A DNA stretch of 64,000 bases. It comes from an uncultured Pelagibacteraceae bacterium (GTDB lineage Bacteria; Pseudomonadota; Alphaproteobacteria; Pelagibacterales; Pelagibacteraceae). Numbering within the stretch: position 1 is the first letter of the stretch; each line of letters begins with the position of its first letter. The stretch lies in the NCBI GenBank assembly GCA_902599955.1, contig CACKHK010000003.1, positions 16,001 through 80,000 on the forward strand. The letters run 5' to 3'. Of this stretch, positions 1 through 64,000 are shown one piece after another. Position numbers and translations under genes: made by a program. The notes below the pieces were generated by a model, which did not search any database, was not told where the DNA came from, and was given only the letters and a program-made list of their open reading frames with translations.

Positions 1-59
1 TTATCTACAAAATTTTAGATAACGAATTAAAAAATAATATTCACTCTTTACAAATAAAA

Positions 60-1163
60 TTAATTTAAACTGTTAAAAATATATCTCTTTAAAATTAAAG
101 GATTGATCTGAAAGTCTATTTTTATTTTACCAAAATTTTTTATTAGTATTAAGTTAATTTTCTCAGAATTATTTTTTTTATCACTTTTCATAAAATTTAA
201 AATCTTATCAGTATCTTTTTTTTTAAAAAAATTATTTATTTTTACTTTCATGCCGATCCTATTTATATGGCTCATAATAATATTTAATTTATTTTTTGAT
301 AGATTTCCACTTTGAAGGCTAAATTCTACTGAACTTTTTATACCTAAAATAACAGCTTCTCCATGATTTAATTTTTTAGAAAAACCTAACGCTGACTCAT
401 ATGCATGTGCAAAAGTGTGACCCAAATTTAATACTTTCCTAAAATTTTTCTCATTTACATCTTTTTCCACTACAATTTTCTTTAAAGTACAAGCCTTTAA
501 AATTGAGTTTTCAATAAAAGGTGATTTTAATCTTAAAATTTTTTCTAAATTTTTATCTAGATATACAAAACTTTTATAACTATCTATGATGCTACTTTTT
601 AGTATTTCAGCATATCCACATATAATTTCTCTTTTAGGTAAAGAATTTAAAATATCAATATCGGATACAACCAAGTCTGGTTGATAAAAACTACCAACTA
701 AATTTTTTCCATATTTATTATTTATGCCAGTTTTTCCACCAATTGATGAGTCTACTTGTGAAAGCAAAGTTGAAGGAATATTTATAAATTTTAAACCTCT
801 TTTAAAAGTGCTTGATGCAAACCCAACGATATCTCCAATTATTCCTCCACCAAAAGAAATAACACAATCTGATCTATTAAATCTTCTTTCAAATAAAATT
901 TTATGAACTTTTTCAATTGTCGTATAATTTTTATTTTTTTCTGATGGCACTAATTCAATTTCGAATATTTTTTTGGATTTTAGTTTCTTATATAATGTTT
1001 TTTTAAACTTATACGGAATATTTTTATCTGCAACAATTAAGCATTTTTCGAAAGTTATATTATTATTTTTAAAAATTTTATCTATTTTGTTTATTAAGCC
1101 TCTTCCAATGAGAATTGAGTAATTTTTAGTATTGGTTCTTATATTTATTTTATTTATTTTCAT
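60..1163 (-). CDS. aroB: 3-dehydroquinate synthase
   Basis: ORF 367 aa; FGGGIIGDIVGFASSTFKRG, GGKTGINNKYGKNLVGSFYQP, NLGHTFAHAYE motifs; adjacent to aroK. Confidence 0.96.
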   Translation of the reverse strand: MKINKINIRTNTKNYSILIGRGLINKIDKIFKNNNITFEKCLIVADKNIPYKFKKTLYKKLKSKKIFEIELVPSEKNKNYTTIEKVHKILFERRFNRSDCVISFGGGIIGDIVGFASSTFKRGLKFINIPSTLLSQVDSSIGGKTGINNKYGKNLVGSFYQPDLVVSDIDILNSLPKREIICGYAEILKSSIIDSYKSFVYLDKNLEKILRLKSPFIENSILKACTLKKIVVEKDVNEKNFRKVLNLGHTFAHAYESALGFSKKLNHGEAVILGIKSSVEFSLQSGNLSKNKLNIIMSHINRIGMKVKINNFFKKKDTDKILNFMKSDKKNNSEKINLILIKNFGKIKIDFQINPLILKRYIFNSLN

Positions 1164-1662
1164 AAATATCTAATATCATATTTATAATTTGAACTTTGTC
1201 TAATTTATCACAATTTATTTTATAGTTTGACAATTCATAAATTTTTGATCTTTCTTTGATTAAATTATTTATTTTATCTTTAGTGAGGTTCTTCACCATT
1301 GGCCTTTTTTTACTTTTGTATATTCTATTTATAATTGTTTCATTTTTCCAATTTAGCCAAAAAGATAAGCATGTTTTTTGACATACTTTTCTTATTGACG
1401 AATTAATAAATCCTCCACCCCCTAAAGAAATTACGTTTTTTTCAGATTTGAGATATTCTAGAGAAATTTTTTCCTCAATTTTTCTAAAATAGTTTTCTCC
1501 GTTTTTTTTAAAAATATCTGAAATACTTAATGACTCAACTTCCTCTATCTTTTGATCAATATCTATAAAACCGATATTTAATTTTTTTGATAAAATTTTA
1601 CCAATAGAGGATTTTCCAGATCCCATCATTCCAATTAATACAATATTTTTTTTTGATTTCAT
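1150..1662 (-). CDS. aroK: shikimate kinase
   Basis: P-loop GMMGSGKSSIGK, SLGGGGF motif; overlaps aroB start. Confidence 0.94.
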   Translation of the reverse strand: MKSKKNIVLIGMMGSGKSSIGKILSKKLNIGFIDIDQKIEEVESLSISDIFKKNGENYFRKIEEKISLEYLKSEKNVISLGGGGFINSSIRKVCQKTCLSFWLNWKNETIINRIYKSKKRPMVKNLTKDKINNLIKERSKIYELSNYKINCDKLDKVQIINMILDIYENK

Positions 1663-1717
1663 TAGTTTCTATATTGAAAAAACACAAATATGTCTTATTT
1701 TGAAATTATTAAATTAT

Positions 1718-1900
1718 ATGCAATTTACAAAAAATACAAGTAAAGGCAAATTCTTAAGCTTAGGCTTTGTTTTGAAAACTTTAATTGCCATTTTTATAAT
1801 TATATTTGGCTTTATTTTAATTAATCAGATCAATTTACCTGCACCAATTAAACAAATTGAAAAAATCTTACCAAATGAAAATTTCAAAACAATTAAGTAA
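1718..1900 (+). CDS. small single-TM hypothetical protein
   Basis: ORF track begins at TTG 1700; ATG at 1718 gives MQFTKNTSKGKF... with one hydrophobic segment; overlaps the next gene. Confidence 0.5.
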   Translation: MQFTKNTSKGKFLSLGFVLKTLIAIFIIIFGFILINQINLPAPIKQIEKILPNENFKTIK

Positions 1901-3611
1901 GATCTTAATTTTAATATTTTTTATTTTGTTAGTTCAATCCACTAAGGCGGAGGAAGTAAAAGAGATTTGGTCTGAGATAGAAAAAAAAGATATCTCCAAT
2001 AATGAGTCAGAAAATAATGATAATAGTACAGTTGTCGTAAATCAAGTTGAAGGCGTTGAAGTAAAATTTTCTGATGAAAATATTCTAGTAGATCAAAATT
2101 TAGATAACTCTAATATTTTGTTGTCTGGGTTATTTGACCCTGATGATAACGATTTGAAACTTGATATGTGGTCAAGAACAGATGGAGCAGCAATTAAAAA
2201 GCAGCTTGAAAGAATACAGTCTAAAAATTTATCCAGTTTTTCTGAGAGATTAATGGATGTAGCATTATTAACAAACTCTTATATTCCAAATCAAAATTTC
2301 TCTCAGGATGAATTTGAAAGATATACACTTGATCATCTAATTAAAAAAAAAGACTTTAATCTAGTTGAGCAGTTCATTCAAAAAAATTCATCAGTAAAAG
2401 ATAAAGAAAGACTTATAAAACATATAGCTGATTACTATTTGTCATTAAACAAAATAGAAAACTCATGTTCAGCTATTAATAGTTTGAGTTTAATAACAGA
2501 GGAATATTTAACGTATTACAAAATTTACTGTTTAATTATTCAGGATAAAAAAAATGAGGCTCAGCTGTTGTTTGATTTAAACTCTGAGATAGACAGTTTG
2601 AATGATTTTTTTGTTAAAAAGTTTGAAGTTTTAATGGGATATGAGGATAATAATTATATTTTATCTGACGAAAATATTCTCTATTTCCACTTATCTCACA
2701 AAACAGATAAAAAGTTAATATATTATCCTTCAGTAGAGTCCAAAGAATTTATTTGGAAATATTTATCTAATTCAAATTTACTAAAAAATTTAAATGATTT
2801 TAATCTCAGTGATATCGACCAGGTAAAGTTTGTAGAAAAAGCAACTAGCGAAGGCATTTTTGAAGAAAGAGATTTATTGAATTTGTACAAAAAATTTCAA
2901 TTTGAGATTGATGATTTAATCAATTACGAGAAAGCATTCAAAAATTTACCTGATTATGAAGGAAGAGCTCTACTATATCAGAGGTATCTACTTACAGATA
3001 ATATTGAAAAAAAACTTATATTATTATCAAAATTGAATAATTCTTTTGAAAAATCAAGTTTTAAAAAATCATTTGATGATGAGCTGTCTAAATTATTAAA
3101 AAAAATGGATAAAGAAGAAATTCCTCCAAAATTTTCTTCTTTTTATTTAAATAACTTAGTAACTGATGAAAACAAAAAAAATAAAATTAAGTTTAATGAC
3201 GAAATTTTTCATCAATCAAAAGTATTAAATTATTTTTTGAATAAGCAAAGCTTACCTAAAACACAAAAATTAACTGACAATTTGTTGTCAAAGATAAAAA
3301 AAGATAAAAAATATTCTTTTGACTTTAAAGATATTGTATTGCTGCAATCGCTGAGAGCAGATGGAATTCAAATAGGTGAAATCGATGAACTGTCTCAATA
3401 TATATCCGAATTAAATCCTGAATTTGATAAAATGATAGATAATAATGAGTCAGGTATGATATTATTAAAACTAGTTGAAATTATTGGCGAAAAAGAGCTA
3501 GATGAATTAAATAATAGAACATTGAGTCTAATAGTTGAAGTTATGAATAGAGCAAAATTAATTAGTTTGAGAAATGAACTATTGTTGGAAATTCTACCAT
3601 TAAAAGTTTAA
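1875..3611 (+). CDS. exported hypothetical protein (signal peptide)
   Basis: ORF track starts at TTG 1857; ATG at 1875 gives a signal peptide MKISKQLSKILILIFFILLVQSTKAEE; helical repeat-like body. Confidence 0.75.
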   Translation: MKISKQLSKILILIFFILLVQSTKAEEVKEIWSEIEKKDISNNESENNDNSTVVVNQVEGVEVKFSDENILVDQNLDNSNILLSGLFDPDDNDLKLDMWSRTDGAAIKKQLERIQSKNLSSFSERLMDVALLTNSYIPNQNFSQDEFERYTLDHLIKKKDFNLVEQFIQKNSSVKDKERLIKHIADYYLSLNKIENSCSAINSLSLITEEYLTYYKIYCLIIQDKKNEAQLLFDLNSEIDSLNDFFVKKFEVLMGYEDNNYILSDENILYFHLSHKTDKKLIYYPSVESKEFIWKYLSNSNLLKNLNDFNLSDIDQVKFVEKATSEGIFEERDLLNLYKKFQFEIDDLINYEKAFKNLPDYEGRALLYQRYLLTDNIEKKLILLSKLNNSFEKSSFKKSFDDELSKLLKKMDKEEIPPKFSSFYLNNLVTDENKKNKIKFNDEIFHQSKVLNYFLNKQSLPKTQKLTDNLLSKIKKDKKYSFDFKDIVLLQSLRADGIQIGEIDELSQYISELNPEFDKMIDNNESGMILLKLVEIIGEKELDELNNRTLSLIVEVMNRAKLISLRNELLLEILPLKV

Positions 3612-3626
3612 AATATAACATCCGCC

Positions 3627-4148
3627 ATGACAATAAAAACCATTATAACTGAACCTAACGAGATTTTAAGACAAGTTTCAAAAGCAGTGATAAGAGTTGG
3701 TAATGATGAAAGAAAACTTATGGATGACATGTTAGAAACAATGTATGCGGCTAATGGTATTGGTTTGGCAGCAATTCAAATAGGAATCCCAAAGAGAATT
3801 ATAGTTATGGATATTTCAAAGGATGGGAATAAAAATCCATTGTTTTTTGTTAATCCAATAATAAAAAATAAAGACAAAGAAAAAACAACATATGAAGAAG
3901 GGTGTTTGTCTGTACCCAATTATTTTGCTGAAGTTGATAGACCTAAATATTGTGAGGTAGAATATTTAGATTATAATGGAGAAGATAAAATTTTAAAAGC
4001 TGATGGCCTTCTTGCAACTTGTATACAACATGAAATGGATCATCTTGAAGGGATACTTTTCATAGATTATTTATCTAAATTAAAAAAAACAATGATTGTC
4101 AAAAAATTATCAAAGAAAAAAAATAATCCTGATCGTATTATTGTTTAA
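3627..4148 (+). CDS. def: peptide deformylase
   Basis: GIGLAAIQIG, EEGCLSVP, QHEMDHLEG motifs. Confidence 0.97.
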   Translation: MTIKTIITEPNEILRQVSKAVIRVGNDERKLMDDMLETMYAANGIGLAAIQIGIPKRIIVMDISKDGNKNPLFFVNPIIKNKDKEKTTYEEGCLSVPNYFAEVDRPKYCEVEYLDYNGEDKILKADGLLATCIQHEMDHLEGILFIDYLSKLKKTMIVKKLSKKKNNPDRIIV

Positions 4149-5068
4149 TGAGCAAAAAAATTGCTTTTATGGGTACACCCAGTATTTCGGGTCAAATATT
4201 GAAATCATTGTACCAAAATGGTTTTGAAATTGAAATTGTATATACCCAGCCACCTGTTTCATCAAATAGAGGATATAAATTAAATAAATCTCCTGTTCAT
4301 ATTATGGCTGAAATATTGAATATTCCAGTTAGAACTCCAGTAAAATTAGATAATCCTGAGGAAAAAGAATTTATAAAAAGTAAAAATATTGATTTAGGTA
4401 TAGTTGTTGCATATGGCCAAATTTTAAAAAAAGATATCTTAGCACTACCAAAATTTGGATGGATAAACATCCATTATTCACTTCTACCAAAATTGCGAGG
4501 TGCAGCTCCAATCCAAAGGGCCATTATGAATAATGAGAATTTAACAGGAATTTCAATTATGAAGATGGATGAGGGTTTAGACACAGGTCCAGTTTGCAAT
4601 CAATATCCAATAAAAATATTAGATAATGAAAATAGTGAAGATTTGTCTAAAAGATTAAGCAGTTTAGCTTCTGAAAAGATTTTAGAAAATATTGATAATA
4701 TTTTAGAAAATAAAGCTTTATTCAAAGATCAAGATCATAGTCAATCTTCATATGCAAAAAAAATCAAAAAAGAAGAAGGAAAAATAAATTGGCAAGAAAA
4801 TAATAAAAAGATTATAGGAAAAATAAATGGTTTATATCCCAATCCGGGTGGATGGTTTGAGTTTCAAGGAGAAAGATATAAAATCCATAAAGCTGAATTA
4901 TCAATTAATACTGGAAAAGTAGGCTACGTCTTGTCGGATAATTTAGAAATTGGTTGTGGTGAAAATTCTATTAAAATTATTGAAATTCAAAGACAAGGAA
5001 AAAAAGTCCAAAAAACTGGGGAGTTTTTGCTAGGTAGTCAAATTAAGAAGGGTACCAATTTGAATTAG
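4148..5068 (+). CDS. fmt: methionyl-tRNA formyltransferase
   Basis: FMGTPSIS, INIHYSLLPKLRGAAPIQRAI motifs; def-fmt order. Confidence 0.97.
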   Translation: MSKKIAFMGTPSISGQILKSLYQNGFEIEIVYTQPPVSSNRGYKLNKSPVHIMAEILNIPVRTPVKLDNPEEKEFIKSKNIDLGIVVAYGQILKKDILALPKFGWINIHYSLLPKLRGAAPIQRAIMNNENLTGISIMKMDEGLDTGPVCNQYPIKILDNENSEDLSKRLSSLASEKILENIDNILENKALFKDQDHSQSSYAKKIKKEEGKINWQENNKKIIGKINGLYPNPGGWFEFQGERYKIHKAELSINTGKVGYVLSDNLEIGCGENSIKIIEIQRQGKKVQKTGEFLLGSQIKKGTNLN

Positions 5069-5070
5069 AT

Positions 5071-5811
5071 ATGTTTCGTTATCAAATTTTAATTGAGTAT
5101 GTCGGTAGCTCTTTTATAGGATGGCAAGTTCAAAAAAAAGGTAAAACCATTCAAGGATTAATTCAAAAAAAGATTTCAAAACTTTTAGATGAAAAAATAA
5201 TTGTTACTGGTTCTGGAAGAACAGATGCTGGCGTTCATGCTATTGAACAATCTGCACATTTTGACTGTATGAATAAAATTAAAAATTTAAAAAAGTTTTT
5301 AAATTCTATTAATTATTTTCTTAATAAAAACGAAATAGCTATTTTGAAAATTAGAAAACAAAGTTTAAATTTTCACGCACGTTTTTCAGCAAAAGAAAGA
5401 GTATATAAGTATGTTATTTATAATCAATCAACCAAGCCTATTATTCAAAATAATCGAGGATGGTTTGTTATAAAAAAACTTGATTTTGAAAGTATGAAAA
5501 TGGGATCAAAAAAATTAATTGGAACTCATGATTTTTCTTCATTTAGAGCCTCAGGATGTAATGCAAAAAGTCCAATTAAATTGATGAAATTAGTAAAAAT
5601 AAAAAAATTAAAAAGTAAAATTGAATTTGAATTTAGATCACAATCATTTTTAAAGCAGCAAGTAAGGTCGATGGTAGGTTGTTTGAAATTTATTGGAGAA
5701 AAAAAATGGTCTATTAAAAAATTTGTGAAAGTTATAAAGTCAAAGAATAGAAAATTATGTGCGCCTCCTGCACCTGCCGAGGGATTGTATTTAGTAAAAG
5801 TAAAATACTAA
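5071..5811 (+). CDS. truA: tRNA pseudouridine(38-40) synthase TruA
   Basis: GSGRTDAGVHA motif. Confidence 0.95.
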   Translation: MFRYQILIEYVGSSFIGWQVQKKGKTIQGLIQKKISKLLDEKIIVTGSGRTDAGVHAIEQSAHFDCMNKIKNLKKFLNSINYFLNKNEIAILKIRKQSLNFHARFSAKERVYKYVIYNQSTKPIIQNNRGWFVIKKLDFESMKMGSKKLIGTHDFSSFRASGCNAKSPIKLMKLVKIKKLKSKIEFEFRSQSFLKQQVRSMVGCLKFIGEKKWSIKKFVKVIKSKNRKLCAPPAPAEGLYLVKVKY

Positions 5812-6281
5812 TTTTTTTTATTACTCATTGCGAATTTTTTGTTAATTCTCCACCTAGACTCTGCTCTTACAATATAGCCACAACAATTTTTTGATTTACA
5901 TTTACAAGGAAATTGCTTGTAATCTTTATCAAAGCCAAAACCATAGTCACAAGTCAGTTCCTCACCTTTTTTTATATCTTTGATTGCTTTAACCCATATC
6001 TTAAGCCCTTTACCGTCATAATCACAATTATTTTCACAAGAATGATTTATTAGTCCGGCTGTATTCCATGGAAAGTCCCCATCAAGATCATATTTTTTAT
6101 TTACAGTAAATAAATATATTGGTTTACTATTATCGTATTTATCGGACTCTTCTGTTTGTTTCTTTGTAATTAATTTTCCAATATAATCTATTATCTTCTC
6201 ACCCTCTTTTATATCTCGTGTAGCGTAAAGTCCTTTACCTTTTTTATCAATATCTGACTTTTTAATTTTATATGGTTTCAT
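5808..6281 (-). CDS. SET-domain protein (putative protein lysine methyltransferase)
   Basis: GKGLYATRDIKEGEKIIDYIG, LINHSCENNCDY, GEELTCDYGF, post-SET-like CKCKSKNCCGYI. Confidence 0.85.
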   Translation of the reverse strand: MKPYKIKKSDIDKKGKGLYATRDIKEGEKIIDYIGKLITKKQTEESDKYDNSKPIYLFTVNKKYDLDGDFPWNTAGLINHSCENNCDYDGKGLKIWVKAIKDIKKGEELTCDYGFGFDKDYKQFPCKCKSKNCCGYIVRAESRWRINKKFAMSNKKN

Positions 6282-6312
6282 ATTTCTTTACATATTATTT
6301 AGAAAATATTTA

Positions 6313-7242
6313 TCAATTAAATTCTATTAATGCATCAACATGTCGTTTAGTACTGCTTTGTAGTGCTCTTAAATCGTAGCCTCCTTCAAGAATTGAAACT
6401 ACTCTCCCCTTACAAAAAGATTTTGAACACTCTAATGTTCTTTTAGTAATTTTGTAAAAATCTTCTGAACTTAGCATGAGTTGCGCTAAAGGATCATCAA
6501 TATGCGCATCAAAACCCGCAGAAAACAATAGAAATTCTGGTTTAAATGTCTTTAATTTATTTAAAACGATTTCGTAGGCATTTAAATATTCTTCTGAGGT
6601 TGTCCCAGCTTTTAATGGAATATTTAATACATTATCATAATTTCCCTTTTCTTTTTCCGATCCTGAACCTGGGTAGTATGGATATTGGTGAGTTGAAATA
6701 TATAAAACTTTTTTGTTATCGTAGAAAATATTTTGTGTCCCATTACCATGGTGAACATCAAAATCAATTATAGCAATTTTATTGTATTTATATTTTTCAA
6801 TTAAATAATTAGCACCAACAGCTACATTATTATAAATACAAAATCCCATAGCTTTATCTTTTTCGGCATGATGACCAGGCGGTCTGACAGCACAAAATGC
6901 ATTTTTAAATTCTTTATTTTCTACACCATTTATTGCTGAAATTATTGAGCCTACTGCATCTTTTGTTGCATCTTTGCTTCCAGGAGAAATGATTGTGTCT
7001 CCGTCTAAAAATACTAAACCTTTTTTAGGAAATGATTTTTCTACTTGATTAACATAATTCTCAGAATGAGTTTTATTAATAAGGGATAAATTAAATTTTG
7101 CTGGTTTTTTCCATATAAGATTTTTGTCGTCTATCTTTTTAAAATTTTCAATTACTGCAGTAACCCTATCAATTTTTTCTGGATGACTATTTCCAGTATC
7201 ATGATTTTTATAGGTATCTGATATTATAAGGCCAGTCTTCAC
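6313..7242 (-). CDS. histone deacetylase family protein (AcuC/class II HDAC-like)
   Basis: RPPGHHAEKDKAMGFCIYNNVAVGA, IDFDVHHGNGTQNIFY, SAGFDAHIDDPL. Confidence 0.92.
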   Translation of the reverse strand: MKTGLIISDTYKNHDTGNSHPEKIDRVTAVIENFKKIDDKNLIWKKPAKFNLSLINKTHSENYVNQVEKSFPKKGLVFLDGDTIISPGSKDATKDAVGSIISAINGVENKEFKNAFCAVRPPGHHAEKDKAMGFCIYNNVAVGANYLIEKYKYNKIAIIDFDVHHGNGTQNIFYDNKKVLYISTHQYPYYPGSGSEKEKGNYDNVLNIPLKAGTTSEEYLNAYEIVLNKLKTFKPEFLLFSAGFDAHIDDPLAQLMLSSEDFYKITKRTLECSKSFCKGRVVSILEGGYDLRALQSSTKRHVDALIEFN

Positions 7243-8396
7243 TTAAAGTAATGTTTTAAAATATTTAAATAAATTAAGCTTAATTTTTTCAAATCAGTCA
7301 ATGAAACTGCTTCATCAACTTTATGCATTGTTTTTCCAACTAAGCCAAATTCTAAACACGGAGCAATTTTTCTTATAAATCTAGCATCTGAGGTACCCCC
7401 AGTTGTTGACAGTTTTGGTTTTATTTTAGTTATTTCTTTTATAATTTTTTGTATCATAAAAGTCGTATGATTTGGCTTTGTAAGAAAAGCCTCTCCTGAA
7501 ACAGCATAATCAATTTTATATTTGGATTTAGTTTTATTACAGATTTTTTTCAAAATCTTTTCGATCTTATTTTTGATTGAATTTGAAGTATGCTTGTTAT
7601 TAAATCTTATATTAAATGTTGCATAAGCAATTCCAGGAATAACATTATCTGCGGTATTATGTATATTAATTTTTGTGATTTCCAGGTTTGTAGGCTGAAA
7701 ATCTTTTGTACCTTTATCAAATTTTATGTCTTTAAGTTCCTTTAGTATTTTTACAATGGTTGTAGAAGGGTTGTTTGCTCTATGAGGATAAGCTACATGC
7801 CCTTGTATACCCGTAATTGTTAATCGACCAGTCATGCTGCCTCTTCGCCCAATTTTTATCATTTCTCCTAATTTATTTGGATTTGTTGGCTCTCCGACTA
7901 AGCAAAAGTCTATTTTTTCTTTTCTCTTTTTTAAGTAATCAACAACTTTTTTAGTTCCATTAATAGCAACACCTTCCTCGTCTCCAGTAATCAAAAGACT
8001 TACTGATCCCTTAAATCCTCTATTTTTTTGAATAAAAATACTAACAGCAGACACGAATGCAGCAATTGAGCTTTTCATATCATTTGCTCCTCTACCGATT
8101 AAATGACCTTTCTTAATTGATGGCTTAAATGGGTTTACCGTCCAATCATTTAAATTTCCAGCAGGGACAACATCTAGATGTCCTGCATAACAAAAGTTAG
8201 GACCATTATTTCCTAATCTTGCATATAGGTTTTTGACTGGTTCACTTCCTTTTTCCTTAAACTCAAGAATTTTAGTTTTAAACCCAAGTTTTTTTAGCTT
8301 CCTTTCCAGAAATTTCATAACTCCTGCATCTTTGGGAGTTACAGTTGGAAATCTAATTAGCTCCTTTGCTAACTGTAATTCATTTATAATTGTCAT
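7239..8396 (-). CDS. dapE: succinyl-diaminopimelate desuccinylase
   Basis: M20 motifs CYAGHLDVVPAG, GRGANDMKSSIAAF, TGDEEG; adjacent to dapD. Confidence 0.95.
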   Translation of the reverse strand: MTIINELQLAKELIRFPTVTPKDAGVMKFLERKLKKLGFKTKILEFKEKGSEPVKNLYARLGNNGPNFCYAGHLDVVPAGNLNDWTVNPFKPSIKKGHLIGRGANDMKSSIAAFVSAVSIFIQKNRGFKGSVSLLITGDEEGVAINGTKKVVDYLKKRKEKIDFCLVGEPTNPNKLGEMIKIGRRGSMTGRLTITGIQGHVAYPHRANNPSTTIVKILKELKDIKFDKGTKDFQPTNLEITKINIHNTADNVIPGIAYATFNIRFNNKHTSNSIKNKIEKILKKICNKTKSKYKIDYAVSGEAFLTKPNHTTFMIQKIIKEITKIKPKLSTTGGTSDARFIRKIAPCLEFGLVGKTMHKVDEAVSLTDLKKLSLIYLNILKHYFK

Positions 8397-8401
8397 TTAA
8401 A

Positions 8402-9229
8402 CTATTCTCTTAAGAGATCGTTAATAGAAGTTTTTGATCTGGTTTTCTCATCAACTTGTTTGATTATTACTGCACAATATAGAGAGGGTGCAGATGAATT
8501 ATTTTTATCTGGAAGTGAACCTGGAACCACAACTGAATAAGGAGGAATTTTTCCATAAGTAATTTCACCAGTTTTTCTATTAACAATTTTTGTAGATTGT
8601 CCAATGTACATTCCCATACTTAGAACAGATCCTTCTCCTACAATTACACCCTCTACAACTTCAGACATTGCACCCAAAAAAACATTATCTTCTATAATTG
8701 TCGGAAGTGCTTGTGCAGGTTCTAATACACCACCGACACCTGATCCTGCAGAGATATGACAATTTTTCCCTATTTGGCTGCAACTTCCTGCTCTTGCAAA
8801 TGTATCAATCATTGTACCTTCATCAATATATGCGCCGATATTAACGTAGCATGGCATTAAAACTGCATTTTTACCTATAAAACTTCCTTTCCTTACTGGA
8901 GAGTTAGGAACCATTCTAAAACCAGCTTTTTCATGATCTTCTTTTGTCCATCCTGCTGTTTTACCTTTAAGTAAATGCGATTTATCATACCAACTACTGT
9001 AAGGACCATTCAAGTTTTCCATAGGATGCAATCTGAAACTCAACATGATTGCTTTTTTTAAATGTTGATGAGTTACCCACTCACCATTTATTTTCTCAGC
9101 CACTCTCGATCTACCACTATCTAAATCATCGATAACTTGATTTATTGTATCTTTAAGAGACTGTTCAGATGACGGGTTTACTTGATCTCTATTTTCCCAA
9201 GCATCATTTATAATATTTTCTATACTCAT
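8402..9229 (-). CDS. dapD: 2,3,4,5-tetrahydropyridine-2,6-dicarboxylate N-succinyltransferase
   Basis: Hexapeptide repeats; [21 protein letters not shown]. Confidence 0.96.
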
Positions 9230-9233
9230 AATT

Positions 9234-9896
9234 TTACGAGTTTTTTAATAACCTTATTTCTTTTAAAAATAAAGAGAGATTTTCTATTTTGTAGTCAATA
9301 TATTCTTTGTTAGATTCCTTTTTTCCCCAATACTCGTTATTGATTAGCCAAACTGTTGTAGCTCCTCTTTCTTTTCCAATTGACAAATTTTTTGCAATAT
9401 CCTCAATATAAATCGTCTCTTTTGGATTAATATCAAATTTCTTAACCATTAAATCGAATGCTTTTGTGGCTGGTTTTGGATGATAATCAGCATCAACAAT
9501 ATCAAATACATCATCAAATAAGTCATCTATACCTAAGTGTGTAGTAATATTTTTAACATGTTCCTTGCTTCCATTAGTAAAAACAAATTTTCTTAGATCT
9601 AATTTTTTTATTTCTTCTCTTAAAACAATGTCTTTCTCCATGAAAGATAGATCAATATCATGAACAAATTGTAAAAATTCTGTTGGGGGAATATCATGGT
9701 GTATCATTAATCCGTTCAGACTCGTGTTGTATTTATGAAAATAATTTGTTTGTAGCTCTTTTGCTTCTTTTAAATCAATCTTTAATTTTTTTGAAATATA
9801 CTGCGTCATTCTTTTGCTTACTTGACCAAATACTGCCTCTAGATCTTGATAAAGAACACCGTCACAATCGAATAAGATATTTTTTATGTGCTTCAT
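9234..9896 (-). CDS. HAD-superfamily pyrimidine 5'-nucleotidase-like protein
   Basis: [28 protein letters not shown]. Confidence 0.85.
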
Positions 9897-10741
9897 CTTC
9901 TTATTAATGTTCCTGCACCTTTATCTGAAAATAATTCGAACAAAATTGAATGTTTTTTTCTTCCATCTATGATTCCTACTCCTGTGACCCCGTTCATTAC
10001 TGCATCTAGGCATGTATTTATTTTGGGTATCATGCCCTCTGTGATTGTTTCATTATTAATCATTTCTAAAATTTCAGAAGAGCTTATCTCTTCGATAAGT
10101 TTTTTTTCTTTATTTAAAACTCCTTCCACATTAGTCATTAATAATAATCTTCTGCATTTTAAAGATTTTGCTATAGCTCCTGCGGCTGTATCCCCATTAA
10201 TGTTATATGTTTGATTATTTTTCCCCAGACCTAAAGGGGATATAATTGGTACTGCATTTATTTTGATTATATCTTTTATTTTATCTACATTTATTTTATT
10301 TGGGATACCGACAAATCCTAGTTCCTCTGCCTCTGGAATAACTTCTATAGCATTGTTTTTTTTTGTATTTAGAGAAACTGCATTTGCACCTTTTTCGACT
10401 AAAGAATTTACAATATCCTCATTAAAATCGATAAGGACATTTTCAACTATATTAATAATTTTTTCATTTGTAACTCTTAATCCTCTTATAAATTTTGATT
10501 GAATATTCGATTTATCTAACTCTCTTTTAATTCTGGGCCCGCCTCCATGAACTATAATTATAGAAAGTCCTAATTTATTTAAAATACTAATATCTGAAAT
10601 AAAATTATTAAAGATATTCCTATCGATAAAAACATTCCCCCCATATTTAATTACAATTAACTGATCTTTATATTTATTTATGTATTTTTTAAATTCATCT
10701 ATTGTAGGACCATCTTTGGGTACAATTTTCTCTATTTCCAT
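9893..10741 (-). CDS. argB: acetylglutamate kinase
   Basis: IKYGGNVF, VHGGGPRIK, NINGDTAAGAIA. Confidence 0.95.
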   Translation of the reverse strand: MEIEKIVPKDGPTIDEFKKYINKYKDQLIVIKYGGNVFIDRNIFNNFISDISILNKLGLSIIIVHGGGPRIKRELDKSNIQSKFIRGLRVTNEKIINIVENVLIDFNEDIVNSLVEKGANAVSLNTKKNNAIEVIPEAEELGFVGIPNKINVDKIKDIIKINAVPIISPLGLGKNNQTYNINGDTAAGAIAKSLKCRRLLLMTNVEGVLNKEKKLIEEISSSEILEMINNETITEGMIPKINTCLDAVMNGVTGVGIIDGRKKHSILFELFSDKGAGTLIRR

Positions 10742-10743
10742 TT

Positions 10744-12426
10744 TTAAACGGTTTTGACAGTCGTTCTCTTTATGATGATGTACTGTTGAGCCATTGTTAA
10801 TATGTTATTTATAGTCCAGTAAATGACTAGTCCAGCCGGGAAAGGAGCTAATATCACTGTTAAAAATAAAGGGAAAAACATAAATATTTTTGCTTGGACA
10901 GGATCAGGTGGTGTTGGATTTAGTTTTTGTTGCATCCACATTGAAACACCCATTAAACAAGGCCAAACACCAATAAGTAAAAAAGAAGGAGGGTCCCATG
11001 GAATTAATCCAAACAAATTAAATATAGAAGTAGGATCCCTTTCACTTAAATCTTTTATCCAACCAAAAAATGGCTGATGTCTCATTTCAATAGTTACAAA
11101 TAAAACCTTATAGATGGCAAAGAAAAATGGAATTTGTATGAAAATTGGAAGGCACCCGCTGATTGGATTAACTTTCTCTCTTTTGTAAAGTGCCATCATT
11201 TCTTGTTGAAGTTTCATTTTGTCTTCTTTATGTAGCTCTTTGAGTCTTGTCATCTCTGGTTGGAGAACTTTCATTTTAGCCATTGATTTAAATGAGTAAT
11301 TAGCAAGTGGAAAAAATACTAATCTAATACAAGCAGTAATCATAATAATTGCTATTCCAAAATTTCCAGCAAGATTAAAGAAATATTGAATTGCAAAAAA
11401 TAAAGGTTTAACGATAAAGTAGAACCATCCCCAATCTATAGCCAAATCAAACTTGCTAATATTTTCAGTTTCAGCATAGTCATCAATAACATTTACTTCT
11501 TTTGCCGCAACTATTGCTTTGATAGAATTAGTTTTTATTTCATTAGCACCAATTTCAGTTGCATCTGTTTCTATAAAATTTGCTCTAAATTTATTTTTAT
11601 AATCAAAATCAGACCTGAAACTTTTCCCATTTTCTGGAATTAGACTAGCAATCCAATATTTATCAGTAATGCCCAGCCATCCAGTATCCGCATTTATAGA
11701 GTATTTTTTTTCCTCAATATCATCATAATCCTCTTCAACTAATTGATCGTCAAAGACACCAATCAGTCCCTCATGCAAAATATAAAAATTTGTTACGTCT
11801 GGTGCAGTGTTTCTTATGATTTGACCGTAAGGATAGAAATTATAAGTTTTATCAGACTTATTTTCTATAGTTTGCTTAATGTCAAAAAGATATTGATTAT
11901 CAATACTAATTTCTTTTGTAAATTTGATATTCTGATTATTTTTCCAACTTAATTTTACAGACGAATTTGGTGTAAGTTTCTTATTTCCCTCAATCTCCCA
12001 CAATGTTTTTGAATTTGGTAGGTCAATATTTTTATTAGTTGATGCCCAACCAGTTTCTACATAGTATCCATTTTCAGATTGTTTAGGATTTAATAGTACA
12101 ACATTATCATCTCCATTTAGAGTGTTTGTATAATTCTTAAAAGTTAAGTCGTCTATAGATGAACCGAGCAATGAAATTGAACCTTTAATTTTATCATTTT
12201 CGAATAAAATTCTTTCATTCTCCTCCAAAGCTTCATCTCTTGAAATCTTAATTATTTTCTCATCTTGAGCTAATGAAGGTGCATCTGATGAAGAATTTTG
12301 ACCTGAAGTGTTTTTATCATTTGAGATATTTTTTTGATCCACGACAGGAGGAGCAAAAAATAAACTGTAAAGTATTATGACAGCTGCGCTTAAAGATATC
12401 GCTGCAATTACATTTTTTGTATCCAT
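10744..12426 (-). CDS. yidC: membrane protein insertase YidC
   Basis: 560 aa, periplasmic domain plus conserved C-terminal insertase TM core; next to yidD/rnpA/rpmH. Confidence 0.97.
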   Translation of the reverse strand: MDTKNVIAAISLSAAVIILYSLFFAPPVVDQKNISNDKNTSGQNSSSDAPSLAQDEKIIKISRDEALEENERILFENDKIKGSISLLGSSIDDLTFKNYTNTLNGDDNVVLLNPKQSENGYYVETGWASTNKNIDLPNSKTLWEIEGNKKLTPNSSVKLSWKNNQNIKFTKEISIDNQYLFDIKQTIENKSDKTYNFYPYGQIIRNTAPDVTNFYILHEGLIGVFDDQLVEEDYDDIEEKKYSINADTGWLGITDKYWIASLIPENGKSFRSDFDYKNKFRANFIETDATEIGANEIKTNSIKAIVAAKEVNVIDDYAETENISKFDLAIDWGWFYFIVKPLFFAIQYFFNLAGNFGIAIIMITACIRLVFFPLANYSFKSMAKMKVLQPEMTRLKELHKEDKMKLQQEMMALYKREKVNPISGCLPIFIQIPFFFAIYKVLFVTIEMRHQPFFGWIKDLSERDPTSIFNLFGLIPWDPPSFLLIGVWPCLMGVSMWMQQKLNPTPPDPVQAKIFMFFPLFLTVILAPFPAGLVIYWTINNILTMAQQYIIIKRTTVKTV

Positions 12427-12429
12427 AAA

Positions 12430-12672
12430 CTACTTTTTCTTTTTGATAGGATCAAATCCTTCGCCACCACCTAAAAATTTTACAGGGTGACAACTTAGAA
12501 TTCTTTTGAATCCGTTAATACTTCCTTTAAAAATTCCATACTCTTTTAGACTTTCTATAAAATAATCTGAACATGTCGGAAGATATCTACAGTTGTTTCC
12601 TAAAAATGGGGATATTACCATTTGATATGATTTGATAGTTTTGATCATTAAATATTTTATAAGTTTATTCAT
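12430..12672 (-). CDS. yidD: membrane protein insertion efficiency factor YidD
   Basis: YQMVISPFLGNNCRYLPTCSDYFIESL. Confidence 0.95.
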   Translation of the reverse strand: MNKLIKYLMIKTIKSYQMVISPFLGNNCRYLPTCSDYFIESLKEYGIFKGSINGFKRILSCHPVKFLGGGEGFDPIKKKK

Positions 12673-13010
12673 TTAATCTTTTTAAAATCCTCAAGTGTTA
12701 CCATTTTTATTTTATCATAAGGATCATTGTTAACAGATATTCTTGCAATTAATAAATAGCAATAATTTAGATTAATATTAATTGTTTTTAAAGCATCATT
12801 CATTATATTTCTTAATCTTCTTTTTATTCTATTTCTAATAACAGCATTTCCTAATTTTTTTTTAGCTACAAAGCTTATATTTAATTTGCTTGTATTTTTA
12901 TCTGAGAGTTTTTTAAAGAAAATTGTTAAATACTTATTAGAAATTTTTTTTCCACCAAGAATCGACTTAAAGTCCTCATTTTTAGAAAGGCTAACAATCT
13001 TTTTTTTCAT
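12669..13010 (-). CDS. rnpA: ribonuclease P protein component
   Basis: AVIRNRIKRRLRNIM motif; downstream of rpmH. Confidence 0.93.
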   Translation of the reverse strand: MKKKIVSLSKNEDFKSILGGKKISNKYLTIFFKKLSDKNTSKLNISFVAKKKLGNAVIRNRIKRRLRNIMNDALKTININLNYCYLLIARISVNNDPYDKIKMVTLEDFKKIK

Positions 13011-13147
13011 TAAGCGTTTGTTAATTTTTTTCTTCCTTTAGCCCTTCTTCTTTTTAATACTTTTCTTCCACCCTTAGTTTTTCTTTTAGCTCTAAAGCCA
13101 ACAGCCTTTTTTCTTTTTCTATTACTTGGTTGATATGTACGTTTCAT
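13010..13147 (-). CDS. rpmH: 50S ribosomal protein L34
   Basis: Not in the ORF track (too short); minus-strand translation [45 protein letters not shown]. Confidence 0.96.
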
Positions 13148-13230
13148 TGTTGTTAAATTAATGTTAAATTTCGGTAGTTATACAAATATATGTATATAAG
13201 TACAGTGATTTTTAATAAGTTAAAAAATCA

Positions 13231-13950
13231 ATGAATAGAGAAAAAAAAATTAAAGTATTTTTAGGCTCTGCTTACATTTTGATAGTATTTGTTTTTTTAT
13301 TGTTCTTTTTTAATAAATTTTCATTTCAGGATTTTTCTAGTTATGAACTAATAAGAGAAAATAGAAATGCTTTAGAAGAAATTAAAAATGGAAATATTTT
13401 TATATCAAGTATTATTTTTTTATTAGGTACTATAGTATGGGTTCTTTTGTTAGGTTTTGGTTCACCTGTATTTTTAGTCGGTGGTTTTATTTTTGGAAAG
13501 TGGTTAGGAACTTTGCTTATAGTATTTGGTTTATCAATAGGTGCAACACTTTTATATGTATTTGCTAATTACTTTTTAAAAGATTTAGTTGAGAGGAAAT
13601 TTTCATCACGTTTTAGTAATTTAACTGAAAAATTTAAAAAGAATGAACTTATTTTTTTTTTAATTTATAGATTTATTGGTGGTATTCCTTTTTTTATTTC
13701 AAATATTTTACCAACAATTTTTAATGTTAAAGTTAGAAACTTTTTTTTAGGTTCAATAATTGGAATGACCCCACAATTATTTGTTGGAGCATCTCTTGGA
13801 GCTGGCTTGAGTAAGATTTTAGAAGAAAATGCTGAGGTTCCAACTATTCTTGAACTAATTTTTACTCCAGATATTTATTTGCCAATTCTTGGTATTATAA
13901 TTTTAGTTTTAATTGGATTTATATTTAAAAAAAAATTTTACACAAAATAA
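13231..13950 (+). CDS. TVP38/TMEM64 (DedA-like) membrane protein
   Basis: Multi-TM; GSPVFLVGGFIFGKWLGTLLIVFGLSIGATLLY, YRFIGGIPFFISN. Confidence 0.8.
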   Translation: MNREKKIKVFLGSAYILIVFVFLLFFFNKFSFQDFSSYELIRENRNALEEIKNGNIFISSIIFLLGTIVWVLLLGFGSPVFLVGGFIFGKWLGTLLIVFGLSIGATLLYVFANYFLKDLVERKFSSRFSNLTEKFKKNELIFFLIYRFIGGIPFFISNILPTIFNVKVRNFFLGSIIGMTPQLFVGASLGAGLSKILEENAEVPTILELIFTPDIYLPILGIIILVLIGFIFKKKFYTK

Positions 13951-13953
13951 AAC

Positions 13954-14027
13954 TGGTGCCCTCACCCAGAATTGAACTGGAAACTCATCCTTACCATGGA
14001 TGTGTTATACCATTTAACTATAAGGGC
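13954..14027 (-). tRNA. tRNA-Thr (GGT), CCA encoded
   Basis: Cloverleaf: GCCCTTA/TGAGGGC acceptor, CATCC-ATGGTAA-GGATG anticodon arm, GTTCAATTC T-loop. Confidence 0.93.
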
Positions 14028-14122
14028 AATATTTAACTCAAATTAGTGTATAAATTTAATTTTTTCAAATTATTGCCTTAATTTTTTTTTAAAATAAGTT
14101 ATATCTAGCTAAGGAAAATGTT

Positions 14123-14320
14123 ATGGGAATTCACTACACATATGGAGCTAATAAAAACGCAAAGCTCATGGAAAAAAAAGCAAAAAGAGAAAAAAAACTT
14201 GCAGAAAAAAGAGCCAAGAAGCAAATCAAAACTGGACCAGCAAAAATAGAAGATGATAAAACAATTCCTATTGATCAAGTTATCACTCTAGATCATCTTA
14301 CAAATCCTGACAAAAAATAA
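14123..14320 (+). CDS. small Lys-rich hypothetical protein
   Basis: 65 aa ORF MGIHYTYGANKNAKLMEKKAKREKK..., in line with downstream ORFs. Confidence 0.65.
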   Translation: MGIHYTYGANKNAKLMEKKAKREKKLAEKRAKKQIKTGPAKIEDDKTIPIDQVITLDHLTNPDKK

Positions 14321-14323
14321 ATT

Positions 14324-14428
14324 ATGACTTCAAAGAAAAATAATTTAAGTAAACTTGAACTTGCTTTAAGAAAAAATTTAAGAAAGAGAAAAGAATTCCA
14401 AAAAAAAACAAAGAAAAAAAATAAATAA
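14324..14428 (+). CDS. 34-aa highly basic micro-protein
   Basis: [34 protein letters not shown]; starts 4 nt after the upstream stop, and its stop codon overlaps the dcd start by 1 nt (TAATG). Confidence 0.6.
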
Positions 14429-14982
14429 TGTCAGTTCAATCTGATAAGTGGATTATTCAAATGGCCAGAGATAATGATATGATTTCTCCATTTGAAGATA
14501 AACAAGTTCGAGGTGATAAAATATCATTTGGTGTATCATCATATGGTTACGATGCAAGAGTCTCTGACGAATTCAAAATTTTCACTAATGTTAATTCTGA
14601 AATTGTAGATCCAAAAAATTTTAAATCTTCTAATTTTATTACTAAAAACTCATCAGAATGTATAATACCACCTAACTCTTTCGTGTTAGCAAGAACAGTA
14701 GAGTATTTCAAAATTCCAAAAAATGTTTTGGTAATTTGTTTAGGAAAATCTACCTATGCAAGATGTGGAATAATAGTTAATGTTACGCCTCTTGAACCAG
14801 GGTGGGAGGGTCATGTAACTTTAGAATTTTCAAACACAACCCCATTGCCAGCAAAAATTTATGCTAATGAAGGTGTTGCACAATTTGTGTTTATCAAAGG
14901 AAATGAAGATCCATCAGTTTCATATGCAGATAGAAATGGCAAATATCAGGGCCAAAAGGGAGTTACACTTCCAAAAATATAA
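14428..14982 (+). CDS. dcd: dCTP deaminase
   Basis: [34 protein letters not shown]. Confidence 0.96.
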
Positions 14983-14984
14983 TA

Positions 14985-16247
14985 ATGGACAAATTTATTG
15001 TAAAAGGCCCTAGTAAATTAAAGGGAGAGATTGCAATTTCAGGTTCTAAAAATGCTGCTTTACCAATACTAGCATCAACGATTTTATTTGAAAAAGAAGT
15101 TGTAATTAAAAATTTACCAAGAGTGAAAGATATAGATACAATGATTAATCTTTTAAAATCCCTTGGGTCAATAATAAAATTTAGTAAAGATAAAAAAACT
15201 GTTAAAATAACAAAGAAAAAAAAACATAAATTTTTTGCCTCATATTCTCTTGTTAGAACAATGAGGGCTGGAATTTTAGTTTTAGGTGCCCTGGTTGCTA
15301 AGTATCAAAAATCTATTACCTCTTTGCCTGGAGGCTGCTTAATTGGAGCAAGACCTATAAATTATCATTTAAATGCACTTAAAAAACTTGGAATGAAGTA
15401 TGAAATCAAAAAAGGTTACATACATGCAAATTCTAAAGGAAAACTAAAAGGTGCAAAAATTAGATTTTCAAAAATCAGTGTTGGGGCAACTGAAAATACA
15501 ATTATAGCAGCATGCTTAGCGAATGGAATTACAATACTTAGAAATTGTGCAATTGAACCAGAAATAATCGATTTAATAAATTTTTTAAAGTCTGGTGGTG
15601 CTAAAATAAAATTTATTGGTAAGCGGACTGTTAGGATTGAGGGAGTAAAAATTTTAAAAAGTACTATTTACTCAGTTATGTCAGATAGGATAGAAACTGG
15701 AACTTTTTGTGTCGCAGCATGTTTGACTGGTGGTAATTTAAAGATTAATAACTTTGATCCTAAAATTATAAAAGCAGAACTAACTTTACTGAAGAAGGTT
15801 GGAGCTAAAATTAAAACAAGTAAAAATCAAATCCATATACTAGGTCCGAAAAAAATTAAAAATATCACCAATTTGGTCACAAAAGAGTACCCAAATTTTC
15901 CAACAGATTTGCAAGCACAATTCATGGTTCTTTTATGCAAGGCAAAAGGAAAAAGCTCAATAACGGAGAGTATTTTTGAAAATAGATTCATGCATGTTGC
16001 TGAATTAAGAAGATTAGGTGCTGAAATCATAATAAAAAAAAATAAGGCTTTAATTTTAGGCAGCACAAATTTTAAGGCTGCAGAATTAATGTCTAGTGAC
16101 TTAAGAGCATCAGTTGCATTAGTTCTAGCAGCACTTGTTGCCAAAGGCACATCTATTATTAATAGAATTTACCACTTAGATAGAGGATATGAAAATATAG
16201 AGAATAAACTCAGAAAAGTAGGTGTAAAAATAAGACGTATTAGTTGA
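14985..16247 (+). CDS. murA: UDP-N-acetylglucosamine 1-carboxyvinyltransferase
   Basis: GSKNAALPILAS, LPGGCLIGARP (catalytic Cys), YPNFPTDLQAQ. Confidence 0.97.
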   Translation: MDKFIVKGPSKLKGEIAISGSKNAALPILASTILFEKEVVIKNLPRVKDIDTMINLLKSLGSIIKFSKDKKTVKITKKKKHKFFASYSLVRTMRAGILVLGALVAKYQKSITSLPGGCLIGARPINYHLNALKKLGMKYEIKKGYIHANSKGKLKGAKIRFSKISVGATENTIIAACLANGITILRNCAIEPEIIDLINFLKSGGAKIKFIGKRTVRIEGVKILKSTIYSVMSDRIETGTFCVAACLTGGNLKINNFDPKIIKAELTLLKKVGAKIKTSKNQIHILGPKKIKNITNLVTKEYPNFPTDLQAQFMVLLCKAKGKSSITESIFENRFMHVAELRRLGAEIIIKKNKALILGSTNFKAAELMSSDLRASVALVLAALVAKGTSIINRIYHLDRGYENIENKLRKVGVKIRRIS

Positions 16248-16654
16248 TGGAAAATCAATACTTAAAAAAGATAATTGCACAATCTCCCGAAGATCTTAAT
16301 GTCATTTCAGCTTGCTGTTCTGAAGGGAGAGTAAATATAAAAGATGTTAAGTATTTAGCTTCAAATAAGATTTTCCTGATGTCTATATTAAGGCTTAGCA
16401 AAGAGGAGGAAAATAAAAATAAGCAAATAAACAGTATTATTAAATTTGAATTTATAAATTCTTCTAAATCAAAGAATATCGACCAAAAAGACCCGAATCT
16501 TACATTAGAACTCTTAACTATTGATATTTTTAAGAAAGAGCAAAACTTTGAAATAATTATGTTATTTTCGAAAAATAGAATTATAACTCTCTCCGCTGAG
16601 GTAATTGAAGTAACACTAGAGGATCAAAAATTAGAAAATGATAAAACAAATTAA
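16244..16654 (+). CDS. DUF2948-like protein
   Basis: 136 aa between murA and hisD, an alphaproteobacterial context; SPEDLNVISACCSEGRVNIKDVKYL. Confidence 0.65.
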   Translation: MMENQYLKKIIAQSPEDLNVISACCSEGRVNIKDVKYLASNKIFLMSILRLSKEEENKNKQINSIIKFEFINSSKSKNIDQKDPNLTLELLTIDIFKKEQNFEIIMLFSKNRIITLSAEVIEVTLEDQKLENDKTN

Positions 16655-17903
16655 TTGTAATAAAAAAAACTATTTAGATAATTTAACAAAATTTCTAGAC
16701 GCTAGAAGGTCTTCAAAAAAACCTGAAAATAAAATTATATCCAACATCCTTAGCAACATTAAGAAAAATAAAAATAAAGCACTTATAAAATATGAAAAAA
16801 AATTTAGTAAAAATAGTCAAATTAAGCCAAGCATTAAAGAAATAAATAATGCAATTAAATTTCTAGATCCTAAGATTAAAAAAGCAATTGATTTTGCATT
16901 AAAGAGAATATTCAATTTTCACATTAAACAAAAAAACAAGAATATTTTATATAAAGATAGTTTAAATAATAAAATAGAATATAAATATGTGCCAATCCAA
17001 TCAGTAGGAATATATGTTCCAGCAAACTTGCCATCTACATTGTTGATGAATGCAATTCCTGCAAAAATTGCGGGTGTAAAAAGAATTGTACTAGCAAATC
17101 CAAAAAATAATGGAAAACTAAATCCAGCAGTTTTATATGCAGCAAAAAAACTAGGAATAAATGAAATTTATTCTATGGGAGGAGCGCAAGCAATTGGAAG
17201 TTTGGCTTATATTCAAAAAGTAAATAAAATTGTTGGCCCTGGTAATATCTTTGTTGCTGGCGCTAAAAGGCAGGTTTTTGGAGATGTAGGTATAGAAGGT
17301 ATGATTGCAGGCCCTTCAGAAATAACAATATTAGCAGATGGCAAAACTAATTTGAATGAAGTTACAACATCAATGATTGGTCAAGCAGAGCATGATGTAA
17401 ACTCACAGTGTATTTTAATTACAAAAGATATAAATTTAATTAAAAGATTTAAAAAAGATTTGATTGCAAAATTAAAAAAAATACCAAGAAAAAGAATTGC
17501 AGCTAGAAGCATCAAAAATAATGGACTTATTCTAAAAGTAAATAATGATAAGCAGATTATAAATGTAATTAATGAAATAGCTCCTGAACATTTAGAGTTA
17601 AATGTAAGTAACTACAAAAAATATAAAGATAAAATTTTTAATGCAGGAAGTATTTGCATAGGTAAGTACTCTCCTATGGCGTTAAGTGATTATGCTGTTG
17701 GCACAAACCACGTATTACCCACAAATTCATCTGCTAAATTTTCTTCAGGATTAAGTCTTAGTGAATTTTATAAAAAAATCAGCCTGATAACACTCTCAAA
17801 AAAAGGTGTTGAGAAAATAGGAGAATACGCTAAACATCTCGCTGAGTATGAAGAATTAAAAGGTCATGCTTTGAGTATAAAATCTAGAATAAGGAGAAGG
17901 TAA
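16638..17903 (+). CDS. hisD: histidinol dehydrogenase
   Basis: [41 protein letters not shown]-like motifs. Confidence 0.97.
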
Positions 17904-17905
17904 TA

Positions 17906-18124
17906 TTGGCAAAACAAGACTTGTTAGAGTTCAAAGGAAAAGTAATCGATCTTCTTCCCAATGCAATGTTCAGAGTACAATTAGATGAAAATAAACAAAT
18001 TGTAACTGCACATACTGCTGGGAAGTTAAGAAAAAATAGAATTCGAGTTTTGCAAGGTGATAATGTTACTGTTGAGATCAGTCCTTACGACCTATCAAAG
18101 GGACGAATTATTTTTAGATTTTAA
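17906..18124 (+). CDS. infA: translation initiation factor IF-1 (TTG start)
   Basis: 72 aa S1-fold: [49 protein letters not shown]. Confidence 0.97.
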
Positions 18125-18129
18125 ATTTT

Positions 18130-18205
18130 GGCTTCGTAGCTCAGTTGGTAGAGCAGAGCCCTGAAAAGGCTTGTGTCGCTGGTTCGAGTCCCGCCGAAGC
18201 CACCA
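18130..18205 (+). tRNA. tRNA-Phe (GAA), CCA encoded
   Basis: GGCTTCG...CGAAGCC acceptor; anticodon loop CTGAAAA; GGTTCGAGTCC T-arm. Confidence 0.96.
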
Positions 18206-18224
18206 CAAACTGTAAAAAGTGCGC

Positions 18225-18254
18225 TTGATTAAAGCTTGCATTCAATTTTAAAAT
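18225..18254 (+). promoter_or_regulatory. candidate sigma70 promoter for csp
   Basis: TTGATT - 18 nt - TAAAAT, about 70 nt upstream of the csp ATG. Confidence 0.35.
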
Positions 18255-18322
18255 CTAATAACTATCCCGCTAGCTGAAGTTTAGCTAAGTTTAATACAAT
18301 AAAGAAAGAGTAAACAAAAAGT

Positions 18323-18535
18323 ATGAGTACATTAAAAGGTAAAGTAAAGTGGTTCAACGGTAAGAAGGGCTACGGTTTTATAGAAAGAGAAGACGGAGAA
18401 AAAGATTGTTTCGTTCATGCAAGCGCAGTTCGTGAAGCAGGACTTCGTTTTTTGAATGAGAACGACGCTGTAGAATTTGAAATTCAGGATGGAGATAAAG
18501 GTCCTAGCGCTGTAAATTTAAAGAAAACATCTTAA
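18323..18535 (+). CDS. cold-shock protein (CSD family)
   Basis: [31 protein letters not shown]. Confidence 0.96.
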
Positions 18536-18556
18536 AATTTATTTCATTTAAAATTT

Positions 18557-18599
18557 TGTATAGGAATATAGTAGGCAAGCCTACAAATATTCCTATACA
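18557..18599. repeat. 43-nt perfect-arm hairpin (tgtataggaatat/atattcctataca plus gtagg-CAAG-cctac)
   Basis: Inverted repeat read directly; 13-bp outer and 5-bp inner stem; no following T-tract. Confidence 0.85.
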
Positions 18600-18609
18600 A
18601 TACATACTT

Positions 18610-18629
18610 GCATTTTAAGTTTAAAATGC
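18610..18629. repeat. short hairpin gcatttta-agtt-taaaatgc
   Basis: 8-bp perfect inverted repeat. Confidence 0.6.
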
Positions 18630-18645
18630 TATTTAACTCCCATGA

Positions 18646-18726
18646 TTATAAATAGTTACATCCTTGTATCTCACAAAAGACATCATTTTCATGCTGGCTT
18701 ACAGCTAGCTATTTAACTATTTATAA
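18646..18726. other. candidate structured RNA: 13-bp closing stem ttataaatagtta/taactatttataa with an internal GCTGGC-TTACA-GCTAGC hairpin
   Basis: Inverted repeats read directly in a 229-bp noncoding interval. Confidence 0.4.
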
Positions 18727-18764
18727 ATTTAAATTTAACTCTAATTAGTATAAAACAACAATAA

Positions 18765-18839
18765 GCCCTGGTGGTGAAATGGTTATCACGTCAGTTTGTG
18801 GAACTGAAATTTTTGGTTCGATCCCAAGCCAGGGTACCA
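18765..18839 (+). tRNA. tRNA-His (GTG), CCA encoded, no encoded G-1
   Basis: GCCCTGG/CCAGGGT acceptor; anticodon loop TTGTGGA; GGTTCGATCCC T-arm; base before position 1 is A. Confidence 0.94.
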
Positions 18840-18843
18840 AAAA

Positions 18844-20238
18844 ATGAAGAAAGAAAATAAATTAATACCTGGGTTACCACCAGGGTTTGAAGATCGTTGG
18901 GATAAAAAACTCCTTCTCAAAAAAAAGCTTTTATCAGCAATTGAGAATGTTTTTATTAAGTTTGGTGCTGAGCCACTAGAAACTCCATCGTTTGAGATCA
19001 GTGAAAATATTGGATCATTTTTGGCAGAGGATGAAACTAATCCTATGTCTGATGTATTTTCATTTAAAGATGGAGACAAAAATATTACTCTTCGATACGA
19101 TCTATCAAGTCCCCTAGCAAGATTTGTTGCTCAAAATAATCAAGAGTTACCCTCAATTTATAAAAGATACGCTATTCAAAATGTATTTCGTAATGAAAAG
19201 GCAGGCAATGGAAGGTATAGAGAATTTTTGCAAGCAGATTTTGATATTGTTGGAAAAGTTAATTCCTCACAGGCTAATGCTGAGCTTTGTAATTTAATTT
19301 CAGCAGCATTACTTGAATGTGGACTAAAGAAAGATCAATTTACAATCAATGTAAGTAACAGAAAAATAGTTCAGGGACTATTAGATGATTTAAAAATATC
19401 TGAAGAAAAACAGTTAAAAGTTATTAGAGCAATTGATAAACTTGATAAGCCTGGTTTTGGATTAAAAGGTGTAGAAGATCTCTTAAGAAAAGAAAGAAAA
19501 GATAACAGTGGAGCCATTACAAAAGGTGCTGATTTAAATGATGAGCAGGTTGATAAAATATTAAAATATCTGAAAATTAAGGAGTTAAAAGAGCTAAAAC
19601 AAAGCTTAAAAAATCCATTGTCACAAGAGGGAATAAAAGAGTTGGAAGAATTTTTTGTGGTTCTTGGGTATGGATCAAGTTTAGATCAAGTAAAAACTAA
19701 TTTCACAATTGTGAGAGGTTTAGCTTATTACTCTGATTTTATTGTAGAAACAAATTTAAATTTTAAAGTTACAAATAACAAAGGAAAAGAAGTAGATATC
19801 GGCAGTGTTTGCTCAGGAGGAGCCTACGCTAAGCTTATATCAAGATTTAAAGGTGTAGATATTCCAGGAACAGGTATAAGTTTTGGTGTAGACAGACTTT
19901 TATTTGCATTAATGCAATTAGATCAAATTCAATTAGATGAACAAAAACCAGTTTTGGTATGTGTAATGGATCAAAAATATTTACAAAATTATTACGAAAT
20001 TTTAGACCTCTTAAGACAAAATAATATTAATGCTGAAATATTTTTAGATTCTAAAAAAAATCTTGGTAAACAGCTTACTTTTGCAAACAAACGCCAATTA
20101 CCAGTTGCTATTATTTGTGGGGAAAATGAGTTTAAAGATAATACGGTGACAATTAAAAATTTAAAAGGCATTAAGGGAGAGAATAATAAAACTTTTTCAA
20201 AGAAAGATTTAATTAATGAAGTCAAAAAACTTATCTGA
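18844..20238 (+). CDS. hisS: histidyl-tRNA synthetase
   Basis: RNEKAGNGRYREFLQADFDIVG, IVRGLAYYSDFIVE; class II aaRS; followed by hisZ-hisG. Confidence 0.94.
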   Translation: MKKENKLIPGLPPGFEDRWDKKLLLKKKLLSAIENVFIKFGAEPLETPSFEISENIGSFLAEDETNPMSDVFSFKDGDKNITLRYDLSSPLARFVAQNNQELPSIYKRYAIQNVFRNEKAGNGRYREFLQADFDIVGKVNSSQANAELCNLISAALLECGLKKDQFTINVSNRKIVQGLLDDLKISEEKQLKVIRAIDKLDKPGFGLKGVEDLLRKERKDNSGAITKGADLNDEQVDKILKYLKIKELKELKQSLKNPLSQEGIKELEEFFVVLGYGSSLDQVKTNFTIVRGLAYYSDFIVETNLNFKVTNNKGKEVDIGSVCSGGAYAKLISRFKGVDIPGTGISFGVDRLLFALMQLDQIQLDEQKPVLVCVMDQKYLQNYYEILDLLRQNNINAEIFLDSKKNLGKQLTFANKRQLPVAIICGENEFKDNTVTIKNLKGIKGENNKTFSKKDLINEVKKLI

Positions 20239-21265
20239 GAATATTCTTAAATCTTTAAAATCGAGTAGATTTGATTATATTGATTTAGATACAGTAATAC
20301 CTACCAATTTAATTCTTGAAAGATCCGGTGAGTCATTTAGGAGTTTAATTTTTTCATTTGTCGACCAGAATGGAAAAGAAATTTGTTTAAGACCAGATTT
20401 AACCGTTGCGTCTTGTATTAAATATCTTAATCAAAAAAAAAAACTATCTTCAAAAGTTTTTTACAGCGGGCAAGCATTCAGAAAAGTTCAGAAAAAAACT
20501 GATAAAATTATTAGAGATCAAATAGGCTTTGAGATCTTAGGATCAAAAGATGAGAAAAGAGATGATAAGCAAATCATAAATACAAGTATTAAAGTTATAA
20601 ATAAATTTAGATACAAAACTGGAAGTATAACAATCGGTAACGTCGAAATTTTTCATCTGTTAATTAATAAATTAGATATTCCAAAAAGATGGAGGCTTCG
20701 ATTACAAAGACATTTTTGGAGAGAAAGTTATTTTAATGAATTATTGAAACGTTTAGAGACTAACTCAGATGTAGACGAAACAATCGTTGAATTTGATAAA
20801 AAAAGATATCTGAAAATGTTTAAACAAAATCAAAATAGAAATATTGCAGGACGTACTTTGAGAGAAATTTTGATGAGGTTTGATAATAAAATTAGAGACC
20901 CTAGAAGACAAATAAAAGGCCAAAATGTTGTAAAAGTTATTAGAGACTATTTAAAAATTAGTTGTCCTATGAGCAAAGCAGCAACTACTCTAAATACTTT
21001 TTTTAAACAAAATAAAATCAATCTTAGTGTTGGAAAAAATTATTTTCCAATAACTACAGATAAAGTTTCAAAGTTAAATGTAAATTTTTCATCTTCATTC
21101 GGCAGACATTTAGAATATTACACAGGTATGGTTTTTAAAATTCAAACAAAGGTAAAATCAAAAAAAATTGAGGTAAATGGTGGACGTTATGACAATCTTA
21201 TTAGTAATTTAGGATCTAAAATAAAGGTCCCAGCTGTAGGAGGCGCAATAAACTTAAATGATTAA
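20216..21265 (+). CDS. hisZ: ATP phosphoribosyltransferase regulatory subunit
   Basis: HisRS-like paralog between hisS and short-form hisG; RPDLTVASCIKYLNQ, YSGQAFRKVQ. Confidence 0.88.
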   Translation: MKSKNLSENILKSLKSSRFDYIDLDTVIPTNLILERSGESFRSLIFSFVDQNGKEICLRPDLTVASCIKYLNQKKKLSSKVFYSGQAFRKVQKKTDKIIRDQIGFEILGSKDEKRDDKQIINTSIKVINKFRYKTGSITIGNVEIFHLLINKLDIPKRWRLRLQRHFWRESYFNELLKRLETNSDVDETIVEFDKKRYLKMFKQNQNRNIAGRTLREILMRFDNKIRDPRRQIKGQNVVKVIRDYLKISCPMSKAATTLNTFFKQNKINLSVGKNYFPITTDKVSKLNVNFSSSFGRHLEYYTGMVFKIQTKVKSKKIEVNGGRYDNLISNLGSKIKVPAVGGAINLND

Positions 21266-21935
21266 AATTGGCATTCCTAGCAAAGGTAGACTTAGAAAAG
21301 ATACTTTAAGTATTTTTAAAAATAAAAATCTTAAAATTTTATCAGAAAGAGGAGAAAGAGACCTTTTTGGATATATAAAAGGAAATAATAAAATTAAAAT
21401 AGTATATTTGCATGCAAGAGAAATTATAGAAAGATTAGGGGATGGTTCTTTAGATATAGGTTTTTCAGGCTATGATTTACTAAAAGAGTCTGAATTAAAT
21501 GTTCAAAAAAAAATTATTATTAATAAAAAACTCGATTATGGAAATGCAACTTTAGTTGTAGCTGTTCCTGACGAGTGGATAGATGTCCAAACACTTGCTG
21601 ATTTAGAGGAAATATCTTTTGATTTTAAAGATAATAAGAAAAGTAGATTAAGAGTTGCAACAAAATATCCAAATTTGACCAAAGAATTTTTATTTTCAAA
21701 AGGAGTAACTCAATTTAAATTAGTACCTTCTCTTGGAGCAACTGAGGTATATCCATTTACTGGTTCATCTGAGATTTTAACCGATATAACCAGTACAGGA
21801 GAGACTTTAAAAGCTAACAATTTAAGAATATTAAAGGATGGAAATATTCTTAAAAGTACAGCAATCTTAATGTCGAATAAAAAATCAAGTAACCAAATTG
21901 GTTTAAAGAAAATTTTAAATTTACTTAGTTCTTAG
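21258..21935 (+). CDS. hisG: ATP phosphoribosyltransferase (short form)
   Basis: IGIPSKGRLRKDT, DIGFSGYDLL, GATEVYPFTGSSEILTDI. Confidence 0.94.
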   Translation: MIKIGIPSKGRLRKDTLSIFKNKNLKILSERGERDLFGYIKGNNKIKIVYLHAREIIERLGDGSLDIGFSGYDLLKESELNVQKKIIINKKLDYGNATLVVAVPDEWIDVQTLADLEEISFDFKDNKKSRLRVATKYPNLTKEFLFSKGVTQFKLVPSLGATEVYPFTGSSEILTDITSTGETLKANNLRILKDGNILKSTAILMSNKKSSNQIGLKKILNLLSS

Positions 21936-21979
21936 CTTTTCTAATTGAATTTCAAAATTTCACGTATATCCTACGAATC

Positions 21980-23080
21980 ATGTATACTATAATTCTTATT
22001 TTACTTTCACTCTCACTTATTAGTTCAGTATTAATTATATATTTGAATTTTAAATCAAAGAATGAAACTCATAATGAGAAAGAAAATCAGGAGATTCAAA
22101 GACTAAATCAAGAAATTATAAATTTAAAAGAATCTTTAAATACAACAATAAATAGTACTATGAGCTCAATGGCTACTTCTTTTAATAATCTTTCATCAGG
22201 TGTAACAAAAGATATGACAAATGCTTTAACTCAAGTAGATCAAAAAGTAGCTTCCTTTAATGCTCAAGTTGAAAATTTGAATGAAAGTCAGAAGGGAATT
22301 AATCAAATATTGGCAGGTGTTAAAAAGTATGGAACCTTAGCTGAGTTTAGTTTGGGCTCCCTGATTAAGGATTTGTTGCCAGCATCTCAATATTCATCAA
22401 ATGTAAAAATGAAAGAAGATACGGGTGAAAATGTTGAATTTGCAATTAAACTTCAAGATGGGATTTTGGTTCCAGTTGATAGCCACTTTCCAGTTGAAAG
22501 ATTTAAGGCCATCCAAGATGCTCATCAGGAAGATGACAAGAAAGCTATGGCTGATGCAAGAACTAAACTTGCTAGAGCATTTAAAGAAAAAGCTAAAAGC
22601 GTGAATGAAAAATATATCGTTCCACCTAAAACAACAGATTTTGCAATTGTTTATGCGCCAACTGAAAGTTTATTTTTAGAATTAGCTAATTATCAAGATT
22701 CATCTACAAAAGAATTATTAACTCAAGAATTAATGAAGAAATATAAAGTAACTATCATGGGCCCTAATAATTTATCTGGTTACTTACAATCACTTCATAT
22801 GGGATTTCAGAGCTTACGAATTAAAAAACATGCATCTGAAATATATGATCATTTAAAAAAAATAAGCACCAGATTTAATATGCATTTTAATAATGTTTTA
22901 GTTTTAAGAAAAAAATTAGAAGAAGCAATGTCGGTCGTTGATAGTTTTGGCAAAGATGCTAGAGCAATAAACAGAAGTATTGACTCAATAAAAAATCCTA
23001 ATGATGACGATGATCCAGATCCAAGTTCTCCATCTCCAATTTCTGGTTACGGTCAGGATGAAAAACGAAAAGTTTCTTAA
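21980..23080 (+). CDS. rmuC: DNA recombination protein RmuC
   Basis: N-terminal TM and coiled coil; EFAIKLQDGILVPVDSHFPVERF, YIVPPKTTDFAIVYAPTESLF, GPNNLSGYLQSLHMGFQ. Confidence 0.92.
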   Translation: MYTIILILLSLSLISSVLIIYLNFKSKNETHNEKENQEIQRLNQEIINLKESLNTTINSTMSSMATSFNNLSSGVTKDMTNALTQVDQKVASFNAQVENLNESQKGINQILAGVKKYGTLAEFSLGSLIKDLLPASQYSSNVKMKEDTGENVEFAIKLQDGILVPVDSHFPVERFKAIQDAHQEDDKKAMADARTKLARAFKEKAKSVNEKYIVPPKTTDFAIVYAPTESLFLELANYQDSSTKELLTQELMKKYKVTIMGPNNLSGYLQSLHMGFQSLRIKKHASEIYDHLKKISTRFNMHFNNVLVLRKKLEEAMSVVDSFGKDARAINRSIDSIKNPNDDDDPDPSSPSPISGYGQDEKRKVS

Positions 23081-23091
23081 AGCCTAAATGA

Positions 23092-23778
23092 ATGAAATGG
23101 AGTAATAAATTTATTTATCCAAAATCTACAAGGTCAATTGAGGATGGATATAGAAAATATTCCTTAGGTGAGGAAAAACTACCAAGTGTTACTACAATTT
23201 TAAGTGCTACTAAATCCGAAGAGGAAAAGGCAGCTATCAAAAATTGGCAGGAGCGGGTAGGTTTTAAGGAAGCAAATAGAATTAAGACTGAAGCCTCTTC
23301 AAGAGGAACGTCAATGCACTCTTATATTGAAGATTATTTAAGAGGAAGAATTAACGAAAGCTTTTTTGAAAGTAATGAACAATACAAAAATATGGCCAAA
23401 GAAATAATTGAAAAGGGGGTAAATAATAAATTAGATGAAATTTATGGGCTGGAAGAAACTATTTATTATCCAGAGCAATATGCTGGAACTGCAGATTTAA
23501 TTGGAATTTATCAGGGCAAAGATGTCATAATAGATTTTAAGCAGAGTAATAAACCAAAAAAAATAGATTATATTCAAGATTATTTCTTGCAACTTGGAGC
23601 ATATACTTTGGCTCACGATGTCGTACATGGAACAAAAATGAAAGCAGGGATAATCTTACTCTGTACAAAAGATATTCTGTTTCAAGAATTTAAAATTGAA
23701 GGTGCAGAATTAGAGATGTATCAAAATTTATTCATGGGAAGAGTTAAAAAATTTTACGAGATGAATAATATAGCTTGA
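23092..23778 (+). CDS. PD-(D/E)XK exonuclease, MGME1-like
   Basis: PSVTTILSAT, GTSMHSYIEDYL, YAGTADLIGIYQGKDVIIDFKQSNKP, LQLGAYTLA. Confidence 0.72.
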   Translation: MKWSNKFIYPKSTRSIEDGYRKYSLGEEKLPSVTTILSATKSEEEKAAIKNWQERVGFKEANRIKTEASSRGTSMHSYIEDYLRGRINESFFESNEQYKNMAKEIIEKGVNNKLDEIYGLEETIYYPEQYAGTADLIGIYQGKDVIIDFKQSNKPKKIDYIQDYFLQLGAYTLAHDVVHGTKMKAGIILLCTKDILFQEFKIEGAELEMYQNLFMGRVKKFYEMNNIA

Positions 23779-23902
23779 CTTTAACCAACCAATACATAGA
23801 ACAGAAGAAACTAACTAGAAGCTACTTGTTTAGATGCAAAGGTTTAGTCTTAAAAAACTTTCCAAAAACCCATCAAAACAAAGCTAATTTGAGGTTAATA
23901 AT

Positions 23903-25336
23903 ATGAACTTAGCAATTTGGGACATAGAATCATCGAGTGCTAGCACTGACTTTGGTAGCATTATAGAAATTGGTGGAATACTATTTGATGAGAATTTTAA
24001 AGAAAAAGATAGATTTAATCTTAGATGCAGACTTCATGAAACTGAGATTTTTCAAGCGGCAGCCTTGATAGTCAACAAGACATCAATTAAACAACTTACT
24101 CAAACAAATCTAAGCCATTACCAAATGCTTGGACAGGTAGAAAAAATCTTTAAGAAATGGAGCCCCGCTATTTTCTTGGGATGGAGTTCGCTAAATTTCG
24201 ATGAGGAGATGATAAGAAAAGAATTTTTCAAAAGCATTAGGTATCCTTATTTGACAAATTCTGCTCCTAATACAAGACATGATGGAATTAATATTGCAAG
24301 AGCTGCATACGCAGTAGATCCAACAGTTTTAGAAACTGAAATTAATGAAAAAAATAACCCAGTTTTTAAATTAGCATCTCTTGCTCAGATGCAAGGCATA
24401 GATGCAAGTGATGCTCACTCCGCGCTAGCTGATGCAGAACTTACTGCAAAAGTTTTAAAAATTGTAAAAAAAAAACAAGAACATACTTGGGAGTCTTTTT
24501 TAAGCACTGCAAATAAATCTAATACTGAAACTATTATAAAAAAAGGAGAAATTATAACATTAAACGAATATTATTATGGAAAGTCTAGGCTTCATTTAGT
24601 TGTACCGCTACATACAAAACATTGTATGCATCCTATTTATCAAGGATGGTATTACACAATAGATCTTAGAACAGAAATTCAACCATTGATTAATAAATCT
24701 ATAAATGAATTAAAAACCGAGATGAAAAAAACACCCAAGTTTTTAAGAACGGTTAGATCAAACAAAGCACCAATAATTATTGATGCAAAATATGGCTTGA
24801 GTGTTGAACCATATAATAAATTAGATAAAAACGTTATTAAAAAAAGAGCTGAATTTGTTCAAAACAATGAACAGTTTTCACAAAATATTTTAACTGCCCT
24901 TCGTGAGGTTGCAGAAGAAAAAGAACAATCAAAATCACAAGAAGATATATATGCAGAAGAGAGCATTTATACAAAATTTACATCAAATAAGGATACCGCT
25001 TTGTTTCCAAGTTGGCATGATGCGCCATGGAAAGAGAAATTAAATTTATTAGATAAGTTTGACGACGATAGATTGGTTAGTTTTGGTAAAAAAATCATCT
25101 TTCAAGAAGCTCCGGAGATACTTCCAGACTCTATGTATAAATCAATCAGAAGAGATATAGCAAAAAGAATACTGAGTGAAAAAAAAGAAAAATGGTGGAC
25201 TATTCCAACTTTATATAATGAAATTGATACTTTAAGAGAAAAATATACTAATGAAAACGACAATGAAAAATTAGCACTTTTGGATGAGTTTAATAATTAT
25301 GCAATGTCAATTCAAAAAAAGTATGAAAATGTTTAA
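23903..25336 (+). CDS. sbcB: exodeoxyribonuclease I-like DEDD exonuclease
   Basis: AIWDIESSSASTDFGSIIEIGGILFD, FLGWSSLNFDEEMIRKEFF, DAHSALADAELTAKVL. Confidence 0.82.
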   Translation: MNLAIWDIESSSASTDFGSIIEIGGILFDENFKEKDRFNLRCRLHETEIFQAAALIVNKTSIKQLTQTNLSHYQMLGQVEKIFKKWSPAIFLGWSSLNFDEEMIRKEFFKSIRYPYLTNSAPNTRHDGINIARAAYAVDPTVLETEINEKNNPVFKLASLAQMQGIDASDAHSALADAELTAKVLKIVKKKQEHTWESFLSTANKSNTETIIKKGEIITLNEYYYGKSRLHLVVPLHTKHCMHPIYQGWYYTIDLRTEIQPLINKSINELKTEMKKTPKFLRTVRSNKAPIIIDAKYGLSVEPYNKLDKNVIKKRAEFVQNNEQFSQNILTALREVAEEKEQSKSQEDIYAEESIYTKFTSNKDTALFPSWHDAPWKEKLNLLDKFDDDRLVSFGKKIIFQEAPEILPDSMYKSIRRDIAKRILSEKKEKWWTIPTLYNEIDTLREKYTNENDNEKLALLDEFNNYAMSIQKKYENV

Positions 25337-25403
25337 TGTATAAATCTAAATTAATCTCAATTTTACCTATTGAATATATACAAAATTAATCTATATCCAT
25401 CTG

Positions 25404-25724
25404 ATGGCAACAATAAATGTAACTGATGAAAACTTTGACGAAAAAGTTTTAAAAAGTGATAAACCAGTTCTTGTAGATTTTTGGGCAGAATGGTGTGGAC
25501 CTTGTAAAATGGTGGGCCCTATTTTAGAGGAAATATCAAATGAAATGGCCGAGGAAGTTGTGGTTGCAAAACACGACATAGACTCTCAACCTAACGTTCC
25601 AACGCGATATTCGATAAGAGGAATTCCTACTATGCTCTTATTTTCAGGTGGAGAGTTAAAAGCTACTAAAGTTGGTGCTACGCCTAAAAGTGATATAGTT
25701 TCTTTTATTAAAGAAAATATCTAA
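25404..25724 (+). CDS. trxA: thioredoxin
   Basis: VDFWAEWCGPCKMVGPILEE. Confidence 0.97.
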   Translation: MATINVTDENFDEKVLKSDKPVLVDFWAEWCGPCKMVGPILEEISNEMAEEVVVAKHDIDSQPNVPTRYSIRGIPTMLLFSGGELKATKVGATPKSDIVSFIKENI

Positions 25725-26986
25725 TTTAATTTTAAAATTTCTCCCGCAAGATAAAGCGAGCCCATACAAATAGTTATTGTATTTACGTTTTTAGATAATG
25801 ATTTAATAGCACTTTCAATGCTATGTGATTTTTTTATGTTTAAATTTAATTCATTTAACTTACTTTCTAAATTTTCTTTTGATATTGCACCATCCTGATT
25901 AGGAATATCGATTAAAGTTATAGAATTAACTATATTTCTAAAAGATTTAAAAAATTCAATATGTTCCTTATCCTTCATCATTCCAACTATTAGATTTACC
26001 TCTTGGTTTTGGTTTTTTATCCAATTAGCAATAGATAAACTTGCACTTATATTATGACCACCATCAACAATTAATCTATTGTTGCCTGCAATCCTTTTTA
26101 ACTTACCACTTTTGATTTCTTCTAATCTTCCTTTGAGTGAAATATTTTGAATACCATTAATTATATCCTTATCTTTTATATTAAATATTTTTCGTGATGC
26201 AGCAATCGTGGTGCTTATATTATAAAGTTGATGATTTCCAAGAATATTTGGTTCAGGTAATGCCATTTCACCTAAATAATCTTTATATTGAATAAAACCG
26301 TTTTCAGAATTTGTAATATTAAAATCTTTTCCAAAAAAATATTTATTAGAAGTATTTTTTTCCAATGATTTTTCTATTTTATCTTTTATTTCATTATTTA
26401 CTTGTCTATTAATAAATATATTTGAGTTTAAAAGCTTAGCTGTTTTTTCATATATTACACCTTCAATTGATTTATTTTCAAGCCATTGGAAGTGATCGTT
26501 ATGAATGACACCAATAAGTGTCATTAAATTCTCCTTAAACACATTTGTACTATCAAATTGATGAAATAATCCAGCCTCTATAATATTAATATTATCTTTG
26601 AAATTTTCGGCAAATTTTATAAAGGCACAGGTTAAAATTTCAAATAGTGTTGCATTGTCATCGCCTAAAGTCTTTTCAACATCTGTCAATAATTCTATTA
26701 AATCTTCTTCATTGATTTCTATATCATTAAAAATGTATCTTTCTGTGTAAGAGAGTAAGTGGGGCGAAGTATAAAGATTAGTTTTGTATCCAGCTTGGTT
26801 AAGAATTGACTTAAGACTATAGCACATACTTGCTTTTGCATTAGTCCCTACAACTGTTACAATATTTTTTAATTTATCCTGAGGATTACCAAGTTTTTTT
26901 AAAAGATTAAAGGTTCTTCCTAAAGATAAATCTAGTTTTTTCTTATGATGCTTCTCTAGTTTGGATATTAGTCTCTGAAGTTTCAT
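25721..26986 (-). CDS. folC: folylpolyglutamate/dihydrofolate synthase-like (divergent motifs)
   Basis: VTVVGTNAKASMCYSLKSIL, LYTSPHLLSYTERY, VDGGHNI; downstream of accD. Confidence 0.88.
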   Translation of the reverse strand: MKLQRLISKLEKHHKKKLDLSLGRTFNLLKKLGNPQDKLKNIVTVVGTNAKASMCYSLKSILNQAGYKTNLYTSPHLLSYTERYIFNDIEINEEDLIELLTDVEKTLGDDNATLFEILTCAFIKFAENFKDNINIIEAGLFHQFDSTNVFKENLMTLIGVIHNDHFQWLENKSIEGVIYEKTAKLLNSNIFINRQVNNEIKDKIEKSLEKNTSNKYFFGKDFNITNSENGFIQYKDYLGEMALPEPNILGNHQLYNISTTIAASRKIFNIKDKDIINGIQNISLKGRLEEIKSGKLKRIAGNNRLIVDGGHNISASLSIANWIKNQNQEVNLIVGMMKDKEHIEFFKSFRNIVNSITLIDIPNQDGAISKENLESKLNELNLNIKKSHSIESAIKSLSKNVNTITICMGSLYLAGEILKLN

Positions 26987-27872
26987 TTAAATTTTCTAAA
27001 TGTATATCAGAATTTTTTCTAAGTAATATCGATAGAAGTTTACCTATTTCTTCTTGTAAGTCTTTTCTTTTTACTACTCTATCAACAAATCCATGCTTCT
27101 CTACAAATTCAGCTGTTTGGAAATCAGAGCTTAATTCCTCTTTAACAGTTGCTTGAATAACTCTTTTGCCAGCAAATGCGATTAAGCATCCAGGTTCTGC
27201 GAGATGTATATCTCCTAACATTGCAAAAGAGGCTGTAATTCCACCAGCTGTTGGATCAGTGAAGCATACGATGTAAGGTAAATTATTATTTTTAAGTTCA
27301 TTTATTGCAAGCGTTGTTCTAGTCATATTTGCTAAAGCTATAGTTGACTCAAACATTCTCTGACCCCCACCACACGGAAAGAATAGGTAAGGAGTTTGAT
27401 TATCAATAGCATGTTGTACCCCGTAAATTATTGCTTCACCCTCTGCTGCACCAACTGATCCACCTATAAAATCAAAATTTATTGCACCTGCTGTAACCTC
27501 AATTCCATTAATTTTACCCTTAGCAATCATTACTGCACAGTTTTGATTTGTTTTCTTTCTAGCTATTTTAAGTCTATCTTTGTAAGATTTTGTATCAACC
27601 CAATTCAATGGATCTTCGGTAGGTATTGGAGACTCTAATATGTGATAAGAATTCTTTCCAAATATTATATCAAATCTTTGTCTACAACTTATTCTATGAT
27701 GCTTCCCGCAAATATTACAAACCCACAAATTATTTTCTAAATCTTTCTTTAAAATTGGTCCTTTGCAACAGCTTGTCCAGTCAGAATTAGCAATATCCTC
27801 CTTTGAGGGTCTTTTCCGAAGCACCTTCTTTATTTTTTCACCAAATTTTATAGCCTTTGTTAACCAATTCAT
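26943..27872 (-). CDS. accD: acetyl-CoA carboxylase carboxyltransferase beta subunit (divergent motifs)
   Basis: Zn-ribbon-like N-terminus, FIGGSVGAAEGE, TDPTAGGITASFAMLGD. Confidence 0.92.
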   Translation of the reverse strand: MNWLTKAIKFGEKIKKVLRKRPSKEDIANSDWTSCCKGPILKKDLENNLWVCNICGKHHRISCRQRFDIIFGKNSYHILESPIPTEDPLNWVDTKSYKDRLKIARKKTNQNCAVMIAKGKINGIEVTAGAINFDFIGGSVGAAEGEAIIYGVQHAIDNQTPYLFFPCGGGQRMFESTIALANMTRTTLAINELKNNNLPYIVCFTDPTAGGITASFAMLGDIHLAEPGCLIAFAGKRVIQATVKEELSSDFQTAEFVEKHGFVDRVVKRKDLQEEIGKLLSILLRKNSDIHLENLNETSETNIQTREAS

Positions 27873-28669
27873 GATATTTTTTTTCTTAGCTTACTGACCA
27901 TCTTACTTACATTTATGACAGGATTTTGTCTATTGTTTAAACTTCTAGTAATTTCCTTACAAATTTGACTTCCAACTACAAGTCCATCGGTATTTTTAAA
28001 CTTTGATATTGTTTTTTCAGTTATTCCAAAACCAATTACACAATTCTTTTTTGGATCAATTTTTTTAATTTTATTGTAATTAATTAATATTTTTCTTGGT
28101 GAAACTTTGAGTTTTCCACCAGTAGTAGACAACATACTAATATAATAAATCATATTGTGTGAGTCTTTTATGATACTTTTTAATCTTTTTTTTGATGTTG
28201 TTGGGGATATTAATTGAATAAAGTTTATTGAACTTTTTTTGCATTTTTTTGAAAAGATCTTATTTTCCGGCCAAGGCAAATCTACAACAATTAAACCATT
28301 CACACCTGATTTTTTACAGTTCTTTAAAAAATTGTTTTCACCATATTGATAAATCATGTTGTAATACCCCATCAAAATAACTGGTTTTGAATATTTAATT
28401 TTTTTGAAATTTTTAACTATTTTGAATACGTCGTTCATTTTAATTCCATTTTTAATTGCTCTGTAGGCACTAGTTTGAATTTGGCCTCCATCTGCTACGG
28501 GGGTATTATGTGGAACACCTAGCTCTAAAATATCAGCGTAATTAGAAATTGATTTAAGTATTTCTAAAGATTGTTTGTTTGAGCTATCACCAGCAACAGT
28601 ATAAGTTAGTAATGCTGCTCTTCTCTCTTTTTTTAAATTTTGAAATGTTTGTCTAATTGGATTTGACAT
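27869..28669 (-). CDS. trpA: tryptophan synthase alpha chain (divergent)
   Basis: LELGVPHNTPVADGGQIQTSAYRAI; GFGI; synteny with trpB/trpF. Confidence 0.88.
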   Translation of the reverse strand: MSNPIRQTFQNLKKERRAALLTYTVAGDSSNKQSLEILKSISNYADILELGVPHNTPVADGGQIQTSAYRAIKNGIKMNDVFKIVKNFKKIKYSKPVILMGYYNMIYQYGENNFLKNCKKSGVNGLIVVDLPWPENKIFSKKCKKSSINFIQLISPTTSKKRLKSIIKDSHNMIYYISMLSTTGGKLKVSPRKILINYNKIKKIDPKKNCVIGFGITEKTISKFKNTDGLVVGSQICKEITRSLNNRQNPVINVSKMVSKLRKKIS

Positions 28670-29897
28670 ACTTTTTTCCTAATTTTTTCTCTAAAATATT
28701 CTTATCTTTATAAGCATCGCCACAGCTATTTATGACTACAATTGTATCCTTAGATAGTTTTTTTGCTTCTTTAATTGCTACTGAGAATGCATGGCTTGGC
28801 TCAAGAGATGGTCTCAAATTTTCGTACTTTGTAACAGTTTGATAGGCTTTTAATGCCTCTTCATCACTGGCAGCAGTATATCTAGCCCTTTTAGTATCTT
28901 TTAAAAAACAATGTAGAGGAGAAATACCCGGATAGTCAAGCCCAGCTGAAATTGATTCTGTTTCTTCAATTTGACCATCATTATTCTGATTGACATATTG
29001 AGCAGCACCATGAAGTATACCAATTTTAGAACCATAGGTTAATGGAGCCGCATGTCTTTTACTTTTAGCTGGGCCACCTGCTTCAACTCCAATAAACTCA
29101 ACTTGCTTTTTATCATAATCCATAAATTCATTCCAAAACCCAAAACTAGAGGAACCTCCTCCTACACAATTGTATAATTTAAGTTTTTTAGGGACTTCAC
29201 CAAATTCATTTATTAATTGAACCTTAAGCTCTCTAGAAATTTGGCTGGTACTCCATCCACATATACGCACAAAAATTGCAGGACCAACTGTACTCCCAAC
29301 GCACATTGCAGTAGTATCACAATTTGCAACCCAATATCTCATACATTCAGATACTGCATCTACAAGTGTTTGACTTCCTGAATATACTGGAATTACATCT
29401 GCACCATTTTTCTTCATTGCCTTAACATTTGGTTGTTGTCTTTTTATATCCTTTGCTCCCATAAAAATTTTACATTTAAGACCAAATTTTTTAGCAGCCA
29501 TACTTAACATTTTGCCAGCATAACCAGCACCTGTATCTCCGATAATAACTTTTTTTCCAGATCTTCTTGCTAATAAACAATGTACAGTCGCATTGTATAT
29601 CTTGTGGGCCCCTCCATTGGCATCAGATACAACTTTTGACCATATTTGAGCTCCACCAATGTATTTAGTTAAATTATTTAATTTTATGAATCTTGTGGGT
29701 GTTCCAATCCAATCTTTAAAGTACCTATCTCTTTCTTTTATAAATTTTTTATCTCTTTTGAGTTTATTAAATTGAATTTCAAGATCTTCTATGGGTTTTT
29801 TTAGTGTCTCAGGAACAAAATTTCCTCCAAATTTACCACCCCAGAAACCAAGTTTGTCTCCTTGATCTATTACTGGAATTCCTTTTCTAAGTTTCAT
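28653..29897 (-). CDS. trpB: tryptophan synthase beta chain (divergent)
   Basis: GKFGGNFVPETL, GGAHKIYNA (PLP Lys), NCVGGGSS, SAGLDYPGISPLH, SLEPSHA. Confidence 0.88.
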   Translation of the reverse strand: MKLRKGIPVIDQGDKLGFWGGKFGGNFVPETLKKPIEDLEIQFNKLKRDKKFIKERDRYFKDWIGTPTRFIKLNNLTKYIGGAQIWSKVVSDANGGAHKIYNATVHCLLARRSGKKVIIGDTGAGYAGKMLSMAAKKFGLKCKIFMGAKDIKRQQPNVKAMKKNGADVIPVYSGSQTLVDAVSECMRYWVANCDTTAMCVGSTVGPAIFVRICGWSTSQISRELKVQLINEFGEVPKKLKLYNCVGGGSSSFGFWNEFMDYDKKQVEFIGVEAGGPAKSKRHAAPLTYGSKIGILHGAAQYVNQNNDGQIEETESISAGLDYPGISPLHCFLKDTKRARYTAASDEEALKAYQTVTKYENLRPSLEPSHAFSVAIKEAKKLSKDTIVVINSCGDAYKDKNILEKKLGKKYVKSN

Positions 29898-30508
29898 AAA
29901 ATTGTTAAATTTAGTAGTTTGTTGATTTTTTCAATATCTTTCTTACCCTCTTCATTCTCTAATGAACCGCTTAAGTCAATAAAAAAATCTTTATTTTTAA
30001 AACTAGAAATATCATCTATTTTTATATTTCCAGCAATCATTTTGTTTATAGAATTTGGTAATGAATTTAATAAGTCATGATTAAAGCCTATTGATTTTTC
30101 ATAACCCTTTCCGTCAAAAAGAAAAATGTCTGAAATACCGATATAATTTTGATATTTTTCAACATCAATTTGATTAGTGATTGTAAAAGCTGATATAATT
30201 TTAATATTATATTTTTCTTTAATATTCTGAGTTCTTTCAGGTCCTACGTCATATAATTGATAAAAATCAAAATTTAAATTTTTAATATTATCTAATTCTT
30301 TATCACTAGGATTAACAAGTACAGATACGTAGCTTGTTTTTTTTTTATTTGTACTTAATAATTTTTTTAAATTTTCATGATTTACGTATCTTTTACTTTT
30401 TTTATAATTAGTAATAAAACCAATAAATTTTGCAGGATATTGATGGTTTAAAATAAAGTTTAAAGTCTCAAAATCAGAGACCCCGCAAATTTTTATTCCC
30501 TTGATCAT
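29894..30508 (-). CDS. trpF: phosphoribosylanthranilate isomerase (divergent)
   Basis: KICGVSDFETL, FIGFITNYKKSKRYV, SVLVNPSDKEL; synteny. Confidence 0.82.
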   Translation of the reverse strand: MIKGIKICGVSDFETLNFILNHQYPAKFIGFITNYKKSKRYVNHENLKKLLSTNKKKTSYVSVLVNPSDKELDNIKNLNFDFYQLYDVGPERTQNIKEKYNIKIISAFTITNQIDVEKYQNYIGISDIFLFDGKGYEKSIGFNHDLLNSLPNSINKMIAGNIKIDDISSFKNKDFFIDLSGSLENEEGKKDIEKINKLLNLTIL

Positions 30509-31179
30509 TATTTTAAGTGATTAATTAAACTTTGGAGATTATTTTTAATATTACCTTTTGTAATCGGTCTTCCTAATACTAGCCAATCAGAACCATTTTG
30601 GAATGCTTCTTTTGGAGTTAGAACTCTTTTTTGATCATTTGATTTTGATTTAAATCTTATACCAGGCGTAATTATTTCTTTTTTAAATATTTTCTTAACA
30701 ATATTTACTTCTTTAGGACTACATACAATAGCATCTAATTTTGCTTTATTCGCCAACCTCGCCTGTTGGAGAACTATTTTTTTAACATTTTTGTCAAATC
30801 CAATCTCTTTCAAAGATTTATCATCTAGAGAGGTTAAAACTGTTACTCCTATTAGCTTTGTTTTTCCACAGACTTTTTTAGCAGCTTTTAATGCCTCTAG
30901 ACCAGAACTTATATGAATTGTTAAATAATTAAATTTTAAGTCTTTAACAGCTATTATCGCTGATGCACAAGTATTTGGAATATCTGCGAATTTATAATCT
31001 CCAAAAGTAGTTACATTTTTTAACTTTGATATATAATCTCTTCCTTTTTTAGAGTTAAGAAATTCCAAACCAAATTTATAGCCTATTCTTAATTTTGAAT
31101 TTTTTGTTTTTTTTATTATCTCTTTAACTTTATTTATGTGTTTAGTATCACAAGCAATAAAAATTTTATTTCTTCTCAT
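30508..31179 (-). CDS. pyrF: orotidine 5'-phosphate decarboxylase
   Basis: GDYKFADIPNT, VTVLTSL, TPGIRFKS, LVLGRPIT. Confidence 0.94.
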   Translation of the reverse strand: MRRNKIFIACDTKHINKVKEIIKKTKNSKLRIGYKFGLEFLNSKKGRDYISKLKNVTTFGDYKFADIPNTCASAIIAVKDLKFNYLTIHISSGLEALKAAKKVCGKTKLIGVTVLTSLDDKSLKEIGFDKNVKKIVLQQARLANKAKLDAIVCSPKEVNIVKKIFKKEIITPGIRFKSKSNDQKRVLTPKEAFQNGSDWLVLGRPITKGNIKNNLQSLINHLK

Positions 31180-31456
31180 TTATAATTTTAGACCACTCTT
31201 TAGATGTTTTAAACAATATTGTTTTTTTTTCAGGGGTATTTACTTTTTCATTAGTTTTTGGATTTCTTGATATTCTTGCTTTTTGAGTTCTTGGCTCTAT
31301 TGTGAATACATCTCTCAATTCAACTCTCTCACCTCTTTTTAAAGACTCCTTAATTTCATAAACCATAATATCAAATAGTTTGATAAGATCTTTTTTAAGA
31401 AAATTCGGGTAGTTATTTGATAGTTCTTTTATTAAATCTGACTTTACAAATGACAA
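31166..31456 (-). CDS. ihfB: HU/IHF-family DNA-binding protein (IHF-beta-like)
   Basis: GERVELRDVFTIEPRTQKARISRNPKTNE; downstream of rpsA. Confidence 0.85.
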   Translation of the reverse strand: MSFVKSDLIKELSNNYPNFLKKDLIKLFDIMVYEIKESLKRGERVELRDVFTIEPRTQKARISRNPKTNEKVNTPEKKTILFKTSKEWSKIINEKK

Positions 31457-31458
31457 CT

Positions 31459-33201
31459 TTACTCAGGATCCTTTTTATTTTTTTTATCATCTAATTTCTC
31501 TGAAAGTGATGAGAATGGAAGATTTTTTCCACTTAATGGGCTAGAGTGCTCTTTTATAGCTTTTGCATTCATTATTTCTTCAAGCAATTTAATACTTAAT
31601 GTTACTTTTCTTTTTTCAAAATTAAGCTCAGCTATTGCGGCATCGATTCTTTCTCCTCCAACGAAACGAGACGGTCTTGCGTCAGTCGCGCTCATAGCTA
31701 TCTGAGGTTTTTTTATCAAGGTTTCAATATCACATCCTTCAGGCTTTACAACTAACCCTTTATTATCTGATGAAATAACCTTCACTGTAATTGCATCATT
31801 AATTTTTTTATCTTTGTACCAATCAAATGGGTCTTTTTGAAGTTGCTTTAAACCCACTCTTACTTTTTGTTCTGATTTTTTAATCTCTAAAACTCTTACT
31901 TTTAATTTATCTCCTTTTTTATAATTTTTAAGTTCTTCCTCAGGGTTTCCTGTAAAAGAAAGATCATTTGAGTGTAAAAATCCATCAATCTCAAAATCTG
32001 CTAATTTTAAATAAAGAGCGTATTCATTTGTGTTGCTTACTACCCCATCAATATCAGAACCCACAGGATAATCTTTCTCTAATTTTGAATAAGGATTTTC
32101 TTGAGTAAGTCTGTGTGATATTGCAACTCTTCTTTTTTCCTTATCAATTTCTGTAATTACACAATCTATTTGATCACCGACGTTAAATATTTTTTTTGGT
32201 GATATATTTTTTTTATTCCAACTTATTTCACTGCTGTGCAGAAGTGTACTTAACCCTGGTTCTAACTCACAGAAACATCCATAGTCAGTAATTTTTACAA
32301 CTTTTACTTTGTATTTATTTCCTATTTGATAATTCGAAATATGCTCAAATGGATCAGGTGATAATTGTTTTATAGAGCAACCAACTTGTAATTTTTCCAT
32401 ATCAATCGAAATAACTTTCAGGTCATGTTTTTCACCAATGTTAAATATTTCATCAGGGTGATTTACTCTACTGTAGCTAATCTCTTGTAGATGGCAGAGT
32501 GTATCTATTGTGCCCTCGGGTGTGTTAACTTCAAAAAAGCAACCAAATGATGAGTAACCTTTTACCACCGCATTTTTGATAATATCTCCAACCTTAAACT
32601 TCTCTATGATTTTTACCTTGTCCTCTTTTTTACTTGATGAGACTACTTGTCTCCTAGAAACAACGCTATTACCTCTAACCATATCAAGTTTAATGAGAGC
32701 AAATTTTTGTTCAACACCAATTAAATGGTCGATACTTTTGATCGGTTTATCTGAGATTTGTGAACCAGGACAAAACATAAGAGAACCAGTCTCAACATGC
32801 TCAACTATGACTCCACCTTTGGTTTTTTGGGTAATTTTTCCATTTATAAGTTCATTTTTTTCATAACACTCAACTAATTTATTCCATCCTTTAATTTTTT
32901 GAGCCTTTTGAGCCGAAACTACAACATCGCCATTTTTATCCTCTATTTTTTCAAGTAATACAGATATAGTCGAACCCTCTTTAAGATCTTCGCTCATTCC
33001 CATTAATTTAATTTCATTAACGTCAATAACCGGTTCACTTTTTAAACCGGCAATAAACAAAAAAACATATTTACTAGTAATTTTTGTTACTTTACCTTCA
33101 ATTATTTTACCTTCTTCAATCTTATTTTTCGATAATTGGCTATTTAATAATTTTTCAAATTGTTTACTTGCAGGCGACGATAGATCTTTAAAAATTTCCA
33201 T
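31459..33201 (-). CDS. rpsA: 30S ribosomal protein S1
   Basis: Six S1 repeats, 580 aa; cmk-rpsA-ihfB order. Confidence 0.96.
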   Translation of the reverse strand: MEIFKDLSSPASKQFEKLLNSQLSKNKIEEGKIIEGKVTKITSKYVFLFIAGLKSEPVIDVNEIKLMGMSEDLKEGSTISVLLEKIEDKNGDVVVSAQKAQKIKGWNKLVECYEKNELINGKITQKTKGGVIVEHVETGSLMFCPGSQISDKPIKSIDHLIGVEQKFALIKLDMVRGNSVVSRRQVVSSSKKEDKVKIIEKFKVGDIIKNAVVKGYSSFGCFFEVNTPEGTIDTLCHLQEISYSRVNHPDEIFNIGEKHDLKVISIDMEKLQVGCSIKQLSPDPFEHISNYQIGNKYKVKVVKITDYGCFCELEPGLSTLLHSSEISWNKKNISPKKIFNVGDQIDCVITEIDKEKRRVAISHRLTQENPYSKLEKDYPVGSDIDGVVSNTNEYALYLKLADFEIDGFLHSNDLSFTGNPEEELKNYKKGDKLKVRVLEIKKSEQKVRVGLKQLQKDPFDWYKDKKINDAITVKVISSDNKGLVVKPEGCDIETLIKKPQIAMSATDARPSRFVGGERIDAAIAELNFEKRKVTLSIKLLEEIMNAKAIKEHSSPLSGKNLPFSSLSEKLDDKKNKKDPE

Positions 33202-33857
33202 TAATAATTTAATTTTTTGTCCATAATAGCTTTAATTTTTTCAAAGCACGCCTTCTTACTTAATTTAGTTGTATTAATCAAGATAGAATCTTTGGTTTTT
33301 TTGAGTGGTCCATATTTTCTTTTTTTATCAGATTCATCCCTATTTTTCAGGCTTTTAAGTACTTCTTTATATGTAATTTTCTTGTTTAGTTTTCGATATT
33401 CCTCAAAACGTCTTTTTGCTCTCACATCAATTCTAGCAGTTATATAAAATTTAAACATTGCATCTTTTACTTGTACAGTAATTATATCTCTACCATCTAA
33501 AATAGAACCATTATATTTTTTTGGAGGGTTGTACGCACATCCTTGTTGAAATTCATGAACTATATTTCTGATTTTTATATCTTTGGCTATTTCAGATGCT
33601 GAAATTGCAACTTCATTTGTTAATAAAGATTTTTTCTTTAAATAATCTAATTTTATTTTTTTTATCTTTTGTTTTATGAAACTATATGTAAATTTTTTTT
33701 TATTTTCTAATTTTAGTTTTCCAATATATCTATAAATTTTTCCAGTATCTAAATAAAATAAATTGTATCTTTTAGATATTAATTTTGCCTGTGTCCCTGC
33801 ACCTGCTGCTGCTGGTGAGTCAATTGCAACAGTTATTATATCCTTCCTTTTTTTCAA
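33201..33857 (-). CDS. cmk: cytidylate kinase-like protein with altered P-loop
   Basis: AIDSPAAAGAGTQAKLIS, YLDTGKIYR, LDGRDIITVQVKDAMFKFYITA; aroA-cmk-rpsA order. Confidence 0.85.
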   Translation of the reverse strand: MKKRKDIITVAIDSPAAAGAGTQAKLISKRYNLFYLDTGKIYRYIGKLKLENKKKFTYSFIKQKIKKIKLDYLKKKSLLTNEVAISASEIAKDIKIRNIVHEFQQGCAYNPPKKYNGSILDGRDIITVQVKDAMFKFYITARIDVRAKRRFEEYRKLNKKITYKEVLKSLKNRDESDKKRKYGPLKKTKDSILINTTKLSKKACFEKIKAIMDKKLNY

Positions 33858-35179
33858 TTTATCTTAGCTCCAATCATTCTTAAAGTTTTTAAAAAATCCG
33901 GAAAAGAAGTATTTATAGAGTCCTTATCATTTATTTTCCATTTTCCGCCTAATGTTAATGCCGTAATACAACATAAAAAAAAAATTCTATGATCTTTTAG
34001 AAAATTTTTCATTTCAAATTTTTTTGACAAAGTTAAATTTGGATTACCATGAATATTAATATCATTTTTAAATCTATCTACTTTAATACCGATTAATTTT
34101 AAAAACTTTATTGCTAAATCTAATCTTTTTGACTCTTTCTTGTTCATTTCACCCAAGTCTTTAAACCTTGATATTCCATTTGCTTTTGCAGCCACTAGAA
34201 AAATTATTAAAAATTCATCAATTGCTGAACTATTCAACCTTGAGGGACAATTTATTGCGCTTAATTTTTTTTTACTTTTTACGTGTATATCAGCTATTTC
34301 TTCACCATTATAAATTTTTTTTTTTTTAAGTCTTATTTCAGCTCCCATCATATTTAATATAGAAATGATACCTATTCTACTTTTGTTAACATTAACTTTT
34401 TCAATAACAATACTAGAATTATTTGATAACAGAGTTAAAACTATAAAAAAAGATGCTGAGCTTATATCTCCTGGAACTTCATACTTAAAACTTTTAAATT
34501 GTTTAAGACCCTCAACTGATATTTTTTCATATCCAGATTTTTTTATAACTTTTATTGGATAATTTAAAAATTTTAAGAATAGTTCAGTGTGATTTCTGGA
34601 TATTTTTGAATTAATTTGCGTAATTCCAGGAGTATTTAAGGCGCTAAATATTATACAAGTTTTTACTTGGGCACTTCCAATATTTTCATTATATTTAATA
34701 GGTCTTAAAAACTCAGTTCCCTGTATTTTAAGTGGTAATAAATTATTCCTGCTATCGATGTTTACTCCAAAAAGTCTTAAAGGTTTTATGACTCTAGAAA
34801 AATCTCTTTTTGATAAACTTTTGTCACCGACTAATTTTACTTTAGAATTCGATTTGACCAATAAGCCAAGTATTAATCTAGCGAGAGTACCAGAGTTACC
34901 TGCATTTAATACAGTTTTATTTTTAATTTTGAAGCCATTTAGGCCATAACCTTTGATATAATAAGCTTTTCCAATTTTTGAATAATCAATACCAAGTTTC
35001 TTTATAACCTTCAAAGAATTTAGTACGTCTTCTGACTCAAGTAAGTTAGTGATTTTTGATGTTCCTACTGCTTGAGAGGCTAGAAGCACTGATCTTATCG
35101 AAATACTTTTGTCTGCACTTACTTGAATTTTTTTATTAAAATCATTTAATGTATTTTTTATTAAAATATGATTAGCCAT
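33854..35179 (-). CDS. aroA: 3-phosphoshikimate 1-carboxyvinyltransferase (divergent)
   Basis: SADKSISIRSVLLA, NLLESEDVLNSL, GNSGTLARLI, DISSASFF, DHRIFF. Confidence 0.9.
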   Translation of the reverse strand: MANHILIKNTLNDFNKKIQVSADKSISIRSVLLASQAVGTSKITNLLESEDVLNSLKVIKKLGIDYSKIGKAYYIKGYGLNGFKIKNKTVLNAGNSGTLARLILGLLVKSNSKVKLVGDKSLSKRDFSRVIKPLRLFGVNIDSRNNLLPLKIQGTEFLRPIKYNENIGSAQVKTCIIFSALNTPGITQINSKISRNHTELFLKFLNYPIKVIKKSGYEKISVEGLKQFKSFKYEVPGDISSASFFIVLTLLSNNSSIVIEKVNVNKSRIGIISILNMMGAEIRLKKKKIYNGEEIADIHVKSKKKLSAINCPSRLNSSAIDEFLIIFLVAAKANGISRFKDLGEMNKKESKRLDLAIKFLKLIGIKVDRFKNDINIHGNPNLTLSKKFEMKNFLKDHRIFFLCCITALTLGGKWKINDKDSINTSFPDFLKTLRMIGAKIN

Positions 35180-35186
35180 GGATGAA

Positions 35187-35963
35187 TTAATTTATTTTAA
35201 ATTCATCACCGAAGTATGCAGATTTAGCATTTGAGTCTTTTATAATTTCTTTAGGACTTCCAGATGCAATAATCTTGCCATTTGATAAAACAATTGCTCT
35301 ATCTACACAGCTCAATAAATCTCTTGCTTGATGATCACAGACAACTACGGTTATTTTTTCAAGCGACTGAAGATTTACAATTATTTCCTGTAGCATTTTA
35401 ATTGTTAATATATCTAAAGCTGCAAATGGTTCATCTAGAAGTAAAATTTTTGGATCATTAATTAATGCCATGGCTATTACAAGTTTCTTTTTTTGTCCAC
35501 CTGATAAATGTTTAGCTTTAATTTTCAGTAAAGGATCAAATTCAAATTGAGAAACAATTTTTTCAATTTTTGCCTTTCTTAAATCTTTATCTTTTATGTG
35601 GATTTCACCTACAAGTATTAAATTTTCAATTAAATTTAAATCTTGAATAAAACCCCCATATTGCGGGACATATCCCAGTTTAAACTTTGTTGCCCTTTCA
35701 TAAATTGGAATATTTGTGCAATCCTCTCCATTAATTAAAACTTTGCCGTAGCTAGGGTCTCTTAACCCTGTAATAATATGAAAAATTGTTGATTTTCCAA
35801 CACCATTGGGTCCAAGCATTCCCAAAACTTCTTGCTTGTTAATTTTTAAATTTAAATTATTTAATATTTCCCTTTTATTATAAAACATTGAAATTTTGTT
35901 TAATTCCAACAAAGTTTGTTTTTCTTTAAAACTTTTAATCCTGAATTTTTTTATTAACGCCAT
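35187..35963 (-). CDS. lptB: LPS export ABC transporter ATP-binding protein
   Basis: GPNGVGKSTIFHIITGL, LSGGQKKKLVIAMAL, LLLDEPFAALD; next to LptC-like and kdsD. Confidence 0.88.
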   Translation of the reverse strand: MALIKKFRIKSFKEKQTLLELNKISMFYNKREILNNLNLKINKQEVLGMLGPNGVGKSTIFHIITGLRDPSYGKVLINGEDCTNIPIYERATKFKLGYVPQYGGFIQDLNLIENLILVGEIHIKDKDLRKAKIEKIVSQFEFDPLLKIKAKHLSGGQKKKLVIAMALINDPKILLLDEPFAALDILTIKMLQEIIVNLQSLEKITVVVCDHQARDLLSCVDRAIVLSNGKIIASGSPKEIIKDSNAKSAYFGDEFKIN

Positions 35964-36775
35964 TAATTTGTGACAATCTGTATGTCTGCAATTGCAGTCT
36001 GTGGGTTTATATTTATATCTTTAGTTCTTAAATTAAATTCTACTTTACCAGCTTTCATTTCTGATTTTGGGTCACTTATTATAACATTGTTGTAAGCTAT
36101 AGCCTTATTTGTTTCCATATTTATATCAAAGTTTTTACAAGTAATTTGTTTTTCTTGATAATTTATTACAACATTATCATAAAATTTTGAATTTGAATTA
36201 ATAGAATTAAATTGACCATAATCTGAGACAATATAAATTGTATCTCTACTTTTAGAAGAAATTTCTCCCCTCACATTTATTAAATCTAACACATTTTTGT
36301 TATCAATATTTGACTTTCCTGATTTTGCTAGTAAATAAAACTTATTTCCTCTGTCATCTATAGAATTGTATTCAATATCTTTAACAAAATCTTTTTTTTC
36401 GTTAGTGTTAACTTTTTTAATATTTTCAATCTTATTTTCTTCATCTATTTTTTTTGTGATTAATTTATTGTTTTCATCTAATTTTTTGGTAATTCCCTCA
36501 TTATTTTCAATAATTTTTCCCTCATCATATTTGGACGATAGTTCTTGTGACTTTTTACTTTGATTATCAATTATCTTTTTCAGTTCATTATTCCTCAACT
36601 CCAATTCAGATAATTTCTTCTCGAGATTAATGATTTTATCTTGATTTTCAATTTCAACAGAATTTATTTCTTCTACAATATTTTTATTTATGTCAAAATA
36701 TTTTAAGTAAACTGCAGTTACTATTGAAATTATAAGTATCAATAACAGAATTTGAATAAATGACTTAATTGACAT
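35963..36775 (-). CDS. lptC: LptC-like LPS export protein with coiled-coil insert
   Basis: N-terminal TM, Lys/Glu/Asn-rich coiled coil, C-terminal LptC-like beta domain; kdsD-lptC-lptB context. Confidence 0.6.
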   Translation of the reverse strand: MSIKSFIQILLLILIISIVTAVYLKYFDINKNIVEEINSVEIENQDKIINLEKKLSELELRNNELKKIIDNQSKKSQELSSKYDEGKIIENNEGITKKLDENNKLITKKIDEENKIENIKKVNTNEKKDFVKDIEYNSIDDRGNKFYLLAKSGKSNIDNKNVLDLINVRGEISSKSRDTIYIVSDYGQFNSINSNSKFYDNVVINYQEKQITCKNFDINMETNKAIAYNNVIISDPKSEMKAGKVEFNLRTKDININPQTAIADIQIVTN

Positions 36776-37792
36776 CTACGTTATATTTGCATTTAGAATA
36801 GAATGAATATGTATAAAACCAATAGTTTTATTTTTTTTATTATTTTGATGTACACATAAGCTTGTAATTTTTTTATCATTCATAATAGAAAGTGCTTGCG
36901 CTACAAGCATATCCTTATCCACACTAATTGGTTTCTTTTTCATAACTTTCTTAATCTCTAGATTTTTAAAATCTGATTTTACATTAGATAGTCTTTTTAA
37001 GTCTCCATCTGTTAAAATACCTTTTGTATTGTTGTATCTATCTCTTATAACTAAGGCGCCAAGACCTTTTTTTTCAATATTTTTTAAAGCAATTTTCATT
37101 TTTAAATTTTCATTTACAAATGGAATTTTTCCTTTAATGAACATTAAATCCTCTACAGTTTTTAATTTTATAGATAGAGACCCTCCAGGATGAAATTTTT
37201 TAAAATCTAGCTTTCCAAATTTTTTATAACTCATACATGTTATTGCTATTGCATCACCCAAAGCAACTTGAACTGTAGTTGATGACGTTGGAACAAAACT
37301 TCCAGGTCCCGCTTCTTTAACTGATGGTAATAAAAAATTTACATTAGCATTTTTATATAAAATAGAGTTTTTTTTAGATGTAATTCCAATAAGTTTTATA
37401 TTCTTATTTCTTGAAGCATACTGGATTATATTCTTTAACTCATCGCTCTCACCACTTAGACTAATTAATATAAGTATATCATCTGATGTTATTTGACCCA
37501 TATCACCATGACTTGCATCTGAAGCGTCTAAAAAGAAAGATGGTGTACCAGTTGATGAAAAAGTTGCAGACCATTTTCTTGCAATTATTCCGCTTTTTCC
37601 TACACCAGAAATTATTACTTTTCCATTTTTGCAGTTCAAAATTGTCTTAATTATTTTTTCATAGGACTTTCCAATGCAAGAACGAAGTTTCTTAAGTGAG
37701 TTTGTTTCAATCTCAATTACATCTTTAGCAATATCTAAAAATTTTTTTTTTTGCATTTCAGTGAGACCATATATCTTCTTTGAATGAGGCAA
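36776..37792 (-). CDS. kdsD: arabinose-5-phosphate isomerase (KpsF/GutQ family)
   Basis: SIS domain GVGKSGIIARKWSATFSSTGTPSFFL, DASHGDMGQI, two CBS domains. Confidence 0.92.
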   Translation of the reverse strand: MPHSKKIYGLTEMQKKKFLDIAKDVIEIETNSLKKLRSCIGKSYEKIIKTILNCKNGKVIISGVGKSGIIARKWSATFSSTGTPSFFLDASDASHGDMGQITSDDILILISLSGESDELKNIIQYASRNKNIKLIGITSKKNSILYKNANVNFLLPSVKEAGPGSFVPTSSTTVQVALGDAIAITCMSYKKFGKLDFKKFHPGGSLSIKLKTVEDLMFIKGKIPFVNENLKMKIALKNIEKKGLGALVIRDRYNNTKGILTDGDLKRLSNVKSDFKNLEIKKVMKKKPISVDKDMLVAQALSIMNDKKITSLCVHQNNKKNKTIGFIHIHSILNANIT

Positions 37793-38369
37793 AATCTAAA
37801 TCAACTCTTGTATTAATAAATTTTATTGTTTTCTTGTAAAGATCAATTCTATTTTCTCTCTCTAAAATATTTTCTAATGCGTTATAAATTTTATGTAAAT
37901 AAACAACATCTTGAGAGCAATATTTCAATTGTTTGTCAGTTAATTCTCCTCCAAAGTCAGATGATTGTAATTGTTTGCTGATATCTACACCTATAAATTC
38001 TTTTATTAAATCCTTTAGTCCATGTTTGTCAGTATAACTTCTAGCAATCTTACTCATTATTTTTGTGCAATCTACATTAATAACATCTACTTCTAAATAT
38101 TTCTTTATAAATAGAAGATCTGCTCTAGCAAAATGAAATAATTTATTTATATTTTTATTAACCAAGATACTTTTTAAATTTGGTGCATCATAATTATTTT
38201 TATCAAATTGAATTATATGAGCATCATTTTGACCTAAGGATATTTGCAGTACACAAAGTCTATCTCTTTCAATATTAAGCCCGGTAAACTCACAATCTAT
38301 GGCTATCTTGTCACTGAACTTTATTTCATCTGGTAAATCTCTTTTATGTAATTTAATATCTAAATTCAT
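37758..38369 (-). CDS. RNase D-family 3'-5' exonuclease
   Basis: IAIDCEFTGLNIERDRLCVLQISLG, FHFARADL, LKYCSQDVVYLHKIY; no HRDC domain. Confidence 0.88.
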   Translation of the reverse strand: MNLDIKLHKRDLPDEIKFSDKIAIDCEFTGLNIERDRLCVLQISLGQNDAHIIQFDKNNYDAPNLKSILVNKNINKLFHFARADLLFIKKYLEVDVINVDCTKIMSKIARSYTDKHGLKDLIKEFIGVDISKQLQSSDFGGELTDKQLKYCSQDVVYLHKIYNALENILERENRIDLYKKTIKFINTRVDLDFASFKEDIWSH

Positions 38370-38386
38370 TTATAAGATATATATAT

Positions 38387-39349
38387 ATGAAAAATCAGGA
38401 TTCAATTTTAATATTTGGTTCATCAGGACAAATTGGAAAATCATTAATAAGAAAATTTACAAAAAATAACTATAAAGTTATTGCGGTAACTAGGAGTATT
38501 CATCAGAAAGGCTATCAAATTAAAACTCAATCAAATTATGGATATTTAGAATTAGAAGAGATTAATTCATTTAATGAAGAAAATATTTCCAAATTAATGG
38601 AAAAAGCGTCAGTATGCATAAATCTTATAGGGATTTTGTATGAAAAAAAAAAAAATCAATTTGATTTAATTCATTCACAATTGCCCTCTTTGTTATCGAA
38701 AGTAGCACTTAATAATTCACTAGATCAATTCATTCATTTATCAGCACTTGGAATTGAATTAGCGAATGATAGTAGATATGCGATGAGTAAATTGGAGGGA
38801 GAACAAAAAGTAAGAAAAAATTTTCCAAACTCTATTATATTAAAACCTTCTATTGTATATTCAGTGGATGATAATTTTACTACAAATTTTATGAGTTTGC
38901 TAAATATTATTCCTGTCATGCCACTTTACTATGGTGGGAAAACTAAATTTACACCTATTCATGTTTCTGATTTAACAAATATTATTTTTGAAACAGTACA
39001 AAAGAAAATTGTTGGCGAGACTATCGAATGTGTTGGTCCTCAAGTATTATCATTTAAGGAAATGATATTAAAAATTTTAAAATCAATAAATAAAAAAAGA
39101 TTATTGTTGCCAATACCTCTTATTTTTGCAAAACTTAATGCTAAGTTATTTGAACTTATGCCTAAACCATTATTGACAATGGATCAGCTTAAATTATTAA
39201 AATATGACAATATTATTTCTAAAAATTATAAAACTAATTTTGATATTAAAATGGATGCAAATAAAAAATTCGAAGATGAAATTAATAAATATAGTTATAA
39301 TTGGACTAGCGGAGGACAATTTTCAAAAAAAATTGATAAGTTAAATTAA
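38387..39349 (+). CDS. NAD(P)-binding NDUFA9-like protein
   Basis: IFGSSGQIGKSLIRKF, DQFIHLSALGIELANDSRYAMSKLEGE, FTPIHVSDLT. Confidence 0.82.
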   Translation: MKNQDSILIFGSSGQIGKSLIRKFTKNNYKVIAVTRSIHQKGYQIKTQSNYGYLELEEINSFNEENISKLMEKASVCINLIGILYEKKKNQFDLIHSQLPSLLSKVALNNSLDQFIHLSALGIELANDSRYAMSKLEGEQKVRKNFPNSIILKPSIVYSVDDNFTTNFMSLLNIIPVMPLYYGGKTKFTPIHVSDLTNIIFETVQKKIVGETIECVGPQVLSFKEMILKILKSINKKRLLLPIPLIFAKLNAKLFELMPKPLLTMDQLKLLKYDNIISKNYKTNFDIKMDANKKFEDEINKYSYNWTSGGQFSKKIDKLN

Positions 39350-39618
39350 TGCTAAGTAACGTTATTTATTTTGTTGTATTTTTGATTTTAGCATTTGTCT
39401 TATCTATTGCTGTAAAGGCAATTACAAGAGGCGTTGAGGCAAAACAAATAATTAAGGATGAAAAGGTTCAAGATTTAAAAAATGAAAATGAAAATGAAAA
39501 TCACAACTTAGAAGTAATTAATCAAATAAGAGAATTGAAAGAATTATATGACAATGGAACGATTGACGAAAATGAATTTAAAAAAGCTAAAGATAAAATA
39601 TTAAATAACCTAAGCTGA
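39349..39618 (+). CDS. small membrane protein with SHOCT-like C-terminus
   Basis: N-terminal TM; IRELKELYDNGTIDENEFKKAKDKIL. Confidence 0.75.
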   Translation: MLSNVIYFVVFLILAFVLSIAVKAITRGVEAKQIIKDEKVQDLKNENENENHNLEVINQIRELKELYDNGTIDENEFKKAKDKILNNLS

Positions 39619-40104
39619 TTTCACTTTTTTTTCGATAAATTTTGGAACTTCTTCTTCTTTGTCTACAACTTCATCTCTTTTTCCTTTTGGCTGAAAAACA
39701 ATCATAAGATGCAATGGACAGTAAGAAAACTTTTCTATGGTCTTCCTTCCACAAAATGATGAGTCTTTATCATCAGGATGGCCTTCCATGTATTTACAGG
39801 TATTTTCATTTAACTCTTCTAGTTGAAGATTTTTAGCTGGTTCAAAGTTTTTGTCTAAGAGAAGTGATCTAAATCTATGTTTCCTTGTTCCTTTTTTAAA
39901 ACTATTATTTGTTGTTATATTTTCACTGTTATTGTTTGGAACTGTGGATCTAGTTTTTATTTTTGCAGATAAGTTCAATCTGTGGGCCTTTCCAATAACA
40001 GCATTTCTACTAACACCCCCAATTATCTCCGCAATTTGACTAGCTGTTTGACCTTTGCCCCAAAGATCTTTTAATTTATTGACTTTTTCTTCTGTCCAAC
40101 TCAT
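39610..40104 (-). CDS. gcrA: GcrA family cell cycle regulator
   Basis: MSWTEEKVNKLKDLWGKGQTASQIAEIIGGVSRNAVIGKAHRLNL. Confidence 0.94.
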   Translation of the reverse strand: MSWTEEKVNKLKDLWGKGQTASQIAEIIGGVSRNAVIGKAHRLNLSAKIKTRSTVPNNNSENITTNNSFKKGTRKHRFRSLLLDKNFEPAKNLQLEELNENTCKYMEGHPDDKDSSFCGRKTIEKFSYCPLHLMIVFQPKGKRDEVVDKEEEVPKFIEKKVKSA

Positions 40105-40231
40105 ATCACTATATTTAGTATATTATAACAAAATTATAACATTATGTTGAAATCATAATTATTACTTCTTAACAAGCTTTTTTTTTCGTTTTTTAACATT
40201 TTATTAAAAAAAAGTTTATTAATAAATACTT

Positions 40232-41044
40232 ATGGTTGAATTAAATAAAAAATATCAGATTGGTGTTAGAAGATTTGGACTTGTAAATTGGTTAGGAACA
40301 TACTCTTTGTTTAAAAAAGAGGTTTTAAGATTTTTAACAGTTTCAGGACAAACTTTGTTTGGACCCATATTGACTAGCATATTATTTTTAACAGTAATTT
40401 CATTAGCTATAGGAGATCAAAGATCAGATGTATTAGGTGTGACTTATGTAAAATTTTTAGCTAGTGGATTAATAATGATGCAAGTTATTCAACAAAGTTT
40501 TGCTCACTCAAGCTCTTCTTTAATGATGGGAAAGATGATGGGTACAATTACTGATATAGTACATAGCCCTTTATCTTCATCAGAGGTAGTATTTGCTATA
40601 ACTTTTGCTTCTGCAGCTAGAGGTCTTTTAATTGCATCTGCCTCAACTTTAATATTTATATTTTTTATAGATTTATCAATACAAAATTTTGTTTTGTGGT
40701 TTACGTATCTGTTCTTAGGTGGATTAGTTATGGGATCACTTGGGATTATAGTTGGTTTATATGCAGACAAATTCGATCAAATGAGTACTGTTACGAATTT
40801 TATAATTGTACCTTTAAGTTTTTTAAGTGGTACTTTTTATAGTATTGATAAATTACCTGATTTTTTAAAAATTCTAAGCAATTATAATCCTTTTTTTCAC
40901 ATGATAGATGGTTTCAGATATTCATTTATTGGTCAATTAGATGGTTCGGTTACATTCGGTATTGCATTGCTTACATTTTTAAGTTTGGTTATAACTTATT
41001 TTGCATACTTTCTAGTACACAAAGGTTATAAAATTAAATCATAG
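40232..41044 (+). CDS. ABC-2 type transporter permease
   Basis: Six-TM permease; FGPILTSILFLTVI, VPLSFLSGTFYSIDKLP. Confidence 0.88.
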   Translation: MVELNKKYQIGVRRFGLVNWLGTYSLFKKEVLRFLTVSGQTLFGPILTSILFLTVISLAIGDQRSDVLGVTYVKFLASGLIMMQVIQQSFAHSSSSLMMGKMMGTITDIVHSPLSSSEVVFAITFASAARGLLIASASTLIFIFFIDLSIQNFVLWFTYLFLGGLVMGSLGIIVGLYADKFDQMSTVTNFIIVPLSFLSGTFYSIDKLPDFLKILSNYNPFFHMIDGFRYSFIGQLDGSVTFGIALLTFLSLVITYFAYFLVHKGYKIKS

Positions 41045-41051
41045 TATACAT

Positions 41052-42221
41052 ATGAGTTCTTTAGCTAAAAACTATAAAAGAAGAAACCTATCTTTCAGTA
41101 AGGGGAAAGGTTCCTTTTTATATTCAAAGAGAGGAGTTAAATTTTTAGATTTTGTTCAAGGAATTGCAGTTAATTCTTTGGGTCATGCAAACCCAAATTT
41201 AATAAAAGCAATTAATAAACAATCAAAAAAACTTTGGCATGTTTCTAATTCTTTCATAATTCCTGAGGGAGAGGAATTAGCCAAAAAATTAACAAATAGA
41301 ACTTTTGCAGATGCTGTAATTTTTCAAAATAGCGGGGCAGAAGCTACAGAGACTGCCATAAAAGTTGCAAGAAGATATTTTTATTCTATAGGTAAACCAA
41401 AAAAAAATAGAATTCTTTGTATTAAAAATTCTTTTCATGGAAGAACTATTGCGGCAATTAACGCAAGTGGATCTAAAAAAATGACAGAGGGATTTGGACC
41501 AAAAGTGGGTGGATTTGACCATTTTAAGTTTGGGGACCACAAAGAATTAAAAAGAAAGATTACAAGTAAAACCGCAGCTATAATGATTGAACCAATAATG
41601 GGTGAGGGGGGTATTAAAGTTATACCTGCTTGGTGCCTTAAAGAACTGAGACAGATTTGTAATAAAAAAAAAATTCTTCTTATTTTAGACGAAGTTCAGT
41701 GTGGAATTGGGAGATCAGGTAAATTTTTTTCATATGAATATGCAAAAATTAAGCCAGATATAGTTCCAATTGCAAAAGGAATTGGAGGTGGTTTTCCAAT
41801 AGGTGCAGTGTTAATGACAGAAAAAGTTTCTAAAGCTATGGTTCCAGGCACACATGGATCTACCTTTGGCGGTAACCCCTTGGCAATGTCTGTTGGTAAT
41901 GCGGTAATGAATGAAATTTTTAAAAGAGGTTTTCTTTCAAAAGTTAAAAGTAATTCAAAATATTTTATTTCAGAATTAAATAAAATTAAAAATAAATTTC
42001 CAAATATTATTAAAGAAATAAGAGGATTAGGATTGATTTTGGGAATACAATTACATCATGACCAGACAAAATTCATACAAAGTTTACTGAAAAATAAACT
42101 ATTAACAATTAGAGCAGCTGAGAATGTTATAAGAATTTTGCCTCCATTAAATGTTAATAAAAAAGAAATAAATATAGCTATAAAAATTATTAATAAAGTC
42201 TGTGAAGGTTATAAAAAATAA
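41052..42221 (+). CDS. argD: acetylornithine/succinyldiaminopimelate aminotransferase
   Basis: QNSGAEATETAIKVARR, LILDEVQCGIGRSG, GTHGSTFGGNPLA; followed by argF. Confidence 0.94.
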   Translation: MSSLAKNYKRRNLSFSKGKGSFLYSKRGVKFLDFVQGIAVNSLGHANPNLIKAINKQSKKLWHVSNSFIIPEGEELAKKLTNRTFADAVIFQNSGAEATETAIKVARRYFYSIGKPKKNRILCIKNSFHGRTIAAINASGSKKMTEGFGPKVGGFDHFKFGDHKELKRKITSKTAAIMIEPIMGEGGIKVIPAWCLKELRQICNKKKILLILDEVQCGIGRSGKFFSYEYAKIKPDIVPIAKGIGGGFPIGAVLMTEKVSKAMVPGTHGSTFGGNPLAMSVGNAVMNEIFKRGFLSKVKSNSKYFISELNKIKNKFPNIIKEIRGLGLILGIQLHHDQTKFIQSLLKNKLLTIRAAENVIRILPPLNVNKKEINIAIKIINKVCEGYKK

Positions 42222-43153
42222 TGAAAAACTTTCTTCATATTAGAGATATTTCTTTAAGAGATTTAAAAAAAATTATTTCTGATGCAAAAAATAGAAAATC
42301 TAAAAGAAAAAAATTAAATACTCTTGATCCAGATAAAGATTCACCTTTAAAGGGCAAAATTCTTTTACAGATGTTTGAAAAATCTAGCCTAAGAACAAGA
42401 TTAAGTTTTTACTTAGCTATAAAACAATTGGGTGGAGGATCTTTGACATTAAGACCTGAGGAATTGCATTTAAAAGCTGGTGGAGAAAGTATAGCAGATA
42501 CATCTAAAATTTTGTCAACTTATGGTAACGCTTTTATGTTAAGAACAGACTCGGACAAAAAATTAGATGAATTTAAAAAATATTCAAATATACCGATAAT
42601 AAATGGATTAAGTCCATCCTCACATCCTACTCAAGTTTTGTCAGATATTTTTACTATTCAAGAAATTAAAAAGAAAAGTATTTCAAAATTAAAACTATGT
42701 TGGATAGGAGATGCCAATAACAATATGATGAATAGCTTAATAGAAGCTTGCATAAAATTCTCTATTTCCCTAAATATTGCCTGTCCTAAAAACTACCAAC
42801 CAAATAAAGCACTTATTTCTTTAATTAAAAAACAAAAAGGAAAAATTAAAATTTTTAATAAAAAAGAAAAAGCTGTTAAAAATTCTGATGTTGTAATGAC
42901 AGATAAAATCATTTCGTTAAATGATAAAGTAAATAAGAAAAAGAAACTTAAATCATTTAAAAATTTTAAAGTGGACACAAAAACTATGAATTTAGCCAAG
43001 AAAGATGCAATATTTCTACATTGTCTTCCAAGAGGGAATGAAGTTACAGAAGAAGTGTTTCTAGGTAAACAATCTAGAGTATGGCAACAAGCTCTTAACA
43101 GAGTTTATGTTCAAAAGAGTATTCTACTCTATTGTTTTGGTAAATTAAGGTAG
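42221..43153 (+). CDS. argF: ornithine carbamoyltransferase
   Basis: FEKSSLRTRLSF, HPTQVLSDIFTI, FLHCLPRGNEVTEEV. Confidence 0.93.
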   Translation: MKNFLHIRDISLRDLKKIISDAKNRKSKRKKLNTLDPDKDSPLKGKILLQMFEKSSLRTRLSFYLAIKQLGGGSLTLRPEELHLKAGGESIADTSKILSTYGNAFMLRTDSDKKLDEFKKYSNIPIINGLSPSSHPTQVLSDIFTIQEIKKKSISKLKLCWIGDANNNMMNSLIEACIKFSISLNIACPKNYQPNKALISLIKKQKGKIKIFNKKEKAVKNSDVVMTDKIISLNDKVNKKKKLKSFKNFKVDTKTMNLAKKDAIFLHCLPRGNEVTEEVFLGKQSRVWQQALNRVYVQKSILLYCFGKLR

Positions 43154-43675
43154 TTGTAAAGGACTATCAGCATTAGCATTCATATAAAGAATTACTGAAG
43201 CTCTATCTTTTTCTTTTTTCAATCCTGCAAAAGCCATCTTTGTACCCTTTATATAAGAAGCAGGTTTTATTAAAAAACTATTCATCTCTTGGAAAGTCCA
43301 ATCTTTTCCAAATGCTATCAAGGCTTTAGAATATTTGTAATCTTCCAGAGCACCCATGTTTCTACCTAAGACGTTATAAAGTGCTGGGCCGATATTGTTT
43401 CTTCCTCCTTTTTTAATCGAATGACATGCGCTACATTTCTTAAAAACTTTCTTTCCATGATCAACGCTTCCCATTGCTAATAGAGCGGCTATATCAACTG
43501 TTTCGACTGCCGCGGAATCTTTAGTGCTATCTGTTTCAGCAAATTCAACTTTATAAGCTGACTGGCTAGGCTTCTCTACATAATAGATAATGTCTGAAAT
43601 TTTAGTAATTCCAAAAATAACAACAGAAATAACTATCACTGCTGCTATAATTTTATTAATTTCAAAAGAGTCCAT
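43145..43675 (-). CDS. membrane-anchored cytochrome c (c552/CycM-like)
   Basis: N-terminal TM; KCSACHSIKKGGRNNIGPALYNVLGR; TKMAFAGLKKEKDRASVILYM. Confidence 0.92.
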   Translation of the reverse strand: MDSFEINKIIAAVIVISVVIFGITKISDIIYYVEKPSQSAYKVEFAETDSTKDSAAVETVDIAALLAMGSVDHGKKVFKKCSACHSIKKGGRNNIGPALYNVLGRNMGALEDYKYSKALIAFGKDWTFQEMNSFLIKPASYIKGTKMAFAGLKKEKDRASVILYMNANADSPLQLP

Positions 43676-43741
43676 GATTTTTAATTATTATCCTCGTATA
43701 ACATGTTAAACAAAAAAAAAACTAAATTTAAATTTAATTAT

Positions 43742-43758
43742 TGCGTCTGAAAGACGCA
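43742..43758. promoter_or_regulatory. GC-rich hairpin TGCGTC-TGAAA-GACGCA just upstream of kdsB
   Basis: Perfect 6-bp inverted repeat, extendable with flanking AATTAT/ATAATT. Confidence 0.5.
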
Positions 43759-43771
43759 TAATAATTGGTTT

Positions 43772-44509
43772 ATGAGCAATACAGTAATTTTAATCCCTTC
43801 AAGATTAGCTGCCACAAGGTTACCAAATAAACCTTTATTAAAAATCAATAATATTTCAATTATCAATCATGTTTATAAAATTGCAAAATCATCACTTATT
43901 GGAGAAAGTTATGTTGCAACAGGTGATAAAGAAATATTTGAAGAGGTGACTAAAAATGGTGGAAAATGTATTTTAACCAAAAAAGATCATAAAACTGGAA
44001 CCGACAGAATTTTTGAGGCTTATCAAGAGTTAAAAGAAGACAGTATTGAGTATGTAATAAATCTTCAAGGAGATGAACCAATGCTTGATATTGAAGATGT
44101 TAATAATCTCTTAAAAAAAACTATTGAAAAAAAATCTAAAATTTCAACATTAGCCTGTAAAATTGAAGATGAAAAATTTTTTTTAAATAAAAATATTGTA
44201 AAAGTAACTACAAAAGAGGAACTTCATCAAAAAAATTTATCAAGAGCATCATCATTTACGAGAGAAATTAAAAATAGTCAAAAATACATTTATCATCATA
44301 TTGGAATTTATATTTATAATGTTTCATATTTAGAAAAGTTTGTGCAATTAGAGCAAACTCAGAATGAAAAAATGCAAAAACTAGAACAACTAAGACTAAT
44401 CGATAACAATATTGAAATAGACGTTGGATTAGCAAAAACTAAACCAATTGGTGTAGATACAGCTGAAGATTATATAGAAATAAAAAAAATTATGGAATAT
44501 AAAAATTAA
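43772..44509 (+). CDS. kdsB: 3-deoxy-manno-octulosonate cytidylyltransferase
   Basis: IPSRLAATRLPNKPLL, NLQGDEPML, HHIGIYIY. Confidence 0.95.
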   Translation: MSNTVILIPSRLAATRLPNKPLLKINNISIINHVYKIAKSSLIGESYVATGDKEIFEEVTKNGGKCILTKKDHKTGTDRIFEAYQELKEDSIEYVINLQGDEPMLDIEDVNNLLKKTIEKKSKISTLACKIEDEKFFLNKNIVKVTTKEELHQKNLSRASSFTREIKNSQKYIYHHIGIYIYNVSYLEKFVQLEQTQNEKMQKLEQLRLIDNNIEIDVGLAKTKPIGVDTAEDYIEIKKIMEYKN

Positions 44510-44512
44510 ATT

Positions 44513-45340
44513 ATGAAAATTGCTTACCAAGGTGTTGCAGGAAGTTACAGCGAAAGTTGTGCTAAAAAAATGTATCCAGAGAGTGAAACAATACCCTGTA
44601 AAACATTTGATGAATGCTTTGAAAGGTCTAGTGAAGATAACTCAATAAAATCTTTAATTCCAGAGTCAAATAAAACAACTGGGAATATTGGTGTCGAGTA
44701 TCTAATCTTTAAATACAGATTAAATATTTATGCCGAGCATTTTTTTCCAATTAATCATAATCTACTAGGATTAAAAGATTCAAAAATAGAAGACATAAAA
44801 GATGTTTATTCACATGCGCAAGCTTTAAGCCAATCTTCAAGTTTTATTAAGAGGAAAAAATTTATAGAAAATGTAAGAGCAGATACTGCTGGTTCAGCTA
44901 AATTTGTATCAGAAACTAAAGACAAATCTAAAGCTGCTATAGCTTCTAGTCTTAGTGCAGAAATATATGGTCTTAAAATTCTACAAGAAAATGTACAAGA
45001 TGATAAAGATAACGTAACTAGATTTTTATTACTTGGTAAAGATATTTTTCAGCCAGATTTTTCTGATGATAGTCACATAACATCAATATTATTTAAGTTA
45101 AAAAGTAAACCCGCTGCTCTTTATTCTGCACTGTCGGGATTTGCAATAAATGGAGTTAATATGAGTAAACTACAAAGTTTTCCTGAAAAGAACTCATTTT
45201 CCTCATATTTTTTTCTATGTGATATTGATGGACACATAGAATCTCCAAAAATTAAAAACTCACTTGAAGAATTAGGTCTGCATTGCCAAGATATGCACGT
45301 TCTAGGTGTTTATAAATCTGATAAATTTAGAGAAAAATAA
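44513..45340 (+). CDS. pheA: prephenate dehydratase
   Basis: AYQGVAGSYSE, DNVTRFLLLG, ACT domain. Confidence 0.93.
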   Translation: MKIAYQGVAGSYSESCAKKMYPESETIPCKTFDECFERSSEDNSIKSLIPESNKTTGNIGVEYLIFKYRLNIYAEHFFPINHNLLGLKDSKIEDIKDVYSHAQALSQSSSFIKRKKFIENVRADTAGSAKFVSETKDKSKAAIASSLSAEIYGLKILQENVQDDKDNVTRFLLLGKDIFQPDFSDDSHITSILFKLKSKPAALYSALSGFAINGVNMSKLQSFPEKNSFSSYFFLCDIDGHIESPKIKNSLEELGLHCQDMHVLGVYKSDKFREK

Positions 45341-45389
45341 ATTTATAACTTTCTTGTAGAATAGAAATTTTTATTGATATAATAAAGTT

Positions 45390-45476
45390 GGAGGCCAGTC
45401 AGGTGGTATTACCACAAATCCCCCAGGATCGAAAGATAGCAAGGGTAGTGAGTATTTTCCAGGTTGGTTGGTCTCC
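45390..45476 (+). ncRNA. ffs: signal recognition particle RNA (4.5S, small bacterial type)
   Basis: Apical motif CCAGGATCGAAAGATAGCAAGGGTAG; terminal pairing GGAGGCC...GGTCTCC; directly upstream of dnaX. Confidence 0.88.
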
Positions 45477-45482
45477 TTAGAA

Positions 45483-47114
45483 ATGACAGAAAATTCGAAA
45501 GTACTAGCTTTAAAATACAGACCTCAAGTATTTGAGGATTTAATTGGTCAAGAGATTATTGCTGAAACAATTAAAAATTCAATAATTTCAGACAAGTCAC
45601 CTAACGCATTCTTGTTTACAGGTATTAGGGGAGTAGGAAAAACAACTTTCGCAAGAATAGTTGCAAAGTCATTAAATTGTGAGCATGGAATTGAAAACAT
45701 GTGTAAGAAAAAATGTAGCAACTGTGATGCAATTACAAACTCAAATCATATTGATGTTTTGGAAATGGATGCTGCAAGCAAAACAGGTGTTGACGATGTA
45801 AGAGATCTTATTGAATTTTCAAGATATGGACCAACAACTGCTAAATATAAAATATTTATTATTGATGAAGTTCATATGTTAAGCAAACAAGCATTTAATG
45901 CACTTTTAAAAACATTGGAGGAACCACCAAAATATTTAAAATTTATTTTTGCAACAACCGAAATCAAAAAAATTCCTGTAACAGTAATATCGAGGTGTCA
46001 ACGTTTTGATCTCTCTAGAGTGAAATCTGAAGAGCTTTTTAATTATATAAAAATGATTAAAGACAAAGAAGGCGGAAATGTTTCTGATGAAGCTTTAAAA
46101 TTAATTGTTAAAATTTCAGAAGGATCTGTTAGAGATGCATTATCTTTGTTAGACCGTGGACTTGTAGCCAATCAAAATGATGAGGAATTAAATCTAGATA
46201 AAGCTCAAAGTATTTATGGATATTTTGATAAAAGTTCTCTGATAGAATTAATACAAAATCTGTTTAGTGGTGATGAAAAGAAAGTATTTGAGTTGTATAG
46301 AAAAATTTATGCATCTGGTGTAGATCCCAAAATTTTTTTGAACGATTTTCTTGAGGTTTTATATTACCTAAAAAATATTAATTTTATAAAATTAGACGGA
46401 AATAATTTTTCTTTAAATGATCAGGATTTTAGTAATCTTTGCACAATATCTGAAAATTTAGATTCAAAAGACATAATCCTTTTTTGGCAATTTACACTTG
46501 ATACAATTGAGGAAATTAACATAGTTTCAAATCCAAATTTATCAGTTGAAATGTTCCTTTTCAGATTAATGAGAATAAAAGGTTTAAAGCAGAAAGATAT
46601 TGAGGAAAGCTTTACTGGAAAAAATCCTGATACTTTTATTAAAGATCCTGAAAAAAAAATTATAAGTAAAACAATAGATCAAATCAAAAATGTTTCACAA
46701 CAAGAAAAAATTGAACCAAATTTAAATAAAGATGAAGTAATTAATGAACTTAAAATAGATTCATTTGAAAGTTTGATAAATTTATGTACTGAGAAAAAAG
46801 AAGCTAAGCTTAAATATGAGCTTGAAACTAATATAAATTTAGTTTCATTCTCTGAGGGTTTAATAGAAATATCTTTTAATGAAAACTTAGACAAAGACTT
46901 TATTAAAAATCTATCTAACAAACTGTACGAATGGACATCCAAGAGATGGATTATCTCTCTATCAAAAAACCAAGGACAAATTTCAAAAAAAGAAAAAAAT
47001 AAAATTGATGAGAAAAAAATATTTGATGATGTTAAAAAGTCTGAAACATATAAAAAAGTGATTGAAGCATTTCCTGATGCAGAATTAATAAATGTTGAGT
47101 TAAAAGAGGATTAG
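45483..47114 (+). CDS. dnaX: DNA polymerase III subunits gamma/tau
   Basis: ALKYRPQVFEDLIGQE, FTGIRGVGKTTFARI; ATG at 45483 preferred over the TTG at 45468, which lies in SRP RNA. Confidence 0.94.
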   Translation: MTENSKVLALKYRPQVFEDLIGQEIIAETIKNSIISDKSPNAFLFTGIRGVGKTTFARIVAKSLNCEHGIENMCKKKCSNCDAITNSNHIDVLEMDAASKTGVDDVRDLIEFSRYGPTTAKYKIFIIDEVHMLSKQAFNALLKTLEEPPKYLKFIFATTEIKKIPVTVISRCQRFDLSRVKSEELFNYIKMIKDKEGGNVSDEALKLIVKISEGSVRDALSLLDRGLVANQNDEELNLDKAQSIYGYFDKSSLIELIQNLFSGDEKKVFELYRKIYASGVDPKIFLNDFLEVLYYLKNINFIKLDGNNFSLNDQDFSNLCTISENLDSKDIILFWQFTLDTIEEINIVSNPNLSVEMFLFRLMRIKGLKQKDIEESFTGKNPDTFIKDPEKKIISKTIDQIKNVSQQEKIEPNLNKDEVINELKIDSFESLINLCTEKKEAKLKYELETNINLVSFSEGLIEISFNENLDKDFIKNLSNKLYEWTSKRWIISLSKNQGQISKKEKNKIDEKKIFDDVKKSETYKKVIEAFPDAELINVELKED

Positions 47115-47115
47115 A

Positions 47116-47433
47116 ATGACAGATTTTTCAAAATTAATGGAAAAAGCTAAAGAAATTGAGAGCAAAATGAAAGAAAGCCAGGAAAACATTAAAAAGATCG
47201 AGGTTGAAGGTGTCTCAGGAGCTAATGATGTAAAGGTCACGTTAAATGGAGAGGGAACTATGGTCTCAATTAAAATTAGTGAAAATGTTTTAAAAGAAGA
47301 AAAAGTAATATTAGAAGATCTTATTACTGCTGCTCATAATAACGCAAAATCACAACTTAAATCAAAAACAGCAGAGGAAATTTCTAAGGCCTCAGGAAAT
47401 TTTGGAATACCTGGATTTAAGTGGCCTTTATAA
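47116..47433 (+). CDS. ybaB: YbaB/EbfC nucleoid-associated protein
   Basis: KMKESQENIKKIEVEGVSGANDVKVTLNGEG; between dnaX and recR. Confidence 0.94.
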   Translation: MTDFSKLMEKAKEIESKMKESQENIKKIEVEGVSGANDVKVTLNGEGTMVSIKISENVLKEEKVILEDLITAAHNNAKSQLKSKTAEEISKASGNFGIPGFKWPL

Positions 47434-47438
47434 TTTAA

Positions 47439-48050
47439 ATGCAAAATATTCCTGAAATAGATAATTTAATTAAACTAATTTCAAAACTACCAGGGTTAGG
47501 ACCTAAATCTGCAAAAAGAATAATTTTAAAAATGATTAATAACCGACAAGAATTACTTAAGCCTTTAGCTCAAAATTTGAGTGAAGTTTTTAAAAATGTT
47601 GTTAGATGTAAAATTTGTGGAACATTAAAGCCTAATACAATTGAGTGTAGTTATAATAATTGTGAAATAGTAGAAAAAAAATATAATAAAATTTGTGTTG
47701 TAGAAAATATTTCAGATCAGTGGGCAATAGAAAGTTCTTCAATTTTTCAAGGTTACTTCCATATTTTAGGGGGGACCCTCTCAAACAATAATAATAGTAA
47801 TAGAGAGGACTTGCTTATTAATTCTCTTATAGAAAGAATAAATAAAGATGATATTGAAGAAGTAATTTTAGCAACTAGCGCAACTGTAGAAGGTCAAACT
47901 ACTGCATTTTATATTCAAGATAGTCTAAAAAAAACTGACGTCAAAGTTTCAAAACTAGCCCAAGGTTTACCGGTAGGTGGAGAAATCGAAAATTTAGATG
48001 ACGGTACCCTTATATCTGCATTTAAAAATAGAAAAAAGATAGAGGCTTAG
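47439..48050 (+). CDS. recR: recombination protein RecR
   Basis: LPGLGPKSAKRIIL, Zn finger CKICGTLKPNTIEC, Toprim region. Confidence 0.95.
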   Translation: MQNIPEIDNLIKLISKLPGLGPKSAKRIILKMINNRQELLKPLAQNLSEVFKNVVRCKICGTLKPNTIECSYNNCEIVEKKYNKICVVENISDQWAIESSSIFQGYFHILGGTLSNNNNSNREDLLINSLIERINKDDIEEVILATSATVEGQTTAFYIQDSLKKTDVKVSKLAQGLPVGGEIENLDDGTLISAFKNRKKIEA

Positions 48051-50201
48051 TTAGCTTTTTTTAATTAATCTGTTTAAGTGCAAGAGAGGTTCTGTATAGC
48101 CAGAAGGCTGTGACTTTCCATGAAAAATTAATTCACATGCTGCTTTAAAAGCAATAGATTTATCATACTCTGGTGACATACTTTCGTAGCTAGAGTCGTC
48201 TTTATTCTGTTTATCTACAACTTTTGCCATTTTTTTTAAAATTTCAAGAACCTGTCTATTCGAACATAAGCCATGATGAAGCCAATTTGCGATATGTTGA
48301 GATGAAATTCTCAAAGTTGCTCTATCTTCCATTAATCCAATATCGTTTATATCGGGAACTTTTGAACAACCTATGCCTTGGTCAATCCATCTGACTACAT
48401 AACCCAAAATAGTTTGAGCAGAATTTGAAATTTCAGTATTAATTTCATCAATAGACCAATTAGGACGATTTGCTATTGGAATAGTAAGAAGATCAGATAA
48501 CTTTGATGGTTCTCTTTTTAATATTGCTTTTTGTTTTTCAAAAACATTTACTTCATGATAGTGCATAACATGCAATGCAGCTGCGGTTGGAGATGGAACC
48601 CAAGCACAATTTGCTCCTGCATTCACATGTCCAATCTTTTGTTCCATCATCTCGTTCATTTTGTCAGGCATGGCCCACATTCCTTTACCTATTTGAGCAA
48701 CTCCTGAAAACCCACATTTTAAGCCTATATCTACATTATTATCCTCATAGGTTTTAATCCATTTAGACTCTTTCATATCTCCTTTTTTGATCATTGGTCC
48801 AGCTTCCATTGAGGTGTGCATCTCATCACCAGTTCTATCTAAAAATCCAGTGTTTATAAAAAAAACTCTATCTTTGAGTGTTCTAATACATTCTTTAAGG
48901 TTTGCAGATGTTCTTCTTTCTTCATCCATAATTCCACACTTAATTGTATTTTTTTCTAATTTTAAAACTTCTTCAACTTTTGTAAAAATTAAATTAGTAA
49001 ATTCTGTTTCCTCTGGACCATGCATTTTTGGTTTAACAATATAAATTGAACCTTCTCTCGAATTACCTTTTCTTTTTAAATCATGAATACAAGCTGCTGA
49101 GGTTATGAAAGCATCCATTATTCCCTCAGGAACTTCTGATCCATCATTTAAAGTGATTGAAGGATTTGTCATTAAGTGTCCAACGTTTCTCACAAGCAAA
49201 AGACTTCTTCCGTGAAGTTTTAACTTTTCACCATTCAATGCAGTGTAACTCCTATCTGGATTAAGTTTTCTTTCTAATTCTTTACCATTTTTTTCAAATA
49301 TTGATTTTAAATTTCCTTTCATCAATCCTAGCCAATTTCTATAACAAGTTACTTTATCTTCAGCATCTACTGCGGCTACACTATCTTCATGGTCACAAAT
49401 TGTTGATATAGCAGACTCAATAATAATATCGCTTATACCTGCAGCATCTCTTGCAGCACTAAATGCTCTAGGATTAATAATTATTTCAAGATGGAGATTA
49501 TTATTTTTTAAGATTATAGCATTTGGTTTGGCTGCTTCCCCTCTATGACCAATAAACTTCTCTAAATCTGATAAATTATGTTCTTTATTTTCCTTATATA
49601 TTGTGAGTTTTTTATAATTTACTGCTAAACCAGTAATATCTTTCCAGTCAAGATCATTTATTGGAAAATATTTGTTCAAAAAGTTTCTAGTGTATTTAAT
49701 TACTTCTTGTCCTCTTAAAGGATCATATTTTTCACTTCCACTTTCTTCAGACTCTATTATATTTGATCCATAAAGACTGTCATATAAGCTTACCCATCTT
49801 GCATTTGCAGCATTCAAGGTATATCTAGAGTTCATTATTGGAACAACTAATTGTGGTCCTGCTATATTAGATATTTCTTCATCTAAATTTTTAGTTGCTA
49901 TTTTAAAATCTTCACCTTCTTTTTTTAAATAACCTATTTCTTCCAAAAAATTTTTATATTTATTATAGTCAATCTCGTGATCTCTATTTTTTTTATGCCA
50001 CAGATCTATTTCTTGTTGTAATGTTTCTCTGATTTCGAGTAATTTTTTATTTTTAGGTGCTAATTCATGCACCACTTTGTCAAAGCCTTTCCAGAACTCG
50101 TCAGGACTAACATTAGTATCCAGTAAAAGCTCATTTTTGACAAAATCAGCTAGTTCTTTTGCCACAGATAAATTGTGGATTTTGGCATATTGCTCTCTCA
50201 T
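48051..50201 (-). CDS. glcB: malate synthase G
   Basis: 716 aa; [55 protein letters not shown]. Confidence 0.96.
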
Positions 50202-50297
50202 AAATTGAAAATCTTATAATAAATTGTCATTTTTGCGCAATCAAAATTACTTATTTTATCAATTTATTGCCTTTTTTGTTTATAATACATACCATAA

Positions 50298-51404
50298 ATG
50301 AAAAATTACCTAAATTTTGAGACAGATATCAAAAATCTTGAAGAGGAATTAGATAAACTAAAAGACCCCTATAATCAGGAGGGATTAACTGAAGTCGATA
50401 CTTCAAGAATAAGCAAAGTTGAAGAAGAAATAAATGAAAAATTAGAGAAAATTTATTCTAATTTAGATCCATGGCAGACAGCGTTAGTTGCTCGCCATGA
50501 AGATAGACCTAAAGCAAAATTTTTTGTTCAAAATCTTTTTGATGATTTTATCCAACTTTCTGGAGATAGATATTATGGTGAAGACAAAGCTGTTATAGCT
50601 GGTTTTGCAAAATTTGACGGCAAATCTGTTTTAGTAATTGGTCAAGAAAAGGGATCAGATCTTAATAAAAGAATAGATCACAATTTTGGAATGATGAGAC
50701 CAGAGGGTTACAGAAAAACAATTAGACTTATGGAGTTAGCTAACAAATTTAAAATTCCAATTATTTCTATTGTAGATACTCCAGGAGCGTACCCAGGAGT
50801 TGGCGCAGAAGAAAGAGGTCAAGCTGAAGCGATAGCAAAATCTATTGAATGCTCAATGAAGTTAACGGTACCTACAATAGCAATTATAATTGGTGAAGGT
50901 GGGTCTGGCGGAGCAATAGCTTTAGCATCATCTAATAAAGTGATAATGCTTCAAAACGCAATATACTCAGTCATATCCCCAGAAGGATGTGCTACCATTT
51001 TATGGAGAGACCCAAAAAAAACTTTAGAGGCCGCAACTGCAATGAAAATGTCATCTAGCGACCTTTTAAAATTAAATATAATTGATGAAATAATTCCAGA
51101 ACCAGTTGGCGGTGCTCATAGAGACAAAGATCTAATTTTAGATAATGTAAGAGACTCATTAAAGAAAAATTTAGATTTTTTTCAGGCAATGGATAAAGAT
51201 GAAATTCTTACTCATAGAAAAAATAAATTTTTGTCAATAGGAAGAAATAAGGGATTTACAACACAGTCAGATGATAGAAATGATTTATCCATGAGAGCAA
51301 GTGCATTAGAAAATATTTATCAAAACTTTAAAAAGAATTCTAAAATTTATTATGGTATATCTGCTGCAGTTTTATTAATGTTATTCTTAAGTACTCTTTT
51401 ATAA
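50298..51404 (+). CDS. accA: acetyl-CoA carboxylase carboxyltransferase alpha subunit
   Basis: IGQEKGSDLNKRIDHNFGMMRPEGYRK, PGAYPGVGAEERGQAEAIA, EGGSGGAIAL; C-terminal TM-like tail. Confidence 0.95.
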   Translation: MKNYLNFETDIKNLEEELDKLKDPYNQEGLTEVDTSRISKVEEEINEKLEKIYSNLDPWQTALVARHEDRPKAKFFVQNLFDDFIQLSGDRYYGEDKAVIAGFAKFDGKSVLVIGQEKGSDLNKRIDHNFGMMRPEGYRKTIRLMELANKFKIPIISIVDTPGAYPGVGAEERGQAEAIAKSIECSMKLTVPTIAIIIGEGGSGGAIALASSNKVIMLQNAIYSVISPEGCATILWRDPKKTLEAATAMKMSSSDLLKLNIIDEIIPEPVGGAHRDKDLILDNVRDSLKKNLDFFQAMDKDEILTHRKNKFLSIGRNKGFTTQSDDRNDLSMRASALENIYQNFKKNSKIYYGISAAVLLMLFLSTLL

Positions 51405-53945
51405 AGCACCACAACAATGTTTAAATTTTTTCCCTGTTGCCTCACATCTTTCGTTTCTAGAAATTTTACCCTCTCTATTTTTTACAAGTAAGCATTTTGG
51501 ATTATTTTTTGTGTTTATACTATTTTCATTTTGAATGACATTTTGATCATCATTTTTCTCTATAAGTTTTAAATTAAACAAAATTGTTATTAAATCATAC
51601 TTAAGTTTACTTAATAAATTTTCAAAAAGTGCAAATGCCTCTTTCTTATATTCTACTAGAGGATCTCTTTGTCCATAAGATCTCAAACCAATTACTTGTC
51701 TTAATTGCTCTAAATATTGAATATGTAATTTCCAATTTTGATCAATTAGTTGTAAAAATATTCTTTTTTCTATTTCATTATATTGCTCTTCATTTAAAAT
51801 TTTTATTCTTTCTTCTCTTGAACTTTTAAATTTATTTTTTATTTTTTCTTCAAACTCTTTATTTTCAAGATTGACTAAATTATTAATCTCTTCTTCTTCA
51901 AATGATTTTCCAAATAAAGATTTTAATTGCATATTGATTTCATTTGATCCTGCATTAGCTAACTTTTTTGTTTTCTTAAGTTTCAAATCATCAACAATTT
52001 CATCTAGAAAATTTTCAGAATATTGCTTAGAGTCTTTATTTTCTATTACCTCATTTCTTTGTGAAAATATTACTTGCCTTTGATCGTTTAAAACATTGTC
52101 AAACTTCAAAAGAGTTTTTCTAATATCAAAATTTCTAGCCTCAACTTTTTGTTGTGCTCTCTCTAATGCTTTATTTATCCAAGGGTGGTCTATACTTTCT
52201 CCATCTTTAAGTCCAAGTTTTTCAAGTATATTATTCATAGACTCAGACCCAAATATTCTCATTAAATCATCTTCTAAACTTACATAGAATATAGAACTAC
52301 CTTCATCACCTTGTCTACCCGATCTCCCTCTTGCTTGATTATCTACTCTTCTACTTTCCATTCTTTCTGTACCAATAACAAACAAACCACCTAGTTTTTT
52401 TATTTCAGCTTTATCACTCTCATCTTGACCTCCTAATTTAATATCGACACCTCTTCCTGAAATACTAGTTGTAATGATTATTGAGTTTCTTTTTCCAGCA
52501 TCTGCAATAATTTCAGCTTCTCTCTCATGATTTTTGGCATTTAAAACTGTATGTTTTATTTTTTTTTTATCTAATAGATTTGAGTAGTGTTCTGATTTAT
52601 TTATACTCGAAGTAAAAACTAATAATGGTTGTCCTTTTGTGTTACATTCGACAATCTTACTAATTATAGCTTCATCTTTTTCTTTGCTAGTTCTAAATAT
52701 TTGATCATTCGAGTCTATTCTTATCATCTGCTTATTTGTTGGAATTGACACTACTGGCAGATTATAGATTTCAAAAAACTCCTCGGACTCTGTTTGTGCA
52801 GTTCCAGTGCACCCAGCTATTTTTTTATAAAGTTTAAAGAAATTTTGGTATGTAATAGAAGCTAAAGTTTGATTTTCAGCATTAATTGATAAATTTTCTT
52901 TAGCCTCTAAACTTTGATGAAGACCATCACCAAATCTTCTGCCTGGTAATTGTCTACCTGTTTGTTCGTCAATTATTATTATATGTCCATCTTTGACAAT
53001 GTAATCTCTGCCATTTTGAAAAAGATGGATTGCTCGTAACGATTGATTAACTAAATGCACAATATGAAGGTTTTCTGGATCATAAAAATTTTTGTTTTTA
53101 AGTATCCCAGCATTTGAAAATATGCTTTCAACATTATCGACTCCTCTATTCGTTAATAAAATATTTCTATCTTTTTCATCGATTTCGAAATCGTCTTTTT
53201 TTAAATTTTTTACTAATTTATCAACTGCTATATATTGATTAGTCTTATCTTCTGTTGCACCAGAAATAATTAGAGGTGTTCTGGCTTCATCAATTAAACA
53301 GGAGTCAATTTCATCCACTATTGCATAATTATGTTCTCTTTGAACCATAGACTTTTTTGAAAATTTCATATTATCTCTTAGATAATCAAATCCTAATTCA
53401 CTATTAGTAGAATAAGTAATATCTTTTGAATAATTTTCTTTTCTTTCTAAGTCATCTTGACCAGTATTAATATAACCACAAGTTAAACCTAGAAACTCGT
53501 AAATCTTGCCCATATTTTGACTATCTCTCTTAGCTAAATAATCATTCACAGTGACTATATGAACACCCTTTTTTTCAAGAGCGTTAAGGAAAGCCGCAAG
53601 GGCAATGGTTAATGTTTTACCTTCTCCTGTTTTCATTTCTGCAATTTTATTTTCATGTATTACAACACCACCAATTAACTGAACATCAAAGTGTCTTTCA
53701 TTTCTAATTCTTTTCGAAGCTTCTCTAACCATTGCAAAAGCTTCAGGTAATACCTCATTAAGACTTCTGCCATTTTTAATTTCCTCAATTAGCTGTCCTG
53801 TTTTTTTTGGAAACATTTCGTCAGATAAATTTTCCAAATCTTTTTCTAAAAGATTAACTTTATTGACTATTTGTTGAATTCGGCTTAACTCTTTTTCATT
53901 GCTGCTTTTTATAAATTTTGAAAAAATATTAAGTGGGTTGAACAT
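51399..53945 (-). CDS. secA: preprotein translocase ATPase SecA
   Basis: EMKTGEGKTLTIALAA, VDEIDSCLIDEARTPLIISG, C-terminal Zn motif CEATGKKFKHCCG. Confidence 0.97.
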   Translation of the reverse strand: MFNPLNIFSKFIKSSNEKELSRIQQIVNKVNLLEKDLENLSDEMFPKKTGQLIEEIKNGRSLNEVLPEAFAMVREASKRIRNERHFDVQLIGGVVIHENKIAEMKTGEGKTLTIALAAFLNALEKKGVHIVTVNDYLAKRDSQNMGKIYEFLGLTCGYINTGQDDLERKENYSKDITYSTNSELGFDYLRDNMKFSKKSMVQREHNYAIVDEIDSCLIDEARTPLIISGATEDKTNQYIAVDKLVKNLKKDDFEIDEKDRNILLTNRGVDNVESIFSNAGILKNKNFYDPENLHIVHLVNQSLRAIHLFQNGRDYIVKDGHIIIIDEQTGRQLPGRRFGDGLHQSLEAKENLSINAENQTLASITYQNFFKLYKKIAGCTGTAQTESEEFFEIYNLPVVSIPTNKQMIRIDSNDQIFRTSKEKDEAIISKIVECNTKGQPLLVFTSSINKSEHYSNLLDKKKIKHTVLNAKNHEREAEIIADAGKRNSIIITTSISGRGVDIKLGGQDESDKAEIKKLGGLFVIGTERMESRRVDNQARGRSGRQGDEGSSIFYVSLEDDLMRIFGSESMNNILEKLGLKDGESIDHPWINKALERAQQKVEARNFDIRKTLLKFDNVLNDQRQVIFSQRNEVIENKDSKQYSENFLDEIVDDLKLKKTKKLANAGSNEINMQLKSLFGKSFEEEEINNLVNLENKEFEEKIKNKFKSSREERIKILNEEQYNEIEKRIFLQLIDQNWKLHIQYLEQLRQVIGLRSYGQRDPLVEYKKEAFALFENLLSKLKYDLITILFNLKLIEKNDDQNVIQNENSINTKNNPKCLLVKNREGKISRNERCEATGKKFKHCCGAL

Positions 53946-54003
53946 TTTGATATAAAATTTAATATTAGAAATATATAGTAATTAATTAATTATTTTAAAT
54001 ATC

Positions 54004-55305
54004 ATGAAATTTAACATAAACAATTTTTTAAATATTAGTAGTCAAAGATCAAAAATTGTTGATTTCCAAGATCTAGATCATATAGATGGAGTGTCAATTT
54101 CTGCAGTAAGCGCTGATTTATACAAATTTAAAAGAGATGAATTAGTTTTGTTTTATTTTAGAGATGGTGCTAATTATGCCTCAGTATATACTCAGTCAAA
54201 ATTAATATCAGAAAATCTAAAATGGAATAAAAAAATTAAAGCAAAAAAAATATTCGCATTGTTAGTTAATACTAGAAATGCCAATGCATTAACAGGCCAG
54301 GAGGGTTATAATGCTTTGAAAATGATATCCTCAGATTTGTCTTCAAGATTAAGCGAGATACAAAAAAGAGACGAAGATGCTCCAAAACAAATTTCTTCCA
54401 AGGAAATTCTTTTTGGTTGTACAGGTACTATAGGTGAGAAATTTCCAATTGAAAAAATTAGGGCTTCGTTACCAGGATTAGTTGAGAAAATTAAATACAC
54501 TCAAAATAAATTAATCTGGATGAAAGCTGCAATGGGCATAATTACAACTGATTTAAAACCAAAAGTATCAATGACTGAAACAAATATTGGTTCATCTAAA
54601 ATTAAAATTTATGGAATCGCAAAGGGCTCAGGAATGATTTATCCAAATATGGCAACTACGTTGGGTTATATATTTACTGATGCTACCCTATCTTCATCAA
54701 TTTTAAGAGATATTTTAAAAAAAAACATAGAGACAACTTTTAATGCAATTTCATGTGATGGCGATACAAGCACAAATGACATGGTTTCTATATTTTCAAC
54801 ATGCAAAGTTAATCACCAAAAAATAAAAAAATATAGTGATAGTAGACTTAAAAATTTTAGTAAAGCCGTTCATGATGTTTTACTAAATTTGGCTAAACAA
54901 GTTGTTTCTGATGGAGAAGGAGCATCTAAATTTATTTCTATAAATTGTATAAATTGTAAAACAGAAAAAGATGCAAAAAATATATCTTTTAAAATTGCTA
55001 ACTCATTATTAGTTAAAACGGCAATTGCAGGAGAAGATCCAAATTGGGGGAGAGTAGCTATGGCTATTGGAAATAGTGACTCTAAAATTAATGAACAAAA
55101 ATTATCAATATCTTTTGGACCACATAAAATTTTTCACAAAGGTTCATTATACAAATCTTATAATGAAACAAAAATTATGGAATATATGAAAGGCAGTAAA
55201 ATTGAAATAGAAGTTAATATTGGGCAAGGAATTAAAAATTTTAAATCTTACACAATGGATTTAACAAAAAAATACATTGAAATAAATGCTGATTATAGGA
55301 CTTAA
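54004..55305 (+). CDS. argJ: glutamate N-acetyltransferase / amino-acid acetyltransferase
   Basis: NTRNANALTGQEG, GCTGTIGEKFP, KGSGMIYPNMATTLGYIFTDA. Confidence 0.94.
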   Translation: MKFNINNFLNISSQRSKIVDFQDLDHIDGVSISAVSADLYKFKRDELVLFYFRDGANYASVYTQSKLISENLKWNKKIKAKKIFALLVNTRNANALTGQEGYNALKMISSDLSSRLSEIQKRDEDAPKQISSKEILFGCTGTIGEKFPIEKIRASLPGLVEKIKYTQNKLIWMKAAMGIITTDLKPKVSMTETNIGSSKIKIYGIAKGSGMIYPNMATTLGYIFTDATLSSSILRDILKKNIETTFNAISCDGDTSTNDMVSIFSTCKVNHQKIKKYSDSRLKNFSKAVHDVLLNLAKQVVSDGEGASKFISINCINCKTEKDAKNISFKIANSLLVKTAIAGEDPNWGRVAMAIGNSDSKINEQKLSISFGPHKIFHKGSLYKSYNETKIMEYMKGSKIEIEVNIGQGIKNFKSYTMDLTKKYIEINADYRT

Positions 55306-55345
55306 CTATATTGAAATTTTAAAGATTGATATCTAAATAACAATT

Positions 55346-55771
55346 ATGATCAAGTATTTGTTAAAGTGTAAAGACTGTCGTCAAGAATTTGAAAGTTGGT
55401 TTAGTACTTCAGATGAGTATGATAGATTAAAAACTTTAAAACTTTTAAATTGTCAAAACTGTGACTCTTTAAATGTTGAAAAGTCATTAATGTCTCCAAA
55501 TTTATTGAACACAAAGAAAAAAGAAAATTTAAAAGAAATAAATAAATATAAAGAAGTAAGAAAAAAACTTTATGACTACAAAAAATTCGTAAAGAAAAAT
55601 TTTGAGTATGTTGGAGAAAATTTTACCTACAAAGCAAGATCAATTCATTATGATAAAAAAAAACATAAAAAAGGTATTTATGGAAGTGCTTCGCTCAAAG
55701 ATATTAAGGAATTAAGAGAGGAAGGAATAGAAACAGATATAATTCCATGGATTGAAGACGATAAAAATTAA
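55346..55771 (+). CDS. DUF1178 family protein
   Basis: MIKYLLKCKDCRQEFESWFSTSDEYDRL; C-terminal IYGSASLKDIKELREEGIETDIIPW. Confidence 0.85.
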   Translation: MIKYLLKCKDCRQEFESWFSTSDEYDRLKTLKLLNCQNCDSLNVEKSLMSPNLLNTKKKENLKEINKYKEVRKKLYDYKKFVKKNFEYVGENFTYKARSIHYDKKKHKKGIYGSASLKDIKELREEGIETDIIPWIEDDKN

Positions 55772-56496
55772 ATTTTTTTAAATTCAGAAATATAATTTAC
55801 AGATTTGTCTGAAGAAATAGACCACTTATCTAAAATAGGATTAAAAGTCATACCATCAATTTTTTTTAAAGTAAGTGAATTATTTCTACAAATTTTTGTT
55901 AATTGTTCTGGTTTTACAAATTTTTCCCAATCGTGAGTACCTATTGGAAGCCATTTTAAAATATACTCAGCGCCTATAATTGCAAATATATAAGATTTTA
56001 AAGTTTTATTTAAAGTAGCAATAAACATCACGCCAGATTTCTTTAAAAATTTAGAACTTTCTTTTATGAAATGGTCAACATTTTCGACATGTTCAACTAT
56101 CTCCATATTTAAAACTACATCAAATTTTTCTTTTGTTTTTAAGCTCTCTGGTGATGAATTAAAATAGTTAATTTTAAGTTTATTTTTTTTTGAGTGATAT
56201 TTAGCAACTTGAATATTTTTATTCGAGGCATCTATTCCAGTAACTTTTGCACCTAAACTTGCCATAGGTTCTGAAAGCAGTCCTCCACCACAACCTATAT
56301 CTAGAATACTTAAGCCTTTAAATGGTTCATGATTTTTTTTTATTTTGAACTCTGATATAATTGTATCTCGTATGTATTTAATTCTAATTGGATTAAATTT
56401 ATGTAAAGGCTTAAATTTTCCATTGGGATCCCACCATTCTTCTGCAATTTTTGTAAATTTTTCTATTTCTTTTTTATTTATTGTGTTATTTTTCAT
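55768..56496 (-). CDS. ubiG: ubiquinone biosynthesis O-methyltransferase
   Basis: EEWWDPNGKFKPLHKFNPIRI, LDIGCGGGLLSEPMASLGA. Confidence 0.95.
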   Translation of the reverse strand: MKNNTINKKEIEKFTKIAEEWWDPNGKFKPLHKFNPIRIKYIRDTIISEFKIKKNHEPFKGLSILDIGCGGGLLSEPMASLGAKVTGIDASNKNIQVAKYHSKKNKLKINYFNSSPESLKTKEKFDVVLNMEIVEHVENVDHFIKESSKFLKKSGVMFIATLNKTLKSYIFAIIGAEYILKWLPIGTHDWEKFVKPEQLTKICRNNSLTLKKIDGMTFNPILDKWSISSDKSVNYISEFKKI

Positions 56497-56565
56497 TGCT
56501 TGTTGACTTTACAATTAAGATGTATTTTATCAATATATTTTAACTTTTACTAAGAAATATTATCA

Positions 56566-57777
56566 ATGAAAATAATTGTTCTTAAATTTGGAGGTACTTC
56601 AGTAGGCACAATAGACAGGATTAAAAAAGTATCAAAAATTATTTCAAATTATAATAAAAAATATAGTGTAATTGTTGTGTCTTCAGCAATGAGTGGAGTT
56701 ACAAACAATTTAATCAATTTGTCAAATAAAATTAGCAAAAATTTTTCATCATCTGAGTATGATGTTTTAGTTTCTTCAGGAGAACAAATGGCTTGTGCAC
56801 TGATTGCGGCAGAATTGATTAGCAAAGGTCTTAATTCAAGATCTTGGTTATCATGGCAAGTTCCTATTCTTACTGAAGGGAAGCATAAATTTTCAAGGAT
56901 TAGTAAAATTAATAAAACTCAAATTTTAAGTTATTTAAAAAAAGATGGAATACCTATAATCACAGGTTTTCAAGGAATAAATAATAAAAATAGAATAACA
57001 ACTATTGGGAGAGGAGGATCTGATGCAAGCGCGATAATGCTTGCAAAGTTTTTTAATGCTGAAAAATGTATAATTTTTACGGATGTAGATGGTGTTTATT
57101 CTACTGATCCAAATAAACTCAAATCAGCAAAAAAAATTAAAGTAATTTCTTATGAAGAAATGTTGGAAATGGCTTCACTGGGAGCAAAAGTTATGCAACC
57201 TCACTCTATTCAAGATGCTAGGTTAAATAGGGTAGATATTGAGGTTCGATCTTCTTTTAATAACAAAAAAGGTACTTTAATCACTAAAAGACAAAATATA
57301 TTTAAAAGTAAGATTATTACAGGAATTTCAAGCACAACAAATGATGCAAAAGTAACCCTTTTAGGTGTAACAGATAAACCAGGTATTGCAGCATCAATTT
57401 TTAAACCTTTATCTGAGAATTCCATTAATGTAGATATGGTGGTGCAGAATATTTCTGCTAACGGTAAAGAAACAGATTTAACTTTCACAATAAAATCTGA
57501 TGATTTAAGCAAAACTAAAAAAATAATTTTACAGAATAGAAAAATTAATTTTAGAGATTTAAAATTTGATAAGAATGTTTCAAAGGTATCAATTATTGGT
57601 GTTGGGATGGTTACTACACCTGGAGTTACATTTAGAATGTTTCAATCTCTAGCAAAACAAAAAATAAATATCCAAGTCATTTCAACCTCAGAAATAAAAA
57701 TTTCTGTTTTAATTAATAAAAAAAATCTCCAAAAAGCATTATCTTCTTTACACAAAGAATTTAAGTTAAATAAATAA
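56566..57777 (+). CDS. lysC: aspartate kinase
   Basis: VLKFGGTSVG, FTDVDGVYSTDPNK, ACT domains. Confidence 0.96.
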   Translation: MKIIVLKFGGTSVGTIDRIKKVSKIISNYNKKYSVIVVSSAMSGVTNNLINLSNKISKNFSSSEYDVLVSSGEQMACALIAAELISKGLNSRSWLSWQVPILTEGKHKFSRISKINKTQILSYLKKDGIPIITGFQGINNKNRITTIGRGGSDASAIMLAKFFNAEKCIIFTDVDGVYSTDPNKLKSAKKIKVISYEEMLEMASLGAKVMQPHSIQDARLNRVDIEVRSSFNNKKGTLITKRQNIFKSKIITGISSTTNDAKVTLLGVTDKPGIAASIFKPLSENSINVDMVVQNISANGKETDLTFTIKSDDLSKTKKIILQNRKINFRDLKFDKNVSKVSIIGVGMVTTPGVTFRMFQSLAKQKINIQVISTSEIKISVLINKKNLQKALSSLHKEFKLNK

Positions 57778-57780
57778 TTT

Positions 57781-58878
57781 ATGAATATTAGACCTTTCAG
57801 AGAAATCAAAAGAAGAAAAACAAAAGAAATAAGAGTTGGTAATGTAAAAGTTGGCGGAGATAATCCAATTACAGTACAGTCAATGACAAATACACTTACA
57901 AAAAATATCAAGGAAACAGTAAAGCAAATTGAAAAAATTGAAGCAGCTGGAGCTGATATTGTAAGAGTTTCTTGTCCAGACCAAGAATCTACAAAAGCAC
58001 TAAAAGATATAATTAATCTTACTGAAATACCAATAGTTGCTGATATTCATTTTCACTATAAAAGAGCTATTGAGGCAGCTGAAAGTGGAGCTGCATGTCT
58101 GAGAATTAATCCAGGAAATATAGGAGATAAAAAAAAAATTAAAGAAGTAATTTCTTCAGCAAAAAATAATAATTGTTCAATTAGAATTGGAGTAAATGCA
58201 GGATCTCTTGAAAAAGATATATTAGAAAAGTATAAGGAGCCATGTCCTGAGGCATTAGTAGAGAGTGCATTAAGAAATATAAATATAATTGAAGATTTAG
58301 ATTTTTATAAATTTAAAGTAAGTGTAAAATCCTCTGATGTATTCTTATCAATAGAAGCATATAGACAACTTTCTAAAGAAACTGATTATCCTTTACATTT
58401 AGGTATAACTGAGGCTGGAACCTTTTTGCCTGGAAGTATAAAATCGTCAATTGGCTTCGGATCACTTCTTTTAGATGGTATTGGTGATACTATAAGAGTT
58501 TCTTTATCTGATGATCCAGTAGAAGAAATAAAAGTTGGAAATGAAATACTCAAATCACTAAATTTAAGGAATAGAGGAGTAAAAATTATCTCTTGTCCGT
58601 CATGTGCAAGGCAAGCTTTTGATGTAATAAAAACTGTTAAAAAGCTAGAGGAAAAGCTATCACATATAAAGACACCAATTTCTTTATCTATAATTGGATG
58701 TGTGGTGAATGGACCGGGTGAGGCTGCGCAAACTGATATTGGTATTACTGGAGGAGGAAAAGGAAATAATATGCTTTATTTAAACGGTATTGAGAGTAAA
58801 AAAATATCAAGCGATGAAATGATTTCTAAGGTTGTTAGATTGGTTGAGGAAAAAGCAGAAGAAATCGAAAAAACTTAA
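57781..58878 (+). CDS. ispG: 4-hydroxy-3-methylbut-2-en-1-yl diphosphate synthase
   Basis: [39 protein letters not shown]. Confidence 0.96.
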
Positions 58879-58880
58879 TA

Positions 58881-59954
58881 ATGGTTCCAATATCAAAAGT
58901 TAAAGACTTAATAGCAAAGCATTCTAAATTGGAAAAAGAGCTTTCTTCACAAGAAATTGATAAAAAATTATTTGCAGAAAAATCAAAGGAATACTCAGAT
59001 TTAAACGATATTATAAAAGAAGCTAATTCGTATTATAATTTTAAAAAGGACAAAGACGAATTGGAAAAACTTATTAACGATCAGGATACAGATGAAGAAA
59101 TGAAGGAGCTTGCGATGAGTGAACTAAATAATCTTGAAAAAAATAATAAAGATAATGAAAAAAAAATTAAAATGTTTCTGCTACCCAAAGATGAAGCTGA
59201 CACAAAAAATGCAATAATAGAAATCAGAGCTGGGACAGGGGGTTTAGAAGCAAGTTTGTTTGCCTCAGATTTGTTTAAGATGTATGAAAAAGTAAGCCAC
59301 AAAAAAAAATGGCTACTTGAGGTAATATCAATATCTAAAAGTGATGCTGGTGGATTAAAAGAGGTAATTGCATCTATAAAAGGTAAAAATATTTATTCAT
59401 CCTTAAAATATGAAAGCGGTGTTCACAGAGTTCAAAGAGTACCTGATACAGAAACTCAAGGAAGGGTTCATACTTCAGCGGCTACTGTTGCAGTAATGCC
59501 AGAAGCTGAAGAAGTCGATGTTAAAATTGAGGATAAGGATCTTAGAATTGATGTATTTAGAAGTAGTGGACCAGGGGGTCAAAGTGTAAACACAACGGAC
59601 TCTGCTGTTAGAATTACCCACATACCATCAGGAATAGTTGTAAGTCAACAAGATGAAAAATCTCAAATAAGAAACAAAGAAAAAGGTTTAAAAATTCTTA
59701 GATCAAGAATTTATGAATTAGAGAGACAAAAACGAGATGAGGAAAGATCTAAAGATAGAAAAAGTAAAATAGGTTCTGGAGATAGGTCAGAAAGAATAAG
59801 AACTTATAATTTTCCTCAAGGCAGGGTCACCGATCATAGAATAAATTTAACTTTACATAAATTGACTGAATTTATGGAAGGTGAAATATTTGACGAGATG
59901 ATAGAAAATTTGGTTATTCAAGCACAAGAAAACGAATTAATTAATATAAATTAA
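58881..59954 (+). CDS. prfA: peptide chain release factor 1
   Basis: [27 protein letters not shown]; upstream of prmC. Confidence 0.97.
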
Positions 59955-59956
59955 AC

Positions 59957-60802
59957 ATGAATTATCATGAGATTTTAACAAATGGCACGAGTTATTTAAA
60001 AAAAAATAAAATAAAAAATCCATATCTGGATACTGAATTGCTTTTGTCAAAAACTATAAATAAAAAAAGAGAAGAAATATTATTAAATATTTATAATAAA
60101 GTAGAAAACAGAGAAATAGAAAAATTTAAATACTACTTATTCAGAAGAAGGCAGAAGGAACCAATAGCTTACATCATGGGTTATAAATATTTTTGGAGGT
60201 ATAAATTTTTAACTAATAAATCAGTTTTAATTCCAAGACCTGATACTGAGTTGATTATAGAAGAGACTTTAAATTATTTACCAATTCATAATTCAAAAAA
60301 AATACTCGATATTGGAACTGGATCAGGATGTATAATAATTTCTTTGATAAAAGAGAGACCCAAATGTAAAGCAACAGCATTAGATATATCGTTAAAGGCT
60401 ATAAAAGTTGCAAAAACTAATGCAAAATTGCATCAATTAGAAAATAAAATTAATTTTATAAATATCGATATTGACAAATATAAATCTTCTAACTATGATT
60501 TAATTATATCAAATCCTCCATATATAGATAATATTGATTTTAACAGATTAGAGGATGATATCAAATCTCATGAACCAAAATTAGCATTATCAGGAGGTTC
60601 TGACGGATTTAAAAATATTAATAAAGTAATTATTAAAAGTAGAAAATTATTGAAAATAAACGGAAAATTAATACTTGAGATTGGACATAAACAAAAAAAT
60701 AAAACCATAAAAATGCTTAAAAAAAATAGTTTCTATATAAATAAAGTATCTAAGGATTTTTCTAAAACAGATAGGTGCATTGTAAGCACTAGACTAAAAT
60801 AA
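59957..60802 (+). CDS. prmC: release factor glutamine methyltransferase
   Basis: LDIGTGSGCIIISL, NPPYI motif. Confidence 0.95.
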   Translation: MNYHEILTNGTSYLKKNKIKNPYLDTELLLSKTINKKREEILLNIYNKVENREIEKFKYYLFRRRQKEPIAYIMGYKYFWRYKFLTNKSVLIPRPDTELIIEETLNYLPIHNSKKILDIGTGSGCIIISLIKERPKCKATALDISLKAIKVAKTNAKLHQLENKINFINIDIDKYKSSNYDLIISNPPYIDNIDFNRLEDDIKSHEPKLALSGGSDGFKNINKVIIKSRKLLKINGKLILEIGHKQKNKTIKMLKKNSFYINKVSKDFSKTDRCIVSTRLK

Positions 60803-61176
60803 TGAATAACTTCAAAAACAACAATAGAAGAGGACGGTTCAAATCAAATGGTGATAGGAACTTCAGAAGAAATGGAAATGGCCATAAATCAAGTGGAGAT
60901 TTTAACAACGGATCTTCATTTAAAAGAAGACATCCAGGAAAAAATAACCAAAATGCTGCAAAACTTGTTGAGAAATACAATGATCTAGCACGTGAAGCCC
61001 TCTCAAATGGAGATAAAATTTTATCTGAGAATTATTTACAGCATTCTGAACATTTTACTAGAATTTTAATGTCTCAAGAAAATACGAAAAATTTATCAGA
61101 AAATCTCACTCAAACAAGTCTTAATAATCAAAATAATCAAATTAAAATTGAAGTTGAAAACAAAGAAACAGACTAA
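60802..61176 (+). CDS. DUF4167 family protein (RNA-binding-like, Arg/Asn-rich)
   Basis: Basic N-terminus; KLVEKYNDLAREALSNGDKILSENYLQHSEHFTRIL; downstream of prmC. Confidence 0.85.
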   Translation: MNNFKNNNRRGRFKSNGDRNFRRNGNGHKSSGDFNNGSSFKRRHPGKNNQNAAKLVEKYNDLAREALSNGDKILSENYLQHSEHFTRILMSQENTKNLSENLTQTSLNNQNNQIKIEVENKETD

Positions 61177-61192
61177 ACTTAAGTAGAATAAA

Positions 61193-62488
61193 TCACATTT
61201 TAGATATTAAATTAGATTTTAAAACATCTATCTTTATTTTTTTTACCTCAAAATTTTTACGTTGATCACCTTTTAATATTTTCCCTGATGGTAATTTAAG
61301 TTTTTGAGAATTAATTTTTTTTCCATTTTCAATTACCTCATAATGTAAATGTGGACCAGTGGAAAGACCAGTTGACCCAACGTAACCAATTATTTGTCCT
61401 TGCTTAACTTTTACACCCTTTTTAATTCCTCTTCCAAATTTAGACATATGTGCGTAAACAGTTTGATATACTCTGTTATGTTTAATCTTCACACAATTGC
61501 CTCCACCTCCACACCATTGAGCTCTTACAATTAGACCATCTCCCGATGCCAAAATAGGTGTACCTAATGGTGCAGCAAAATCTGTTCCAGTGTGCATTTT
61601 TGTAAACCCTAAAATTGGATGTTTCCTTTTTCCAAACGATGAAGATAATCTTGCCCCATTAATAGGAGTTTTCATTAAAGTTTTCCTCATACTTTTACCA
61701 TTTTCATCAAAGTAATCTGTATTATTTTTTTCATATTCAAATCTATATAATTTCAAGTCTTCATTTTTTAAATTTAAATTGGCAAAAATTATATTTCCAG
61801 TTTCGACAATATCTCCTTCCTCATTTAAGAATTCTTCGTAAATGATTTGGAAACTATCATTTTTCCAAATATCTCTTTGAAAATCTACTTGGAAACCATA
61901 AAGTCTTGCAAAATCAATAATAATATTTGGTTTAATTTTTAGATTTAATGCACTTTGATATAAGCTATTTGTGATTTTGCTTTCTTTGTAAGTAACTACT
62001 TTTTTTAAATTTTTTTCAAATAATTTAGATTTGAATCTTTTAGCTTTAAGATCTCTAACAAATTGAATTTCTTTTTTTTTACTTACTTCAATAATAAATT
62101 CTATTAATTTTGGTTCATCTTTCTTATCGATTTTAAAACTGATTTTTTGGTTTGGTCTTAAAATTTTTATATTTTTATTTTTTTTTATTGTTTCAAGAAA
62201 TATACTCTTTTCTTGTTTTGAAATTTTTAGTTGATCAATAATAGACTCATAATTATCACCTTCTTTTACAAGATATTCAAACTGAGAAAATCGATCTTGT
62301 AATTGGGATGTTATTTTAGCAATACTTTTTTGAAAATATAAATTATCAAGGGTTTTTATCAAATTATCATACTGAGATTTTTTATTGCTTTCATAAAAGT
62401 TTGTAACTAAGACTGAAACAGCTAAAAGTAAAAATAACCATAGTAAATGTGAAATTGGTTTTACTTTTCTTTTAAACTTTCTTAACAT
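61193..62488 (-). CDS. M23 family metallopeptidase (murein hydrolase-like)
   Basis: MHTGTDFAAPLGTPILASGDG, VYAHMSKFGRGIKKG, GSTGLSTGPHLHYEV. Confidence 0.93.
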   Translation of the reverse strand: MLRKFKRKVKPISHLLWLFLLLAVSVLVTNFYESNKKSQYDNLIKTLDNLYFQKSIAKITSQLQDRFSQFEYLVKEGDNYESIIDQLKISKQEKSIFLETIKKNKNIKILRPNQKISFKIDKKDEPKLIEFIIEVSKKKEIQFVRDLKAKRFKSKLFEKNLKKVVTYKESKITNSLYQSALNLKIKPNIIIDFARLYGFQVDFQRDIWKNDSFQIIYEEFLNEEGDIVETGNIIFANLNLKNEDLKLYRFEYEKNNTDYFDENGKSMRKTLMKTPINGARLSSSFGKRKHPILGFTKMHTGTDFAAPLGTPILASGDGLIVRAQWCGGGGNCVKIKHNRVYQTVYAHMSKFGRGIKKGVKVKQGQIIGYVGSTGLSTGPHLHYEVIENGKKINSQKLKLPSGKILKGDQRKNFEVKKIKIDVLKSNLISKM

Positions 62489-62558
62489 TAATCTCTTTAT
62501 TGGTAAAAAAATGTTGATATATATGACTTTTTAACACAACTTTTGTTTATCTAAAAAC

Positions 62559-62586
62559 TTGATTTATAAATTATTTCCAATATAAG
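62559..62586 (+). promoter_or_regulatory. candidate rRNA promoter
   Basis: TTGATT - 16 nt - TATAAG upstream of the 16S gene. Confidence 0.3.
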
Positions 62587-62669
62587 CGTCACACTCAACA
62601 TATAAAAAATGTTATTTATTGGGCATAATAGCTCAATTAGCTATTTGAATTGTTAATATTTTAAGAAGA

Positions 62670-62714
62670 GAAGTGTGGACGGTTAAGGTTACCAAAATTT
62701 GTCGTACACACTTC
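62670..62714 (+). other. 16S leader hairpin (GAAGTGTG...CACACTTC)
   Basis: 8-bp inverted repeat in the pre-16S leader. Confidence 0.45.
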
Positions 62715-62771
62715 AACATTATACAAGTATTATTCTTAGTATTTGTATAGAAGCTAGTGTGCGCCGTTTTT

Positions 62772-64000
<1,229 letters not shown>

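Follow-up and report, generated by a model that had tools for sequence, protein, structure and literature searches.

An MGME1-like exonuclease gene of apparent phage origin in the rmuC-sbcB operon of Pelagibacter, a candidate replacement for RecJ

How did a gene resembling human MGME1, the mitochondrial single-stranded DNA (ssDNA) exonuclease, come to lie in a SAR11 chromosome, and what might it do there? The gene (exo) occupies positions 23092..23778 of the forward strand of the window (the whole stretch of 64,000 nucleotides that was analysed), runs from an ATG start to a TGA stop and encodes a 228 aa PD-(D/E)XK exonuclease of the MGME1/PHROG 298 type. The motifs quoted for it in an earlier note, made from the letters of this DNA, were all found in the translation: PSVTTIL (residues 31-37), RGTSMHSYIE (71-80), YAGTADLIGIYQGKDVIIDFKQSNKPKKI (130-158) and LQLGAYTLAHD (166-176). 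That note spoke of a SAR11-type genome, and the exo homologs of 86-99% identity indeed belong to named Pelagibacteraceae. Its description of an intact chromosomal homolog also holds: the frame is intact, the catalytic residues are unchanged in 80/80 SAR11 loci and the median dN/dS over these loci is 0.045, indicating strong purifying selection.

Family, residues and predicted fold

When exo was compared with 177,635 PDB sequences (phmmer), human MGME1 was the sole significant match (E 7e-10), and a 67-sequence family profile also matched MGME1 alone (4e-28) over profile positions 29-225, almost the entire domain. Against PHROGs, exo matched phrog_298 ("exonuclease") at 3e-51, with the runner-up family at 1.5e-7, and human MGME1 matched the same family at 2e-22, with the runner-up at 4e-4. 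Clade profiles scored MGME1 at 74 bits (T4-like phages), 68 (marine podophages), 65 (jumbo phages), 58 (SAR11) and 12 (AddB); the T4-like phages are thus the clade scoring nearest to MGME1, and SAR11 is the lowest of the four family clades. Going by the PHROG 298 matches and clade-profile scores, exo and MGME1 each represent a separate cellular branch of a family found mainly in viruses. Searches of the viral contigs with single sequences (human MGME1; P0001) gave no match, and the viral homologs were reached with clade alignments as queries. A mixed 25-sequence alignment was too diverse for scanning, and the fold input was the alignment of the window with the fetched loci.

The residues by which MGME1 binds ssDNA or metal (S132, T134, W152, H180, D238, D251, K253, Q271 and Y275; PMC6237815) align, in order, with exo S32, T34, W52, H76, D135, D148, K150, Q167 and Y171, which are at least 90% conserved among 67 homologs and invariant in the 80 SAR11 loci. 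All of the RecB-type motifs are present: Ia (His, H76), II (Asp, D135), III (D-x-K, D148-x-K150) and IV (Q-x3-Y, Q167-x3-Y171), and their residues do not vary in the homolog alignment (A5). By the same alignment, S32 and T34 of exo match the SVT contacts of MGME1 with the ssDNA phosphates (S132, T134), and W52 takes the place of the pin residue W152. The two-residue pin of the human enzyme is nevertheless incomplete in exo, where Ser69 aligns with Phe173, the second pin residue, which aids duplex opening (PMC6237815). Thr254 of MGME1 corresponds to Gln151 of exo.

The AlphaFold model of exo has a mean pLDDT of 94.9 and a pTM of 0.90. Used as a Foldseek query, it placed nine of nine MGME1 chains at the head of the matches (E 2e-12 to 7e-11, best TM 0.75/0.85), followed by RecE (1.4e-5, TM 0.46), with Cas4, LHK-Exo and AddAB lower down. 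The predicted helices at residues 43-56 and 58-84 match alpha2 (143-160) and alpha3 (162-187), the arch helices of human MGME1 (PMC6237815), so that exo is predicted to carry a helical arch over its active site.

Sequence, profile, fold and residues all support the reading of exo as an MGME1-like PD-(D/E)XK exonuclease, and the better matches that the earlier note had named as grounds against it (AddB, Cas4, YqaJ) fail on profile scores and fold. AddB/RecB was rejected as the nearest family, since the AddB profile gave only those 12 bits with MGME1 against 58-74 for the family clades; an AddB nuclease is, besides, expected as the C-terminal domain of a protein of ~1000-1200 aa, and exo is a stand-alone ORF. 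Cas4 was rejected because the PADLOC Cas4_II model reached 20.9 bits and exo has one Cys (C191) where the Fe-S cluster of Cas4 has four. YqaJ/lambda exonuclease was rejected on the lack of a Pfam YqaJ match and on a Foldseek TM of ~0.35 (E 1e-3) for lambda exonuclease; Pfam gave a marginal PDDEXK_1 match.

Origin of the Pelagibacter gene and the place of MGME1

The gene was detected in 71/76 sampled Pelagibacter genomes and in 0/18 sampled genomes of other genera of the family. Among 385 sampled genomes of the class beyond the genus, a single stand-alone homolog was found (G251, on a short contig), the remaining matches being AddB-sized, AddB-like or weak, and 0/398-399 sampled genomes of further Pseudomonadota had a match at 1e-6. 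The G251 homolog (L085), a stand-alone protein of 286 aa and of the PHROG 298 type, has a Gln/Pro-rich frame next to it and is possibly foreign DNA. The sole match in the sister family was a 44-residue exo fragment sharing one contig (C25 of G467) with a Pelagibacter-like sbcB; this fragment is probably genus-level contamination of a genome that is 64% complete.

In the phylogeny, the SAR11 copies fall into a single clade (SH-aLRT 95-96) that lies within the marine phages. Its sister is pelagiphage HTVC023P (support 85), the supports that bear on the exact donor being moderate (83-85). Other phage genes lay beside the homolog in 76 of 80 related viral contigs, and a SAR11 neighbour in none. 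This nesting, together with the distribution of exo, gives the direction as phage to host. The gene entered an existing operon, because rmuC and sbcB are adjacent in genera without exo: the gap between them is ~10-15 bp in G418 and G470, and the rmuC of these two genomes shares 57-60% identity with that of the window. The phage exchange that had been mentioned as an alternative is thus the reading favoured, on the nesting among marine phages, the near absence of the family from other Alphaproteobacteria and Pseudomonadota and the insertion into the rmuC-sbcB pair; on these comparisons of sequence, exo in Pelagibacter is apparently a phage capture and not the alphaproteobacterial ancestor of MGME1.

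The converse, that exo is a vertical alphaproteobacterial gene left over from the ancestor to which mitochondria owe their MGME1, draws on its MGME1-like character in an alphaproteobacterial chromosome and on an AU test that leaves a human plus SAR11 clade standing (p 0.78), a test made on one long-branch human sequence that allows several placements. Against it are the 1/385 stand-alone homologs in the class beyond the genus and the lack of any match in the 398-399 other Pseudomonadota, on which distribution vertical inheritance in Alphaproteobacteria was rejected, as well as the lowest score of the SAR11 clade with MGME1 and the position of exo between rmuC and sbcB. We consider this origin extremely improbable.

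The proposal that a chromosomal homolog in SAR11 bears specially on the origin of MGME1 finds no support, human MGME1 scoring every phage clade above the SAR11 clade. T4-like phages carry their homolog in a replication operon, with phoH or rnh upstream and gp33, gp59 and gp32 downstream; gp33 follows at a median of 8 bp, and at least one of gp33, gp59 and gp32 was present in 62/62 loci with enough flank. The free tree put MGME1 on the T4 side, where it is a single human sequence with a branch length of 3.1-3.7 changes per site; placement trees were run with and without long branches, eukaryotes being represented by that one sequence. Judged by sequence, MGME1 belongs to the phage family, and no alphaproteobacterial route is seen in these data. 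Phage ancestry has reportedly been proposed for the mtDNA polymerase, helicase and RNA polymerase, by Shutt and Gray in 2006. MGME1 is a disease gene and a replisome partner, and its membership of a phage family whose genes adjoin gp33, gp59 and gp32 allows a viral origin to be put as a testable hypothesis, in parallel with that proposal. No discussion of the origin of MGME1 was found in the literature searched (open-licence PMC papers). We put forward, only tentatively, a wider scenario in which cells twice acquired a nuclease from a family of ssDNA exonucleases associated with phage replisomes. In eukaryotes it would have become mitochondrial MGME1, along with the phage-like mtDNA replisome; in Pelagibacter it would have taken over 5' resection from RecJ, and would thereby underlie the repair of the highly recombining SAR11, which lack RecF and AddAB.

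Operon, repair gene content and proposed function

The gene order in the window is hisS-hisZ-hisG-rmuC-exo-sbcB-trxA-folC-accD, and the neighbours of exo there are all bacterial housekeeping genes, with no phage genes among them. The features of the window given below with coordinates are all on the forward strand. The left border of the locus is formed by hisS, hisZ and hisG (18844..21935), the basis of the genus tree. The rmuC gene (21980..23080, 366 aa; Pfam RmuC 1.6e-45) ends 11 bp upstream of exo, and sbcB, encoding exonuclease I (23903..25336, 477 aa; Pfam Exonuc_X-T_C 2.6e-17, RNase_T below cut-off), begins 124 bp downstream. On the right, the locus is bordered by trxA (25404..25724), identified from its translation, within the conserved block rmuC-exo-sbcB-trxA-folC.

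The rmuC-exo-sbcB genes are kept together in ~110 loci. Atypical genomes keep the exo-sbcB pair despite an sbcB identity of 25-55%, an altered order, or DISARM or methylase neighbours, and the five genus members without exo have an sbcB that is divergent or missing (5/5), four of them also being without a recognisable rmuC. From the persistence of the linkage and the state of sbcB in the exo-less members, we infer that exo is a functional partner of SbcB.

Some of these loci are islands. Genes for DISARM DrmA/DrmB and a methyl-directed restriction enzyme, or for cytosine methylases, adjoin exo-sbcB in some Pelagibacter (L153 of G502, 6699-10962; L161, 2702-3976; L162, 1975-3789), and the interval from hisG to trxA has the look of a hotspot for integration. 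A Lys-rich protein of ~125-145 aa, with no Pfam match, recurs beside sbcB or rmuC in islands (L153, 3933-4328; L154, 4033-4449; L161, 7483-7917; L146, 2811-3185; L151, 2931-3305). The trxA beside sbcB in L155-L158, L149 and L162 is 33-35% identical to that of the window, compared with 51-73% in sister genera; this divergence among congeners is a probable xenologous replacement or paralogy.

Such neighbours, the divergent sbcB that accompanies them in L153, L161 and L162, and the match of the window sbcB to the PADLOC RT-associated SbcB model (1e-69) could mean that rmuC-exo-sbcB belongs to an anti-phage or recombination island, as a mobile module of the defence type that breaks down the replication intermediates of phages. 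Most genomes, however, hold these genes in the fixed housekeeping context hisG-rmuC-exo-sbcB-trxA-folC (~110 loci) with no defence genes, and exo, in contrast to defence genes, occurs in nearly every member of the genus and is under the strong constraint given above (dN/dS 0.045). A defence module is accordingly held to be improbable.

SAR11 bacteria are reported to be without RecBCD, RecF and MutSL and to recombine promiscuously (PMC12374537). AddB (TIGR02786) and MutS were each found in 0/147 genomes of the order, and a mismatch-repair role for exo was rejected, as MutS is missing from the whole order. No AddA was found above the cut-off in the order; the profile matches below it are UvrD-like proteins of 680-750 aa and therefore fail to show AddA. 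ExoVII (xseA) was found in none of the Pelagibacter genomes; it is also missing from two related genera (g279, g280) and is retained elsewhere in the order.

The gene recJ, which encodes a standard repair enzyme, is kept in 15/76 Pelagibacter genomes and lacking in 61/76, compared with 17/18 and 1/18 in the sister genera. This distribution is new here. The contrast (Fisher 4e-9) ignores relatedness and is essentially that of one lineage with its sisters; on a 62-genome tree of the his locus, recJ underwent 5 changes, of which at least 3 are forced. The window genome is 71% complete, and the absence of recJ from it was judged from its relatives. Both exo and recJ occur in 13 Pelagibacter genomes, and neither in three members of the genus that are 95-96% complete (G458, G481 and G483); sbcB was also undetectable in G458 and G481.

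RecJ degrades 5'->3', and ExoI/SbcB 3'->5'. Human MGME1 degrades ssDNA 5'->3' from a 5'-phosphate (PMC9460513), although its polarity is debated and has been described as bidirectional (PMC11551736). The best hypothesis is that exo is a domesticated 5'-to-3' ssDNA exonuclease that partners SbcB and replaces RecJ, because AddB, MutS and ExoVII are absent, recJ is distributed as described, and the polarity of MGME1 is that of RecJ and opposite to that of SbcB. The enzyme would be a Mg2+-dependent RecB-type PD-(D/E)XK nuclease. The ssDNA would be threaded under the helical arch, where the PSVT motif, W52 and Q167/Y171 would grip it and the metal site H76/D135/D148/K150 would cleave it, probably from the 5' end. 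A Pelagibacter ancestor would have acquired exo from a marine, HTVC023P-like phage into the rmuC-sbcB operon and retained it to act at the 5' end in partnership with SbcB, a 3'->5' exonuclease; where AddAB, ExoVII and MutS are lacking, exo would render RecJ dispensable, leading to repeated later loss of recJ. We infer action at the 5' end, and a substitution for RecJ that is neither strict nor proven. As a whole, this is the best explanation of the data, with a probability of roughly 0.6.

A phage-derived exo might also have been retained to do some general chore in replication or repair that is unrelated to RecJ (flap or primer-end trimming, ssDNA scavenging), recJ loss then being ordinary streamlining. 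Streamlined SAR11 have independently lost many repair genes (xseA, mutS, addB), and the company of gp33, gp59 and gp32 in T4-like phages (62/62 testable loci) suggests end processing in replication. Yet recJ is retained in 17/18 equally small sister-genus genomes without exo, and its repeated loss is seen only where exo is present, which makes such a chore rather unlikely. For SAR11, exo offers a specific candidate for the nuclease missing from 5' end processing. Within an already known family it is a new cellular representative, and its interest lies in the phage capture, the operon and the recJ pattern.

Comparison with known systems

The phage members of PHROG 298 (HTVC023P gp85, 023Pt, HTVC027P gp27, Atu_ph07, RaK2 RecB and cyanophage T4-GC 325) are the equals of exo in length, fold and motifs, with 38-47% identity to it in the pelagiphages and jumbo phages. 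Unlike these phage genes, exo is fixed in the chromosome, lies in a bacterial rmuC-sbcB operon and is under purifying selection at the level of the host. Human MGME1 (DDK1/C20orf72) shares with exo the family, fold, arch, catalytic residues and most ssDNA-contact residues, including W152 (W52 in exo); identity is ~22-25%, exo is without the mitochondrial targeting region, and it is nearer to the phage members than to MGME1. Both links had been noticed by sequence depositors: the record of phage GAP32 already remarks a similarity to SAR11_0482, and that of phage Moby a BLAST homology to human Q9BQP7. Papers discussing either link were not found in the searched literature (open-licence PMC papers).

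The C-terminal nuclease domain of AddB/RecB has the RecB-type PD-(D/E)XK fold and motifs Ia-IV in common with exo, which differs in standing alone with no helicase. RecJ has an unrelated (DHH) fold, and its common point with exo is the proposed role, 5'->3' trimming of ssDNA; the pattern in which exo and recJ co-occur suggests replacement rather than homology.
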